A stretch of 64,000 nt of DNA from assembly GCF_014700075.1 (NCBI RefSeq), contig NZ_JACXBU010000006.1, positions 62,001-126,000 of the forward strand, written 5' to 3'. The notes beneath the pieces were generated by a model that had not been told where the DNA came from, searched no databases, and was given only the letters and a program-made list of their open reading frames with translations. Positions 1-64,000 of this stretch are shown one piece after another. Each line of letters starts with the position of its first letter. Position 1 is the stretch's first letter. Made by a program: the position numbers and the translations under genes. This DNA is from Pseudomonas sp. JM0905a (GTDB lineage: Bacteria > Pseudomonadota > Gammaproteobacteria > Pseudomonadales > Pseudomonadaceae).

Positions 1-983
1 AGGCGTTGCTGGTTCCACGGCCAGAGCAGGGCTTCGGCGGGGTGCCAGAGGTCGCCGCGGGCATGCAGGCGTCCGCTGTGTGCGGCGTGCTGGTGAACCT
101 GCTGCTGCAGCTCGTCCAGCGGCACCTTCATGAACAATCCGGTGAGACGCTGCCAGCGCAAGCTGTGTCCATCTCCCCAGCCGACATGAGCGGAAACCGC
201 AAGGCCATTCGCCAGCAGGACGGTATTGCCGGGCTGGGTCAGCCAGCGACTCAGGGCGGGGTCGGCGTCCAACTGCTGCGTTTGTTGCAGCGGATGTCCG
301 TTGTCGCGGGCAATGTGCAGGGCCTTGACCAGCATGCGGCGGTCGTCGCTCAGCAGGCGATAGCCCTGGATGATCCAGTCGGGCAGCTTCCAGTGCTCGG
401 CGAGGGCCCGGCAGAGGCGCAACAACGGGACGCCGAGCAGTTCGCGTTCGACCTTGGCAGCCGGTTCACCCCCACCCAATACGCGCTTCTCCCAGGTATC
501 GAACAGCTCCGGGTGGCTGGCCAGCAGCGGCCAGAGGGGGGAGAGGAACAGCAGGCTGCACCAGTGGATTTCCTGCCAGAGGCGCGCCAGCCGGGCGGCG
601 AACAGGCCGTTGGCCTGCTGCGCCGCGTGCTGGCTGATCAGTTGCAGTTGACGCAGGGACTGCGGGATGTCGTCCTCGGGGACGGCGGGCAGGCGATTGA
701 GCAGGACTTCCGCGCGCTTCAGCCCCAGGCGGCTGAGGGCGACTTCCAGGCTTTCCGCCGGACTGCTCAGCATGTTGCCGGCGGCATTGGCCTCGCGCAG
801 CAGGCTCAGGGCGAGGGCGGGGCTGTCTTGGGTCAGGTCGGCGATATCGCGCAGGGAGCGGCGGCTGTCACCCAAAGCGCGGCGGACTTTTTCATGAGCG
901 GCGGCGGGGACGGGCAGACGCACCCCATCGAGATGCTTGATCCAGCTGTCGAGACTGCGTGGCACGGGCTTTGCGGTTGACAT
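1..983 (-). CDS. HDOD-domain protein, 3' end beyond left edge
   Basis: The reverse strand is open from an ATG at 983 to the window edge (at least 327 residues, no stop seen), so the C-terminus is missing. Residues about 40-110 read as the start of an HDOD domain: a helical stretch with DSPALALSLLREANAAG followed by SLEVALSRLGLKRAEVLL, the usual 'N-x-A ... AI..LG' pattern. HDOD proteins are HD-related but usually lack metal ligands and act as signalling adaptors. No HD dyad or other enzymatic motif is visible in the part present. The gene is divergent from motA with about 117 bp between the starts. The same position next to motAB is held by a hypothetical protein in P. aeruginosa (from memory PA4955). 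Function is not known. The SD before the ATG is weak. Confidence 0.7.
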   Translation of the reverse strand, partial: MSTAKPVPRSLDSWIKHLDGVRLPVPAAAHEKVRRALGDSRRSLRDIADLTQDSPALALSLLREANAAGNMLSSPAESLEVALSRLGLKRAEVLLNRLPAVPEDDIPQSLRQLQLISQHAAQQANGLFAARLARLWQEIHWCSLLFLSPLWPLLASHPELFDTWEKRVLGGGEPAAKVERELLGVPLLRLCRALAEHWKLPDWIIQGYRLLSDDRRMLVKALHIARDNGHPLQQTQQLDADPALSRWLTQPGNTVLLANGLAVSAHVGWGDGHSLRWQRLTGLFMKVPLDELQQQVHQHAAHSGRLHARGDLWHPAEALLWPWNQQR

Positions 984-1019
984 AGGGGGCCGCCAATCTG
1001 GCTTTTCGCCTGAACAGGC

Positions 1020-1046
1020 TATAGTCTGGCGCATATCTTCCGATAA
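1020..1046 (+). promoter_or_regulatory. Candidate sigma-28 (FliA) promoter for motAB
   Basis: TATA at 1020-1023, 15 bp, then TCCGATAA at 1039-1046. The FliA consensus is TAAA-N15-GCCGATAA, so 10 of 12 positions match with the exact spacing. It lies 55 bp upstream of the motA ATG. This is a motif match only. Confidence 0.4.
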
Positions 1047-1100
1047 TTAGAAGGGGCTCTTTTCATAACCCTTTCTACTGACTCTTCAAGCTTCCTTCCT

Positions 1101-1952
1101 ATGGCAAAAATCATCGGCATCATCGTCGTATTCGCCAGCGTGCTCGGTGGATACATCCTGTCTCACGGCAAGCTTGCCGCGCTGATCCAACCCTTCGAGG
1201 TGATGATCATCGGCGGTGCGGCGCTGGGTGCCTTCCTCCAGGCCAACCCCGGCAGCACGACGATGATCGTGTTCAAGAAGTCGCTGAAGATGTTCGGCAC
1301 CCGCTTCACCCACGGCTTCTATCTGGAAGTGCTACGCCTGCTATACGAAATCCTCAACAAGAGCCGCCGCGAAGGGATGATGGCCATCGAGGCCGACATC
1401 GAGGACGCCCCCGCCAGCCCCATCTTCAGTAAATACCCGGGCATCCTCAAGGATGAACGGATGACGGCCTATATCTGCGATTACCTGCGCATCATGTCCT
1501 CCGGCAACATGGCGCCTCACGAGCTCGAAGGCCTGTTCGACATGGAACTGGCCAGCCTGAAGGAAGAGCTGGAGCACCCGGCACACGCGGTCAACCGCAT
1601 CGCCGACGGCCTGCCGGGCTTCGGTATCGTCGCGGCGGTACTTGGCATCGTGGTCACCATGGCGATGCTGGGCGAAGCCGAGCAGGCTGCCCTCGGCCAG
1701 CACGTGGGTGCGGCGCTGGTGGGTACCTTCCTCGGTATTCTCGCGGCCTACGGCTTCTTCGGCCCGCTGGCGGTGTCCCTGGAACACGACGCCCGTGAGG
1801 AGCTGAACGTGTTCGAGGCCATCAAGGCCTGTCTGGTGGCCTCGGCTTCCGGCATGCCACCGTCGCTGGCGGTGGAGTTCGGCCGCAAGACGCTGTTCCC
1901 GGCACATCGCCCGAGCTTCAGCGAGCTGGAGCAGGCCGTACGCGGCAGCTGA
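1101..1952 (+). CDS. motA: Flagellar motor stator protein MotA
   Basis: Inner-membrane proton-channel subunit of the flagellar stator; with MotB it couples proton flow to torque on FliG. The 283-residue length is normal. The N-terminus MAKIIGIIVVFASVLGG is TM1, and PFEVMIIGGAALGAFL follows as TM2. The cytoplasmic loop carries the charged RREGMMAIEADIE stretch that contacts FliG. The TM3/TM4 part has the two conserved prolines in DGLPGFGIVAAVLGIV and AAYGFFGPLA. It closely resembles the P. aeruginosa MotA next to orn/rsgA, one of two stator sets in that genus. The stop is 10 bp before motB, so the two are cotranscribed. A FliA-like promoter lies at 1020-1046. Confidence 0.96.
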   Translation: MAKIIGIIVVFASVLGGYILSHGKLAALIQPFEVMIIGGAALGAFLQANPGSTTMIVFKKSLKMFGTRFTHGFYLEVLRLLYEILNKSRREGMMAIEADIEDAPASPIFSKYPGILKDERMTAYICDYLRIMSSGNMAPHELEGLFDMELASLKEELEHPAHAVNRIADGLPGFGIVAAVLGIVVTMAMLGEAEQAALGQHVGAALVGTFLGILAAYGFFGPLAVSLEHDAREELNVFEAIKACLVASASGMPPSLAVEFGRKTLFPAHRPSFSELEQAVRGS

Positions 1953-1962
1953 AGGCTGAGTC

Positions 1963-3015
1963 ATGGAGAACAACCAGCCGATCATCGTCAAGCGCGTCAA
2001 ACGCTACGCCGCCGGTCACCACGGCGGCGCGTGGAAGATCGCCTTCGCCGACTTCGCCACTGCGATGATGGCGTTCTTCCTGGTGCTCTGGCTGATGTCC
2101 TCGGCCACCCCGGAGCAGAAGAAAGCCATCTCCGGCTACTTCAAGGACCCCATCGGCTTCACCGAAAGCGCCAGCCCGTACGTCATCGACCTGGGTGGCA
2201 CGCCCACGCCCGCGCCTGATCGCACCTTGAACCCCGAGCTGAAGGACGCCCCCGACTCCCAGGAGTCGGCGACCGACTCCACGGACAAGACCCAGGTGGA
2301 CGCCAGCCAGGTGGAAACCCTGGCCGACCAGATCGAGCGCGAGCGCCTGGAACTGTTGCTACAGGAATTGCAGAACAAGGTCGAAGAGAACCCTGAACTG
2401 CGCAAGTTCAAGGATCAGATCCTCTTCGAGATCACCCAGGACGGCCTGCGCATCCAGATCATGGATGCCGCCAACCGGCCCATGTTCGACCTCGGCAGCG
2501 CGCGCCTGCAGCCTTACTTCGAAGACATCCTGCTGATCCTCGCCGAGACCATCAAAGCCGTGCCGAACAAGATCAGCATCAGCGGCCACACCGATGCCAA
2601 GCCCTATGCCGGCGCCGGCGACTTCGGCAACTGGGAGTTGTCTGCCGGTCGCGCCAATGCCGCGCGTCGCACCCTGATCGCTGGCGGCTACCCGGAAGAT
2701 CAGGTGGCACGAGTGGTGGGTTACGCCTCGTCGGCGCTGTTCGACCGCAAGGACCCGTTCAATCCGGTCAATCGCCGTATCGACATCATCGTGCTCACCA
2801 AGAAGGCCCAGCGCGCCATCGAGGGTGAGCAGGGCGACGGTGCCAAGCCTGAGGAAGGGCAGCAGTCCCCGTCGCCCGCCAGTGATGCCGCGCCGTCGGC
2901 TCCGGCTATCCCGGCGGGCGATCCGGCTGCGCCCGTGCAGCCGCGTGAGCTGCGGGAGAAGCTGAACATCTTCGAGGACGGCGTGCTGAAGATGGACCAG
3001 CCCAAGGGGCAGTGA
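1963..3015 (+). CDS. motB: Flagellar motor stator protein MotB
   Basis: Peptidoglycan-anchored stator subunit. A short basic N-terminus is followed by one membrane helix at about residues 26-46; Asp30 in KIAFADFATAMMAFF is the proton-carrying aspartate (Asp32 in E. coli). A plug/linker rich in acidic residues spans about 60-150. The OmpA-like peptidoglycan-binding domain follows at about 165-285, with ISGHTDAKPY and the NRRIDIIVL motif near its end. The last 60 residues are a low-complexity Pro/Ala/Ser tail. It is 10 bp downstream of motA and is closed by a strong hairpin at 3031-3057. Confidence 0.96.
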   Translation: MENNQPIIVKRVKRYAAGHHGGAWKIAFADFATAMMAFFLVLWLMSSATPEQKKAISGYFKDPIGFTESASPYVIDLGGTPTPAPDRTLNPELKDAPDSQESATDSTDKTQVDASQVETLADQIERERLELLLQELQNKVEENPELRKFKDQILFEITQDGLRIQIMDAANRPMFDLGSARLQPYFEDILLILAETIKAVPNKISISGHTDAKPYAGAGDFGNWELSAGRANAARRTLIAGGYPEDQVARVVGYASSALFDRKDPFNPVNRRIDIIVLTKKAQRAIEGEQGDGAKPEEGQQSPSPASDAAPSAPAIPAGDPAAPVQPRELREKLNIFEDGVLKMDQPKGQ

Positions 3016-3030
3016 TCCATCCGGAAAACC

Positions 3031-3057
3031 GAAAGGCCACGCAATGCGTGGCCTTTC
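3031..3057 (+). terminator. Terminator hairpin after motB
   Basis: Perfect 12-bp inverted repeat GAAAGGCCACGC / GCGTGGCCTTTC with a 3-nt loop, 16 bp after the motB stop. The descending arm ends in TTTC and is followed by TTA. Because the arm starts with GAAAGG it could work on either strand. Confidence 0.8.
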
Positions 3058-3221
3058 TTATGGTTGTGTCCCGTCTTGCCGCCGGCCAGTCAAGGCCCGC
3101 GACAGAACTTCCACCCGGCCCAGCGCCTCGCCGCTGGGCATGCGGCTGCAGGCTACCGCCGTGCGCAGGCCGCGTCAGGCTGAGTAATCGCCGTCCGTGG
3201 CGACTGCTGCGCGGCGCTCGC

Positions 3222-3815
3222 TCAGCCCGCCGCCAGGATGCTTGCCGGCAGCGGACAGTACGCATGGCAGATGGCTTCGACCGTCCACTCGGGGAATGCC
3301 GGGTCGAACCAGCGGTCGACCCAGCCCCAGTGGTAGGGGTGCATCAGGTATTCGCCATGCAGGTCACCCACCTCGGCGAATTCCTGCTGCCAGACGTGGG
3401 TCCAGCTACTGTCGGAGGTGACGCGGCCGAGTTGCCAGTTACGGATGCCCGCCATGTAGTTGGGCATGGCCAGCAGTTCGCGCTCCAGGGCCTCCACGTG
3501 GCTAGCCGCGACATCCGTACGCACCCGGAGCAGCAAGGTGCGCAGGACACCGCTGGTCAGGCCTGGTGCTCGGGTGCCGCCGCCGATTCGCCGATGGCCG
3601 AGCCGATCCACCCGCGCTACGCCGGGCAAGTCTTCAAGACTGGCCAAGCCTTTCCCGCGCGACTCGACGCTGAAGTCCCCCGCGCCCCAGCAGCCCGGCA
3701 AATTGCGGCCGCCGAAGGCGCCGGGATGGGACTGGCACCAGCGCACCAGGGCCTGCTCGAACGCGGGCTGGTCGGCATCGTCAGCGAGGTAAACCTGAGC
3801 GACTTCAGCCTGCAT
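3222..3815 (-). CDS. Dabb-like (stress-responsive alpha/beta-barrel) protein
   Basis: 197 residues. The C-terminal half (about 95-175) has the ferredoxin-like pattern of the Dabb family: LLLRVRTDVAASHVEALERE, a mid 'GIRNWQLGRV' strand, then WTHVWQQEFAEVGDLHGEYL and MHPYHWGWVDRWFDP. The N-terminal half (AEVAQVYLADDADQPAFEQALVRW) looks like a second, diverged copy of the fold. Such domains occur in small aromatic-compound enzymes and stress proteins, but no substrate can be read here. Its start lies inside the upstream unknown gene (11-bp overlap), which implies translational coupling. The gene pair is divergent from an AraC-type regulator and near an SDR gene. Family assignment is by pattern, not by search. 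Confidence 0.6.
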   Translation of the reverse strand: MQAEVAQVYLADDADQPAFEQALVRWCQSHPGAFGGRNLPGCWGAGDFSVESRGKGLASLEDLPGVARVDRLGHRRIGGGTRAPGLTSGVLRTLLLRVRTDVAASHVEALERELLAMPNYMAGIRNWQLGRVTSDSSWTHVWQQEFAEVGDLHGEYLMHPYHWGWVDRWFDPAFPEWTVEAICHAYCPLPASILAAG

Positions 3816-4146
3816 GATCGAACTCCCCCGGCAGCGGCAGCACCGCCTCCGCGTCAGTCAGGATGTGGCGCTGCCGCTGGCGGCAGAGACGGTCCAGCTT
3901 CGGCCAGACGGCTGGCGTCGAACCGGGGTTACCGCGCATCCGGTAATAGGCCGGCGGATCGGGTACCTGCCAGAGCAGCCAGAGCGTGGTGGACACACCC
4001 GGCACTACCACCGGCGGCGAGACCCAGCGGTTGAGCAGGTGCGGAATGGGTTCCGCCCGGCCCGGCAGCAATTCCTCGTCGAGCAGCGCCAGCACCTGTT
4101 TCACGTCGCTGGCGTCGAGGGTGAGTTCGTCAAGAAGGTGAATCAT
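3805..4146 (-). CDS. Conserved-looking protein of unknown function
   Basis: I do not recognise this 113-residue protein. The ATG at 4146 (MIHLLDELTLDASD) is chosen because an AAAGGG element lies about 9 bp upstream; an in-frame ATG further upstream would extend it to 138 residues. It starts with an acidic helical stretch, continues with NRWVSPPVVVPGVSTTLWLLWQVPD and ends with a basic KLDRLCRQRQRHIL segment. There is no signal peptide; one moderately hydrophobic segment is too short for a confident TM helix. Its 3' end overlaps the Dabb-like gene by 11 bp. The first 108 bp upstream form the shared divergent region with the AraC-type gene. Confidence 0.5.
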   Translation of the reverse strand: MIHLLDELTLDASDVKQVLALLDEELLPGRAEPIPHLLNRWVSPPVVVPGVSTTLWLLWQVPDPPAYYRMRGNPGSTPAVWPKLDRLCRQRQRHILTDAEAVLPLPGEFDHAG

Positions 4147-4253
4147 CGATCGGGCCCTTTGCCAAATTCGATGGACATCTTGCATGCTCATACCCGGTCG
4201 GACCGCTACCCGACCGATCACCCAACGCCATTAGAACGCTCAGGCTGGGCTGT

Positions 4254-5255
4254 ATGCCGCGATCCCGTTCCGCCGAAGTTCCACCCGCCCCGGGCCTTGG
4301 TACCCGGCTGCTGGACGAGTTGCGCCGCAGCGGTGCCGACAGCGCGGCAATGGCCGACGCGGCCGGGCACCTTTCCGCCGGTGCATTCGCCACGCTGTAC
4401 CGTTCGGCCATCGAGCACCTGGAGGCCCAGGTTGCTCAGGGCGACGGCCACCCACCGATGCGCAAGCGCGAGGTGGACCTGCTCTGCCGCTGTCTGCTGA
4501 GCTGCCGGACCCTGGCCGATGCCATCCACTGCGCCGCCGACTTCTGCGCGATGCTGAACCCGCGAGCGGGGGCGTTGAGCCTTTCCACCGATCAGGGTGC
4601 CGCGGTTTTTCGCATGGACTCGCTGCGCCGCCGGCACAGCCCGGCGGCCTGCCTGGTGGATGTCACCGGGCTGCTCTTCTACCAGCGCTTGTTCACCTGG
4701 CTGATCGGCGAGCCCATACGCCCGCTGCGCAACTTTCTCGGCCATCCGAACCGCGAGGACGCCATTCCCTTCCTCAGCCTGTTCGACCGCCCCGTGGAGG
4801 TCGGGCAACCGACCTACGGCTTCGTCTTCGACGCCGCGCTGCTGGCGCGTCCGGTGCGGCGCCGGCCTGCGGAGCTCGAGGCCTTCCTGGTGGACTTCCC
4901 CTTTCGTCTGGCGGCTGGCGAGCCGGCCTCGCAGGTTCCGCTGGCCCAGCAGGTGCGCAGTTTCATCGATGCCGCCCTGGCGCGCCAGGCGCCGCTGCCG
5001 ACCCAGCAGGAACTCGGCGCCGCGCTGTCCCTCAGCGTGGCCACGCTGCGCCGCCGGCTGCACGCCGAAGGCACTGGCTACCGCGCCCTGCGCGAGGCCT
5101 GCCTGCTGGAAGCGGCGAAACATTACCTGCGCAATACCGAGTGGCCCATCGAGCGGGTAGCCGGTTATCTGGGGTTCAGCAACGCCGCCGCGATGCGCCG
5201 TGCGATGGTGCGGCTGACGGGCCATCCACCCAGCCGTTACCGAAACGCGCAGTGA
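4254..5255 (+). CDS. AraC-family transcriptional regulator
   Basis: 333 residues with the layout of OruR/ArgR-like AraC proteins. The N-terminal about 200 residues match the 'arabinose-binding N-term' type (HPPMRKREVDLLCRCLLSCRTLADAI, then the FxLF ... RPVEVGQPTYGFVFDAALL region). The C-terminal AraC DNA-binding domain is at about 235-330, with helix-turn-helix one in LGAALSLSVATLRRRLHAEG and helix-turn-helix two in PIERVAGYLGFSNAAAMRRAMVRLTG, then PSRYR. It is divergent from the unknown/Dabb gene pair and 93 bp upstream of the SDR gene, so both units are likely targets. The inducer is unknown. Confidence 0.85.
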   Translation: MPRSRSAEVPPAPGLGTRLLDELRRSGADSAAMADAAGHLSAGAFATLYRSAIEHLEAQVAQGDGHPPMRKREVDLLCRCLLSCRTLADAIHCAADFCAMLNPRAGALSLSTDQGAAVFRMDSLRRRHSPAACLVDVTGLLFYQRLFTWLIGEPIRPLRNFLGHPNREDAIPFLSLFDRPVEVGQPTYGFVFDAALLARPVRRRPAELEAFLVDFPFRLAAGEPASQVPLAQQVRSFIDAALARQAPLPTQQELGAALSLSVATLRRRLHAEGTGYRALREACLLEAAKHYLRNTEWPIERVAGYLGFSNAAAMRRAMVRLTGHPPSRYRNAQ

Positions 5256-5348
5256 GCGATCCGGTAGCGCGTGTTGAGTGACAGGGCGACGGTTGTCCGC
5301 AGGCGGACCTCACACAATCGGTTCATCCAACCCCTGAGGAGATGAACC

Positions 5349-6224
5349 ATGTCCCATCCCCGCAAGCCCGAACTCGCCGGCAAGGTCGCACTGGTGACCG
5401 GTGCCAGCCGCGGCATCGGCCGCGCCATCGCCCAGCGTCTCGCCTCCGCAGGCGCCACTGTGGTGGTCGCGGCGCGCAGCCTGGAGCACTCGGCGAGCAT
5501 GAGCGGTACCCTGGCCGAAACGGTGGGCCTGATCGAGCAGGCTGGTGGCCGCGCCATCCCGCTCGCCGTGGACCTGTGCAACGCAGCCGAGCGCGATGCG
5601 CTGCCGGCCCGCGCGGCGCAGCTGGCAGGCGGGCTGGACATCCTGGTGAACAATGCTGGAGAGGCGGACTACAGTCGCGTGGAGGACATGCCGCTGGAGG
5701 TGTACGAACGCACGCTGGACCACTATCTGCGCATTCCCTTTGCCCTCTGCAAGGCTGCGATCCCGCTGATGCGCCCGCGCGGCGCCGGCTGGATAGTCAA
5801 CCTCGGCTCGGTCACCGCCCTGCCGCCGCTGAAACCCTACGACGACTTCGCCCGGGTAGGCGGTATCAGTGTCTATGCCGCGGCCAAGGCCGCTCTGGCG
5901 CGCTTCACCCAGGGGCTGGCCGCCGAGCTGGAAGCCGATAACATCGCGGTCAACCTGGTTGCGCCGAGTACCGCGATTCTCACGCCGGGTGCCGCCCGCT
6001 ATATCCCGACCGAGTACCCCACCGAGCGGGTGGAATACCTGGCCGAGACGGCGCTGGCGCTCTGTCACCTGCCTGCCCGGGAACGCACCGGACTGCTCGC
6101 CCACAGTCTGCACTTCCCGCTCTCCGCCGGGCTGACCGTCCACTCCCTGGACGGTGTCGAGACCTTGCCGGCGCCCGTTCTCCCGCCCTATGCGCATCCC
6201 GGTATCGAGGCCGTGTCGGGCTGA
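5349..6224 (+). CDS. Short-chain dehydrogenase/reductase
   Basis: 291 residues, classical SDR size plus a short tail. The Rossmann dinucleotide motif TGASRGIGRAIA is at about residues 18-29, the structural NNAG motif follows, and the catalytic set is Ser in NLGSVTALPP with Tyr and Lys in SVYAAAKAAL. About 15 residues are inserted between Ser and Tyr (KPYDDFARVGG), longer than usual. The VVAARS that follows the first beta-strand suggests NADP(H), which is an inference. GAGGAG lies 8 bp before the ATG. It is the last gene of the accessory module between motB and rsgA, and a hairpin at 6246-6269 follows. The substrate is unknown. Confidence 0.85.
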   Translation: MSHPRKPELAGKVALVTGASRGIGRAIAQRLASAGATVVVAARSLEHSASMSGTLAETVGLIEQAGGRAIPLAVDLCNAAERDALPARAAQLAGGLDILVNNAGEADYSRVEDMPLEVYERTLDHYLRIPFALCKAAIPLMRPRGAGWIVNLGSVTALPPLKPYDDFARVGGISVYAAAKAALARFTQGLAAELEADNIAVNLVAPSTAILTPGAARYIPTEYPTERVEYLAETALALCHLPARERTGLLAHSLHFPLSAGLTVHSLDGVETLPAPVLPPYAHPGIEAVSG

Positions 6225-6245
6225 CGCCAAGCGGATGCCGAGCAG

Positions 6246-6269
6246 AAGCCGCGCTTTACGCGGCTTTTG
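6246..6269. terminator. Bidirectional terminator between SDR gene and rsgA
   Basis: AAGCCGCG / CGCGGCTT stem (8 bp, 5-nt loop) followed on the + strand by TTTTGC. It lies between two convergent genes. Confidence 0.65.
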
Positions 6270-6290
6270 CATTGCCGGGCGACTGCCGGC

Positions 6291-7322
6291 TCAGTATTCG
6301 TCCGCGGGCAGGCTGGAAAGGATGTGCCGGTAGCTCGCCATCCGTTGCGGATGCACGCGGCCATCCTCCAGGGCCTTGAGCAGGGCGCAGCCCGGTTCGC
6401 GGTCGTGCTTGCAATCGCGGAAGCGGCAGGTCCCCAGCAGTTCATTGAACTCGATGAAGCCGGCTTCGACGTCATTGCGGCTGACGTGGCCCAGGCCGAA
6501 TTCGCGGATACCGGGGGAGTCGATCAGCTCGCCGCCGCCCGGGAAGTGGAACAGGCGCGCGGTGGTGGTGGTGTGGGTGCCTTTGCCGGTGAGTTCGGAA
6601 AGAGCGCCGACGCGGGTGTCCACCCCCGGCAATAGGCTGTTGACCAGCGACGACTTGCCCACCCCGGACTGGCCGACGAAGACGCTGATATGGCCGTCGA
6701 GCCTGGCCATCAGGTCCTCCATTCCGCCGCCCTGGCGTGCCGAGACTTCCAGCAGCGGGTAGCCCAGCTGTCGGTAGACCCCGAGCAGTTCGTCGAGCAT
6801 GGCGCCGTTCTCGTCATCCACCAGGTCGGCCTTGTTCAGCAGCAGCAGCGGGTGGATGCCCGCGTGCTCGGCTGCCACCAGGTAGCGGTCGATCAGATTG
6901 GCGTGGGGATGGGGCAGGGGCGCGAAGACGATGACGATCTGATCGACGTTGGCCGCCACCGGCTTGAGCACGCCGCGCATGTCCGGGCGGCAAAGCTCCG
7001 AGCTGCGCGGCAACTGGGCGACGATCACCCCGCTGCCCTGGGCGCCGGCGCGCCAGACCACGCGGTCGCCGGTAACCAGCGGCGGCAGGTTGGCGCGCAG
7101 GTGGCAGCGCATGATCTGGCCAGACAGATCGCCTTCCAGGGCCTCGACTTCCACCTGCACACCGAAGTGGGCGATCACCAGACCGGTCTGCTCCGGGCCG
7201 AGATCGCCGCCCTCGAGCTCTTCGAGCGCGCGCGTCTCCCGCTTGGCGGCGCGAGCAGCGCGTTCTTCTTGAATTTTCTCGATGCGCCAGCTTTGCCGGC
7301 GGGTCAGTTGGCGTTTGGCCAT
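6291..7322 (-). CDS. rsgA: Ribosome small-subunit-dependent GTPase RsgA (YjeQ)
   Basis: Late 30S-assembly GTPase. 343 residues: a basic N-terminus ([16 protein letters not shown]), then an OB fold at about 45-110. A circularly permuted G domain follows, with NKAD (G4) coming before the P-loop [17 protein letters not shown], then GTHTTTT and DSPG (G3). The zinc-binding C-terminal region shows [14 protein letters not shown]. All catalytic motifs are intact. It is divergent from orn with about 95 bp between starts, the standard arrangement in Pseudomonas. Confidence 0.97.
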
Positions 7323-7417
7323 GGTGGGTCCGCTTGGAAAAAACCGCGCGAGTTTAGCACGCAGCCCGCAGTGGCAGCCTCTAAGCTAGAATGCGCGCTT
7401 CGCCCTGGAGACCGAAT

Positions 7418-7960
7418 ATGCAGAATGCCCTGAACCTGATCTGGATCGATCTGGAAATGACCGGCCTGAACCCGGACACGGACGTGATCATCGAGATGGC
7501 CACCATCGTGACCGACAGCGATCTGAACGTGCTGGCCGAGGGGCCGACCATCGCGATCCACCAGAGCGACGAGATTCTCGCCGGCATGGATGAGTGGAAC
7601 ACCCGCCAGCATGGCCAGAGCGGCCTCACCCAGCGAGTGCGCGAAAGCGGTATCAGCATGGCGGAAGCCGAGGCCCAGACGCTGGCCTTCCTCGAACAGT
7701 GGGTGCCGAAGGGCAAATCGCCGATCTGCGGCAACAGCATCTGCCAGGACCGCCGCTTCCTTTACCGTCACATGCCGCAGCTGGAAGCCTACTTCCACTA
7801 CCGCAACCTCGATGTGTCCACCGTGAAGGAGCTCGCTGCACGCTGGGCGCCGAAAGTGCGTGACGGAGTGAAGAAGAGCAGCAGCCACCTGGCGCTGGAT
7901 GACATCCGTGACTCGATCGCGGAGCTACAGCATTACCGGGAACACTTCTTCAAGATCTGA
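7418..7960 (+). CDS. orn: Oligoribonuclease
   Basis: 3'-5' exoribonuclease that degrades RNA dinucleotides, including pGpG, and so completes c-di-GMP turnover. 180 residues. The DEDDh motifs are all visible: WIDLEMTGL (Asp, Glu) near the N-terminus, the middle SICQDRRFL region, and [10 protein letters not shown] (His, Asp) at the end. The ATG at 7418 is chosen over an upstream in-frame ATG because [16 protein letters not shown] matches the family start and CTGGAG lies 8 bp upstream. Confidence 0.97.
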
Positions 7961-7995
7961 ATTCCCAATCGCAGCGGCTTCGACCAGCTCCTGCC

Positions 7996-9066
7996 TCAGA
8001 TAGCGCTTGCCCCATGGCGGGCGAGCGCCCACTCCACATGCTCGCGCACCAGCGCCGACGGATGTTCGCGGCGCAGCCGCAGGGCCTCCAGCACCGGAAT
8101 GCTCGAAGGCGCATTACCAAGTCCCACGGCCAGGTTGCGCAACCAGCGCTCATAACCTGCGCGGCGCAGGGGTGAGCCTTCGGTGCGGCTGAGGAACTCT
8201 TCCTCGCTCCAGCGGAACAGTTCCGCCAATTCTGCATTGTCCAGGCCATGGCGCGGCCGGAAGTCGCCTTCGCCGGAAGGGCGGGCGAAGCGGTTCCAGG
8301 GACAGACCATCTGACAGTCATCACAGCCGAACACGCGGTTGCCGATCAGCGGACGCAGGTCTTCGGGAATGCTGCCCTTGTACTCGATGGTCAGGTAGGA
8401 AATGCAGCGTCGCGCATCCAGTTGGTAGGAGCCGACGAAAGCGGCAGTCGGGCAGATGTCCAGGCAGGCCGAGCAGCGGCCGCAGTGCTCGCTGCCATGG
8501 GGATCGTCCACCGGCAGCGGAGCGTCGACGAACAGTTCGCCGAGAAAGAAGTAGCTGCCGGCCTTGCGGTTGAGTACCAGGGTGTTCTTGCCGATCCAGC
8601 CGAGGCCCGCCTGCTCGGCGATGGCCTTCTCCAGTACTGGCGCGCTGTCGACGAAGGCGCGGTAGCTGAACGGACCTATGGCCTTCTCGATGCGCTCGGC
8701 CAGGTGTTGCAGGCGTTTGCGGATCAGCTTGTGGTAGTCGCGGCCTAGGGCGTAGCGCGAGACATAGGCCTTCTCCGGTTGCCCCAGCACCTTGGCCATG
8801 CGCGTATCGCCGGGCAGGTAGTCCATGCGCAGGGAGATCACCCGCAGCGTGCCGGGTACCAGTTCGTCCGGGTGAGAACGCTTGCTGCCGTGGGCGGCCA
8901 TGTAGTCCATCTCGCCCTGGTAGCCGGCCTCCAGCCAGCGTTGCAGGTGGCCTTCATGCTCGCCGAGCTCCACGTCGGTGATGCCCACCTGCTGGAAGCC
9001 CAGTTCGCGGCCCCACTCCTTGATGGATTGGGCGAGCGTGGCGAGATCTTGCGTGGAAAGGGTCAT
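7996..9066 (-). CDS. queG: Epoxyqueuosine reductase QueG
   Basis: Cobalamin- and Fe-S-dependent enzyme for the last step of queuosine synthesis in tRNA. 356 residues from the ATG at 9066 (MTLSTQDLATLAQSIKEWG); an upstream extension of 46 codons is low-complexity and unlike the family. Two 4Fe-4S clusters are visible, CGRCSACLDICP and CDDCQMVCPWN. The N-terminal cobalamin region includes SLRMDYLPGD and YALGRDYHKLIRKRL. A HEAT-like C-terminal stretch follows the clusters. It is convergent with orn and divergent from nnr. Confidence 0.95.
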   Translation of the reverse strand: MTLSTQDLATLAQSIKEWGRELGFQQVGITDVELGEHEGHLQRWLEAGYQGEMDYMAAHGSKRSHPDELVPGTLRVISLRMDYLPGDTRMAKVLGQPEKAYVSRYALGRDYHKLIRKRLQHLAERIEKAIGPFSYRAFVDSAPVLEKAIAEQAGLGWIGKNTLVLNRKAGSYFFLGELFVDAPLPVDDPHGSEHCGRCSACLDICPTAAFVGSYQLDARRCISYLTIEYKGSIPEDLRPLIGNRVFGCDDCQMVCPWNRFARPSGEGDFRPRHGLDNAELAELFRWSEEEFLSRTEGSPLRRAGYERWLRNLAVGLGNAPSSIPVLEALRLRREHPSALVREHVEWALARHGASAI

Positions 9067-9134
9067 GCTGGTGCGAGCAACCGGTGTCGAGGTGGATATA
9101 ATTCTGCCAGACCTCGCTGCCGCAACCGAATCCC

Positions 9135-10634
9135 ATGCTTTCTTACCGCGACGACCTGCCCATTTCGCTCCATTCCGCCGCCCAGGTGCGGGACCTCGAT
9201 GCACGCCTCATCGCCGCCGGCACGCCCGGCTTGGAGTTGATGCAGCGTGCTGCCCACGCGACCTGGCGCGCGCTGCGCCGGCGTTGGCCGGAAGCCGGCA
9301 GCCTCAGCGTGCTGGCCGGGCGAGGTAACAATGCCGGCGATGGCTACCTGGTTGCGGCCCTGGCCCAGCGTGCTGGTTGGCAGGTGAAGGTACTGGCCGT
9401 GGGCGCTGCCGATGCGCTGACCGGCGACGCCGCGTTGGCGCGGGATGAGGCCGCCGCCGTGGGCGTCACCATTCAGCCCTGGAGCGAGTGCGCCGTCCTT
9501 GAGGGCGTGGTGGTGGATGCCTTGCTGGGCACTGGGCTGTCCGGTGACGTTCGCGAACCCTATGCCCAGGCTATCCGCCTGCTCAACGCCAGTGGCCTGC
9601 CGGTGCTGGCCGTGGACATCCCATCCGGCGTCTGCGCCGACACCGGTCGCGTGCTTGGCGTGGCGGTGCGTGCGGACCTGACGGTGACCTTCATCGGACT
9701 CAAGCTGGGCCTGTTCACCGCCGATGCTCCGAGCCAGGTGGGCGAGCTGGTATTCGACGATCTGCAGGCCGATCCCGCGCTGGTCGCGGTGACGCCCCGT
9801 ATCGCCGAACGTATGGCGGCCGGCAGCCTGAGACGCCTGGCGCCGCGTCCGCGCACCGCGCACAAAGGGCAGTTCGGCCACCTGCTGGTGGTCGGTGGCG
9901 ACCGTGGGCTGGGCGGCGCGGCGCTGCTGGCGGCGGAGAGTGCGCTGCGAAGCGGGGCCGGGCTGGTGTCGCTGGCGACCCGGCCGGAGCACGTGATGGC
10001 CGCGCTGTCGCGGCGTCCGGAAGTGATGTGTACCGGCGTGAGTTCGGCCAACCAGCTGTTGGCCCTGGCGGACCGGGCTGATGTGGTGGTGGCGGGGCCT
10101 GGCCTGGGGCAGGACGCCTGGGGGCGCAGCCTGCTCAGCGTCCTCGCAGGCCTGGAATCGTTCCAGGTGTGGGACGCCGATGCGCTCAATCTGCTGGCGG
10201 GCGAGCACGTCTGCCTGCCTGCGGGCAGCGTGATCACGCCTCATCCGGGCGAGGCCGCGCGTCTGCTGGGAATTTCCACGGCCGAGGTTCAGGCCGACCG
10301 GTCGCGCGCGGTGCTGGCGCTGGCGCAAAAATTCGATTCCGTCGTCCTGCTCAAGGGCGCCGGCAGTCTGGTGGCGGCCCCCGATGGCCGTCTCGCACTC
10401 TGTGATCGTGGCCATCCGGTCATGGCCGGGGCCGGGCTCGGCGATGTGCTCGCCGGGTTGATAGGTGCCTTGCTCGCCCAGGGGATGGACGCCTACTCGG
10501 CCACCTGCCTGGCCGTTTGGCTGCACGCCTGCGCGGGCGAGAGCCTGGCCCGGGGCGGCCGGGGTCTGGCAGCCAGTGATCTCATTCCGACCATTCGTCA
10601 GTTGCTCGAGGAGTTTGCGCCGTGCCTGAAGTGA
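9135..10634 (+). CDS. nnr: Bifunctional NAD(P)H-hydrate epimerase / dehydratase
   Basis: Repairs hydrated NADH/NADPH. 499 residues with two domains. The N-terminal YjeF epimerase domain (about 1-215) shows GRGNNAGDGYLVA, DALLGTGLSGDVREPY and DIPSGVCADTG. The C-terminal ribokinase-like ADP-dependent dehydratase domain (about 225-495) shows KGQFGHLLVVGGDRGLGGAA, ITPHPGEAARLLG, VLLKGAGSLVA and GNxGM-like PVMAGAGLGDVLAG. It is divergent from queG and overlaps tsaE by 13 bp. No clear SD precedes the ATG. Confidence 0.96.
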   Translation: MLSYRDDLPISLHSAAQVRDLDARLIAAGTPGLELMQRAAHATWRALRRRWPEAGSLSVLAGRGNNAGDGYLVAALAQRAGWQVKVLAVGAADALTGDAALARDEAAAVGVTIQPWSECAVLEGVVVDALLGTGLSGDVREPYAQAIRLLNASGLPVLAVDIPSGVCADTGRVLGVAVRADLTVTFIGLKLGLFTADAPSQVGELVFDDLQADPALVAVTPRIAERMAAGSLRRLAPRPRTAHKGQFGHLLVVGGDRGLGGAALLAAESALRSGAGLVSLATRPEHVMAALSRRPEVMCTGVSSANQLLALADRADVVVAGPGLGQDAWGRSLLSVLAGLESFQVWDADALNLLAGEHVCLPAGSVITPHPGEAARLLGISTAEVQADRSRAVLALAQKFDSVVLLKGAGSLVAAPDGRLALCDRGHPVMAGAGLGDVLAGLIGALLAQGMDAYSATCLAVWLHACAGESLARGGRGLAASDLIPTIRQLLEEFAPCLK

Positions 10635-11089
10635 TCCTGTATGCCGAAGGCGAGGACGCCATGATGGCCCTCGGCGCCCGTCTGGCGACCCTGACCGAAG
10701 GGCGCGGCATTCTCTATCTGCACGGGGATCTTGGAGCGGGCAAGACTACGCTATCTCGCGGCCTCCTGCGGGGGTTGGGCCATGCCGGTGCGGTGAAAAG
10801 CCCTACCTTCACCCTGGTCGAGCCTTATGAAATAGGTGACAAGCGCGCCTTCCATTTCGATCTATACCGTCTGGCCGACCCGGAAGAACTGGAATTTCTG
10901 GGCATCCGCGACTACTTCGAAGGCGACGCGTTGTGCCTGATCGAGTGGCCCCAGCGGGGCGCCGGCATTTTGCCAAAGGCCGACCTGGACATTAACATTA
11001 CGCCGCAAGCGGGCGGCCGTTCGCTGCGTTTTTCGCCACATACCAAACGTGGCGAAGCATGGTGTGCCGCCCTGGCCATGGGAGCATGA
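10622..11089 (+). CDS. tsaE: tRNA threonylcarbamoyladenosine biosynthesis protein TsaE
   Basis: ATPase partner of TsaB/TsaD in t6A37 synthesis. 155 residues. Walker A is in HGDLGAGKTTLSRGLLRGLG, and SPTFTLVEPY, FHFDLYRLADPEELEFLG and LIEWPQRG follow, all hallmarks of the YjeE family. The GTG start (10622) lies within the end of nnr and the stop overlaps the amiB start in an ATGA, so nnr-tsaE-amiB-mutL form a tightly coupled unit. Confidence 0.95.
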   Translation: MPEVILYAEGEDAMMALGARLATLTEGRGILYLHGDLGAGKTTLSRGLLRGLGHAGAVKSPTFTLVEPYEIGDKRAFHFDLYRLADPEELEFLGIRDYFEGDALCLIEWPQRGAGILPKADLDINITPQAGGRSLRFSPHTKRGEAWCAALAMGA

Positions 11090-12534
11090 AAACAAAGATG
11101 GGGTGGGGTATGCGCTCGCGCGCACTGTTTGCCGGGATTGGGGTTCTACTTGCGGCGTTCGCCGCTGATGTCCTGGCTGCCGCAGAGGTTCGCGGTGTGC
11201 GATTGTGGCGCGCGCCTGACAACACCCGTCTGGTCTTCGACCTGTCCGGGCCGGTACAGCATTCCGTCTTCACCCTGACGGCTCCGAACCGCATCGTCAT
11301 CGATATCAACGGCGCCCAGCTGGCTACCAAGCTGGAGCAGTTGTCCCTCAGCAACACCCCGATCACCAGTGTCCGCTCCGCCCAGCGCAGTCCTACCGAC
11401 TTGCGCGTGGTGATCGACGTGTCGTCCGCCGTGACGCCGAAGAGCTTCTCCCTGGCGCCCAACCAGCAGTATGGCAACCGCCTGGTGGTGGACCTGTTCG
11501 ACCCGGAAGCAAGCGCCAGCGAAGCCAGTGCGTCCCAGGTGGCCACTGCGCCGAGCACGCCACAACCGCCGGTGACGCCGACCCAGCCGGCGCCCAGCAA
11601 GCTGCCGCCGGTGCCGGGCGGCAAGCGTGACATCGTGGTCGCCATCGACGCCGGCCACGGCGGTGAAGACCCGGGAGCCCTCGGGCCCAAGGGACAGCAC
11701 GAGAAGAACGTGACCCTGGCCATCGCCAAGGAGTTGCAGCGCCAGATCAGCCAGGAGAAGGGCTTCCGTGGCGAGTTGGTGCGTACCGGCGACTACTTCA
11801 TCCCGTTGCGCAAGCGCACCGAAATCGCCCGCAAGAAGGGTGCCGACCTGTTCGTTTCCATCCACGCCGATGCCGCGCCAAGTCGCAGCGCGTTCGGTGC
11901 CTCGGTCTTCGCCCTGTCAGATCGCGGTGCCACCTCGGAAACTGCGCGCTGGCTGGCTGATAACGAAAACCGCTCCGACCTGATTGGCGGAGATGGCAGT
12001 GTCAGCCTTGACGACAAGGACCGCATGCTCGCTGGCGTTCTGCTCGACTTGTCGATGACCGCGACCATGTCCTCCAGCCTCAATGTTGGCCAGAAGGTGC
12101 TGTCCAACGTCAGCAAGGTCACCCCGCTGCATAAGCGCCGGGTGGAGCAGGCCGGCTTCATGGTGCTGAAGTCGCCGGACATTCCCTCGATCCTGGTGGA
12201 GACCGGCTTCATCTCCAACCATAACGAATCGCAGAAGCTTGCCTCGCCGGGCCACCAACAGGCGCTGGCGCGCTCGATCAAGGCTGGCGTGAAGCAATTC
12301 TTCCAGCAGAACCCGCCTCCTGGGACCTACATCGCCTGGCTGCGCGACCAGGGCAAGATCGCCATTGGCCCGCGCGAGCATGTCGTGACCTCCGGCGAGA
12401 GCCTGGCATTGATAGCCCAGCGCTACGAGGTGAGCGTCGCGACACTGCGTAAAGCCAACTCGCTGTCCAGCGACAACGTCAAGGTCGGCCAGGTCCTGAA
12501 CATCCCTGCCGCGACCCTGGCGGCCCAGCCATGA
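11086..12534 (+). CDS. amiB: N-acetylmuramoyl-L-alanine amidase (AmiB type) with LysM
   Basis: Periplasmic zinc amidase that splits septal peptidoglycan during division. Domains: signal peptide (h-region [19 protein letters not shown]), AMIN domain at about 35-130 ([19 protein letters not shown]), a Pro-rich linker at about 145-180, Amidase_3 at about 183-405 ([15 protein letters not shown] with the zinc His, later VSIHADAAP and [10 protein letters not shown] with the catalytic Glu), and one C-terminal LysM ([20 protein letters not shown]...LNIPA). The start at 11086 overlaps the tsaE stop; ATGs at 11098 and 11110 ([10 protein letters not shown], with GGGGTGGGG just upstream) are possible alternatives. 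Confidence 0.93.
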
Positions 12535-14408
12535 GCAACCTGCCGCGTATCCAACTGCTCACTCCGCGGCTGGCGAACCAGATCGCCGCCGGTGAGGTGG
12601 TCGAGCGTCCCGCCTCGGTCATCAAGGAACTGTTGGAGAACAGCCTGGATGCTGGCGCCCGACGTATCGACGTCGAAGTGGAGCAGGGTGGCGTCAAGCT
12701 GTTGCGGGTGCGCGACGATGGGGGCGGTATTCCGCCCGAGGACCTGCCGCTGGCCTTGGCGCGTCACGCCACCAGCAAGATTCGCGACCTGGAAGACCTC
12801 GAGCGGGTGATGAGTCTGGGCTTCCGTGGCGAAGCGCTGGCCTCCATCAGTTCCGTTGCGCGCCTGACCATGACCTCGCGTACCGCTGACGCCGACCAGG
12901 CCTGGCAGGTGGAGACAGAAGGTCGTGACATGGAGGCGCGGGTGCAGCCTGCTGCCCACCCCGTCGGTACCTCGGTGGAAGTGCGCGATCTGTTCTTCAA
13001 CACCCCGGCGCGGCGCAAGTTCCTGCGTGCGGAGAAGACCGAATTCGATCACCTGCAGGAAGTCATCAAGCGCCTGGCCCTGGCCCGCTTCGATGTGGCG
13101 TTCCACCTGCGCCACAACGGCAAGACCATCTTCGCCCTCCATGAGGCGCGCGACGCCATTGCCCGCGCCCGCCGCGTCGCCACGGTCTGTGGGCCGGCAT
13201 TCCTGGAGCAGGCTCTGCCCATCGAGGTGGAGCGTAACGGCCTTCATCTCTGGGGCTGGGTTGGCCTGCCGACCTTTTCCCGTAGCCAGGCGGATCTGCA
13301 GTACTTCTATGTGAATGGACGTATGGTGCGCGACAAGCTGGTCGCCCACGCGGTGCGCCAGGCTTATCGCGACGTGCTGTACAACGGTCGGCACCCGACT
13401 TTCGTGCTGTTCTTCGAGGTCGATCCTGCGGTCGTCGACGTCAACGTGCACCCGACCAAGCACGAAGTGCGCTTCCGTGACAGTCGCATGGTCCACGACT
13501 TCCTCTATGGCACCTTGCACCGCGCCTTGGGCGAGGTGCGTCCTGAAGACCAACTGGCTGCGCCGGCTGCCACAGAGGCCGTCGTGCGTCCGACCGGCCT
13601 TGCCGCTGGCGAGTTTGGTCCCCAGGGTGAGATGAGTCTCGCGGCCAATGTGCTGGAACGGCCTGCCGCCGAGCCGACCTGGCGCCCGCTGACAGGGGGC
13701 TACCAGGCGCCGCGTCCGCAACCTGCCGTACCGATCGCCGAGGCCCAGGGCGCCTATCGCGAGTACTTCGCTCCGCTGCCCGCCGCTTCCACATCTGCCG
13801 CGCTGCCGGAAGCCCAGGGCGATGTGCCGCCGCTGGGCTACGCCCTGGCACAGCTCAAGGGCATCTACATCCTGGCGGAGAATGCCCAGGGGCTGGTGCT
13901 GGTAGATATGCACGCGGCCCATGAACGCATCACATACGAGCGGCTGAAGGTCGCCATGGCCAGTGAAGGGCTCAAGGGGCAGCCGTTGCTGGTGCCGGAA
14001 TCCATCGCCGTCAGCCAGCGCGAAGCCGACTGTGCCGAGGAGCACGGCGAGTGGTTCCGCCGCCTGGGTTTCGAATTGCAGCGCTTTGGTCCGGAAACCC
14101 TGGCTATTCGGCAGATTCCGGCTCTCCTGAAGCAGGCCGAGGCCTCGCAATTGGTGCGCGACGTCCTTTCCGATCTATTGGAATACGGCACCAGTGACCG
14201 TATCCAGGCGCACCTGAATGAATTGCTGGGCACCATGGCCTGTCATGGCGCCGTGCGTGCCAATCGCCGACTGACCCAGCCGGAAATGAATGCCTTGCTG
14301 CGTGACATGGAACACACCGAACGCAGCGGCCAGTGCAACCACGGGCGTCCGACCTGGACGCAGCTGGGCATGGATGACCTGGACAAGCTGTTCCTGCGCG
14401 GTCGCTGA
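12531..14408 (+). CDS. mutL: DNA mismatch repair protein MutL
   Basis: GHKL ATPase linking MutS to strand incision. 625 residues. The N-terminal ATPase has [38 protein letters not shown], and [15 protein letters not shown]. The C-terminal dimerisation half carries [12 protein letters not shown], which fits the DQHA-x2-E-x4-E metal-binding motif of endonuclease-type MutL, and ends with CNHGRPTW. This agrees with Pseudomonas lacking MutH and using a nicking MutL. The start overlaps the amiB stop by 4 bp (ATGA). Confidence 0.97.
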
Positions 14409-14410
14409 TC

Positions 14411-15385
14411 ATGACTGAACGGCTGCCGCCGGCAATTTTTCTCATGGGGCCCACTGCCGCCGGCAAGACTGACCTGGCGCTGGAGTTGGCGCGGACGCTG
14501 CCTTGCGAATTGATCAGTGTCGATTCGGCATTGATCTACCGCGACATGGACATCGGCACCGCCAAGCCGGACAAGGCCACCCTGGCCGAATTTCCCCATC
14601 GGCTGATCGATATCCGCGATCCGGCCGAAAGTTACTCCGCCGCTGAATTCCGCGCCGATGCCCTGGCTGCCATGGCGGAAATCACGGCCCGGGGGAGGAT
14701 TCCGCTGCTGGTGGGCGGCACCATGCTGTATTACAAGGCGTTGCTGGAGGGGTTGGCGGATATGCCCAGCGCCGACGCCGAGGTGCGCGCCGAACTGGAA
14801 GCGCGTGCCGCCCGCGAAGGCTGGGATGCTCTGCATCGGGAGTTGGCAGCGGTCGATCCGGAGTCTGCCGCGCGTATCCATCCCAACGACCCCCAGCGGC
14901 TGACCCGTGCACTTGAGGTCTACAAGGTCAGCGGGCTCACCATGACCGCCCATCGACAGCGGCAGGCTGCGCAAAATACGGCCGGGAACACGCCAGGAAC
15001 GGCGCATTTGCCGTATACTGTCGCGCACTTGGCCATTGCGCCGGCGAATCGCCAGGTACTGCACGAAAAAATTGCGCAACGTTTTCGCTTGATGCTGGAA
15101 CAGGGCTTTATCGAAGAGGTCGAAGCGCTGCGCCGCAGAAGTGACTTGCATGCGGGACTGCCGTCTATAAGGGCGGTCGGTTATCGCCAAGCCTGGGATT
15201 ACCTGGATGGCGTGCTGACCCGGGACGAGATGGAGGAGCGAGGCATCATCGCCACTCGTCAACTCGCCAAGCGACAGTTCACCTGGTTACGCAGTTGGTC
15301 CGATCTGTACTGGTTGGACAGCCTGGCTTGCGACAATCTGCCGCGCACCTTGAAATACCTGAGGTCGGTCTCCATATTGAGCTGA
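14411..15385 (+). CDS. miaA: tRNA dimethylallyltransferase MiaA
   Basis: Adds the isopentenyl group to A37 of UNN-decoding tRNAs. 324 residues with the P-loop [15 protein letters not shown], the substrate motif [17 protein letters not shown], and [18 protein letters not shown], then [14 protein letters not shown]. The C-terminal part has [14 protein letters not shown] and [13 protein letters not shown]. It starts 2 bp after mutL and runs into hfq, where a 103-bp leader intervenes. Confidence 0.97.
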
Positions 15386-15452
15386 GACCTCACCGGTTAC
15401 CGTCTATCCTTGGGGGTAGGGCGGATACCAGTCATCTTTTCTTGTCATTTGA

Positions 15453-15743
<291 letters not shown>

Positions 15744-15755
15744 TAGGAGACTGCT

Positions 15756-17057
15756 TTGTTTTTCGAACGCCCTGGTGGTGGTGAACGGGCCATCCTGGTT
15801 CATCTGGAAGGTCAAGATCCCGAGGCGCGCGAAGACCCGCAGGAATTCCTGGAACTTGCACGTTCGGCCGGTGCGGACACGGTGGCATTCGTCTCCGTTT
15901 CCCGTCACCAGCCAACGGCCAAGTACCTGATCGGCAGCGGCAAAGTTGATGAATTGCATGACCTGGTGAAGGCCGAAAAGGCTGAACTGGTCATCTTCAA
16001 TCACACCCTCACGCCCAGTCAGGAGCGCAACCTCGAGCGCGCCTTCGAGTGCCGGGTGCTTGACCGTACCGGTCTGATTCTCGACATCTTCGCCCAGCGC
16101 GCCCGTACCCATGAGGGCAAGCTGCAAGTCGAACTCGCCCAGCTCAACCATATGAGCACGCGCCTGGTGCGCGGCTGGACTCACCTTGAGCGGCAGAAAG
16201 GTGGTATCGGCCTGCGTGGTCCTGGTGAAACCCAGTTGGAAACCGACCGTCGCTTGCTGCGAATTCGTATTCGCCAGATCAAGCAGCGTCTCGAGAAGGT
16301 GCGCAGTCAGCGCGAGCAGGCCCGTCGTGGCCGCAAGCGCGCGGATATCCCGGCCGTTTCTCTGGTCGGCTATACCAACGCCGGCAAATCCACCCTGTTC
16401 AATGCCCTGACCACGTCCGAGGTCTACGCGGCCGATCAATTGTTCGCGACCCTTGACCCGACCCTGCGCAGGCTCGAGTTGGATGACCTGGGTCCGATCG
16501 TGCTGGCCGACACCGTAGGCTTCATTCGTCACCTGCCGCACAAGCTGGTGGAGGCCTTCCGGGCTACCCTTGAAGAATCTGCCAGCGCTGATCTGTTGCT
16601 GCATGTGATCGACGCCCATGAGCCTGAGCGTATGGCGCAGATCGAGCAGGTGCTGGCGGTGTTGGGCGAAATCGGTGCGGAAGGCCTGCCTATGCTGGAG
16701 GTCTACAACAAGGTCGACCTGCTTGAAAGCGTCGAGCCGCATATCCAGCGCAACGGAGACGGCAAACCCGAACGGGTCTGGTTGTCTGCACGCGACGGCA
16801 GCGGCCTGGAGCTGCTGGAGCAGGCGGTGGCCGAGTTGCTGGGTGAGGACCTGTTCGTGGGTACCCTGCGCCTGCCGCAGCGTTTCGGCCGGTTGCGGGC
16901 TCAGTTCTTTGCCCTTGGCGCGGTGCAGACCGAGGATCACAACGAGGCTGGTGAAATTCTCCTCGCAGTGCGTCTGCCGCGCGTTGAGTTGAATCGATTG
17001 GTCAGTCGCGAAGGCTGGCAGCCGAGCGAGTTTCTAGAGCAACACACTTTGCAATAA
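15756..17057 (+). CDS. hflX: Ribosome-associated GTPase HflX
   Basis: GTPase that splits stalled ribosomes. 433 residues. A TTG start is used, giving MFFERPGGGERAILVHLEG with AGGAGA 5 bp upstream; I prefer it because this N-terminus matches the family. The N-terminal nucleotide-binding domain includes YLIGSGKVDEL, then the Gly-rich linker GGIGLRGPGETQLETDRR. The G domain follows with GYTNAGKSTLFNALT, DTVGFIRHLPH and NKVD. It belongs to the miaA-hfq-hflX-hflK-hflC series. Confidence 0.96.
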   Translation: MFFERPGGGERAILVHLEGQDPEAREDPQEFLELARSAGADTVAFVSVSRHQPTAKYLIGSGKVDELHDLVKAEKAELVIFNHTLTPSQERNLERAFECRVLDRTGLILDIFAQRARTHEGKLQVELAQLNHMSTRLVRGWTHLERQKGGIGLRGPGETQLETDRRLLRIRIRQIKQRLEKVRSQREQARRGRKRADIPAVSLVGYTNAGKSTLFNALTTSEVYAADQLFATLDPTLRRLELDDLGPIVLADTVGFIRHLPHKLVEAFRATLEESASADLLLHVIDAHEPERMAQIEQVLAVLGEIGAEGLPMLEVYNKVDLLESVEPHIQRNGDGKPERVWLSARDGSGLELLEQAVAELLGEDLFVGTLRLPQRFGRLRAQFFALGAVQTEDHNEAGEILLAVRLPRVELNRLVSREGWQPSEFLEQHTLQ

Positions 17058-17153
17058 AGCCCGTTTAGGTGATTTTGCGGCGGGCCGCGGGCTTGGGTAG
17101 CATGGGCGGGCGCGCCGTGGGCGCGTCTTTGCTTTATCAGTATGGAGAGCGCT

Positions 17154-18326
17154 ATGGCTTGGAACGAGCCGGGTGGCAACTCGAATAACCAGGACCCCTG
17201 GGGTGGACGCCGTGGTGGCGACCGCAAAGGGCCACCGGACCTGGACGAGGCCTTCCGCAAGCTGCAGGACAGCCTGAACGGATTGTTCGGCAGCGGCAAG
17301 AAACGTGGCGGCGGCGGCGATGATGGCGGCGGCAGATCGGGCGGTTTCGGCCTGCTCGGCATCGGCCTGGCCCTGCTTGCCGTGGTCTGGCTGTACAGCG
17401 CGGTCTATGTGGTGGACGAGCAGGAGCAGGCCGTGGTGCTGCGCTTCGGCAAGTACTACGAGACTGTCGGCCCCGGCCTGAACATCTACTTCCCGCCGAT
17501 CGATCGCAAGTTCCAGGAGAACGTCACCCGCGAGCGTGCCTACAGCAAGCAGGGGCAGATGCTCACCGAGGACGAGAACATTGTCGAAGTGCCGCTCACC
17601 GTCCAGTACAAGATCAGCAACCTTCAGGACTTCGTGCTGAACGTCGACCAGCCTGAGGTCAGCCTGCAGCACGCCACCGAGAGCGCCCTGCGCCATGTGG
17701 TCGGCTCCACCGAGATGGACCAGGTGCTGACCGAGGGTCGCGAGCTGATGGCCAGTGAGATCAAGGAGCGTCTGCAGCGCTTCCTCGACACCTACCGCAC
17801 CGGTATCACCGTTACCCAGGTCAACGTGCAGAGCGCGGCAGCCCCGCGTGAAGTGCAGGAAGCCTTCGACGACGTGATACGTGCCCGTGAAGACGAACAG
17901 CGCGCCAAGAACCAGGCCGAAGCCTACGCCAACGCCGTGGTGCCCGAGGCTCGTGGCCAGGCCCAGCGCATCATCGAGGACGCCAACGGCTACCGCGATG
18001 AAGTGATAGCCCGCGCCCAGGGTGAGGCCGATCGCTTCAGCAAGCTGCTGGTCGAGTATCACAAGGCGCCGGAAGTCACTCGCCAGCGTCTGTACCTCGA
18101 AACCATGCAGGACGTGCTGGCCAACACCAGCAAGGTGCTGGTTTCCGGCAAGGACGGCCAGAGCAACCTGCTCTACCTGCCGCTGGACAAGATGATCGAT
18201 AACCGTGGCACCAGCCAGGCGCCGGTAGCGCCGGCAGCATCGGCCGCCGCGAGCGGCAGCGACCTCGGATCGCGCGTCGCCACTGACTTGCAGCAGCGCA
18301 ATCTGCGTTCCAGGGAGAGTCGCTGA
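17154..18326 (+). CDS. hflK: FtsH modulator HflK
   Basis: SPFH-domain inner-membrane protein that forms the HflKC cage around FtsH. 390 residues from the ATG at 17154 (MAWNEPGGNSNNQDPWGG) with GGAGAG just upstream; an ATG 12 bp earlier is in frame but has no SD. A Gly-rich cytoplasmic N-terminus is followed by one TM helix at about 63-82 (GLLGIGLALLAVVWLYSAVYV). The SPFH domain follows (EQAVVLRFGKYYETVGPGL) and ends in the coiled coil DVIRAREDEQRAKNQAEAYANAV. It overlaps hflC by one base (TGATG). Confidence 0.96.
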   Translation: MAWNEPGGNSNNQDPWGGRRGGDRKGPPDLDEAFRKLQDSLNGLFGSGKKRGGGGDDGGGRSGGFGLLGIGLALLAVVWLYSAVYVVDEQEQAVVLRFGKYYETVGPGLNIYFPPIDRKFQENVTRERAYSKQGQMLTEDENIVEVPLTVQYKISNLQDFVLNVDQPEVSLQHATESALRHVVGSTEMDQVLTEGRELMASEIKERLQRFLDTYRTGITVTQVNVQSAAAPREVQEAFDDVIRAREDEQRAKNQAEAYANAVVPEARGQAQRIIEDANGYRDEVIARAQGEADRFSKLLVEYHKAPEVTRQRLYLETMQDVLANTSKVLVSGKDGQSNLLYLPLDKMIDNRGTSQAPVAPAASAAASGSDLGSRVATDLQQRNLRSRESR

Positions 18327-19195
18327 TGAGTAATAAATCGCTGTTTGCCCTGATCGGCGGCGTGGTGGTGGCCCTGCTCCTGTGGAGCAGCCTGTACATC
18401 GTGTCGCAGACCGAGAAAGCGGTACTCCTGCAGTTCGGCCGCATCGTCGAGGCTGATGTCCAGCCCGGCATTCACTTCAAGATTCCGTACGTCAACCAGG
18501 TGCGCAAGTTCGACGCGCGTCTGCTGACCCTGGATTCGCCGACCCAGCGCTTCCTCACTCTCGAGAAGAAAGCGGTGATGGTGGATGCCTACGCCAAGTG
18601 GCGCGTGGCTGATGCCGAGCGTTTCTATACCGCGACTTCCGGCATGAAGCAGATTGCCGACGAGCGTCTGTCTCGTCGTCTCGAAGCTGGCCTGCGCGAC
18701 CAGTTCGGCAAGCGCACCCTGCACGAAGTGGTATCCGGTGAGCGCGACGCGCTGATGGCGGACATCACGGCTGCCCTCAACCGCATGGCCAGCAAGGAGC
18801 TGGGCATCGAGGTCGTGGATGTGCGGGTGAAGGCAATCGACCTGCCCAAGGAAGTGAACCGCAGCGTGTTCGAGCGGATGAGCACCGAGCGTGAGCGCGA
18901 AGCCCGCGAGCACCGCGCCAAGGGTTCGGAACTGGCTGAAGGTATTCGTGCCGATGCTGACCGTCAGCGCCGCGTGCTGCTGGCCGAGGCCTATCGCGAA
19001 GCTGAGGAAACTCGCGGTGATGGCGATGCCAAGGCAGCTGCCATCTATGCCAAGGCCTACGGGCAGGACCAGGAGTTCTACGCTTTCCACCGTAGCCTCC
19101 AGGCCTACCGCGAGAGCTTTGCCAACAAGAGCGACGTGATGGTGCTGGATCCCAATAGCGAGTTCTTCCGCTATCTGGACAAGGCCGCACGCTGA
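18326..19195 (+). CDS. hflC: FtsH modulator HflC
   Basis: Partner of HflK. 289 residues: one N-terminal TM helix (FALIGGVVVALLLWSSLYIV), then the SPFH domain with TEKAVLLQFGRIVEADVQPG, and a long C-terminal helix with STEREREAREHRAKGSELAEG and the conserved GDGDAKAAAIYAKAYGQD turn. It starts on the last base of the hflK stop. Two hairpins follow the gene. Confidence 0.96.
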   Translation: MSNKSLFALIGGVVVALLLWSSLYIVSQTEKAVLLQFGRIVEADVQPGIHFKIPYVNQVRKFDARLLTLDSPTQRFLTLEKKAVMVDAYAKWRVADAERFYTATSGMKQIADERLSRRLEAGLRDQFGKRTLHEVVSGERDALMADITAALNRMASKELGIEVVDVRVKAIDLPKEVNRSVFERMSTEREREAREHRAKGSELAEGIRADADRQRRVLLAEAYREAEETRGDGDAKAAAIYAKAYGQDQEFYAFHRSLQAYRESFANKSDVMVLDPNSEFFRYLDKAAR

Positions 19196-19200
19196 CGCAA

Positions 19201-19236
19201 GTCACCCGGCGGACGCTCATCGTCCGCCGGGGTGAC
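19201..19236 (+). repeat. Long hairpin after hflC
   Basis: GTCACCCGGCGGACG pairs with CGTCCGCCGGGGTGAC (one bulged G, 5-nt loop). It has no U-run, so it is more likely a 3'-end stabiliser or Rho-assisted stop than an intrinsic terminator. Confidence 0.5.
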
Positions 19237-19264
19237 CGTCAGGGAAAACGTGTTATCATGGGTC

Positions 19265-19287
19265 AGCCGGGAATTCCCGGCTTTTTT
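19265..19287 (+). terminator. Intrinsic terminator between hflC and the DUF2065 gene
   Basis: AGCCGGG / CCCGGCT stem with AATT loop and a 6-T tail, a textbook Rho-independent terminator. It ends 16 bp before the start of the DUF2065 ORF. Confidence 0.85.
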
Positions 19288-19302
19288 GCGTCCGCGGGAA
19301 TC

Positions 19303-19488
19303 ATGTGGCAGGAACTCGGCATTGCTTTTTGTCTGATGCTGGTGCTGGAAGGCATCCTGCCCTTCCTCTATCCGCGCCGTTGGCGCGCCGCGGTGCTTGG
19401 GTTGGCGGAGTTCAAGGACCGCCATCTCCGCCTGATGGGCCTGTCCAGCATGTTGCTGGGGACCGGCCTCCTTTATCTGCTTCACTGA
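19303..19488 (+). CDS. DUF2065 (YjeT-like) small membrane protein
   Basis: 61 residues from ATG 19303 (MWQELGIAFCLMLVLEGILP): two membrane helices, with FLYPRRWRAAV between them and LRLMGLSSMLLGTGLLYLLH at the end. This is the DUF2065 pattern, commonly found between hflC and hisZ/purA. Its function is unknown. No SD is obvious; the terminator hairpin sits just upstream, so how it is transcribed is unclear. Confidence 0.8.
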   Translation: MWQELGIAFCLMLVLEGILPFLYPRRWRAAVLGLAEFKDRHLRLMGLSSMLLGTGLLYLLH

Positions 19489-19522
19489 TGGCTTGCCGCC
19501 CGGCTGAGAGGGGATTGGCGAA

Positions 19523-20707
19523 ATGGCAACGGTAGATCGCTGGCTGCTGCCAGACGGTATCGAAGAAGTACTGCCGCCCGAGGCGGCACGCATCGAGGCA
19601 GCCCGCCGCCAGGTGCTGGATCTGTTCCAGCGTTGGGGCTATGACTTCGTGGTCACTCCGCATATCGAATATCTCGAGTCCCTGCTGACCGGTGCCGGTC
19701 AGGACCTCGACCTGCGCACCTTCAAGGTGACTGACCCGCAGTCGGGCCACCTGATGGGGTTCCGCGCCGACATTACGCCGCAAGTGGCGCGTATCGACGC
19801 CCACACCCTGCGCCGTGAAGGTCCGAACCGCCTGTGCTACGCGGGCAGCGTGCTGCACGCCAAGCCGCGCGCACTGTCCACTTCGCGCAGCCCGATCCAG
19901 CTGGGCGCCGAGCTATACGGCGATGCCAGTCCGGCGAGCGACGTCGAGGTCATCAGCCTGATGCTCGAAATGCTCGAGCTGGCCGCTGTGCCGGACGTGC
20001 ACATGGACCTCGGCCACGTCGGTATTTACCGTGGCCTGGCCAGGGCTGCCGGTCTTTCCGGTGAAGTCGAGCGCAGCCTGTTCGATGCCCTGCAGCGCAA
20101 GGCGGTGGACGAAGTTGCTGAGCTGACCGCAGACCTGCCGCACGAACTGGCGTCCATGCTCCGCTCCCTGGCTGAGCTCTGCGGTAGCCGCGAAGTGCTG
20201 GACCTGGCCCAGGGCGTGCTAATGGATGCGCCGGAAGACGTGCATCGCGCGCTGGATGAACTGATCGCCATCGCCGACGCCCTGGAGCTGCGCTATCCCG
20301 AACTCCCACTCTATTTCGACCTGGGCGAGCTGCGCGGCTACCACTATCACACCGGGGTGGTCTTCGCCGCCTTCGTTCCGGGCGTCGGGCAGTCCATCGC
20401 CCAAGGCGGCCGCTATGACGACATCGGTGCCGATTTCGGTCGTGCCCGTCCGGCAACCGGTTTCTCCACCGACCTGAAGACCCTGGTGACCCTGGGCAAC
20501 ATGGCGCTGGACCAGCCGATTCCCGGTATCTGGGCGCCGGACAGCCACGACCCTTATCTGTGGTACGAGGTCAAACGCCTGCGTTCCGATGGGCAGCGCG
20601 TGGTGCAGGCCCTGCCGGGGCAGGAAGTTGCAAGCGCGTCGGAAGCGGGTTGCGATCGCCAGCTGCTCCTGCGTGACGGGCGCTGGCAAGTGGCAGCGCT
20701 TTCCTAG
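19523..20707 (+). CDS. hisZ: ATP phosphoribosyltransferase regulatory subunit HisZ
   Basis: HisRS-like paralogue that activates short-form HisG in the first step of histidine synthesis. 394 residues starting [21 protein letters not shown]. The class-II synthetase-like motifs are partial: [42 protein letters not shown] and [17 protein letters not shown], while the anticodon domain is absent, as in HisZ. It is 34 bp after the DUF2065 gene and upstream of purA. Confidence 0.94.
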
Positions 20708-20747
20708 GAAGTGGCTTCATGGCCGGTGTGAGACTGCCGGCCACTAA

Positions 20748-22106
<1,359 letters not shown>

Positions 22107-22122
22107 GTCTTCCGACTCTCCA

Positions 22123-22147
22123 GAAGGGCCGCCTAGTGCGGCCCTTC
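22123..22147 (+). terminator. Terminator after purA
   Basis: GAAGGGCCGC / GCGGCCCTTC perfect 10-bp stem with 5-nt loop, 16 bp after the purA stop. Only a short T-rich tail (GTCGTTTC) follows. Confidence 0.75.
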
Positions 22148-22182
22148 GTCGTTTCGGTGGTTTCAAATGTCGCGCTGCTGGT

Positions 22183-22198
22183 CGGCACGCACCTTGCT
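22183..22198 (+). promoter_or_regulatory. Candidate sigma-54 promoter for the chemoreceptor gene
   Basis: CGGCACGCACCTTGCT: GG and GC separated by exactly 10 bp, GGCACG and TTGCT perfect, only the first base (C for T) off the TGGCACG-N4-TTGCW consensus. It would start RNA near 22209, about 53 bp before the GTG start. Confidence 0.6.
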
Positions 22199-22261
22199 GG
22201 CACTTTATAAATCCGAGTTGTCGCCGTTATAGCGGTAACGGTCGTTAAGGAGCCACAAGTC

Positions 22262-24196
22262 GTGTCAGCCATCCTGTCTTTGTTGCAGAGCCGTTTATTG
22301 CGTCCGGTGTTCATTGCCCTTGGGGTCGCGTTGCTGGTGCAGGTGCTGGTGGCCGTTGCCCTCACGCGGAGCACCGTGAATTCACTGGTGGACGAATTGG
22401 GCGTTCGACTGGGTGGTGACACCCAGCGCCTGGCGGGTGATCTCGAGCAGGCCGGGCAGGAAGTGTCCGGCAGCTTGAGCGCGCTCTCCGGCAAGACGCG
22501 CGAACGCCTGGGGGCTGCGCTCAGTGCGCGCCTCCAGCAGGAGCAGGGGCAGTTGCGCCAGACCCTTGAGCAGAATCTCAAGGAGTCGGCCAACGACATG
22601 GCCCAGTTGCTCGCTGCCGTAGCGCCTCGGGCCATGTGGGACAACGACGTGCCCACGCTTTCTGAATTCGCCCGCCGCGCCCAGCGCAATCCCAATGTGC
22701 TCTTCGTCATCTATGACGATGCCAGTGGGCAGCACCTGACCCGCTATCTCAATCGCGAGAACCCGCTGATCAAGGCGTTGCTGGCCAAGGGGCAGGGCGA
22801 GCGTGCGCTGGACAAGGTGCTGAATGCGGCTGCCGGCGATCCATCCGTCTATCTGGTGGAGGCCTCCATCAGCCCCAATGGCGTGGAGATCGGCAAGGTG
22901 CGAATGGGTGTTTCCACAGCTGGGGTGGAGGAGCAGCTGGAAGCGCTGGACCAGCGCTTCTCCGCCCTGATCGCCAGTGGCGGTGAGCTGGTGGGCGAAA
23001 GCCTGTCCGGTGCCGCCAGCGAGAGCAGCGCCGCGTTGACCGCGCGCCTGCAATCGGCTCGCGAGACGGCCGGAAGCATGAGTGCGGGCACTCGCCAGGC
23101 TGTGGAGTCGGCGGCTGATGAGCTGCGCTGGCGCATCGGCCTGGGGCTGGCGCTGGTTGGGCTTGGCGTGCTGCTAGTGCTGGCCGTGGTGCTGGGGCGT
23201 CGCGTGGTGGTTCGCCTGCGTTTGCTGATCGAGGCGCTGAACGATCTGGCAGCTGGCGAGGGTGATCTGACGCGTCGTGTGCGGATCGACAGCCGTGACG
23301 AGGTCGGGGAAATGGCCACTGCGGTGAACCGGTTCGTCGACAAGCTGCAACCGATCGTCCGCGAGGCGGGTGATGTGGCGCAGCGCACCGGGCTGGAGAT
23401 CAAGGCGCTGTCCGAGCGCAGCCAGTCCGCCGAATCGGCGGCTCATCGTCAACGCAGCGAGGTGGAAGGCAGTCTCAGTGCGCTGGCGGGCATGGTGGCC
23501 GAGGCTCAATCCGAGAGTCAGGCCATGCAGGACGCGCTGCGCCAGGTGGGTGAGATCCGCCAGGCTGCGCAGGATAACGCAGCAATTGCGCGCAAGGTGG
23601 GCGGCCTGATCGAGAACCTGGAAGCGCGGGTACAGAACGGTTCCGAAGTGATCGAGCGCCTGGCCCGCCAGAGCGAGCAGATCGAGATGGTGCTATCGGT
23701 TATCCACGGCATTGCCGAGCAGACCAACCTGCTGGCGCTGAATGCGGCCATTGAAGCGGCGAGGGCGGGGGAGAGTGGTCGCGGTTTCGCCGTGGTTGCC
23801 GACGAAGTGCGGGCGCTGGCCAGCAAGACCCAGCAATCCACGGGCGACATCCAGGAGCATATCGCTGCGCTGCAGACCGGGGCACGGGAAGCGGTGTCGG
23901 CCATTTCCCAGGCCCGCGAGCGTGCGGTGGAAGGCTTGGAGGCGCTGCGTGACAGTGAGCGATTGCAGCAAAGCGTGCAGCAGGCGGTGGAGCAGGTGCA
24001 TGGCGCGGTGCAGGCTGCGGCTCGCGCAGCGGAACACCAGGCCGCAGGCGCCGATGGCGTACGTGGCCGGGTGGATGTGATTCATGCTGAAGCCAGCCTG
24101 GCCGCTGAAGCGGTGGCGGCGACTGCCAGCAGCGGGCGCGTGCTCGCCGGCCTGGCCGATCAGCTCAAGGCCAGTCTGGGGCAGTTCAAGGCATAG
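22262..24196 (+). CDS. Methyl-accepting chemotaxis protein
   Basis: Transmembrane chemoreceptor, 644 residues. GTG start with AAGGAG 8 bp upstream. TM1 at about 14-35, a periplasmic region at about 36-288 with helical low-complexity parts and a central segment [32 protein letters not shown], then TM2 at about 291-313 and HAMP at about 314-367 ([19 protein letters not shown]). The cytoplasmic signalling tip [20 protein letters not shown] and [16 protein letters not shown] lies at about 488-520. No C-terminal NWETF-type tether is present. The ligand is unknown; the sensor domain is not one I recognise. It lies between purA and the tRNA/rnr region. Confidence 0.93.
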
Positions 24197-24279
24197 AAGG
24201 GAATGTGGGGGAGGGGCGGGGCGAAGGCTCGGCCCCTGATCTGGCGGTTGTTACGGAATGTCTGGAAGCCAGAAAGCAC

Positions 24280-24302
24280 AAAGCCGAGCAGAGCTCGGCT
24301 TT
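24280..24302. terminator. Hairpin between chemoreceptor gene and tRNA-Leu
   Basis: AAAGCCGAGC / GCTCGGCTTT, 10-bp perfect stem, 3-nt loop. On the + strand it is followed by TGTTTAAG; on the - strand it lies just after the 3' end of tRNA-Leu copy 1. Probably bidirectional. Confidence 0.6.
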
Positions 24303-24312
24303 GTTTAAGAGT

Positions 24313-24399
24313 GGTGCCCAGGAGAAGACTCGAACTTCCACGGTGTTGCCACCGCTAGGACCTGAACCTAGTGCGTCTACCAATTCCGCCACCTGGGCA
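24313..24399 (-). tRNA. tRNA-Leu (CAG), copy 1
   Basis: 87 nt with encoded CCA. The reverse strand gives the acceptor stem GCCCAGG / CCTGGGC, the D-arm GGCGGAATTGGTAGACGC, and an anticodon arm CTAGG-TTCAGGT-CCTAG with anticodon CAG. A class-II variable arm (CGGTGGCAACACCG) and TTCGAGTC in the T-loop follow. It is identical to copy 2. Confidence 0.96.
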
Positions 24400-24475
24400 C
24401 ATTGCGATGATTGCTCATCGACTTATACGGTGTTCATCGTTGAACGACACGGAACCGTACGATCCGCTAAACGAG

Positions 24476-24499
24476 AAACCGAGCTTTACGGCTCGGCTT
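24476..24499 (-). terminator. Hairpin between the two tRNA-Leu genes
   Basis: On the - strand AAGCCGAGC / GCTCGGTTT (9 bp with one G-U), 6-nt loop, then CTCGTTT. It sits 8 bp after copy 2 and resembles the hairpin after copy 1, so it was probably duplicated with the tRNA. It may be a weak terminator or processing site. Confidence 0.4.
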
Positions 24500-24507
24500 C
24501 GAAGAAG

Positions 24508-24594
24508 TGGTGCCCAGGAGAAGACTCGAACTTCCACGGTGTTGCCACCGCTAGGACCTGAACCTAGTGCGTCTACCAATTCCGCCACCTGGGC
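24508..24594 (-). tRNA. tRNA-Leu (CAG), copy 2
   Basis: 87 nt with encoded CCA, base-for-base identical to the copy at 24313-24399, with anticodon CAG and a long class-II variable arm. It is the promoter-proximal copy of a two-gene unit read leftward. Confidence 0.96.
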
Positions 24595-24659
24595 ACTTCT
24601 GGATGCGATGATTGCTCATCTGCTTCCTTCACAACGTCTCAGCGACGCTGTGGGCGCGA

Positions 24660-24688
24660 ACTATACGAGCCGACTTTTGTGTTGTAAA
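24660..24688 (-). promoter_or_regulatory. Sigma-70 promoter of the tRNA-Leu pair
   Basis: On the - strand TTTACA (24683-24688), 17 bp, TATAGT (24660-24665), followed by a GC-rich stretch (TCGCGCCC) typical of stringently controlled stable-RNA promoters. It is about 65 bp upstream of tRNA copy 2. Confidence 0.8.
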
Positions 24689-24802
24689 CCCCTGAGCGCG
24701 AAAAAAATTATTCTTCGGACTAAGCTGACCGACAATCGGAATTCGCGCTTCAATAAGACCCATGGCAAATCCCTCTATGGATAAAAAGGTGATCACCCCC
24801 TG

Positions 24803-27550
24803 ATGGCCGATTGGCAGAACCTCGACCCCGAGGCCGCTCGCGAGGCGGAAAAATACGAAAACCCCATCCCCAGCCGCGAGTTGATCCTGCAGCGCCTCGA
24901 TGAGCGCGGCGCCCCAGCCAGCCGTGAACAGCTGGTGGAAGAATTCGGCCTGACTACTGATGAGCAACTGGAGGCACTGCGCCGCCGGCTCCGCGCCATG
25001 GAGCGCGATGGCCAGCTCATCTATACCCGTCGCGGCACCTACGCGCCTGTGGACAAACTCGACCTCATCTGCGGACGCGTCAGCGGCCATCGCGATGGCT
25101 TCGGCTTCCTTATTCCCGACGATGGCTCCGAAGACCTTTTCCTCAGCCCAGCGCAGATGCGCCTGGTGTTCGATGGCGACCGTGCCCTGGCCCGCGTCGC
25201 TGGCGTCGACCGCCGTGGTCGCCGCGAGGGCGCCCTGGTAGAGATCATCGAGCGGGCCCACGAAACCCTGGTCGGCCGTTTCTTTGAAGAAAGCGGCATC
25301 GCCCGGGTAGTGGCCGACAACCCGAAGATCCAGCAGGAAGTCCTGGTGCCCAGCGGCAAGCAGGGCGCGGCGAGGCATGGTCAATTCGTTCAGGTGAAGA
25401 TCGAGCAATGGCCGAGCAACTTCCGCCTGGCTCAGGGCGAAGTGGTGGAAGTGCTGGGCGACTACATGGCGCCGGGCATGGAGATCGAAGTCGCCCTGCG
25501 CAGCTATGACATTCCCCACGAGTGGCCCGCCGCCGTGCTCAAGGAAGCGGCCAAGCTCAAGCCCGAAGTGGCCGAGAAGGACAAGGAGAAGCGCATCGAC
25601 CTGCGCGACCTGCCTTTGGTCACCATCGACGGCGAGGACGCCCGCGACTTCGACGACGCCGTGTACGCCGAGGCACGCAAGGGTGGCGGCTGGCGCCTGA
25701 TCGTCGCCATCGCCGACGTCTCGCACTATGTAAAGGTAGGGTCGGCGCTGGACGAGGAAGCGAGCAACCGCGGCAACTCGGTGTACTTCCCGGAGAAGGT
25801 CATCCCGATGCTGCCGGAGGTGCTGTCCAACGGACTCTGCTCCCTGAACCCCCTGGTGGATCGCCTGGCGATGGTTTGCGACATGACCATCTCCCGCGCC
25901 GGCAAGCTGACCGGCTACGAGTTCTACGAGGCGGTCATTCATTCTCATGCACGGCTCACCTACACCAAGGTCAGCCAGTTCCTGGAAACCCCGGAATCCG
26001 CCGAAGCCCAGCAGTTCGCCGAGCAGTTGCCGCATCTGGTCAAGCCCCTGCAGCAGCTCTACAAGCTCTATAAGGTGCTGCTGGCGCAACGTCAGGTGCG
26101 AGGCGCCATCGACTTCGAGACCCAGGAAACCCGCATCGTCTTCAGCGCCGATCGCAAGATCTCCGAGATCCTGCCGACCCAGCGCAACGATGCCCACAAA
26201 CTGATCGAGGAATGCATGCTGTGCGCCAACGTGGCCACCGCGCGCTTCCTGCAGCAACACGAGATCCCGTCGCTTTACCGTATTCACGAAGGCCCGCCGA
26301 GCGAGCGCCTGGACAAGCTGCGACAGTTCCTCGCCGAACTGGGGCTGTCCCTCAATCGTGGCAAGAACGAGCCGACACCGAGCGACTACCAGGCCTTGCT
26401 GGAGAAGATCCGCGAGCGCCCGGACTTCCACCTGATCCAGACGGTCATGCTGCGTTCCCTCAGTCAGGCGGTATATAGCCCGGACAACGAGGGCCACTTC
26501 GGCCTCAACTATGACGCCTACACCCACTTCACTTCGCCAATCCGGCGTTATCCGGACCTGCTGGTGCATCGCGCCATCCGCAGCTTGATCCGCTCCAGGC
26601 GCGAGAGCGCCCATGTGCAGCGCGCCGGTGCGGCGAGCATGCCCAAGGCACGCATCTATCCCTACGACGAGGCGCGCCTGTTGCAACTGGGCGAGCAGTG
26701 CTCGATGACCGAGCGGCGGGCCGATGAGGCGACCCGCGACGTCACCAACTGGCTGAAGTGCGAGTACATGCGCGACCGCGTGGGCGAAACCTTCCCCGGT
26801 GTGATCTCGGCGGTGACCGGCTTCGGCATTTTCGTCGAGCTGATCGACATCTATGTCGAAGGCCTGGTGCACGTGACGGCGCTGCCGGGTGACTACTACC
26901 ACTTCGACCCGATCCATCATCGCTTGTCCGGCGAGCGCAGCGGCCGAAGCTTCCGTCTGGGCGATCAGGTGGAAGTGGTGGTAGCGCGGGTCGACCTCGA
27001 CGAACGCAAGATCGATTTCGAGCTCTCCGAAAACGTCCTCACCGCACCGGTCGGCCGCAAGAATCGCGGCACCGACAAGCCCGTCCCGGTCAAAGGCAAG
27101 GCCAAGGCCGTCGAGCCCAAGGTCGGCAAGGGCCGCAGCCGGGGTGCCAAGGGGGCTGCTCGCCACGCCCAGCGGGACGCTTCCACGCTCCAGCAGGAGC
27201 CGAGGGCAGCCGTGGCGCCGCGCCGGCCGCGCGCCGGCAAGGTCCAGGCTCTGCCGGCCGTCCCGCCGGAGATGCTCGCCCAGGCCGAGGAGATGCTCGG
27301 CAATACTGATGTGAATAAGAGCCGTGCGGTGAAGCAGGCCCTGCTCAACGAAGCGCGTCAGGGTGCCAAGTCCAGCAAGGGCACGCGTCCGGCGCAGAAA
27401 CCGCTGGACAAGCCTGGCAAGGACAACGCCAGGGCCACCGCCAAGCCGCCGAAGAAGAAAGCCAAGGCGGCGAAGGCTGCCAGCAAACCCACGAAACACC
27501 GTAAAGGGCCGTCGAAACCCAAGGCGCCCGGTAGCAAGGTCAAGAAATGA
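24803..27550 (+). CDS. rnr: Ribonuclease R
   Basis: Processive 3'-5' exoribonuclease acting on structured RNA. 915 residues, longer than E. coli RNase R. Order: N-terminal winged-helix at about 20-80 (REQLVEEFGLTTDEQLEALRRRL), cold-shock domains at about 85-235, and the RNB catalytic domain at about 262-595 with GEDARDFDDAV holding the metal-binding Asp residues. S1 follows at about 655-740 (GVISAVTGFGIFVEL), then a Lys/Ala/Pro-rich basic tail from about 755 to the end (AKPPKKKAKAAKAASKPTK). It overlaps rlmB by 4 bp (ATGA). Confidence 0.97.
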   Translation: MADWQNLDPEAAREAEKYENPIPSRELILQRLDERGAPASREQLVEEFGLTTDEQLEALRRRLRAMERDGQLIYTRRGTYAPVDKLDLICGRVSGHRDGFGFLIPDDGSEDLFLSPAQMRLVFDGDRALARVAGVDRRGRREGALVEIIERAHETLVGRFFEESGIARVVADNPKIQQEVLVPSGKQGAARHGQFVQVKIEQWPSNFRLAQGEVVEVLGDYMAPGMEIEVALRSYDIPHEWPAAVLKEAAKLKPEVAEKDKEKRIDLRDLPLVTIDGEDARDFDDAVYAEARKGGGWRLIVAIADVSHYVKVGSALDEEASNRGNSVYFPEKVIPMLPEVLSNGLCSLNPLVDRLAMVCDMTISRAGKLTGYEFYEAVIHSHARLTYTKVSQFLETPESAEAQQFAEQLPHLVKPLQQLYKLYKVLLAQRQVRGAIDFETQETRIVFSADRKISEILPTQRNDAHKLIEECMLCANVATARFLQQHEIPSLYRIHEGPPSERLDKLRQFLAELGLSLNRGKNEPTPSDYQALLEKIRERPDFHLIQTVMLRSLSQAVYSPDNEGHFGLNYDAYTHFTSPIRRYPDLLVHRAIRSLIRSRRESAHVQRAGAASMPKARIYPYDEARLLQLGEQCSMTERRADEATRDVTNWLKCEYMRDRVGETFPGVISAVTGFGIFVELIDIYVEGLVHVTALPGDYYHFDPIHHRLSGERSGRSFRLGDQVEVVVARVDLDERKIDFELSENVLTAPVGRKNRGTDKPVPVKGKAKAVEPKVGKGRSRGAKGAARHAQRDASTLQQEPRAAVAPRRPRAGKVQALPAVPPEMLAQAEEMLGNTDVNKSRAVKQALLNEARQGAKSSKGTRPAQKPLDKPGKDNARATAKPPKKKAKAAKAASKPTKHRKGPSKPKAPGSKVKK

Positions 27551-28296
27551 GTCAGTTGGAAAAGGTCTACGGCGTGCATGCCGTGGAGGCGCTCCTGCGT
27601 CATCACCCCAAACGCGTCAAGCAGCTGTGGCTGGCGGAAAGCCGGCACGATCCGCGGGTACAGGTCCTTCTCGACCTGGCCGGGCAGCATCGCATCGCGG
27701 TGGGCCACAAGGATCGCCACGAGCTGGACGAATGGGCCGAAGGCGTCCACCAGGGCGTGGTGGCCGAGGTCAGCCCCAGTCAGGTCTGGGGCGAGAACAT
27801 GCTCGACGAGCTGCTGGAGCGCACTCCCGGCGCGCCCTTGCTGCTCGCCCTGGATGGCGTTACCGATCCGCACAACCTGGGCGCCTGCCTGCGCACCGCC
27901 GATGCTGCCGGCGTGCTGGCGGTGATCGTGCCCAAGGACAAGTCCGCCACCCTTAACGCCACCGTGCGCAAGGTGGCCTGCGGTGCGGCGGAGGTCATGC
28001 CGCTGGTGGCGGTGACCAACCTCTCGCGCACCCTCGAAAAACTGCAGAAGAAGGGCCTCTGGGTGGTCGGTACCGCTGGTGAAGCAGAGCAGGAGGTCTA
28101 TCAGCAGGACATGACCGGGCCAACCGTGCTGGTCATGGGCGCGGAGGGGAAGGGCATGCGCCGCCTGACCCGCGAGCGCTGCGACTACCTGGTCAAACTG
28201 CCCATGGCCGGCAGCGTGAGCAGCCTGAACGTCTCCGTGGCCACCGGCGTCTGCCTGTTCGAGGCGGTCCGCCAGCGCCGCAGCCGTCCCCAGTGA
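27547..28296 (+). CDS. rlmB: 23S rRNA (guanosine-2'-O-)-methyltransferase RlmB
   Basis: SPOUT/TrmH-type methyltransferase for Gm2251. 249 residues. The N-terminal L30e-like substrate-binding part is YGVHAVEALLRHHPKRVKQLWL. The SPOUT knot motifs follow: LDGVTDPHNLGACLRTADAAG, then VLVMGAEGKGMRRLTRERCD and LPMAGSVSSLNVSVATGV. The start overlaps the rnr stop, and a strong terminator follows. Confidence 0.96.
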   Translation: MSQLEKVYGVHAVEALLRHHPKRVKQLWLAESRHDPRVQVLLDLAGQHRIAVGHKDRHELDEWAEGVHQGVVAEVSPSQVWGENMLDELLERTPGAPLLLALDGVTDPHNLGACLRTADAAGVLAVIVPKDKSATLNATVRKVACGAAEVMPLVAVTNLSRTLEKLQKKGLWVVGTAGEAEQEVYQQDMTGPTVLVMGAEGKGMRRLTRERCDYLVKLPMAGSVSSLNVSVATGVCLFEAVRQRRSRPQ

Positions 28297-28303
28297 CGGC
28301 TTG

Positions 28304-28337
28304 CCCCGGACGGCTCCACTGCCGTCCGGGGTTGTTC
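28304..28337 (+). terminator. Terminator after rlmB
   Basis: CCCCGGACGGC / GCCGTCCGGGG perfect 11-bp stem, 6-nt loop, followed by TTGTTC, 7 bp after the rlmB stop. Confidence 0.85.
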
Positions 28338-28356
28338 AAAGTTTCGCCAATTCATC

Positions 28357-28385
28357 TTGCGCGGCATTCAGCCCTTCTCTAGAAT
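28357..28385 (+). promoter_or_regulatory. Sigma-70 promoter of the rpsF operon
   Basis: TTGCGC (28357-28362), 17 bp, TAGAAT (28380-28385). It gives a 5' leader of roughly 110 nt with two potential hairpins before rpsF. Confidence 0.65.
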
Positions 28386-28391
28386 GTCGCC

Positions 28392-28502
28392 CCTTGCCGT
28401 GGGGGCAGGCTTGCGCACGTCCCCGGCCCGGCAAGCCAAAACGAGATATTCACTCCTTGCCTGACCACGATGTTGGCAGGCTACAACCCGTAAGGAGCAT
28501 TT
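28392..28502 (+). promoter_or_regulatory. Structured 5' leader of rpsF
   Basis: The leader contains a GCCCC/GGGGC hairpin near 28390-28407 and a GCCTG/CAGGC hairpin near 28458-28481 just upstream of the SD AAGGAG. rpsF leaders in many bacteria bind the S6:S18 complex for feedback control. I can see hairpins in the right place but cannot confirm the CCG bulge that defines the motif. Confidence 0.3.
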
Positions 28503-28910
28503 ATGCGTCATTACGAAATCATCTTCCTGGTTCACCCGGACCAGAGCGAGCAGGTTGGCGGCATGGTTGAGCGCTACACCAAGCTCATCGAAGAAGACGG
28601 TGGCAAGATTCACCGCCTGGAAGACTGGGGCCGTCGTCAGCTGGCCTACGCCATCAACAACGTTCACAAGGCTCACTACGTGATGCTGAACGTTGAGTGC
28701 AGCGGCAAAGCCCTCGCCGAGCTGGAAGACAACTTCCGCTACAACGACGCCGTCATCCGTAACCTGGTCATCCGTCGCGACGAAGCCATCACTGGCCAGT
28801 CCGAGATGCTCAAGGCCGAGGAAAACCGCAACGAGCGCCGTGAGCGCCGTGAGCGCGTTGAGACTGACGCTGCCGCCGAAGGCGAAGACAGCGACAACGC
28901 TGACGAGTAA
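28503..28910 (+). CDS. rpsF: 30S ribosomal protein S6
   Basis: 135 residues, [25 protein letters not shown] start, [23 protein letters not shown] in the middle, and a C-terminal acidic/charged extension ([21 protein letters not shown]) that can receive glutamates from RimK in related bacteria. Binds S18 on the 30S platform. AAGGAG lies upstream. First gene of the rpsF-rpsR-DUF2232-rplI operon. Confidence 0.98.
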
Positions 28911-28938
28911 TCCACGGATCTATTGAGGAGCCAAGTTC

Positions 28939-29169
28939 ATGGCACGTTTCTTCCGTCGTCGTAAGTTCTGCCGTTTCACCGCTGAAGGCGTGAAAGAGAT
29001 CGACTTCAAGGATCTCAACACCCTGAAGGCATACGTCTCCGAAACCGGCAAGATCGTTCCGAGCCGTATCACCGGCACCAAAGCCAAGTATCAGCGTCAG
29101 CTGGCTACCGCTATCAAGCGCGCCCGCTACCTGGCCCTGCTGCCCTACACCGACAGCCACGGCCGTTGA
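28939..29169 (+). CDS. rpsR: 30S ribosomal protein S18
   Basis: 76 residues, [25 protein letters not shown] start, [22 protein letters not shown] and [15 protein letters not shown], the complete family pattern. Has a single Cys near the N-terminus. AGGAG precedes the ATG. It is 28 bp after rpsF. Confidence 0.98.
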
Positions 29170-29205
29170 TCTCGGTCGGTCGACCTAGGTAAGGGATAGA
29201 TCGCA

Positions 29206-30099
29206 ATGCGCGCTCTGGCAGAGTTCATCATGCGCGGTCGTGTGCAGGCCACCCTTGTGGTGGTAGGTGCAGCGGCCCTGCCCCTGATGTTCTGGCTGAG
29301 CGCAGCCGCGGGCAGCCTGGTGCTGCTGCGGCGTGGTGTGAACGATGCTCTCGGCATCATTGCCTGGGCTCTGCTGCCAGCTCTCGGCTGGTGGTACTTC
29401 GGCGAGCCGCGCACCTTGATGGTGCTGCTTGGCGCGCTGGGGTTGGCCCTGGTGCTGCGTTCCAGCGTGTCCTGGACGCGGGTGCTGATGATCAGCGTGG
29501 CGCTTGGTCTGTTGTACGGCCTGGTGCTGGGCGCGGTGTTCCGCGAGCCCATAACCGCCATGGCGGTTGAGCTGCAGAAGCTCATGCCGCAGGTGATGGG
29601 TAACGTCTATTCGCAGTTGGCGGATGACGAGCGAGCGCGTCTGGGAGCCATGGTCGCGCCGGTCCTGACCGGCCTGATCGCGTCGCTGCTGCAGCTGGTC
29701 AGCGTACTGAGCCTGATGCTCGGCCGCTACTGGCAGGCAGCCCTGTACAACCCCGGTGGTTTCGGCGACGAGTTTCGTGCGCTGAAGCTGCCGCCGGCAC
29801 TGGCTTTCGGCCTGCTGGCCGCCATGCTGCTGGGGCCGAACCTGGGCCTGGAGCTGGCGATGCTGACGCCGATCTGCAGCGTGCCGCTGGCATTCGCCGG
29901 CCTGGCCCTGGTGCACGGTCTGGCGAAGCAGGGTGGGCTGGCCGGTTTCTGGCTGGTGGGCTTGTACGTGTCGCTGCTGCTGTTCATGCAACTGATCTAT
30001 CCGTTGCTGGTGGTTCTGGCCATCGTCGACAGTCTGATTGATTTTCGCGGACGCAAGGCGCGCAAGAATGGCGCCGGCCCTGCGAACGGTGAAGGTTAA
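29206..30099 (+). CDS. DUF2232 multi-spanning membrane protein
   Basis: 297 residues, strongly hydrophobic, about eight TM segments (for example VVVGAAALPLMFWLSAAAGSL, LIASLLQLVSVLSLMLG and SLLLFMQLIYPLLVVLAIV). The pattern fits the YybS/DUF2232 family, which sits between rpsR and rplI in Pseudomonas. These proteins resemble S-components of transporters, but no substrate is known. AAGGGA precedes the ATG. The basic cytoplasmic C-terminus (FRGRKARKNGAG) ends 21 bp before rplI. Confidence 0.8.
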   Translation: MRALAEFIMRGRVQATLVVVGAAALPLMFWLSAAAGSLVLLRRGVNDALGIIAWALLPALGWWYFGEPRTLMVLLGALGLALVLRSSVSWTRVLMISVALGLLYGLVLGAVFREPITAMAVELQKLMPQVMGNVYSQLADDERARLGAMVAPVLTGLIASLLQLVSVLSLMLGRYWQAALYNPGGFGDEFRALKLPPALAFGLLAAMLLGPNLGLELAMLTPICSVPLAFAGLALVHGLAKQGGLAGFWLVGLYVSLLLFMQLIYPLLVVLAIVDSLIDFRGRKARKNGAGPANGEG

Positions 30100-30120
30100 A
30101 AGTTAAGAGGTAATTCCCAA

Positions 30121-30567
30121 ATGGAAGTCATCCTGCTGGAAAAAATCGCCAACCTGGGCAACCTGGGCGACAAGGTGAACGTAAAGTCCGGCTACGGCCG
30201 TAACTTCCTGCTGCCGAAAGGCAAGGCCACCGCTGCTACCGCCGAGAACGTTGCTGCGTTCGAAGCTCGCCGCGCTGAGCTGGAAAAGCAGGCTGCTGAC
30301 AAGAAGGCCGCTGCTGAAGCCCGCGCTGCCCAGCTGTCCGAACTGGAAGTGACCATCACTGCCAGCGCCGGCGACGAAGGCAAGCTGTTCGGTTCCATCG
30401 GCACCCACGACATCGCTGACGCCCTGACCGCCGCTGGCGTTCCGGTTGCCAAGGCTGAAGTCCGTCTGCCGAACGGCACCATCCGTCAAGTTGGCGAGTA
30501 CGACGTTGCACTGCACCTGCACACCGACGTCGAAGCTGCGGTCAAGCTGATCGTGATTGCCGGCTAA
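30121..30567 (+). CDS. rplI: 50S ribosomal protein L9
   Basis: 148 residues. N-terminal domain [36 protein letters not shown], long connecting helix rich in Ala/Glu/Lys, and C-terminal domain with [16 protein letters not shown] and [22 protein letters not shown]. Last gene of the rpsF operon; a long hairpin follows. Confidence 0.98.
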
Positions 30568-30610
30568 GCAAGCCGTCGAAGTGAGCTTGCACTCAGGTGC
30601 CGGCTCGCTA

Positions 30611-30657
30611 ACATCGGGCACGTCACTGCGAAAGCGGTGACGTGCCCGATGTCTTTC
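30611..30657 (+). terminator. Long hairpin between rplI and dnaB
   Basis: A 19-bp stem (one T-G wobble) with GAAA tetraloop: 30611-30629 pairs with 30634-30652, followed by CTTTCC. Probably ends the rpsF operon. It lies 28 bp before the dnaB ATG, so it could also reduce readthrough into dnaB. Confidence 0.75.
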
Positions 30658-30680
30658 CAGCCCGAGAATTTTCCGAGCCC

Positions 30681-32075
30681 ATGAACGAAATCACCGCCCC
30701 GGAACAGTTCGACCTGCAAACCGCCGCTCTCAAGGTGCCGCCGCACTCCATCGAGGCCGAGCAGGCCGTCCTCGGGGGCCTGATGCTGGACAACAATGCC
30801 TGGGAGCGTGTGCTCGACCAGGTGTCCGACGGCGACTTCTATCGTCATGACCATCGGCTGATCTTCCGCGCCATCTTCAAGCTGGCCGAGCGCAACTCGC
30901 CATTCGACGTGGTGACTTTGTCCGAGCAACTGGACAAGGAAGGGCAACTGTCCCAGGTGGGCGGCCTGGCCTACCTCGGTGAATTGGCGAAGAACACACC
31001 GTCGGTGGCGAACATCAAGGCCTACGCGCAGATCATTCGCGAGCGCGCCACCCTGCGCCAGTTGATCGGCATCAGCACCGAAATCGCCGACAGCGCCTAT
31101 GCGCCCCAAGGACGGACCGGAGCAGAGATTCTCGACGAGGCCGAGCGCCTGATCTTCCAGATCGCCGAAGCGCGGCCGAAGACCGGTGGCCCGGTGGGAA
31201 TCAATGACATCCTGGTCAAGGCCATCGACCGCATCGACGAACTGTTCAACGCGGGTGACGCCATCACTGGTCTGTCCACCGGCTTCACCGATCTGGACAA
31301 CCTGACCAGTGGCCTGCAGCCGGCCGACATGATCATCGTTGCCGGCCGTCCGTCCATGGGTAAGACCACCTTCGCGATGAACCTGGTCGAGAACGCCCTG
31401 ATGCGCAGCGACAAGGCGATCCTGGTGTATTCCCTGGAAATGCCCTCTGAATCCATCGTGATTCGTATGCTCGCGTCCCTCGGTCGCATCGACCAGACCA
31501 AGGTCCGTGCAGGCCGCCTCGACGATGACGATTGGCCGCGCCTGACTTCAGCAGTCAACCTGCTCAATGACCGCAAGCTGTTCATCGACGATACCGCCGG
31601 CATCTCGCCCTCGGAGATGCGCGCTCGTACCCGCCGCCTGGCGCGCGAGCACGGCGAGATCGGCCTGATCATGGTCGACTACCTGCAACTGATGCAGATT
31701 CCAGGTTCCAGCGGCGATAGCCGGGTGAACGAGATCTCCGAGATTTCGCGCTCGCTCAAGGCCCTGGCCAAGGAATTCAACTGCCCGGTGATCGCTTTGT
31801 CCCAGCTGAACCGGGGCCTCGAACAGCGCCCGAACAAACGCCCGATCAACTCCGACCTTCGCGAATCCGGGGCGATCGAGCAGGATGCCGACATCATCCT
31901 GTTCGTGTACCGCGATGAGGTGTACCACCCCGAGACCGAGTTCAAGGGCGTCGCCGAAATCATCATCGGCAAGCAACGTAACGGTCCGCTGGGCACCGCG
32001 CGGCTGGCCTTCCTCGGCAAGTACTCGCGTTTCGAGAACCTCGCGCCGGGCGCCTACCAGTTCGACGACGAGTAA
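30681..32075 (+). CDS. dnaB: Replicative DNA helicase DnaB
   Basis: Hexameric 5'-3' helicase of the replisome. 464 residues from the ATG at 30681 (MNEITAPEQFDLQTAALKVPP); an in-frame ATG 39 bp earlier lies inside the hairpin and is unlikely. The N-terminal domain has PHSIEAEQAVLGGLMLDN. The RecA-like domain has Walker A GRPSMGKTTFAMNL, Walker B GLIMVDYLQLM, and ALSQLNRGLEQRPNKRP and RESGAIEQDADIILF. No intein is present. SD before the ATG is weak. Confidence 0.97.
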   Translation: MNEITAPEQFDLQTAALKVPPHSIEAEQAVLGGLMLDNNAWERVLDQVSDGDFYRHDHRLIFRAIFKLAERNSPFDVVTLSEQLDKEGQLSQVGGLAYLGELAKNTPSVANIKAYAQIIRERATLRQLIGISTEIADSAYAPQGRTGAEILDEAERLIFQIAEARPKTGGPVGINDILVKAIDRIDELFNAGDAITGLSTGFTDLDNLTSGLQPADMIIVAGRPSMGKTTFAMNLVENALMRSDKAILVYSLEMPSESIVIRMLASLGRIDQTKVRAGRLDDDDWPRLTSAVNLLNDRKLFIDDTAGISPSEMRARTRRLAREHGEIGLIMVDYLQLMQIPGSSGDSRVNEISEISRSLKALAKEFNCPVIALSQLNRGLEQRPNKRPINSDLRESGAIEQDADIILFVYRDEVYHPETEFKGVAEIIIGKQRNGPLGTARLAFLGKYSRFENLAPGAYQFDDE

Positions 32076-32168
32076 CGGGCAGTCCGCGCGGGCAGTCGCG
32101 CTGGATCAATGAATACGGGCGACCAGACGGTATGATGGGCGCCCGTTTTCGTTCATGAGCCCGCCTCA

Positions 32169-33245
32169 ATGCGCCCACTGATCGCCGCTGTCGACCTCTC
32201 CGCCATCCGCCACAACTACGCCGTCGCCAAGCGCTGCGCGCCGGGCCGTCAGGCCTTTGCGGTGGTCAAGGCGAATGCCTATGGCCATGGTGTGCGCGAG
32301 GTAGTTGCCAGCCTGCGTGGCGAGGCCGATGGCTTTGCCGTGGCCTGCCTGGAGGAGGCTGCTGAAGTGCGCGCCCTCGATGATGAGGCGCGTGTTCTCC
32401 TGCTGGAGGGCTGCTTCGAACCGGCTGAATACCAGTTGGCCGCCCAACTCGGCCTGGACCTGGTGATTCAGGGCGTGGAACAGGTCGAAGCGCTGCTCGC
32501 CGCGCCGCTGGTGCGCCCGCTGAACGTGTGGCTCAAGCTGGACTCCGGCATGCATCGCCTGGGCTTCACCGCGCAAGCACTGCGCCACTGGCACGGCCGT
32601 CTGCGTGGCGCGGCCCAGGTTGCCGAACTCAACCTGATCAGCCATTTCGCCTGCGCCGACGTACGCGGCCACACGCTGAACGAGGCGCAGCTGGAGGCCT
32701 TCCTCGACCTGCTGGACCTCGATTTCGACCAGCGCAGCCTGGCCAACTCCGCCGCGATCCTGACCATGCCCGCCTCCCATATGGACTGGCTGCGTCCCGG
32801 CATCATGCTCTACGGCGCCACGCCGCTTGCCGATCTCGGCGCCGCCGAGCTGGGCCTGAAACCAGCCATGACCCTCAGCGCCCAGCTGATCGCCGTGCGC
32901 GAGATCGCGGCAGGGGAAAGCGTCGGCTACGGCGCGACCTGGGAGGCCAGCCGGCCGTCGCGAATCGGGACTGTGAGCTGCGGCTACGCCGACGGTTATC
33001 CGCGCCACGCGCCCAGTGGCACTCCGGTTGTGGTCAACGGCCAGCGCGTGCCGCTGGCGGGGCGGGTATCCATGGACATGCTCGCCGTGGATCTCACTGA
33101 CCTGCCGGACGCTCAGGTTGGTGATCCGGTCGAACTCTGGGGCGCCCAGCTTCCGGTGGATGAACTGGCCGAGGCTTGCGGCACCATCGGCTACGAATTG
33201 CTGACCAAGGTCACCGCGCGGGTGCCGAGGCGTTATCTGGCCTGA
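32169..33245 (+). CDS. alr: Alanine racemase (biosynthetic type)
   Basis: PLP enzyme making D-alanine for peptidoglycan. 358 residues. Lys34 in AVVKANAYGHG carries PLP and a Tyr near 254 in ESVGYGATW is the second catalytic base. The C-terminal beta-domain has GRVSMDMLAVDLTD. No signal peptide, so it is the cytoplasmic biosynthetic enzyme rather than a periplasmic broad-specificity racemase. Follows dnaB, as in other pseudomonads. Confidence 0.96.
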   Translation: MRPLIAAVDLSAIRHNYAVAKRCAPGRQAFAVVKANAYGHGVREVVASLRGEADGFAVACLEEAAEVRALDDEARVLLLEGCFEPAEYQLAAQLGLDLVIQGVEQVEALLAAPLVRPLNVWLKLDSGMHRLGFTAQALRHWHGRLRGAAQVAELNLISHFACADVRGHTLNEAQLEAFLDLLDLDFDQRSLANSAAILTMPASHMDWLRPGIMLYGATPLADLGAAELGLKPAMTLSAQLIAVREIAAGESVGYGATWEASRPSRIGTVSCGYADGYPRHAPSGTPVVVNGQRVPLAGRVSMDMLAVDLTDLPDAQVGDPVELWGAQLPVDELAEACGTIGYELLTKVTARVPRRYLA

Positions 33246-33313
33246 GTGGCGCGTAGCGGGTAGGGTGCGCCGCGTGCACCAATGATTCCTGCCTGTAGTC
33301 AGCCGGGGGATTC

Positions 33314-35221
33314 TTAAAGCAATCCGCTGCGGATCTTCAGCACATCGAGCTGCAGGCTCGCCTCTTCCGACAGCTCGCCGTCCTCGCCGAACAGCACCAT
33401 GCCCGAGCGGCCACGGGCCTTGACCTTGTACAGGGCCTGATCGGCGGTCTGGTAGAGCCCGGAGAAGTGCCGGGCGTGCTGCGGGAAAAGGGCGATGCCG
33501 ATGCTGATGCTGACCGTCAGTTGCTCCGCGCCGTAGCACATCGGCGCTGACAGCTCCTCCAGCAGCCGCCGGGCCAGGTCGCACGCTTCGGCCTCGGCGT
33601 CCGCACCACCGATCAGCACGGCGAATTCGTCACCACCCAGGCGCGCCACCGCATCGCCGCCACGCACATGCTGGCGCAGGCGCCGGCCAATGGTGCGCAG
33701 CATCTCGTCGCCGGCGTCATGGCCGAAGCGGTCATTGATCGGCTTGAAGTGATCGAGGTCGATCAGCAGCAGCGCCAGCGGTTCCTCGTGCCGCTTGGCA
33801 TTGGCCAGCGCCGATTCGGTGCGTTCGATCAGATAGCGGCGGTTCGGCAGTTCGGTCAGCGCATCGTGGAAGGCCGCGTGCTCCAGCTCCCGTTCGCGCT
33901 CGCAGAGGCGCTGGTTGGCGGCGGCCAGCTCGGCGGTCCTGGCGACGACGGCAGCCTGCAATTCATCGGCGCTGGCCTGCATCTGCGCCAGGCGGGCGGC
34001 CTTCTCGCGGTCGGCCTGCACCAGGGCGGCGGCACGCTCCTGCTTGAGCATCTGGATGCGGTAGGCAAGGGCGAAGGAGAACAGGATCGACTCCGCCGCG
34101 ATGGCGACGGGAAACATGTAGGCGGTGAAGTTGATCGGCTGGATCAGCCCGGCGGCGCGCATCACCAGCACTGCGGTGCTGACCAGCACGGTGCCGTAGC
34201 CGATCAGGTAGAAGCGCGCCGGAATGAAGCCCTGGCGCCAGCGGATCACTGCGCTGATCAGCGCAGTGGGCACGGTCACGATCGGCGTGACAGCGATCAG
34301 GATGGCGCCCTCGGCGCGATAACCGAAGAAATTGATCAGGATGGCGACGGCGTAGAGCACGCAGGCCACGTTGAACAGGCGGTCGGACCAGCGCAGGCCG
34401 CGCTTGGTGAAGAGCAGCTCCTGGGTGAAGCGCATGACGAAAATGCCCCAGAGCGCGGGCAGTGTGATTCGGTCCAGCCATACTGGCACCGGCGCGTCGG
34501 GCCAGAAGTACTGGAAGCCGTGCCCGGTCATGCTGAGGATGAACACCAGTGCCGAGGACGTGGCCAGTACGTACCAGAGGTAGGCCTTGTCGCGCAGCGC
34601 CACGAGGATGAACAGGTTGTAGAGGAACAGCGCCAGGATCACCCCGTAGACCAGGCCGAAACCGAGGTTCTCGGTGGACTTCAGCTCTTTCAGGTCATCC
34701 AGTTGCCACACCTTCAGGGGGAAGGAGTTGCCCGCCGGGTCGTAGCTGCGCAAGTACAGGGTGAGGGGCTCAGCGCCGATTTCCGGCAGCTTGAACAGCA
34801 TGCGCCGGTAGGAGTAGTCGCGGGTTTCGGCAAACGGCAGGGCCTCGCTGCTTTCCCGCCGGCTCCAGCCGCCCTGGCCATCCGGCAGGAACAGGCTGAC
34901 GCGATAGACGGTGATGCCCGAGTTCTCCAGCCACCATTGCTGCGGGGTGCCACCACTGCGGCTGAGCTGAACCCGCACCCACCACACGCTGCGGCTCTGG
35001 CCGACGGTGGCGCGGCCGTTGGCGCGGGTGAAACGCTGCTGCACCTCCGGCCTGGCCATATCCTGGATATCCAGCGTACCGTCCGGGTCTTCCAATAGGT
35101 CGATCGCTCCATTGAGCGTCGCGCCGCTGCTCTGCGGCGTCAGTTCGAAGGCTGCCTGGGCCGGCGCGGTCAGGCCCAGCCAGCAAAAGAGCAGGAAGAG
35201 GGAAAGGATCGGACGTCGCAC
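33314..35221 (-). CDS. 7TM-DISM diguanylate cyclase
   Basis: Membrane-bound c-di-GMP synthase of about 635 residues. GTG start at 35221 with AAGGAG 8 bp upstream; a longer ORF extends upstream without SD. Signal peptide RRPILSLFLLFCWLGLTAPAQA, a periplasmic 7TMR-DISMED2 domain at about 25-165, a seven-helix 7TM-DISM region at about 185-385, a short coiled coil, then GGDEF at about 450-610. The active-site loop is an intact GGDEF (ARLGGDEFAVL). No RxxD I-site is evident in its usual place. The periplasmic domain probably senses a carbohydrate-type ligand (family inference). It is divergent from the ygiQ-like gene, and its P. aeruginosa counterpart is, from memory, PA4929. Confidence 0.9.
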   Translation of the reverse strand: MRRPILSLFLLFCWLGLTAPAQAAFELTPQSSGATLNGAIDLLEDPDGTLDIQDMARPEVQQRFTRANGRATVGQSRSVWWVRVQLSRSGGTPQQWWLENSGITVYRVSLFLPDGQGGWSRRESSEALPFAETRDYSYRRMLFKLPEIGAEPLTLYLRSYDPAGNSFPLKVWQLDDLKELKSTENLGFGLVYGVILALFLYNLFILVALRDKAYLWYVLATSSALVFILSMTGHGFQYFWPDAPVPVWLDRITLPALWGIFVMRFTQELLFTKRGLRWSDRLFNVACVLYAVAILINFFGYRAEGAILIAVTPIVTVPTALISAVIRWRQGFIPARFYLIGYGTVLVSTAVLVMRAAGLIQPINFTAYMFPVAIAAESILFSFALAYRIQMLKQERAAALVQADREKAARLAQMQASADELQAAVVARTAELAAANQRLCERERELEHAAFHDALTELPNRRYLIERTESALANAKRHEEPLALLLIDLDHFKPINDRFGHDAGDEMLRTIGRRLRQHVRGGDAVARLGGDEFAVLIGGADAEAEACDLARRLLEELSAPMCYGAEQLTVSISIGIALFPQHARHFSGLYQTADQALYKVKARGRSGMVLFGEDGELSEEASLQLDVLKIRSGLL

Positions 35222-35388
35222 CGCACACGCTCCTTGTAAGTTATTTACTACTGCGGCCTGGCGGTTTGTAGGTCGGCAGAAGTATAGCGACCCGGAGTAT
35301 TTGTGATCACTTTGTACGCTATTTCCTACAGCCTTGCATTCAGCCCCTGAAGAAACCAAGTGTCAGCGTCGGATTTGCTCAAAATTTG

Positions 35389-35397
35389 TGCTATATT
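35389..35397 (+). promoter_or_regulatory. Extended -10 promoter of the ygiQ-like gene
   Basis: TGCTATATT (TGN plus TATATT), with no convincing -35 box at 16-18 bp. It gives a short leader of about 30 nt to the ATG at 35433. Confidence 0.4.
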
Positions 35398-35432
35398 CCG
35401 CGCCCCGTAAAAAAGCCCGCTGGTCAAAAAAT

Positions 35433-37727
<2,295 letters not shown>

Positions 37728-37728
37728 T

Positions 37729-37758
37729 GAAAACGCCAGCCTTCGGGCTGGCGTTTTC
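37729..37758. terminator. Strong terminator after the ygiQ-like gene
   Basis: 13-bp perfect stem (37729-37741 with 37746-37758) with a TTCG tetraloop, starting GAAAAC and ending GTTTTC, so it can function in both directions. It begins 2 bp after the stop codon. Confidence 0.9.
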
Positions 37759-37765
37759 GTATCCG

Positions 37766-37814
37766 TGAGCGAACTCTGCTCGCGAACAACCGTGCCGCTG
37801 ACTCGCTCCTACAC
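37766..37814. repeat. REP-type remnant
   Basis: GTGAGCGAACTCTGCTCGCGAAC followed about 20 bp later by CTCGCTCCTACA. It matches a degenerate copy of the Pseudomonas GTAGGAGCGAGC...GCTCGCGAAC repeat family. Confidence 0.45.
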
Positions 37815-37849
37815 TGTCGTCTGTCGGCTTCTTCCTACAAAATGGTGGC

Positions 37850-37865
37850 TGGCACTATAGTGCCA
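37850..37865. promoter_or_regulatory. Perfect 16-bp palindrome, probable operator
   Basis: TGGCACTATAGTGCCA reads the same on both strands. It includes TATAGT, a good -10 hexamer, and lies 29 bp before the beta-helix gene start, so a dimeric repressor bound here would cover the promoter. No regulator gene is adjacent. Confidence 0.5.
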
Positions 37866-37894
37866 AAATCATAAGAAGAACCCGGTACTGCCCC

Positions 37895-39130
37895 ATGCGC
37901 GCCCTCTTGCTCCTGGCCCTCGCCCTCCTGCTCACCGGCTGCGGCGAACAGGCCGAATCCCTCGTTACCCATGCCGATTTCCAGAAAGACCTGCAGACAC
38001 GCCTGATCAAGGCCAGGCCCGGCACCGTCATTGAAATCCCCGCCGGCACCTGGCAGCTGGACCGCGGCCTCAGCCTCAAGGTCAGCGGCGTGACCCTCAA
38101 GGGCGCCGGCATGGATAAGACCATCCTCAACTTCAAGGGCCAGAAGGCCGGCGCCGAAGGGCTGCTGGTGGACGCCTCGGACTTCACCATCGAAGACCTC
38201 GCCCTGGAAGACAGCAAGGGCGACGCCCTCAAGGTGGTCGGTGGGCGGAACATCGTCATCCGCAATGTACGCACCGAATGGACCAACGGCCCGGCCACCG
38301 AGAACGGCGCCTATGGCATCTACCCGGTGCAGACGGAGAACACCCTGATCGAAGGCGCGGTGGCCATCGGTGCGTCGGATGCCGGCATCTACGTCGGCCA
38401 GTCGCGCAATGTGGTGGTACGCAACAGCCGCGCCGAGCGCAACGTCGCCGGCATCGAGATCGAGAACACTATAGGCGCCGACGTCTACGACAACCTCGCC
38501 TCCGGCAATACCGGCGGCATCCTGGTGTTCAACATGCCCAACCTGCAGCAGCCGGGGCACGGTACGCGCATCTACCGCAACAAGGTGGAGGGCAACAATC
38601 ACGACAATTTCGGCCACAAGGGCACCCCGGTGGCCAGCGTGCCAGCCGGCTCCGGCGTGGTGATCAACTCCAACGACGATGTGGAAATCTTCGACAACGA
38701 CATCGGCTACCACCGCACTGCCAACGTCATTGTCAGCAGCTACTTCAGCACCGGCTACAGCGACCTCTCCACCACGAAGGACTTCGATCCCTACCCGGAG
38801 CGCATCGCCATCCACGGCAACCGCTTCGGTCCTGCTGGCGACAGCCCGGACCACCTGGAATTGAAGGCCCTGAAGATCGCCCAGTTCGGAATCAATGGCC
38901 GGCTGCCGGACATCCTCTGGGACGGCTACGTGAATCCGGCCCGTCTGGTAGACGGCAAGCTGCCGGTGGAGCTGGGCATCTGCGTCGACAACGGCGCGGC
39001 CACCCTGGTCAACGTCGACGGGCCGAACAACTTCAAGAACATCAGCACCGACATGGGCGCCCACCGCTGCAAGCTGCCACCGCTGCCGGAAGTGGTGCTG
39101 GCCAGCGCCGTGGAGAACGAGGATTCATGA
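37895..39130 (+). CDS. Parallel beta-helix lipoprotein (TIGR03805-like)
   Basis: 411 residues. Lipoprotein signal peptide MRALLLLALALLLTGCGEQ with lipobox LTGC. From about residue 40 to 300 come short right-handed beta-helix rungs of about 22 residues (GVTLKGAGMDKTILNFKG, FTIEDLALEDSKGDALKV, NIVIRNVRTEW, NTLIEGAVAIGASDAGIYV, NVVVRNSRAERNVAGIEIEN). Such proteins resemble carbohydrate-binding or pectate-lyase-type folds, but no catalytic set is obvious. It overlaps by 4 bp (ATGA) a haem-binding lipoprotein gene. This pairing matches the paired families I know as TIGR03805 and TIGR03806. A palindrome sits in its promoter. Function unknown. Confidence 0.8.
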   Translation: MRALLLLALALLLTGCGEQAESLVTHADFQKDLQTRLIKARPGTVIEIPAGTWQLDRGLSLKVSGVTLKGAGMDKTILNFKGQKAGAEGLLVDASDFTIEDLALEDSKGDALKVVGGRNIVIRNVRTEWTNGPATENGAYGIYPVQTENTLIEGAVAIGASDAGIYVGQSRNVVVRNSRAERNVAGIEIENTIGADVYDNLASGNTGGILVFNMPNLQQPGHGTRIYRNKVEGNNHDNFGHKGTPVASVPAGSGVVINSNDDVEIFDNDIGYHRTANVIVSSYFSTGYSDLSTTKDFDPYPERIAIHGNRFGPAGDSPDHLELKALKIAQFGINGRLPDILWDGYVNPARLVDGKLPVELGICVDNGAATLVNVDGPNNFKNISTDMGAHRCKLPPLPEVVLASAVENEDS

Positions 39131-40236
39131 GGCTCGTCATCTGCCTGGCGCTCCTGCTGCTGGCCGGTTGCGGCCAGCAGGGCGACCCCCTCTATCTGCC
39201 GGAGGGCGAGGCCTACCCGGAAAAGCTCAGCGGCTGGGGCATGCTGCAGCATGCTGATGGCCACCTGCGGCCGGCCGCAGAAGCTCTGGCCTACGACCTC
39301 AATACGCCACTGTTCAGCGACTACGCCCACAAGCTGCGCACCGTCTGGATGCCGGCGGGGCAGGCGGCACGCTACGGCGAGGAACGCTTCGACTTTCCCG
39401 TCGGCACCGTGCTGACCAAGACCTTCTACTACCCGACGGACGAACAGGGCCGGTTGCTGAAGAACACCACGGATGACCGCGACCCGGCCATGGGGCTGGA
39501 CCTCGCTAAGGTGAGGCTGGTGGAGACCCGTGTGCTGCTGCGCCAGCGGCAGGGCTGGGTGGCGCTGCCCTATGTGTGGGACGAAGCGCAGCGGGAAGCC
39601 ACCCTGGAATGGACCGGCGCCAGCGCGGCGCTGGAACTGCAGGACGGGCAGGGCGGCAGCCTGGCGGTGGACTACCAGGTGCCCGACGCCAACCAGTGTG
39701 CCGGCTGCCACGAGGAGCGCCATGGAGCAGGCGTGCAACCGCTGGGCTCCAAGGCCCGTCACCTGAACCGTGACCTGGCCTATCCGGACGCCGTGGATAA
39801 CCAGCTGCAACGCTGGCAGCGCCAGGGATTGCTGCAAGGACTGCCGGCGCCCGAAGGCATCCCGCGCAATGCCTTGGCCAGTGCGCCGCGCAAGGGCGAA
39901 AGCCTGGAGCTGCAGGCGCGCAGTTACCTCGACATCAACTGCGCCCACTGCCACAACCCCAAGGGCCCGGCGCGCACTTCCGGCCTCTACCTCGACCCGG
40001 CCACGCCGCTCGGCATCCCGTTCGGCCTGTGCAAGCAGCCGGTGGCGGCAGGCAAGGGCTCCGGCGACCGCCGGGTGGATATCCATCCCGGGCAGCCCGG
40101 CGCGTCCGTGCTGATCTACCGCGTGGAAAGCACCGACCCCAGCGTGATGATGCCCGAGCTGGGACGCTCCACCGCTCACCGCGAAGGGCTGGAGATGCTG
40201 ACCCGCTGGATTGCTGGCTTGCCGGACGGGTGCTAG
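39127..40236 (+). CDS. Haem-binding lipoprotein (HNE_0200/SO2930 type)
   Basis: 369 residues starting MRLVICLALLLLAGCGQQ, with lipobox LAGC. Two CxxCH haem c motifs are visible: CAGCHEE at about residue 193 and CAHCHNP at about 274. Between them lies a soluble region with VGTVLTKTFYYP and GVQPLGSKARHLNRDL. C-terminal VMMPELGRSTAHREGLEML probably supplies an axial Met. It is translationally coupled to the beta-helix gene. Anchored facing the periplasm or outer-membrane surface. The electron partner and substrate are unknown; family membership is from memory. Confidence 0.82.
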   Translation: MRLVICLALLLLAGCGQQGDPLYLPEGEAYPEKLSGWGMLQHADGHLRPAAEALAYDLNTPLFSDYAHKLRTVWMPAGQAARYGEERFDFPVGTVLTKTFYYPTDEQGRLLKNTTDDRDPAMGLDLAKVRLVETRVLLRQRQGWVALPYVWDEAQREATLEWTGASAALELQDGQGGSLAVDYQVPDANQCAGCHEERHGAGVQPLGSKARHLNRDLAYPDAVDNQLQRWQRQGLLQGLPAPEGIPRNALASAPRKGESLELQARSYLDINCAHCHNPKGPARTSGLYLDPATPLGIPFGLCKQPVAAGKGSGDRRVDIHPGQPGASVLIYRVESTDPSVMMPELGRSTAHREGLEMLTRWIAGLPDGC

Positions 40237-40242
40237 TCCACT

Positions 40243-40340
40243 TGTAGGGGCGAATTCATTCGCCAAGCAGGCCGAAGGTCTGCCGGCCCTTGTTGAAGGG
40301 GACAGCTTCGCTGCCCTTGGCGAATGAATTCGCCCCTGCA
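40243..40340. repeat. REP-type inverted repeat (GCGAATGAATTCGC family)
   Basis: TGTAGGGGCGAATTCATTCG opens the element and CGAATGAATTCGCCCCTGCA closes it, about 55 bp apart, with inner arms also partly complementary. It lies in the 361-bp gap 40237-40597; the rest of the gap holds the sigma-54 promoter at 40544 and no ORF I would call. Confidence 0.75.
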
Positions 40341-40543
40341 GAGGTCATTCACCCTTGATAGCCCGTTATACCCAATCGGCCTAACCAGTTCGCTGCGTGT
40401 TCCCTTCTCCTTCATCTTCGACCGCTAGGCTTGAGTCTCACCTGCTGGCCCGCCGCGAACCATTTTTGTGCGGCCGGGTCATCCGGGTGCGAAGGTGGCC
40501 CTTTTCCGGTGCTCGGAAGGGCCGAAATCCGTGGTTCGGGGGC

Positions 40544-40559
40544 TGGCACAAGTCTTGCG
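40544..40559 (+). promoter_or_regulatory. Sigma-54 promoter of the transglutaminase/ATP-grasp operon
   Basis: TGGCACAAGTCTTGCG: TGGCAC and TTGC with GG and GC exactly 10 bp apart. Only the last base departs from TTGCW. The expected RNA start is near 40570, 28 bp before the GTG start. No clear activator site is visible upstream. Confidence 0.65.
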
Positions 40560-40597
40560 CGACTCCCGTCATCGCCCAGGCTCGCAGGAGGCACGCC

Positions 40598-43500
40598 GTG
40601 TCGATCCATGTCGCACTGCATCACGTCACCCACTATCGCTACGATCGTGAGGTCAACCTCGGTCCGCAGATCATCCGCCTGCGCCCGGCACCTCACAGCC
40701 GCACGCGCGTCCTCGGCTATTCGCTGAAGGTGTCGCCGGGAAAACACTTCATCAACTGGCAGCAGGACCCCCAGGGCAATTACCTGGCGCGCCTGGTGTT
40801 CCCGGACAAGACCCGCGAGATGAAGGTCGAAGTGGACCTGGTCGCCGAGATGGCGGTGTTCAACCCCTTCGACTTCTTCCTCGAACCCATCGCCGACCAG
40901 TTCCCCTTCAGCTACACCGCTGACGACCAGCGCGAGCTGGCGCCCTATCTCAGCCGCCTGCCGGCCACGCCACTGTTCGCCGACTACCTCGGCCGCATCG
41001 ACCTCACGCCCAAGGGCACGGTGGATTTCCTGGTGGCGCTCAACCAGCAACTGTCGCGGGATATCCGTTACCTGATCCGCATGGAGCCCGGCGTGCAGAC
41101 GCCGGAGCAAAGCCTGGAACTGGCCTCCGGCTCCTGCCGCGATTCGGCCTGGCTGCTGGTGCAGCTGCTGCGCCACCTGGGCCTGGCGGCGCGCTTCGTC
41201 TCGGGTTACCTGATCCAGCTCACCGCCGATCAGAAGTCCCTCGACGGTCCGAGCGGCACCGAAGTCGACTTCACCGACCTGCACGCCTGGTGCGAGGTCT
41301 ACCTGCCGGGCGCCGGCTGGGTCGGCCTCGACCCCACCTCCGGCTTGTTCGCCGGCGAGGGCCACATCCCGCTGGCCTGCAGCCCGGAGCCTTCCTCGGC
41401 GGCGCCCATCAGCGGCGCGGTGGACGAAAGCGAGTGCGAGTTCTCCCACGAGATGCGCGTCGAGCGGGTCTGGGAAGCCCCCCGGGTGACCCGGCCCTAC
41501 AGCGAGGAACAGTGGCAGGCTATCCGCGAACTGGGCGCGCGCATCGATGCCGACCTCGTCGCCGGCGATGTGCGCCTGACCATGGGTGGCGAGCCGACCT
41601 TCATCGCCATCGACTATCCCGACGACCCGGAGTGGAACACCGCGGCACTTGGGCCTAACAAGCGCCGCCTGGCCGCCGACCTGTTCCATCGCCTGCGTAG
41701 GCACTACGCACCCCACGGCCTGGTGCACTTCGGCCAGGGCAAGTGGTACCCCGGCGAACAGCTGCCGCGCTGGTCGTTGAACTGCTACTGGCGCAAGGAC
41801 GGCGAACCCATCTGGCAGGACCCGGCCCTCTACGCCGATGAAGGCCGCAGCTACGGTGCCGATGTCCGCCTCGCGGCGCGCTTCCTCAACCGCGTCGCCA
41901 ACCGGCTGGGCGTGCCGGGGGACAATCAGTTCCCGGCCTTCGAGGACTGGTTCTACTACCTCTGGCGCGAGCGCAAGCTGCCCGCCAACGTCACGCCCGA
42001 AGACGCCCGCCTGGCCGACCCGCTGGAGCGTGAGCGCCTGCGCCGGGTGTTCGAGCGCGGCCTGGGAGAAGTGGTGGGGCAGATCCTGCCGCTGGCGCGC
42101 AGCGCGGCGGGCGATGGCTGGGAAAGCGGTCGCTGGTTCCTCCGCGATGAACACTGCCGGCTGATCCCTGGCGACTCGCCGATGGGGTATCGCCTGCCGC
42201 TGGATTCCCAGCCATGGGTCAGCGAAGCGGACTACCCCTACGTGAACCCGGCTGACCCGAGCCAGCAGTTTCCGCCGTTGCGCCAAGCCGCATTGATCCG
42301 CCAACAGTTACGCGACGGCACCCCTTCGCGTGCTGGCGAGCCCCGTGCGCCCGGCATGCAGGAATCCGCAGCTGGCATCACCCGCACGGCACTGTGCGCC
42401 GAACCCCGCGAAGGCCGGCTCTACCTGTTCATGCCACCGCTGTCCGAGCTGGAGGCCTACCTGGAACTGGTGGCCGCCATCGAAGCCACGGCGGGCGAGC
42501 TGGACTGTCCGGTGCTGCTGGAAGGCTACGAGCCGCCCGGTGACCCGCGCCTGACCAACTTCCGTGTCACCCCCGACCCGGGTGTGATCGAGGTGAATAT
42601 CCACCCCTCGGCCAACTGGGACGAACTGGTGGAGCGCACCGAGTTCCTCTACGAGGCCGCGCGTCAGAGCCGCCTCTCCAGCGAGAAATTCATGGTCGAT
42701 GGCCGCCACGTCGGCACCGGCGGCGGCAACCACTTCGTCCTGGGCGGCGCCACGCCGGCGGACTCGCCCTTCCTGCGGCGCCCGGACCTGTTGCGCAGCC
42801 TGATCAGCTACTGGCACAACCATCCGTCGCTGTCCTACCTCTTCTCCGGCCTGTTCATCGGCCCCACCTCCCAGGCGCCACGGGCGGACGAGGCGCGCAA
42901 CGATGCCCTCTACGAGCTGGAAATCGCCTTCCGGCAGATGCCCAAGCCTGGCGCGAATTGCCCGCCTTGGCTGGTGGATCGCCTGCTGCGCAACCTGCTG
43001 GTGGATGTCAGCGGCAACACCCACCGCGCGGAATTCTGCATCGACAAGCTCTACTCGCCCGACAGCAGCACAGGCCGCCTCGGCCTGCTGGAGCTGCGGG
43101 CCTTCGAGATGCCACCCCATGCGCGCATGAGCCTGGCCCAGCAGCTGCTGCTGCGCGGGATGGTGGCGCGCTTCTGGAACGAGCCCTACCAGCCGCCGAA
43201 GCTGGTGCGCTGGGGCACCGAGCTGCATGACCGTTTCCTGCTGCCGCATTTCGTCCAGCAGGACTTCGACGACGTGGTCCATGAGTTCAATGCCGCCGGC
43301 TACCCGTTGCGCAGCGAGTGGTTCGCCCCGCATTTCGAGTTCCGCTTCCCGAAATACGGCGACTACCAGGTGAAGGGCATCGACCTGGAATTGCGCCAGG
43401 CCCTGGAGCCCTGGCATGTGCTGGGCGAGGAGGGCTCTGCCGGCGGAACCGTGCGCTATGTGGATTCGTCCCTGGAGCGGGTACAGGTGAAGGTCAGCGG

Positions 43501-43885
43501 CATGGCGCAGGACCGCTATGTGCTCACCTGCAACGGCGAACCGGTACCGCTGCGGCCCACCGGCCGGGTGGGCGAGTTCGTCGCCGGGGTGCGTTACCGC
43601 GCCTGGCAGCCGGCGTCCTGCCTGCAACCCACCATCGGCGTGCAGGTACCCCTGGTATTCGACCTGGTGGACACCTGGATGCAACGCTCCCTGGGCGGCT
43701 GCCAGTACCATGTGGCCCACCCCGGCGGTCGCAGCTACGACAGCTTCCCGGTGAACGCCTACGAGGCCGAGAGCCGCCGCCTGGCGCGCTTCTTCCGCCA
43801 CGGGCACACGCCGGGCAAGCTGCAGGTCGCCGCGCCGGTGATAGACGATGAACTGCCCATGACCCTGGACCTGCGCCGCCGCTAG
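40598..43885 (+). CDS. Transglutaminase-like / DUF2126 protein
   Basis: 1095 residues from GTG 40598 ([20 protein letters not shown]) with AGGAGG 7 bp upstream; the 67-codon extension upstream runs through the sigma-54 promoter. Domains: transglutaminase N-terminal beta region at about 1-95, transglutaminase core at about 150-270 with Cys in [19 protein letters not shown], His in [12 protein letters not shown], and Asp in VGLDPTSGL. The DUF2126 region fills about 340 to the end ([81 protein letters not shown]). Papain-like triad intact. The reaction is unknown; partners are the next two genes. Confidence 0.9.
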
Positions 43886-43978
43886 GTGGACGCACGAAGC
43901 GCCCTGGCCGCCGATGCAGCGGCCGGGCGTCGCGTCGTCCGCTAAAGTTTCCCTGCTGCCTTTCTGCCGAGCCTGTTG

Positions 43979-46477
43979 ATGTCCGAGCTGCTAGCCAACT
44001 ACCCCCTGACTGCCACGGCCTACCATGAACTGCTGGATGCCGAGGGCCGGGTGCGTCCCCATTGGCAGCGCCTGTTCCAGCAGCTGGAGCGCAGCAGCCC
44101 GGCGCAGATGCTGCAGCGCCAGGACCTGCTGGTGCGGCAGATCCAGGAAAACGGCGTTACCTACAACGTCTACGCCGACCCCAAGGGCACTGATCGCCCC
44201 TGGGAACTGGACCTGCTGCCCAACCTGCTCTCGGCGGAGGAATGGCAGCCAATCGCCGCCGGCGTGGCCCAGCGCGCGCGCCTGCTTAACGCCGTGCTGG
44301 CCGATCTCTACGGCGAGCAGCACCTGCTGGCCGAAGGGTTGCTGCCCAGCGAACTGGTCTTTGGCCACCCCAATTTCCTCTGGCCCTGCCAGGGCGTGCA
44401 GCCGGCCGGCGGCATATTCCTGCACAGCTACGCGGTGGACCTGGCCCGCGATGCCGACGGCCGCTGGCACGTGCTGGCCGACCGCACCCAGGCGCCGTCC
44501 GGCGCCGGCTACGCCCTGGAGAACCGGCAGATCGTCTCCCGCGCCTTGCCGGAGCTGTATCGCGACCTGCGCGTGCAGTACCTGGCCGGCTACTTCCGCA
44601 CCCTGCAGGAAACCCTGATCCGCCATGCCCCCAGCGATGGCGAGACGCCGCTGGTGGTGCTGCTGACGCCCGGGCGTTTCAACGAAACCTATTTCGAACA
44701 CCTCTACCTGGCCCGCCAACTGGGCTTTCCGCTGGTGGAAGGCCACGACCTGACGGTGCGTGACGCCACCCTCTACCTCAAGACCCTTGGCGGCCTGAAA
44801 CGCGTCCATGCCGTGCTGCGCCGCCTCGACGACGATTATTGCGACCCCCTGGAACTGCGCACCGACTCCGCCTTGGGTGTGCCCGGCCTGCTGGATGCGG
44901 CGCGCCAGGGGCGGGTGCTGGTGGCCAATGCCCTGGGCAGCGGCGTGCTGGAGTCGCCGGGACTGCTCGGCTTCTTGCCGAAGGTCAGCCAGCGCCTGCT
45001 CGGGGAAGACCTGCTGCTACCCACCCTGGGTACCTGGTGGTGCGGCCAGGGGCAGTTGCTGGAGAAATCGCTGCAGGGCCTGGACGGGTTGGTGTTCAAG
45101 CCCGCGTTCCCCAGCCAGAGCTTCGAGCCCTTGTTTGGCCATGCCCTGCACGATGGCGCGTTGCAGTCCCTGCGCAAGCGCCTCCAGGCCCATCCCCATG
45201 CCTACGTTGCCCAGCGCATGGCGCAACTGTCCCAGGCGCCAGTCTGGCAGGGGGACGAGCAGACGGGTGAACTGCAGTCGCGGGCCATCGGTATGCGCGT
45301 CTTTGCCGTGGCGGGAAGCGACGGCCGCTACTGGGTGATGCCCGGCGGCCTGACGCGGGTGGCGTCGGCGGCCGATGCCGAAGTTGTGTCCATGCAGCGC
45401 GGTGGCGCCAGCAAGGACACCTGGGTGCTGGCTGACCTGCCGGTGGTGGGCGAACCTCTGCGTCCGCGCTCCCTCGGCGTGCGTGACCTGATCCGCCAGG
45501 ACCCGTATCTGCCCTCGCGGGTGGTGGAAAACCTCTACTGGTTCGGCCGCTACGGCGAACGCTGCGACGACGGCGCCCGCCTGCTGAGGGTGGTGTTGTC
45601 GCGCTATGTGGACGCCGACGGCGACGAGCAGGCCATGCAATCGGCCCTGCGCCTGGCCAGCGCCGTTGGCTTGGTGCCGCGCGGTCACGAGCCGCTGGAA
45701 CAACGCCTGCTTGCAGCCCTGCTGGACGATGAGTGGCCGAGCAGCGTCAGCGCCAACCTGCGTCGCCTGCACTGGGCCGCGGCCCAGGTGCGTGGGCGGC
45801 TGTCGCGGGAGAACTGGCACGCGGTGCTGGAATTGAACCGCGATGCGCTGGCGCTGGACCCGAAGCGCACCGACCTGGGCGAAGCGCTGGAATTCCTCAA
45901 CCGCTTGCTGATGTCCCTGGCCGCGCTGTCCGGCTTCGCCCTCGACGACATGACCCGCGACGACGGCTGGCGCTTCCTGATGATCGGCCGCCGCATCGAG
46001 CGCGTGCAGTTCTACGCCGAGGCCATCGCCGGCTTCCTCGAAGGCGGCGCCGCCTGGGACCCGGTTGCCCTGGAGTGGCTGCTGGAGCTGGGCAACAGCA
46101 CCATCACCTACCGCTCGCGCTACCTCGCCTCGCCACAGCTGATCCCGGTGCTCGACCTGCTGTTGCTGCACGAACAGAACCCCCACGCACTGCGCTTCCA
46201 GCTGCAGGCTCTGGAGCGCTCCCTGGGGCGCCTGCACCTGGAGTTCGGCGCGCCCCAGGAACTGGTGCTAAGTGGCCTGATCGGGCGCCTGCTGGCCTTC
46301 GACCTAGCTACCCTGGAAGACCCGCTGTTCGGCAGCGAAAGCGTGACCGAGGTGCTGGCCGGGCTGGCAGGTCTGCTGCGGGAAATCGCACAGAACGTCG
46401 GCCAGGTCTCCGACCGCCTCGGATTGCGCTATTTTGCCCACGTCGATGACGTCAGCCAGCAAACGGTATCCACCTGA
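43979..46477 (+). CDS. Circularly permuted ATP-grasp / alpha-E fusion protein
   Basis: 832 residues. The first about 480 match the permuted ATP-grasp family (COG2308): NGVTYNVYADPKGTDRPWEL, RARLLNAVLADLYGEQHLL, GYALENRQIVSRALPELY, LTPGRFNETYFEHLYLAR, and GLDGLVFKPAFPSQSFEP. Residues about 500-830 match the alpha-E domain (COG2307): YLPSRVVENLYWFGRYGERCDD and DDGWRFLMIGRRIERVQFYAE. ATP-grasp enzymes make amide or peptide bonds; the family is predicted to act as a peptide or amino-acid ligase, but no product is known. In many bacteria the two halves are separate genes. ATG at 43979; SD weak. The stop overlaps the next start by 1 bp. Confidence 0.88.
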   Translation: MSELLANYPLTATAYHELLDAEGRVRPHWQRLFQQLERSSPAQMLQRQDLLVRQIQENGVTYNVYADPKGTDRPWELDLLPNLLSAEEWQPIAAGVAQRARLLNAVLADLYGEQHLLAEGLLPSELVFGHPNFLWPCQGVQPAGGIFLHSYAVDLARDADGRWHVLADRTQAPSGAGYALENRQIVSRALPELYRDLRVQYLAGYFRTLQETLIRHAPSDGETPLVVLLTPGRFNETYFEHLYLARQLGFPLVEGHDLTVRDATLYLKTLGGLKRVHAVLRRLDDDYCDPLELRTDSALGVPGLLDAARQGRVLVANALGSGVLESPGLLGFLPKVSQRLLGEDLLLPTLGTWWCGQGQLLEKSLQGLDGLVFKPAFPSQSFEPLFGHALHDGALQSLRKRLQAHPHAYVAQRMAQLSQAPVWQGDEQTGELQSRAIGMRVFAVAGSDGRYWVMPGGLTRVASAADAEVVSMQRGGASKDTWVLADLPVVGEPLRPRSLGVRDLIRQDPYLPSRVVENLYWFGRYGERCDDGARLLRVVLSRYVDADGDEQAMQSALRLASAVGLVPRGHEPLEQRLLAALLDDEWPSSVSANLRRLHWAAAQVRGRLSRENWHAVLELNRDALALDPKRTDLGEALEFLNRLLMSLAALSGFALDDMTRDDGWRFLMIGRRIERVQFYAEAIAGFLEGGAAWDPVALEWLLELGNSTITYRSRYLASPQLIPVLDLLLLHEQNPHALRFQLQALERSLGRLHLEFGAPQELVLSGLIGRLLAFDLATLEDPLFGSESVTEVLAGLAGLLREIAQNVGQVSDRLGLRYFAHVDDVSQQTVST

Positions 46478-47412
46478 TGCGCGCGCAAGCCCAATCCATC
46501 GCCCCCGTGCAGGGCGCCCGCTACCAGGTGTTCCACGACACCCACTACCGCTATTCGGCGCCGGTGTCCCTGTCCCAGCAACTGGTGCACCTCTGGCCGC
46601 GCGATTGTCCCTGGCAGCTGTGCAGCGGCCAGGAGCTGCTGATCAATCCCGAACCCACGCTGCGGCAGGACCTCACGGACGTTTTCGGCAACCCGCTGAC
46701 GCGCCTGGCCTTCGAGCGCCCCCACGATGAATTGCAGGTGAATGCGCGCCTGCAGGTCGAGGTGCTGCCCCATGGACAGGTGGACCTGACTGCTTCTCCG
46801 GCCTGGGAACAGGTGCCGGCAAGCCTGGCCTTCAGCGGTCGAGCCTTGTCCTCCCTGGAGCTGGAGGCCTGCCGCTACCGGGTGGAGTCGCCCTATGTGC
46901 GCATCAAGCGCCAGTTCGCCGAGTTCGGTGCCGGCTGCTTCCCCGCCGGGCGGCCGCTGTTGCAGGGCGCGGCGGCGTTGATGGAAAAGATCTTCAGCGA
47001 GTTTTCCTTCGACGCCGAGGCCACCCAGGTAGCGACGCCGCTGACCGAGGTGCTGGAGCGCCGCCGTGGCGTCTGCCAGGACTTCGCCCACCTGATGCTC
47101 GCCTGCTTGCGGTCACGGGGACTGGCGGCGCGCTATGTGAGCGGCTACCTGCTGACTCAGCCGCCCCCCGGCCAGCCGCGCCTGATCGGCGCCGACGCCT
47201 CCCACGCCTGGGTCTCCGTGTACTGCCCGCACAATGGCTGGGTGGACTTCGACCCCACCAACAACATCCTGCCCAACCTGGAACACATCACCCTGGCCTG
47301 GGGGCGCGACTTCTCCGATGTCTCGCCGCTGCGCGGGGTCATCCTCGGCGGCGGCAGCCACGACCCGGAAGTCCGCGTCACCGTCATGCCGCTCTGGGAA
47401 CTCGCCATCTGA
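46477..47412 (+). CDS. Transglutaminase-like protein
   Basis: 311 residues. N-terminal transglutaminase beta region at about 5-95 (YQVFHDTHYRYSAPVSLSQQ). Core at about 160-260: Cys in RRGVCQDFAHLMLACLRSRG, His in DASHAWVSVYCPHNG, and Asp in WVDFDPTNN, all in place. C-terminus has WGRDFSDVSPLRGVILGGG. Cytoplasmic by lack of signal peptide. Shares its start base with the stop of the ATP-grasp/alpha-E gene (TGATG), so all three genes are one operon. Likely a peptidase or transpeptidase acting on the ligase product, which is inference. Confidence 0.9.
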   Translation: MRAQAQSIAPVQGARYQVFHDTHYRYSAPVSLSQQLVHLWPRDCPWQLCSGQELLINPEPTLRQDLTDVFGNPLTRLAFERPHDELQVNARLQVEVLPHGQVDLTASPAWEQVPASLAFSGRALSSLELEACRYRVESPYVRIKRQFAEFGAGCFPAGRPLLQGAAALMEKIFSEFSFDAEATQVATPLTEVLERRRGVCQDFAHLMLACLRSRGLAARYVSGYLLTQPPPGQPRLIGADASHAWVSVYCPHNGWVDFDPTNNILPNLEHITLAWGRDFSDVSPLRGVILGGGSHDPEVRVTVMPLWELAI

Positions 47413-47426
47413 CACCTTTGCCGCTC

Positions 47427-47519
47427 TTGTAGGTTGGTCCGAGCCCCGCGAGGCCCAACGACGGTGCCTCAGTCAGGGCTCCGTCTCGTTGGGTTCGTAC
47501 CTCTACCCAACCTACGGGG
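47427..47519. repeat. Inverted repeat of the GTAGGTTGG...CCAACCTAC family
   Basis: TTGTAGGTTGGTCCGAGCCC at one end and TACCCAACCTACGGG at the other, with inner GCCCAACGA / TCGTTGGGT arms. This is a second repeat family, distinct from the GCGAATGAATTCGC elements. It fills most of the 182-bp gap before mscS. Confidence 0.65.
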
Positions 47520-47594
47520 ATGTGCCAGGCAAGCACTTTGCCGGCGCCGTGCTAGCTTTTTCGGGGCCACTTCTCTCCTGCAAGGTGCTTCGCC

Positions 47595-48443
47595 ATGGAT
47601 GAAACAACCATCGTTAATGTGGGGACCGAGAAGGTCAGCGCGTTTATGACCACGGTCATGCAGTACGCCACCACCTTCGGCGTCAAGATTCTCGCGGCCA
47701 TCGCCTTCTGGGTGGTCGGCCGCTGGCTCATCGGCTTCGCGGTCGGGCTGGTCCAGCGTTCGCTGGAGCGGCAGAAGGTGGACCCGACGGTGCTGCGTTA
47801 TGTCGGGTCGTTCATCACCGTCACCCTGAACATCCTACTGGTGGTGGGCATCCTCGGGTATTTCGGCATCCAGACCACCAGCCTCGCGGCTCTGATCGCG
47901 GCGGTTGGCCTGGCCATCGGCATGGCCTGGTCGGGCCTGCTGGCCAACCTGGCGGCGGGCGGCTTCATCATCGTCCTGCGGCCGTTCAAGGTCGGTGACT
48001 TCATCAGTGCCGGCGGCGTGACCGGTACCGTGAAGGAGATCGGCCTGTTCGCCACGTCCATCAACACCCCGGACAACGTGATGACCCTGGTGGGCAACAA
48101 CAAGATCTTCAGTGACACCATCCAGAACTTCAGCCACAACGAATTCCGCCGCGTGGAATTGAAGGCCCAGCTCTCCGGAGCCGCCGATTGGCAGGCTGCT
48201 GCGGCACTGCTCAAGCAGCGCATCGCCACCATCCCCAATGTGCTGAGCGAGCCGCCGGTGGATGTGGAAATCCTCGAGTTCAACCTGGTGGGACCGGTGC
48301 TGGCGGTGCGGCCCTATTGCCACAACGACCAGTATTGGCAGGTGTATTTCGATTCCAACCGGGTGATCAAGGAGGCCCTGGGGACCGACTTCCCCGCGCC
48401 CATGCCGGCGCAGACCATCATCGTGCAACAGCCGCAGGGGTGA
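47595..48443 (+). CDS. Small-conductance mechanosensitive channel MscS
   Basis: 282 residues, close to E. coli MscS. TM1 about 25-48, TM2 about 60-82, and the pore helix TM3 at about 92-125 with the Gly/Ala pattern LAALIAAVGLAIGMAWSGLLANLAAG. The beta domain follows with FKVGDFISAGGVTGTVKEIG and TPDNVMTLVGNNKIFS. Opens under membrane tension to release solutes. An AAGGTG element precedes the ATG. Ends in a small hairpin (48450-48466). Confidence 0.94.
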   Translation: MDETTIVNVGTEKVSAFMTTVMQYATTFGVKILAAIAFWVVGRWLIGFAVGLVQRSLERQKVDPTVLRYVGSFITVTLNILLVVGILGYFGIQTTSLAALIAAVGLAIGMAWSGLLANLAAGGFIIVLRPFKVGDFISAGGVTGTVKEIGLFATSINTPDNVMTLVGNNKIFSDTIQNFSHNEFRRVELKAQLSGAADWQAAAALLKQRIATIPNVLSEPPVDVEILEFNLVGPVLAVRPYCHNDQYWQVYFDSNRVIKEALGTDFPAPMPAQTIIVQQPQG

Positions 48444-48449
48444 TCTCGG

Positions 48450-48466
48450 GCAGGCCTTCGGCCTGC
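48450..48466. terminator. Short hairpin after mscS
   Basis: GCAGGCC / GGCCTGC, 7-bp perfect stem, 3-nt loop, 6 bp after the stop, with no T-run. It adjoins a half-REP element at 48467. Confidence 0.4.
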
Positions 48467-48488
48467 TTGGCGAATGAATTCGCCCCCA
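48467..48488. repeat. Half REP element
   Basis: TTGGCGAATGAATTCGCCCC, the same arm as in the 40243-40340 element but without its partner. The rest of 48489-48648 is GC-rich and includes CCCCTCTCCCTCT and GGGGAGAGGG stretches that are inverted copies of each other. No gene is seen. Confidence 0.6.
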
Positions 48489-48648
48489 ACAGGAAACGCG
48501 CTCAGATCAACTTTGGCACCATCCGCCCCCTCTCCCTCTGGGGCGAAGAGGCATGCTTTCGGAAGCACCGCTTCCGGTGCCGATGAGCGCCTGATCGCGA
48601 AGCGATCAGGCTGGGGCGCAGGGCGGGGTTGGGGAGAGGGAAGCCCGC

Positions 48649-49095
48649 TCAGTCCTTGCGCAGATGCAGGATCGGAAACGGCTTGCCCGCGCCATCCACT
48701 TCCGAGCGGCCATGCTGGACGAACCCCAGGTGCAGGTAGAAACCCACCGCCTGGGGATTCTGCTCGTTCACATCCACGGATCGCGCGCCGTGGGCCAGGG
48801 CGTGGTCCATCAAGGTGCGGCCGATGCCCCGGCCATGCTGAACCGGATCGACGAAGAGCATTTCCACCTTGTCCTCGACCGTGCCGATGAAGCCGGCGAT
48901 CTGTCCGTCGGCACCCCGCAAGCAGGCCAGGCGCACCGAATCCAGATAGGCATCACGCACCAGAGGCTTGAAGAACTGGATGTCGGCCTCAGTGAGGAAG
49001 TGATGGGTGGCGCGCACGGCGCCTTCCCAGACGTCGACCAGGCGCTGGCGGTCGGTGGGGGAGAGGGTGGTCAGGGGTTCGATTGCAGTGGTCAT
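48649..49095 (-). CDS. GNAT-family acetyltransferase
   Basis: 148 residues from ATG 49095 (MTTAIEPLTTLSPTDRQRLVDVWE). The acetyl-CoA site is in VEMLFVDPVQHGRGIGRTLMDHALAHG (motif A, Q/R-x-x-G-x-G), and the NEQNPQAVGFYLHLGFVQHGR segment is motif B. Resembles YjaB-type acetyltransferases. Substrate unknown. Starts 5 bp after the DCC gene stop, so probably cotranscribed with it. Confidence 0.85.
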   Translation of the reverse strand: MTTAIEPLTTLSPTDRQRLVDVWEGAVRATHHFLTEADIQFFKPLVRDAYLDSVRLACLRGADGQIAGFIGTVEDKVEMLFVDPVQHGRGIGRTLMDHALAHGARSVDVNEQNPQAVGFYLHLGFVQHGRSEVDGAGKPFPILHLRKD

Positions 49096-49100
49096 CCATG

Positions 49101-49472
49101 TCACCAGTGGTGCTTGGCCCTGTTCCAGCGATAGAGCGCGCGGGCGAAGGCCTTGTAGGCGAGTTGCGAGAGGCCGTGAATTAACGGCAGGGAGAACAGC
49201 CGGGCTTTCCAGCGCTCCCGTGGCGAATGGCGCCAGAGCACGATGAAGGCATCCACCCCCATGCGCTTGACGCCCTGCTCGTCCACCAGGTGCAGGCGCT
49301 CGCGGACGTATTCCAGGCTTTCGCCGATTTCGTCCACCGCACTGTTGTCCTGGTGGACGTCGGCCCATTCCACCTGGCAGGCGGTGGTCTTGCCTTTCTG
49401 GCCTTCGATGCCGGCTTTGCACACCGGGCAGGCGCTGTTGTAGTAGACCTTGATCCGTTCGTCGTCCGCCAT
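49101..49472 (-). CDS. DCC-family (DUF393) thiol-disulfide protein
   Basis: 123 residues. N-terminal thioredoxin-like motif YYNSACPVCKAGIEGQKG (the 'DCC' motif in a variant SACPVC form), then WADVHQDN and a conserved VDAFIVLWRHSP, with a C-terminal amphipathic/hydrophobic stretch (LPLIHGLSQLAYKAFARALYRW). The CxxC suggests redox activity, which is not shown. Lies between the LOG gene and the acetyltransferase on the same strand. Confidence 0.85.
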   Translation of the reverse strand: MADDERIKVYYNSACPVCKAGIEGQKGKTTACQVEWADVHQDNSAVDEIGESLEYVRERLHLVDEQGVKRMGVDAFIVLWRHSPRERWKARLFSLPLIHGLSQLAYKAFARALYRWNRAKHHW

Positions 49473-49530
49473 CGATCACTCCTGACCCGGGGTTCGTCCC
49501 GGACAGTGTAAGACCGGGACGGGCGGGCAG

Positions 49531-50118
49531 TCAGTGCGGCTTGCGATCGACCCACTTGGGCGCGCTGGACGGACGCCAGGCTTCCAGGCGGTCCAGCAGG
49601 GTTTCCGGGTGGCCGCCGACCTGCAGCATGCCGCGGTGCTGGTCGCGGACGAAGCGCTCTTCCACCAGGTGGTCGAGGAAGTCGGTGAGCTTGTCGTAGA
49701 AGCTGTTCACTTCCAGCAGGCCCAGCGGCTTGCTGTGGTAGCCGAGCTGGCCCCAGGTCCAGACTTCGAACAGTTCTTCCAGGGTGCCCAGGCCGCCGGG
49801 CAGGGCGATGAAGGCGTCGGACAGCTCGGCCATGCGGGCCTTGCGCGCGTGCATGCCATCAACCACCTCTAGGCGGGTCAGGCCCTTGTGGCCGATTTCG
49901 GCGTCCATCAGGCTCTGCGGAATCACCCCGATGACCTCGCCACCGGCGGCCAGTGCCGCGTCGGCCACGGTGCCCATCAGGCCCACTGCGCCACCACCGT
50001 AGACCAGGGTGATGCCGCGCTCGGCCAGAGTGTGGCCCAGGAGGGCAGCTGCCTCACGGTAGATCGGCTTGGCGCCGGGGCTGGCACCGCAGAACACGCA
50101 GACGGAACGCAAGGACAT
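49531..50118 (-). CDS. LOG-family protein (TIGR00730)
   Basis: 195 residues. Rossmann-like fold with [31 protein letters not shown], and the signature [16 protein letters not shown] (PGGxGTxxE). Family members hydrolyse nucleoside 5'-monophosphates, including cytokinin ribotides, to base and ribose-5-phosphate. Physiological substrate in Pseudomonas is uncertain. Located near azurin, as PA4923 is from memory. Confidence 0.92.
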
Positions 50119-50217
50119 TGGGGACTCCTGGTGCGAAAAAAGCGCGCAAGAGTACCGGCTTCGTCCTCGGGCTCCAAGCTGTTCGAGTAGTCAGCTTCCG
50201 AACGGTAGGGCGGGCAA

Positions 50218-50283
50218 TTACCCGGCACAAGCGCCGCAAGCCCCGGCGGCATAGGCGGCGAGCAGGCTTTGCAGGAAGTCCAT
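50218..50283 (-). CDS. Small 21-residue ORF with a strong SD
   Basis: Reads MDFLQSLLAAYAAG then ACGACAG, stop TAA. AAGGAG lies 7 bp before the ATG (- strand), a better SD than most genes here. It has a hydrophobic, Ala-rich helix ending in a CxxC-type pair (CGAC). It sits alone in the 251-bp gap between the LysE-type gene and the LOG gene. It is too short for compositional tests. It could be a real micropeptide, a leader peptide for the downstream LOG operon, or chance. Confidence 0.45.
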   Translation of the reverse strand: MDFLQSLLAAYAAGACGACAG

Positions 50284-50369
50284 GGCGAATCTCCTTGTGG
50301 ATGAATGGCGCCATGCTAGGACGCTGCCCCGGTGGCCCGCCCGTGGTTTGTTTCGATTGGCCCGATAGG

Positions 50370-50993
50370 TCAGGCGATCTTCATCAGCTCCGCCGCCGTC
50401 ATCCCCGAGAGGGCCAGCAGGCAGAGGCCACAGGCGAGGTAAGTGACCCGGTGCCAGAGCGTGGACGCGGCGCGGCGGAACCAGTCCACCAGGCCGGCGC
50501 AGATGAAACACCAGAGCAGCGACGACAGCATGAAACCGCCGAAGAACACCGCCAGGTGCGTGGGCGTCGGCTCGGCGACGCCCACGGCTGCCATGGCCCC
50601 GCCCATGGCGGCCCAGTAGACGATGTTCTGCGGATTGGTCAGCGACAGCGCCGCCCCCGAGGCAAAGGCGCCACCCGTGGCGCCGGCATCCGCGGGCGAA
50701 GGCTGCGGCGGGCGATGGGCGTCGCGCAGGGATTGCAGCCCCAGCCAGGCGAGGTACAGGGCGCTGGCGATGGTCAGGGGGTAACGCACGGTGGCGCTGT
50801 CCAGCAGCAGGGCCAGGCCGGTGAGGCCCAATGCGGCCCAGGTGGCGTCGCCCACCAGGGAACCGATCTGGACCATCAGCGCGGGCCGGTAGCCGTCCCG
50901 CAGGCCGCGCCGCAGGGTTTCGCTGAAGACCGCGCCGGGCGCGGCATTGAATACGAATCCGAGGAGCATGGCGGCGATGAAGAAGGACAACAT
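50370..50993 (-). CDS. LysE/RhtB-family amino-acid exporter
   Basis: 207 residues, about six TM helices. N-terminal LLGFVFNAAPGAVFSETLRRGLRDG is the family signature (usually P-GP), then AALYLAWLGLQSLRDA and ASGAALSLTNPQNIVYW. Exports amino acids or related compounds; substrate cannot be told. AAGGAA upstream. Divergent from azurin. Confidence 0.88.
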   Translation of the reverse strand: MLSFFIAAMLLGFVFNAAPGAVFSETLRRGLRDGYRPALMVQIGSLVGDATWAALGLTGLALLLDSATVRYPLTIASALYLAWLGLQSLRDAHRPPQPSPADAGATGGAFASGAALSLTNPQNIVYWAAMGGAMAAVGVAEPTPTHLAVFFGGFMLSSLLWCFICAGLVDWFRRAASTLWHRVTYLACGLCLLALSGMTAAELMKIA

Positions 50994-51114
50994 GGGGCGT
51001 GAACTTCCTTGTTTTCAGGATTGCGGCCTGTTGCCGCAGGTCATGGGAACTCGCTGACGAATGGGGCAGTCTCCCTTCTGGGGCATTCCTGCCCTTTCTG
51101 CCAAGGAGACTCCC

Positions 51115-51564
51115 ATGATTCGCAAGCTCGTCGTTGCATCCGTGCTGGCCCTGGCCAGTGCACCTCTGCTGGCTGCTGAATGTACCGTGGATGTGCAGGC
51201 CACCGATCAGATGACTTTCGATACCAAAGAGATCAAGGTCAGCAAGAGCTGCAAGACCTTCACCGTGAACCTCAAGCACGTCGGCAAGCTGGCCAAGAAC
51301 GTGATGGGTCACAACTGGGTGCTGAGCAAGACCGCCGATGCCCAGGCCATTGCCACCGAAGGCATGACCGCCGGCCTCGACAAGGATTACCTGAAGGCTG
51401 ACGACGCCCGCATCATCGCACACACCAAGATGGTCGGTGGCGGCGAGAGCGACAGCGTGACCTTCGATGTGGCCAAGCTGGCCGCCGGTGAGAGCTACGA
51501 GTTCTTCTGCTCGTTCCCCGGCCACGTATCGATGATGAAGGGCACCCTGGCCCTGGTCGACTGA
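51115..51564 (+). CDS. azu: Azurin
   Basis: Periplasmic type-1 blue copper electron carrier. 149 residues from ATG 51115 with AAGGAG 7 bp upstream. Signal peptide [20 protein letters not shown] ends before [13 protein letters not shown]. Copper ligands: His in MGHNWVLSK, Cys and His in [14 protein letters not shown], and Met in the same loop; the Cys3-Cys26 disulfide positions are also present. Monocistronic with a strong terminator. No FNR/ANR box was seen upstream. Confidence 0.98.
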
Positions 51565-51582
51565 CCTCCGGGGATCACGAAG

Positions 51583-51609
51583 AGGCCGCTCGATTGAGCG
51601 GCCTTTTTT
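51583..51609 (+). terminator. Terminator after azu
   Basis: AGGCCGCTC / GAGCGGCCT, 9-bp stem, GATT loop, then TTTTT. A textbook intrinsic terminator 18 bp after the stop. Confidence 0.92.
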
Positions 51610-51623
51610 CATGGGTTTGTTGT

Positions 51624-51712
51624 TGCGGGAGCGAATTTATTCGCGATAGGCCGTGAACGGCGTGGGACCACGGGCCGCTGGCGGCCCTTCGCGAATGAAT
51701 TCGCTCCTACAG
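51624..51712. repeat. REP-type inverted repeat, reaching into the DUF1338 stop
   Basis: GGGAGCGAATTTATTCGCG opens and CGCGAATGAATTCGCTCC closes the element, with GGGCCGC/GCGGCCC inside. The last arm overlaps the stop codon (TAG, 51707-51709) of the DUF1338 gene. Confidence 0.75.
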
Positions 51713-52732
51713 GCGATCACCGGAGGTCATCTTGAAAATGCCCTGGGCGTTGCCGCTGTCGAAGTTCAGGTCCAGCCGGGCTTCTTCCGTATCGATCTCG
51801 CGCTGGATGAATTCCACAAACGACCCCGGTACTTCGCGCTGTACGGTACGGCCGCTGTCGTCGACGAAGTCGCGTTGCACCTGCACCGCGCGGTAGGCGG
51901 TCTGCATCACCCGGCCCGAGGCCGAAACCTCGATGCTGGCCTTCATCGGCCGGCCCTTGGCGTTCTGTTCGTCCACCACTGCCTGTAGGTCGGCGACCCG
52001 GTCAGTGAGGTGGTTGAACATATTGCCCTCGGTGGAAATCCAGGCCATCTCCACGCTTTCTTCGCGCAGTAGCTCGTAGTCCTTTTCGTGCACCACGCCG
52101 TGTTGGCGGTCGAAGGCACGGTAGAGCGCCGGCAGCAGGTGCCGGGCTTCGGTGAAGCTGCACTGGCGCTGGCGCCAGAGGGTGTCGAGGATGGCCTTGT
52201 GGCTGGCGTCCAGCGGATCGCGGCTGTCGCCCACCACGCGGCTCACGGCCAACTGGAAGCTTTCGCTGAACCGGCCCGGATGCAGTTCGGAAACGAAGAA
52301 CTGGGCGATGTCCTCGGGAAGGTCCATTTGCCGGTAGGCGTAGCCGGTCATCTTCAGCCGGGTCAGCGGATAGGTGCGCACGTCGGCGAAGCCCAGGGGC
52401 TCCAGCAGGCGGGCGAACGCCTGGCGGCCACGGGGCAGGGCGCCGTTGTCCGGCCAGTCGACGGTGCGGATCGCGCCATGGTCGAACACCACATGGCGGC
52501 CTTTGGCGCGCTGTTCTTCCACGTAGGTGCGGCCGATGGGGACCGCCTCCACCAGCTTGTGGAACAGGCAGAGGTTCAGCGCTTCGGCCAGCCAGGCGCG
52601 ATGCACGGCGGTTTCGCTGAAGGGAAATGCGGACAGGCCTGCGGGGACTTCCACGTGGGCTTCGACCCAGCGGGCGGCGGGTTCACCGATCACGCTGGCG
52701 ACCAGGGCAAACAGGCGTTCGTTGGTGGACAT
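51707..52732 (-). CDS. DUF1338 protein, 2-oxoadipate dioxygenase/decarboxylase type
   Basis: 341 residues from ATG 52732 (MSTNERLFALVASVIGEPAA). The HGAIR motif in FDHGAIRTVDWP matches the His and Arg (His70, Arg74 in HglS) of the DUF1338 active site; a later His (GVVHEKDY) and a Glu in GSFVEFIQRE could complete the iron site. HglS converts 2-oxoadipate to D-2-hydroxyglutarate in D-lysine/2-aminoadipate breakdown. It lies beside lysR-amaB-amaA, the order known from P. putida PP_5260-PP_5257 (from memory). It is shorter than HglS/YdcJ (about 450 residues), so the exact substrate is not certain. Confidence 0.72.
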   Translation of the reverse strand: MSTNERLFALVASVIGEPAARWVEAHVEVPAGLSAFPFSETAVHRAWLAEALNLCLFHKLVEAVPIGRTYVEEQRAKGRHVVFDHGAIRTVDWPDNGALPRGRQAFARLLEPLGFADVRTYPLTRLKMTGYAYRQMDLPEDIAQFFVSELHPGRFSESFQLAVSRVVGDSRDPLDASHKAILDTLWRQRQCSFTEARHLLPALYRAFDRQHGVVHEKDYELLREESVEMAWISTEGNMFNHLTDRVADLQAVVDEQNAKGRPMKASIEVSASGRVMQTAYRAVQVQRDFVDDSGRTVQREVPGSFVEFIQREIDTEEARLDLNFDSGNAQGIFKMTSGDRL

Positions 52733-52860
52733 GGAACGATTCCGGGCTGAAGGAAAGGTGAGCCTATCCAAACAGTCTGGCAGCGACGGGGCAAACGAAA
52801 AAATCCGGCGGGTTCATTCCGTTTTTTCCTGAAGCCCAGAACGGGATGGATTGCATCACT

Positions 52861-52888
52861 TGTAGGGGCGAATGAATTCGCCCCTACG
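52861..52888. repeat. Minimal REP palindrome
   Basis: GTAGGGGCGAAT and ATTCGCCCCTAC with two central bases: one compact copy of the same family, between the DUF1338 and lysR genes. The rest of the 208-bp gap shows no gene. Confidence 0.75.
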
Positions 52889-52940
52889 GAAGAGAAGTCC
52901 GCGCCGTATGACAGGGCAGTGCTCGGTCCATTTTCCCCGG

Positions 52941-53834
52941 TCACTCCTGATCCAGTTGCTCCAGCATCCAGCGCACGAAGTCCTTCACCTTCGGCACTTC
53001 CGCCGCGTGCTCGGGGTAGGCCAGGTAATAGGCATTGCGGCTGGGCAGGGGATGGTCCCAGGGGATCACCAGCTTGCCTTCTTCCAGTTCCTCTTCCACC
53101 AGGAAGCGCGGCAGCAGGGCCACGCCGCAGCCGGCCTGGGCGGCGCGGATGCACATGTAGGAGGTGTCGAAGCGCGGCCCGTGGTAGCTGTGCTCGGTGT
53201 GCCGGTCCTGGCTCTGGAACCACTCGTGCCAGGCTTCGGGGCGGGTAGCGTTCTGCAGCAGCACCAGTTTGGTGAGCTGGGTTGGCTCGGTGAAGGGCTT
53301 CTCGGGCATCACGCCCGGCGCGCACACCGGCACCACTTCCTCGCTGAACAGGCGGATGCACTCGGCGCCGGGCAGGGCGCCGTGGCCGAAGTAGAAGGCC
53401 ACGTCGCTGCGGCCCTGGACCAGGGCGTTCGGTTCCAGTTCGTTGCGCAGGTCCAGGTGGATGTTCGGATGGCGCAGGCGCCAGCCCTTCAGGCGTGGAA
53501 TAAGCCAGCGCGCGCCGAAGGTCGGCGGCGTGGCAACCCGCAGCACTTCGGTATCGCCGCCGTAGGACAGCATGTAGTGGGTGGACATCTCCACCTGGGC
53601 GAGGATCTTGCGCACCTCGGTCAGGTACAGCGAGCCGGCCGGGGTCAGTTGCAGGCGCCGGCGCACACGGCGGAACAGCAGGTGCTGGAGCAGCTCTTCC
53701 AGCTGCGCCACCTGCTTGCTCACCGCGCTCTGGGTCAGGCTCAGCTCCTCGGACGCACGGGTGAAACTGAGGTGCCGGGCCACTGCCTCGAAACATTGCA
53801 GGGCGGTGATCGAGGGCATGTGGCGTTTGAGCAT
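52941..53834 (-). CDS. LysR-family regulator of the ama region
   Basis: 297 residues, GcvA-like subgroup. N-terminal winged helix at about 8-65: ALQCFEAVARHLSFTRASEE, LSLTQSAVSKQVAQLEELL. Effector domain about 95-290 (VATPPTFGARWLIPRLKGWR). Divergent from amaB, with the DUF1338 gene 208 bp downstream. An ATCAT-N11-ATGAT dyad 24 bp upstream of its ATG fits a LysR-type operator, so autoregulation and control of amaB are likely. Its P. putida position equals PP_5259 (from memory). Confidence 0.88.
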   Translation of the reverse strand: MLKRHMPSITALQCFEAVARHLSFTRASEELSLTQSAVSKQVAQLEELLQHLLFRRVRRRLQLTPAGSLYLTEVRKILAQVEMSTHYMLSYGGDTEVLRVATPPTFGARWLIPRLKGWRLRHPNIHLDLRNELEPNALVQGRSDVAFYFGHGALPGAECIRLFSEEVVPVCAPGVMPEKPFTEPTQLTKLVLLQNATRPEAWHEWFQSQDRHTEHSYHGPRFDTSYMCIRAAQAGCGVALLPRFLVEEELEEGKLVIPWDHPLPSRNAYYLAYPEHAAEVPKVKDFVRWMLEQLDQE

Positions 53835-53857
53835 CGGGATTTCTCGTGGCGGGCCGG

Positions 53858-53878
53858 ATCATGAATTAACGGAATGAT
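53858..53878. promoter_or_regulatory. LysR-type operator (T-N11-A)
   Basis: ATCAT, 11 bp, ATGAT: perfect 5-bp arms in the T-N11-A format of LysR operators, in the lysR/amaB divergent gap. About 160 bp upstream of the amaB start. Confidence 0.6.
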
Positions 53879-53954
53879 ATGTGTCGGAAAGGTCGTTTGT
53901 TGGCAAGCCCTTTTCGCAGCTATTACTGGTGCCATTCCCATCTGGCTCCCCACT

Positions 53955-54005
53955 TGTAGGAGCCAGCTTGCTGGCGAACGCTTCGCGAGCAGGCTCGCTC
54001 CCACA
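53955..54005. repeat. REP-type element of the GTAGGAGC family
   Basis: TTGTAGGAGCCAGCTTGCTG, then GGCGAACGCTTCGCGAGC, and GGCTCGCTCCCACA: the common Pseudomonas repeat with two nested stems. It lies between the operator and the amaB SD. Confidence 0.75.
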
Positions 54006-54039
54006 GAGGGCCATCAGTTCGTTGTGACAGGAGTTCCCC

Positions 54040-55530
<1,491 letters not shown>

Positions 55531-55542
55531 GGATTGCACTCG

Positions 55543-56826
55543 ATGACCCTGCGCCAGGAATGCCTCTGGGAGTATCTGACGCCACAACTGCCGGAAAGCC
55601 CTGTGCTGCACGGCGAGGTCAAGGCCGATGTCTGCGTGATCGGGGCCGGTTTCACCGGCCTCTCCGCCGCGCTGCACCTGCTGGAGGCGGGCAAGCGCGT
55701 CTGCCTGCTGGAGGCCCACACCGCCGGTCATGGCGGTTCCGGGCGCAACGTCGGGCTGGTCAACGCCGGCATGTGGATTCCGCCGGATGAGATCGAGGCC
55801 GGCCTCGGCCAAACCGTCGGCGAGCGCCTCAACCGAACCCTGGGGGCCGCGCCGTCGCTGGTGTTTTCCCTGGTGGATCGCTACGACATCGATTGCCAGT
55901 TGCGCCGCGACGGCACTCTGCACATGGCCCACAACGCTCGCGGCCAGGCTGACCTCGCCAGCCGCTGCGAGCAGTGGCAGCGTCGTGGCGCACCGGTCGA
56001 GTTGCTGACCGGCGCCGCCTGCCGCGAAGCCACTGGCACCGACAAGATCGCCGCCGCGCTGCTCGACCGTCGCGCCGGCACCCTCAACCCCATGGGCTAC
56101 ACCCGTGGCCTGGCCCGTGCGGTGAAGTACCTCGGCGGCCAGCTCTTCGAACATTCACCCGTGCTGCGCCTGGAACGCCAGGGCGCCAACTGGTGCGTTA
56201 TCAGCGAACACGGCGTGGCCATCGCCCCGCAAGTAGTGATCGCCTCCAACGCCTACACCGAAGGCGAGTGGACGGAACTGCGTCGCCACTTCTTCCCCGG
56301 TTTCTACTACCAGGTGGCCTCAACACCGCTTTCGGGCGAAGCCGCCGCGCGCATCCTGCCGGGCGGCCAGGGCTCCTGGGATACCCGCCAGGTGCTCAGC
56401 AGCATCCGCCGCGACGCCGCCGGCCGCCTGCTGCTCGGCAGCCTGGGCAATGGCTCGCGCAAGCCGGCGTGGTTCCTGCGTGCCTGGGCCGACCGTATCC
56501 AGCGCCACTACTTCCCGTATCTGGGCAAGGTGGACTGGGAATTCACCTGGACCGGCTGCATCGATTTCACCCCCGACCACTTGATGCGGCTCTACGAGCC
56601 GGCGCCTGGCCTGCTCGCCTTCACCGGCTACAACGGCCGTGGCGTAACGACCGGCAGCGTGGTGGGCAAGGCCTTCGCCGATTACCTGCTGAGCAGTGAC
56701 GAAACGGTGTTGCCGATGCCTTTCCAACCCATGCGCGCGGTGTCGGCGGTGGGGCTCCGGAGTTCGCTTTATGAAGCAGGTTTCTCGCTCTATCACGCAG
56801 GGCAGTGCCTGCGCGTGGTGATCTAG
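55543..56826 (+). CDS. amaA: L-pipecolate oxidase AmaA (FAD-dependent)
   Basis: 427 residues from ATG 55543 (MTLRQECLWEYLTPQLPESP); AAGGA 10 bp before. DAO-type FAD fold: VCVIGAGFTGLSAALHLLEAG (GxGxxG) then LLEAHTAGHGGSGRNVGLVN, and C-terminal FTGYNGRGVTTGSVVGKAFADYL. It makes piperideine-6-carboxylate from L-pipecolate, feeding AmaB; assignment rests on the amaB-lysR-DUF1338 context as well as the fold. Confidence 0.85.
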   Translation: MTLRQECLWEYLTPQLPESPVLHGEVKADVCVIGAGFTGLSAALHLLEAGKRVCLLEAHTAGHGGSGRNVGLVNAGMWIPPDEIEAGLGQTVGERLNRTLGAAPSLVFSLVDRYDIDCQLRRDGTLHMAHNARGQADLASRCEQWQRRGAPVELLTGAACREATGTDKIAAALLDRRAGTLNPMGYTRGLARAVKYLGGQLFEHSPVLRLERQGANWCVISEHGVAIAPQVVIASNAYTEGEWTELRRHFFPGFYYQVASTPLSGEAAARILPGGQGSWDTRQVLSSIRRDAAGRLLLGSLGNGSRKPAWFLRAWADRIQRHYFPYLGKVDWEFTWTGCIDFTPDHLMRLYEPAPGLLAFTGYNGRGVTTGSVVGKAFADYLLSSDETVLPMPFQPMRAVSAVGLRSSLYEAGFSLYHAGQCLRVVI

Positions 56827-56965
56827 AAAGTTTGTCTGGCGGTTCTTGCGCACGTGATGAAAGTCGCAAAAAAGTTGCACTGCACCGCTATGAGGCGCAG
56901 GGTTGTTTCTTGCAGGATTGGGGAGTCCAGAGCGGGGCAGTAACAGTGCGGAGTGGGAATATTCG

Positions 56966-56982
56966 TGCACCAGCGATGTGCA
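56966..56982. promoter_or_regulatory. NtrC-type operator upstream of the ABC transporter
   Basis: TGCACCAGCGATGTGCA: perfect TGCAC-N7-GTGCA dyad, the geometry of the enterobacterial glnA NtrC sites. Centre is about 215 bp upstream of the predicted sigma-54 start. It is in the 392-bp gap 56827-57218. An AT-rich tract at 57083-57112 separates it from the promoter; no ORF is convincing. Confidence 0.5.
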
Positions 56983-57160
56983 AATGGGTACCGCGAGTCT
57001 ATTGTTACCGCACGTGCTGGCACCTTGATGCTGTGCGGCTTCCAGGCCTGCCTCAGGTTTTCTTGATGCGATTTGGAAGTTACTGATTTTAAAGAATAAA
57101 AATAAGAAACCTAGGAGGTGGGAAAAGCCTTTCAGGGCGCGGAGCAACTACAAGAATTAA

Positions 57161-57176
57161 TGGCACGCCACTTGCT
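57161..57176 (+). promoter_or_regulatory. Sigma-54 promoter of the branched-chain-type ABC operon
   Basis: TGGCACGCCACTTGCT matches TGGCACG-N4-TTGCW at every defined position with the exact GG-N10-GC spacing. RNA would start near 57188, 31 bp before the ATG. Confidence 0.85.
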
Positions 57177-57218
57177 GAACACGAGCGCTAACCCTAAAAA
57201 CCTCAGGAGCAAAACTCC

Positions 57219-58340
57219 ATGTCGCAGAAGATTTTCAGAAAAGGCTTTCTGGCTCTGGCGGTTACCACCGCGCTGAGCGTTTCTTCCGTAGTACAGGCTG
57301 ATGTAGTGATCGGCGTAGCCGGGCCGCACACCGGCGCGAACGCCTCCTTCGGGGAACAATACTGGCGCGGCGCCTCCCAGGCCGCCGAAGATCTCAACGC
57401 CGCCGGTGGTATCAACGGCGAGAAGATCAAACTGGTGAAAGCCGACGACGCCTGCGAGCCGAAACAGGCCGTGGCCGTTGCCAACCGTCTCGTCGACCAG
57501 GACAAGGCCATCGCCGTTGTCGGTCACTTCTGCTCCTCTTCCACCATCCCTGCTTCCGAGGTCTATGACGAAGCGGGCATCATCGCCATGACCCCGGGCT
57601 CCACCAACCCGGCAGTGACCGAGCGCGGCCTGTCCGGCATGTTCCGTATGTGCGGTCGTGACGACCAGCAGGGCATCGTGGCCGGCGACTACATCGTCGA
57701 CGTGCTGAAGGCCACCAAGGTTGCCATCATCCACGACAAGGACACCTACGGTCAGGGCCTGGCCGATGCCACCAAGGCGCAGTTGGCCAAGCGCGGCGTG
57801 AAGGAAGTCCTGTACGAAGGCCTGACCCGTGGCGAGAAGGACTTCAACGCCCTGGTCACCAAGATTCGCGCCTCCGGTGCCGAAGTCGTCTACTTCGGTG
57901 GCCTGCACCCGGAAGCCGGCCCGCTGGTTCGCCAGATGCGCGAGCAGGGCCTGACCGCCAAGTTCCTCTCCGGCGACGGCATCGTCACCGACGAACTGGT
58001 CACCACCGCCGGCGGCCCGCAGTACACCAAGGGTGTGCTGATGACCTTCGGTGCCGACCCGCGCAAGATCGCTGACGGCAAGGCCGTGATCGAGAAATTC
58101 CGCGCCGGTGGCTTCGAGCCGGAAGGCTACACCCTGTACGCCTACGCAACCCTGCAAGCCCTGGCTGCCGGCTTCAATGGTGCCGGTTCCAACGACCCGG
58201 CCAAGGCTTCCGAATGGCTGAAGAGCCATCCGGTGCAGACCGTGATGGGCAAGAAGGAATGGGATGCCAAGGGCGACCTGAAAGTCTCCGACTACGTGAT
58301 CTACGAGTGGGATGACAAAGGCAAGTACGCCCAGCAGTAA
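57219..58340 (+). CDS. Branched-chain amino-acid ABC transporter, substrate-binding protein
   Basis: 373 residues. Signal peptide MSQKIFRKGFLALAVTTALS with cleavage after VVQA. The mature part reads DVVIGVAGPHTGANASFGEQYWRGA, then VVGHFCSSSTIPASEVYDEAG, and GLTRGEKDFNALVTKIRASGAEVVY, typical of LivJ/BraC binding proteins. CSSS in the pocket region is a usual ligand-binding segment. Ligand in this operon is not certain; the lysine/pipecolate gene neighbours are suggestive only. AGGAG precedes the ATG; a hairpin follows at 58388. Confidence 0.9.
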   Translation: MSQKIFRKGFLALAVTTALSVSSVVQADVVIGVAGPHTGANASFGEQYWRGASQAAEDLNAAGGINGEKIKLVKADDACEPKQAVAVANRLVDQDKAIAVVGHFCSSSTIPASEVYDEAGIIAMTPGSTNPAVTERGLSGMFRMCGRDDQQGIVAGDYIVDVLKATKVAIIHDKDTYGQGLADATKAQLAKRGVKEVLYEGLTRGEKDFNALVTKIRASGAEVVYFGGLHPEAGPLVRQMREQGLTAKFLSGDGIVTDELVTTAGGPQYTKGVLMTFGADPRKIADGKAVIEKFRAGGFEPEGYTLYAYATLQALAAGFNGAGSNDPAKASEWLKSHPVQTVMGKKEWDAKGDLKVSDYVIYEWDDKGKYAQQ

Positions 58341-58387
58341 AAGCCGGCGGGATCGCTTCTTCGATCCTGACTGGACATAGCTCGGCT

Positions 58388-58420
58388 GACCGGCCACATG
58401 CCACCCGCATCTGGCCGGTC
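58388..58420 (+). repeat. Stem-loop between binding protein and permease genes
   Basis: GACCGGCCA / TGGCCGGTC, 9-bp perfect stem with 15-nt loop, no T-run. It is the sort of intercistronic structure that protects the upstream mRNA and leaves permeases at lower level. The remainder of 58341-58572 is non-coding leader. Confidence 0.5.
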
Positions 58421-58572
58421 GGTGTATTCCGGGAAACTGCTGAAGTCCTTTTCTGCTTGAGCCGGGCGGGTAACCGCTCGATTTGACATGGTTTTTCAGT
58501 GGTGCCCGTCTGATTCCACTCGCGGGAGCTGGCCGAACCCAAGGCCGGACCCCCAAAAGACGAGACAGAGTG

Positions 58573-59487
<915 letters not shown>

Positions 59488-59489
59488 TC

Positions 59490-60772
<1,283 letters not shown>

Positions 60773-60776
<4 letters not shown>

Positions 60777-61648
60777 GCGACCAAAACATCCTCAGCGTCG
60801 AGCACCTGATGATGCACTTCGGTGGCATCAAGGCGCTCAACGACGTCAGCCTGAAGATCAAGCGCGGCTCGATTTCCGCGCTGATCGGCCCCAACGGTGC
60901 CGGCAAGACCACCGTGTTCAACTGCCTGACCGGCTTCTACAAGGCCACCGGCGGGCGCATCCAGCTCAATACCCGTGGCGCGACTACGGACATCATCAAG
61001 GTGCTGGGCGAACCCTTCCAGCCCACTGACTTCGTCAACCCGGCGCAGTTCGCCAGCCGCCTGCACTACAAAATGTTCGGCGGCACCCATCTGGTGAATC
61101 GCGCGGGCCTGGCGCGCACCTTCCAGAACATCCGCCTGTTCCGGGAAATGTCGGTGGTGGAGAACCTGCTGGTGGCCCAGCACATGTGGGTCAACCGCAA
61201 CCTGCTGGCCGGCGTGTTCAACACTCCGGGCTTCCGCAAGGCCGAGGACGATGCGCTGAACCACGCCTTCTACTGGCTGGAAGTGGTGGACCTGGTGGAC
61301 TGCGCCAACCGCCTGGCCGGCGAACTCTCCTACGGCCAGCAACGCCGCCTGGAGATCGCCCGCGCCATGTGCACCCGGCCGCAACTGATCTGCCTCGACG
61401 AACCCGCTGCCGGCCTCAACCCGGCCGAGACCGAAGCGCTAAGCCGGATCATCCGCAAGCTGCGCGACGAACACGACCAGACCGTACTGCTGATCGAACA
61501 CGACATGGGCATGGTGATGAGCATTTCCGACCACATCGTGGTGCTGGACCACGGTGAAGTGATTGCCGAGGGCACCCCTCACGATATCCGCCACGATCCC
61601 AAGGTGATCGCCGCGTACCTGGGCGCGGAAGAGGAGGAAGTGGCATGA
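60773..61648 (+). CDS. livG: Branched-chain-type ABC ATP-binding protein (LivG)
   Basis: 291 residues. Walker A GPNGAGKTTVFNCLTG, signature LSYGQQRRLEIARAM, Walker B LICLDEPAAGLNPAE, and the H-loop in LLIEHDMGMVM. A longer insert (about 55-110: RIQLNTRGATTDIIKVLG...) than in some LivG. ATGA overlaps with livM and livF. Confidence 0.94.
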
Positions 61649-62361
61649 GTGCACCCCTCCTGGAGTTCAAGGATGTCGACGTCTTCTACGGCCCGATCCA
61701 GGCGCTGAGGAAGGTCAACCTGCACATCAACGAAGGCGAGACGGTGAGCCTGATCGGCGCCAACGGCGCGGGCAAGTCCACCCTGCTGATGTCCATCTTC
61801 GGCCAGCCGCGCGCGGCGGGCGGCGCCATCGTCTACGGCGGCACCGACATCACCCACCGGTCGGCGCACTATGTCGCGTCCAACGGCGTCGCCCAGTCGC
61901 CGGAAGGGCGCCGGGTGTTTCCGGACATGAGCGTGGAAGAGAACCTGCTGATGGGCACCATTCCCGTCGGCATGGACCATGCGGACGAAGACATGCAGCG
62001 CATGTTCGACCTCTTCCCGCGCCTGAAGGAACGGCGCAACCAGCGCGCCATGACCATGTCCGGCGGCGAGCAGCAAATGCTCGCCATCGCCCGCGCGCTG
62101 ATGAGCCGGCCCAAGCTGCTGCTGCTCGACGAACCCTCCCTGGGCCTGGCGCCCATCGTGGTCAAGCAGATCTTCCAGACCCTCAAGGAACTGGCCCAGA
62201 CCGGCATGACCATCTTCCTCGTCGAGCAGAACGCCAACCATGCGCTCAAGCTCTCCGACCGCGCCTATGTGATGGTTACCGGGGAAATCCGCATGAGCGG
62301 CACGGGCGAGGAACTGCTGGGTAACCAGGAAGTCCGCAACGCCTATCTCGGCGGGCACTGA
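61645..62361 (+). CDS. livF: Branched-chain-type ABC ATP-binding protein (LivF)
   Basis: 238 residues. Walker A GANGAGKSTLLMSIFG, Q-loop VAQSPEGRRVFPDMSVEENL, signature MSGGEQQMLAIARAL and Walker B LLLLDEPSLGLAPI. Last gene of the transporter operon; a CCCCTCTCCCT hairpin follows at 62393. Confidence 0.94.
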   Translation: MSAPLLEFKDVDVFYGPIQALRKVNLHINEGETVSLIGANGAGKSTLLMSIFGQPRAAGGAIVYGGTDITHRSAHYVASNGVAQSPEGRRVFPDMSVEENLLMGTIPVGMDHADEDMQRMFDLFPRLKERRNQRAMTMSGGEQQMLAIARALMSRPKLLLLDEPSLGLAPIVVKQIFQTLKELAQTGMTIFLVEQNANHALKLSDRAYVMVTGEIRMSGTGEELLGNQEVRNAYLGGH

Positions 62362-62392
62362 CCCGCCGCCTCCAACCTTTCCCCGAGCGTCT

Positions 62393-62416
62393 CCCCTCTC
62401 CCTTCAGGGAGAGGGG
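62393..62416. repeat. Hairpin/repeat CCCCTCTCCCT-AGGGAGAGGGG
   Basis: An 11-bp perfect stem with 2-nt loop, followed by a further GGGGGAGAGGG. The same motif type is seen in 48530-48640. Common intergenic repeat; may act as the 3' end of the liv operon. Confidence 0.6.
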
Positions 62417-62466
62417 CCGGGGGAGAGGGCTGTTTGCTCACCCCAGGTCCACCAGGGAGTCCGGAG

Positions 62467-63399
62467 ATGCAAACCCTGCGCTTTTTCACCAACGCCGATG
62501 TCGCCGCCGCGTTGCCTTATCCACAACTGATCGAAGCCCTACGCCATGGCCTGGCTAACCCGGCTGAGGCGCCGGTGCGCGCCTGCCACGCCCTGCCGCA
62601 GGACGCCTCGCTGCTGTGCATGCCGGTCTGGCAGACAGGGCAGGGCGTCGGCGTGAAGCTGGTCACCGTGTTCCCCCACAACGGCGAGAAGGGCCTGCCC
62701 TCGGTCGCCGCGCTGTTCACCCTGTTCGACGACGCCACCGGCAAGCCTCTGGCGGTGCTGGAGGCTTCCGAACTCACCGCCCGGCGTACTGCCTGTACCT
62801 CCGCCCTGGCCGCCAGTGCACTGGTGCGCCACGACGCCAGCCGCCTGCTGGTGGTGGGCATTGGCACCCTGGCCGCGCACATGGTCCGTGCCCATTGCGT
62901 GGTGCGGCCGTACGAGCGTGTGGATATCTGGGGACGCCACTCGGAGAAGGCCGCCGAGCTGGTGCGCACGCTGGCCGCCGAAGGCTACCCCGTGCATGTG
63001 GCGCCCGACCTGCAGACCTGCGCCCAGCAGGCCGATTGCATCAGCTGCGTCACCACCTCCACCTCACCGCTGGTCCTCGGTGACTGGTTGCGGCCGGGGA
63101 CCCACCTCGACCTGGTGGGCGCCTTCCTGCCCAGCATGCGGGAAACCGACAGCGCTGCAGTGGCCCGCTCGCGCGTCGTGGTCGACACCCGCGCCGGTGC
63201 GCTGGAGGAGGCAGGCGACTTGCTCTTCGCCATCGCCGAGGGCGCCATCACCGAGCAAAGCATCCACTTTGAACTGGCCGACCTGCTGCATGGCCGTGGA
63301 CATCGTCAGACCAACAGCGAAATCACCCTGTTCAAGTCAGTGGGCTATGCCCTGGAAGACCTGATTGCGGCGCAGGTGCTGTTGTCCCGTACTGCCTAG
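62467..63399 (+). CDS. Ornithine cyclodeaminase / mu-crystallin family protein
   Basis: 310 residues from ATG 62467 with GGGAG 7 bp upstream. LRFFTNADVAAALPYPQLIE start, then GVKLVTVFPHNGEKGLPSV and DDATGKPLAVLEASELTARRTACTSALA; Rossmann part LLVVGIGTLAAHMVRAHCVV (GxGxxA) and DCISCVTTSTSPLVLGDWL, GTHLDLVGAFLPSMRETD. The family includes ornithine cyclodeaminase and NAD(P)H ketimine reductases (mu-crystallin, Delta1-pyrroline-/piperideine-2-carboxylate reductase). In this context a ketimine reductase giving L-pipecolate is attractive but unproven. Confidence 0.85.
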   Translation: MQTLRFFTNADVAAALPYPQLIEALRHGLANPAEAPVRACHALPQDASLLCMPVWQTGQGVGVKLVTVFPHNGEKGLPSVAALFTLFDDATGKPLAVLEASELTARRTACTSALAASALVRHDASRLLVVGIGTLAAHMVRAHCVVRPYERVDIWGRHSEKAAELVRTLAAEGYPVHVAPDLQTCAQQADCISCVTTSTSPLVLGDWLRPGTHLDLVGAFLPSMRETDSAAVARSRVVVDTRAGALEEAGDLLFAIAEGAITEQSIHFELADLLHGRGHRQTNSEITLFKSVGYALEDLIAAQVLLSRTA

Positions 63400-63409
63400 G
63401 AGCGCTCCT

Positions 63410-63496
63410 TGTGGGGGCGATTTCAATCGCTAAGGGCCGCGCAGCGGCCCCGTGGCAGACGTGCAGTCTGCTCAGCGAATGAATGTGTCCCTACAG
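63410..63496. repeat. REP-type element after the cyclodeaminase gene
   Basis: TTGTGGGGGCGATTTCAATC opens it, GGGCCGCGCAGCGGCCC is a central palindrome, and AGCGAATGAATGTGTCCCTACA closes it. A diverged member of the same family. Confidence 0.65.
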
Positions 63497-63500
63497 GCGT

Positions 63501-63824
63501 TCAGAACTCTTCCTCCTCCGCGGCCTCGGGCAACTTGGCCGCCAACACCTCCACCCGCTCGATCTGTGGCGGCGTGCTGAACAATTCTCCGGCACGTTCC
63601 ATCAAGGCGGCGGCCACCTGGCCGGTCATGTGGGCCTGCAGCCCCCGTTCACTGTCGAAGGCGTCGAAAATGCCGAAACTCTGGGGGCCCATGCGCAAGG
63701 CGAACCAGGCCGTGGTCTCGGGCTCTGCCTGAACCAGCGGCAGGCCGCCACGGAGAAATTCCTCCACTTCGGCGACTTTCCCCGGCCTGGCCTCCAGGCG
63801 TACCAGCAAGGCAACTTTGACCAT
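63501..63824 (-). CDS. ABM-domain (antibiotic-biosynthesis-monooxygenase-like) protein
   Basis: 107 residues, one ferredoxin-like ABM domain: VKVALLVRLEARPGKVAEVE, WFALRMGPQSFGIFDAFDSE, and MTGQVAAALMERAGELFSTPP. Resembles YgiN/quinol-monooxygenase-type small proteins; no cofactor motif to specify the reaction. GAGGAG 9 bp before the ATG. Convergent with the cyclodeaminase gene. Confidence 0.75.
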   Translation of the reverse strand: MVKVALLVRLEARPGKVAEVEEFLRGGLPLVQAEPETTAWFALRMGPQSFGIFDAFDSERGLQAHMTGQVAAALMERAGELFSTPPQIERVEVLAAKLPEAAEEEEF

Positions 63825-63901
63825 GGCCCGATCTCCTCTGTGGTTAGCCAGAGAAGTCTAGGTCCGTGCACAGGCGGGATGGTCCCGCCCGTCCGATGGG
63901 G

Positions 63902-63982
63902 ATATCCACAGATGGACACTCGCGGAGGTAAGGCCTGTACCAGGGCTCTGCCCACAATCTCTGTGAAGCACCTTGTGGATAA
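63902..63982. other. Two DnaA-box-like sites at the right edge
   Basis: ATATCCACA (63902-63910) differs by one base from TTATCCACA, and TGTGGATAA (63974-63982) is a perfect box on the other strand. The rest of 63825-64000 has no gene visible before the edge. Confidence 0.35.
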
Positions 63983-64000
63983 CTTGGTGATACCTGCCTG

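Follow-up and report, generated by a model that had tools for sequence, protein, structure and literature searches.

Gene sets that combine ATP-grasp, alpha-E, transglutaminase and amidoligase families were reportedly predicted by Iyer et al. in 2009, from comparative genomics, to synthesize peptides or amides, and the original prediction for the locus discussed here agrees with that proposal as it is cited in other papers. The families concerned are presumably COG2308, COG2307, COG1305 and COG4196. The locus lies in a stretch of 64,000 nucleotides from Pseudomonas sp. JM0905a (hereafter the window) and has the same domain families and linkage as these sets. It differs from them in that the ATP-grasp of the operon is degenerate and that DUF2126 tracks with an intact-type copy encoded elsewhere.

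The operon, its spread and its transglutaminases

Three genes on the + strand make up the operon. The first, g1 (40598..43885, +), encodes a transglutaminase (TGase; residues about 6-246) fused to DUF2126, a predicted glutamine-synthetase-like amidoligase (assigned by Pfam, fold and invariant residues, with the start set by alignment); g2 (43979..46477, +) encodes a degenerate circularly permuted ATP-grasp joined to alpha-E (Pfam, fold matches); and g3 (46477..47412, +) encodes a stand-alone transglutaminase. The underlying Pfam domains are Bact_transglu_N, Transglut_core and DUF2126 (1354.9 bits) for g1, CP_ATPgrasp_2/CP_ATPgrasp_1 and Alpha-E for g2, and Bact_transglu_N and Transglut_core for g3, while an NCBIfam search of all three gave no match. 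The last base of the g2 stop codon is the first base of g3.

The operon had been placed at 40544 to 47412, of which the end stands and the start does not: position 40544 reads TGG, hence not a start codon, and is the exact first base of a sigma54-type promoter that had been missed. The likely start of g1 is the GTG at 40598, preceded by the ribosome-binding site AGGAGG (40586..40591, +), which gives a protein of 1095 aa; each of the 51 family regions examined aligns from residue 1 onward, with GTG, ATG or TTG at that position. For g2, the start is ATG at 43979, with TTG at 43976 as an alternative.

Identity of g1 ranges from 56-82% in a 60-locus set and from 61-92% in an 80-locus set. Where the sequence continues for 4.5 kb or more downstream (59 loci of the former set and 74 of the latter), the order g1-g2-g3 on one strand occurs in 49/59 and 67/74, and DUF2126 was found in 84/299 sampled genomes of the phylum. 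Together with the Pfam domains and the overlap of g3 with the g2 stop, these counts confirm a real and widespread three-gene operon, usually in the order g1-g2-g3. Both the predicted linkage and the co-occurrence in other genomes, which had been set beforehand as a test, were thus recovered in many loci.

Both transglutaminase triads are intact, as had been proposed: C180, H229 and D245 of g1 (41135..41332, +) are invariant in 185/185 sequences, and C200, H243 and D259 of g3 in 145/145. A hydrophobic N-terminal segment was found in none of the three proteins (top 15-residue Kyte-Doolittle mean below 0.5 within the first 55 residues of each), in keeping with the earlier statement that they carry no signal peptide.

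A degenerate ATP-grasp and the candidate ligases

Fold matches recover the permuted ATP-grasp fold for g2, followed by the alpha-E domain (45509..46435, +; PF04168). However, the site of the E-x-N metal motif reads A167-D-R169 (44477..44485, +); in an alignment of 152 g2-type with 73 stand-alone ATP-grasps, the E is retained in 1/152 and the N in 0/152 of the former, whereas the latter keep both in 73/73. At the lost Gly-rich phosphate loop, aligned to the stand-alone GGYG (45116..45127, +; gaps leave the exact register uncertain), the four letters persist in 8, 14, 2 and 6 of 152 sequences of this gapped region, and the equivalents of H421, D423 and N454 are gone from nearly all of the 152 orthologues. 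The residues in question are invariant in 73/73 stand-alone proteins. These counts exclude sequences with in-frame stops or partial coverage, and the losses are read from sequence alignment backed by fold matches rather than from residue superposition. As hhalign gave no meaningful alignment of either the intact or the degenerate ATP-grasp profile with a single GSP_synth protein, the mapping of the metal motif rests on spacing (D, then E at +13 and N at +15), on the lines of YgiC/YjfC and trypanothione synthetase and on a passage about the structurally related Cp1B, which reports that replacing E or N by alanine abolishes or severely impairs activity. Nevertheless, g2 is under purifying selection, and an ATP-grasp tree splits 54 intact-type from 116 g2 sequences with support of 1.0 (after a 93% filter; the midpoint root fell within g2, hence the split alone was used). 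No description of g2 as degenerate was found in the open-access passages covered, and the word DUF2126 did not turn up in the open-access passages searched.

The original prediction had looked to g2 as the maker of the amide bond and had named loss of its catalytic residues as decisive against that idea. By alignment and fold matches, such a loss is largely what is seen, with the predicted metal ligands and phosphate loop missing from nearly all 152 orthologues, and the assignment to g2 is not upheld. What had been overlooked is that every DUF2126 genome sampled also carries an intact-type ATP-grasp: genomes with DUF2126 but no such ATP-grasp number 0/84, 0/88 and 0/35 in three samples, where intact-type was assigned by score rather than by motif reading and weak matches (G149 in the phylum, G470 in the family sample) were not counted as such. 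Genomes within each sample are related, so that Fisher p-values overstate independence, and some are incomplete. Since 6/84 DUF2126 genomes have one ATP-grasp copy only, g2 is not strictly required.

Within the operon, the ligase candidate is DUF2126, which models with a fold like that of glutamine synthetase (GS) or GCS (structure model, fold matches). Confidence in the g1 model is moderate (pLDDT 70, pTM 0.65) and drops to low near part of the TGase site. E332, E642, E665, H712, E832 and R834 are invariant in DUF2126; their correspondence to GS residues is a reading of motifs, not a superposition, and the GS ligand E131 aligns by eye with T334, which counts against it. A Pfam search found no GS or GCS match to DUF2126 at E 10.

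The reading that we favour, with a probability of about 55%, is a system for making and breaking amide bonds under nitrogen limitation (NtrC/sigma54), in which DUF2126 and the separately encoded ATP-grasp are the ligases and g2 is a non-catalytic partner. It builds on what was computed, namely the promoter anatomy (see below), the conserved gene set, the intact triads, the degenerate g2 and the occurrence of DUF2126 only with an intact-type ATP-grasp. In such a system, DUF2126 would act as the ATP-dependent carboxylate-amine ligase of the operon, and the intact ATP-grasp/alpha-E pair encoded elsewhere would perform the preceding or following ligation. A role for g2 as partner of one or both ligases might consist in scaffolding, substrate presentation or regulation via alpha-E, and the two Cys-His-Asp TGases would act on the amide or isopeptide so formed, either by transfer or by hydrolysis.

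A scheme of nitrogen salvage, in which a GS-like DUF2126 gamma-glutamylates or peptidylates amines (e.g. polyamines) and the TGases subsequently release the nitrogen by hydrolysing the amide, strikes us as doubtful. It likens DUF2126 to GmaS and PuuA, which gamma-glutamylate amines. That g2 is itself an active amide ligase, using other metal and phosphate residues and leaving DUF2126 and the TGases to finish the product, is improbable: besides the near-general loss of the residues listed above, the effect of alanine substitutions in the Cp1B passage and the restriction of DUF2126 to genomes with an intact-type ATP-grasp argue against it.

Neighbourhoods, Anbu and probable nitrogen control

Neighbouring ORFs of at least 80 aa were clustered over 141 loci, with greedy ORF calls that are poor in high-GC DNA, and they revealed no target or precursor gene that most neighbourhoods share. 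Of the resulting clusters, 34 are represented in four or more of the 116 loci from outside Pseudomonas. Chief among them by size are g1, g2/ATP-grasp, g3 and alpha-E, and another four read operon genes in antisense. Short ORFs (20-120 aa) near the operon in 81 loci gave 149 clusters, nine of them present in at least four non-Pseudomonas loci and the largest in 10. Because no common target or precursor gene was found, the substrate would probably be a metabolite, a small peptide or a housekeeping protein, with action in the cytoplasm. The sole recurrent extra neighbour that appears plausible is a zinc-ribbon/Peptidase_Mx protein (19/116 non-Pseudomonas and 0/25 Pseudomonas loci), with HExxH in 19/19 and mostly at most 620 bases from an operon gene; a search for it in the own genome and in all control genomes gave no match. 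A competence protein (12 loci) and a sensor kinase (11) also recur, and a LysR-like regulator was seen by eye near the operon in 22 loci, 14 of them from Pseudomonas.

The Anbu proteasome-like protein, which had been put forward for a comparison of neighbourhoods, is not required. A tagging system feeding it is highly improbable, although Anbu does lie close to g1 in 6/60 and 2/80 loci and the own genome has an Anbu operon on another contig (C22) with the same NtrC/sigma54-type promoter: Anbu occurs in 34/88 DUF2126 genomes, which is not clearly enriched over 31/110 without DUF2126 (Fisher p 0.13, related genomes), a distribution by which Anbu as a required partner was rejected. Positions 32001-56000 of the window contain no anbu gene.

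Both -24/-12 promoter and NtrC-type enhancer sites are present upstream of the operon, the former as TGGCACAAGTCTTGC (TGGCAC-N5-TTGC; 40544..40558, +) and the latter as the palindrome GAACCATTTTTGTGC (40457..40471, +), which matches 10/12 arm positions of the consensus. In 45/51 family regions a sigma54-type promoter precedes g1, at -52 to -74 (6/51 are without a good site), and NtrC-like sites fall in the expected zone in 30/51 (0.54 expected). Judged from these motifs, the operon appears to be induced by nitrogen shortage. For a Burkholderia cluster that is apparently orthologous (same families), NtrC-dependent expression has been published, according to the passage available, while a passage of PMC5666114 counts against nitrogen limitation in reporting unchanged expression of Anbu-operon proteins under various conditions. 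Least probable of all is that the Pseudomonas sites are footprints of shared ancestry in an operon without nitrogen control, since, even if the Pseudomonas sequences are related and the literature passages covered hold no expression data for the Pseudomonas operon, sigma54-type sites recur above background before non-Pseudomonas g1 (28/112 regions, 84/112 being without; 136/140 loci examined, with L072, L087, L245 and L268 excluded because their orientation was unconfirmed by script), sigma54/NtrC-type sites precede the paralogous operon in 20/21 cases, and the Burkholderia cluster depends on NtrC.

Implications and comparison with known systems

More speculatively, the operon might embody an obligate partnership of enzyme and pseudoenzyme, in which a pseudo-ATP-grasp-alpha-E, selected across Proteobacteria and Verrucomicrobia, depends for its function on an intact sister ATP-grasp and on the TGase-GS fusion, in a nitrogen-starvation cycle of ligating amines or peptides and releasing them by thiol enzymes. 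DUF2126 gene sets are common and have a predicted ligase role; the degenerate ATP-grasp of the operon would place the chemistry with DUF2126 and a second locus, and the need for that locus would explain a possible failure of assays on the window operon alone. The promoter points to nitrogen limitation as the condition to study, and the function becomes accessible to defined deletions and metabolomics.

Compared with the carboxylate-amine ligases GS and GCS (YbdK), DUF2126 is predicted to share the fold and has invariant Glu, His and Arg residues, but it differs by large insertions, the N-terminal TGase fusion and an apparent Thr in place of one metal ligand. The fold of g2 is common to 3n6x (Mfla_0391) and the ATP-grasp ligases glutathione/homoglutathione synthetase, YgiC/YjfC, GspS and Cp1B; however, g2 is without E-x-N and the Gly-rich loop, both of which 3n6x has, and YgiC/YjfC and trypanothione synthetase have E-x-N. 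RloABC and RimBK of Pseudomonas include an ATP-grasp protein as the operon does, in Rlo beside a transglutaminase-like protein. According to the passage available from PMC12239564, the TGase RloB is inactive, carries 7 fused TM helices and occurs with secreted proteases, whereas the TGases of the window operon have intact triads and no signal peptide. The Anbu operon (P. putida PP_2685-2688, and C22 in the own genome) has paralogous ATP-grasp, alpha-E and TGase genes behind the same NtrC/sigma54-type promoter; its copy in the own genome has no DUF2126, and its ATP-grasp, of the intact type, is a protein of its own, whereas the window operon combines DUF2126 with a degenerate ATP-grasp and is without Anbu.

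A conserved operon behind a sigma54-type promoter

The operon in the window is real and conserved and belongs to a kind that had been predicted, but its division of labour had not been expected. It consists of three genes on the + strand, namely g1 (40598-43885), which starts with GTG and encodes a transglutaminase (TGase) fused to DUF2126, g2 (43979-46477), encoding a permuted ATP-grasp fused to alpha-E, and g3 (46477-47412), encoding a further TGase, the first base of which is the last base of the g2 stop codon. A hydrophobic segment is absent from the N-termini of all three products. The operon had been predicted to begin at 40544, but no start codon is found there; instead, TGGCACAAGTCTTGC begins at this position, 54 bases 5' of the GTG of g1, and forms a -24/-12 sigma54 promoter close to the consensus. 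Overall, the operon is Pseudomonas-like, the closest g1 among the named matches listed being that of Pseudomonas sp. BN102 (92%).

On the same strand, 182 bases 3' of the operon, lies a gene for an MscS-type mechanosensitive channel (47595-48443). The surroundings also contain the palindrome GCGAATTCATTCGCC, a REP-like element found at 40249-40334, 48469-48484, 51631-51704 and 52867-52882. When two mismatches at most are allowed, it gives 10 matches over both strands (vs. 0.23 expected), several being the two strands of one site; an inverted pair is situated 5' of the operon promoter.

Among loci with at least 4.5 kb of sequence after g1 (59 of a 60-locus set and 74 of an 80-locus set), the order g1-g2-g3 is kept in 49 and 67, respectively. 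Conservation is highest for g1, at 56-82% as compared to 29-71% for g2 in the 60-locus set. DUF2126 itself was detected in 84 of 299 genomes sampled from the phylum, in 88 of 198 sampled from the family (six DUF2126 genomes being common to these overlapping samples), and in 35 of 194 from the phylum of a Verrucomicrobia-labelled relative. Several sampled genomes (G267, G563, G569, G572, G615 and others) carry DUF2126 proteins whose open frames, about 700-860 aa long, are matched piecewise by the profile (326-826 as well as parts of 32-266) and seem to represent a divergent form.

Association with an intact-type ATP-grasp and other neighbours

The g2 product belongs to a degenerate type of ATP-grasp in which the predicted catalytic motifs are lost in nearly all orthologues examined, whereas a stand-alone paralogue, the intact type, keeps them. 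Called by score, this paralogue is present in every DUF2126 genome of the three samples (84/84 in the phylum, 88/88 in the family and 35/35 in the phylum of the Verrucomicrobia-labelled relative), and in 71/215, 36/110 and 15/159 of the respective genomes lacking DUF2126. Six of the 84 phylum genomes with DUF2126 have no more than one ATP-grasp copy, so g2 is less strictly tied to DUF2126. The intact-type gene falls inside the fetched g1 neighbourhood at 20/60 and 36/80 loci, and a gene from such a cluster sits directly 5' of g1 on the same strand at 4/60 and 19/80.

The proteasome-like protein Anbu is present in 34 of the 88 family genomes with DUF2126 and is not clearly enriched there. Pseudomonas sp. 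JM0905a itself possesses a complete Anbu operon on contig 22 (locus L003, 8281-12274); upstream of it are a sigma54 site that reaches the full score and one NtrC-like site. Four DUF2126 neighbourhoods (L054, L065, L066 and L067) are without a g2-type gene and have g1 near Anbu; in three of them an intact-type ATP-grasp is also near g1.

Clustering of open reading frames across the loci did not reveal a gene common to most loci beyond the operon set. Near the operon genes, a zinc-ribbon/Peptidase_Mx protein with an HExxH motif was encountered in 19 of 116 non-Pseudomonas loci (L239, 17804-18952; L077, 6382-7518; L097, 12719-13912; and 16 others) but not in any of the 25 from Pseudomonas, its gene sometimes lying directly 3' of g3. 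The proximity of this putative metallopeptidase suggests that in some lineages it also cuts a peptide or amide.

Promoter sites and nitrogen control

Sites were scored against consensus sequences for sigma54 and NtrC. With a cut-off of at least 10.7 of 12.1 at 30-80 bases 5' of the gene, sigma54 sites precede g1 in 45 of 51 family regions and, in the case of the Anbu operon, 20 of 21, against a background of about 0.0035 per 40 positions in the same loci. NtrC-like palindromes, for which 10 or more matches out of 12 were required, occur 5' of g1 in 30/51 (0.54 expected) and 5' of the Anbu operon in 15/21 (0.22 expected). All 24 Pseudomonas g1 regions in two fetched sets have a sigma54 site. 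Outside Pseudomonas, such a site lies within 200 bases of g1 in 28 of 112 regions (0.0087 expected each), and 16 of 52 intact-type ATP-grasp regions have one as well; the 84 g1 regions without one in that range imply that control differs there or that the promoter precedes another gene. All these counts span related sequences, which are not independent. The window holds two more full-score sigma54-type sites, TGGCACGGGCTTTGC at 960 (+) and TGGCACGCCACTTGC at 57161 (+).

Proposed working and the Burkholderia cluster

Computation yielded the promoter sites, the lost residues and the co-occurrence; expression in Pseudomonas sp. JM0905a, the activities, the order of steps and the substrate are what we infer in the following scheme, which we consider the most likely. 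Upon nitrogen limitation, NtrC and sigma54 would switch on both loci. Amide bonds would be formed by the intact ATP-grasp together with alpha-E and by the GS-like DUF2126, with g2 as a presumed partner without catalysis, while the TGases would perform a transfer or hydrolysis step. The strongest rival explanation is nitrogen salvage via amine glutamylation. Speaking against the nitrogen control proposed here, one study states that expression of the Anbu-operon proteins stays unchanged under various conditions (PMC5666114).

A published cluster with a similar gene set is that of B. cenocepacia H111, where I35_5080-5083 are annotated as DUF404/407, DUF403, TGase and a large TGase protein (PMC5491218). 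By annotation and gene order this cluster appears to be orthologous, since Burkholderia sp. TSV86 (locus L241) displays the order ATP-grasp, alpha-E, TGase, TGase-DUF2126, g2, g3. For an ntrC mutant, a table of the same report gives I35_5080-5083 values of -8.2, -9.4, -9.4 and -6.0, respectively (PMC5491218).
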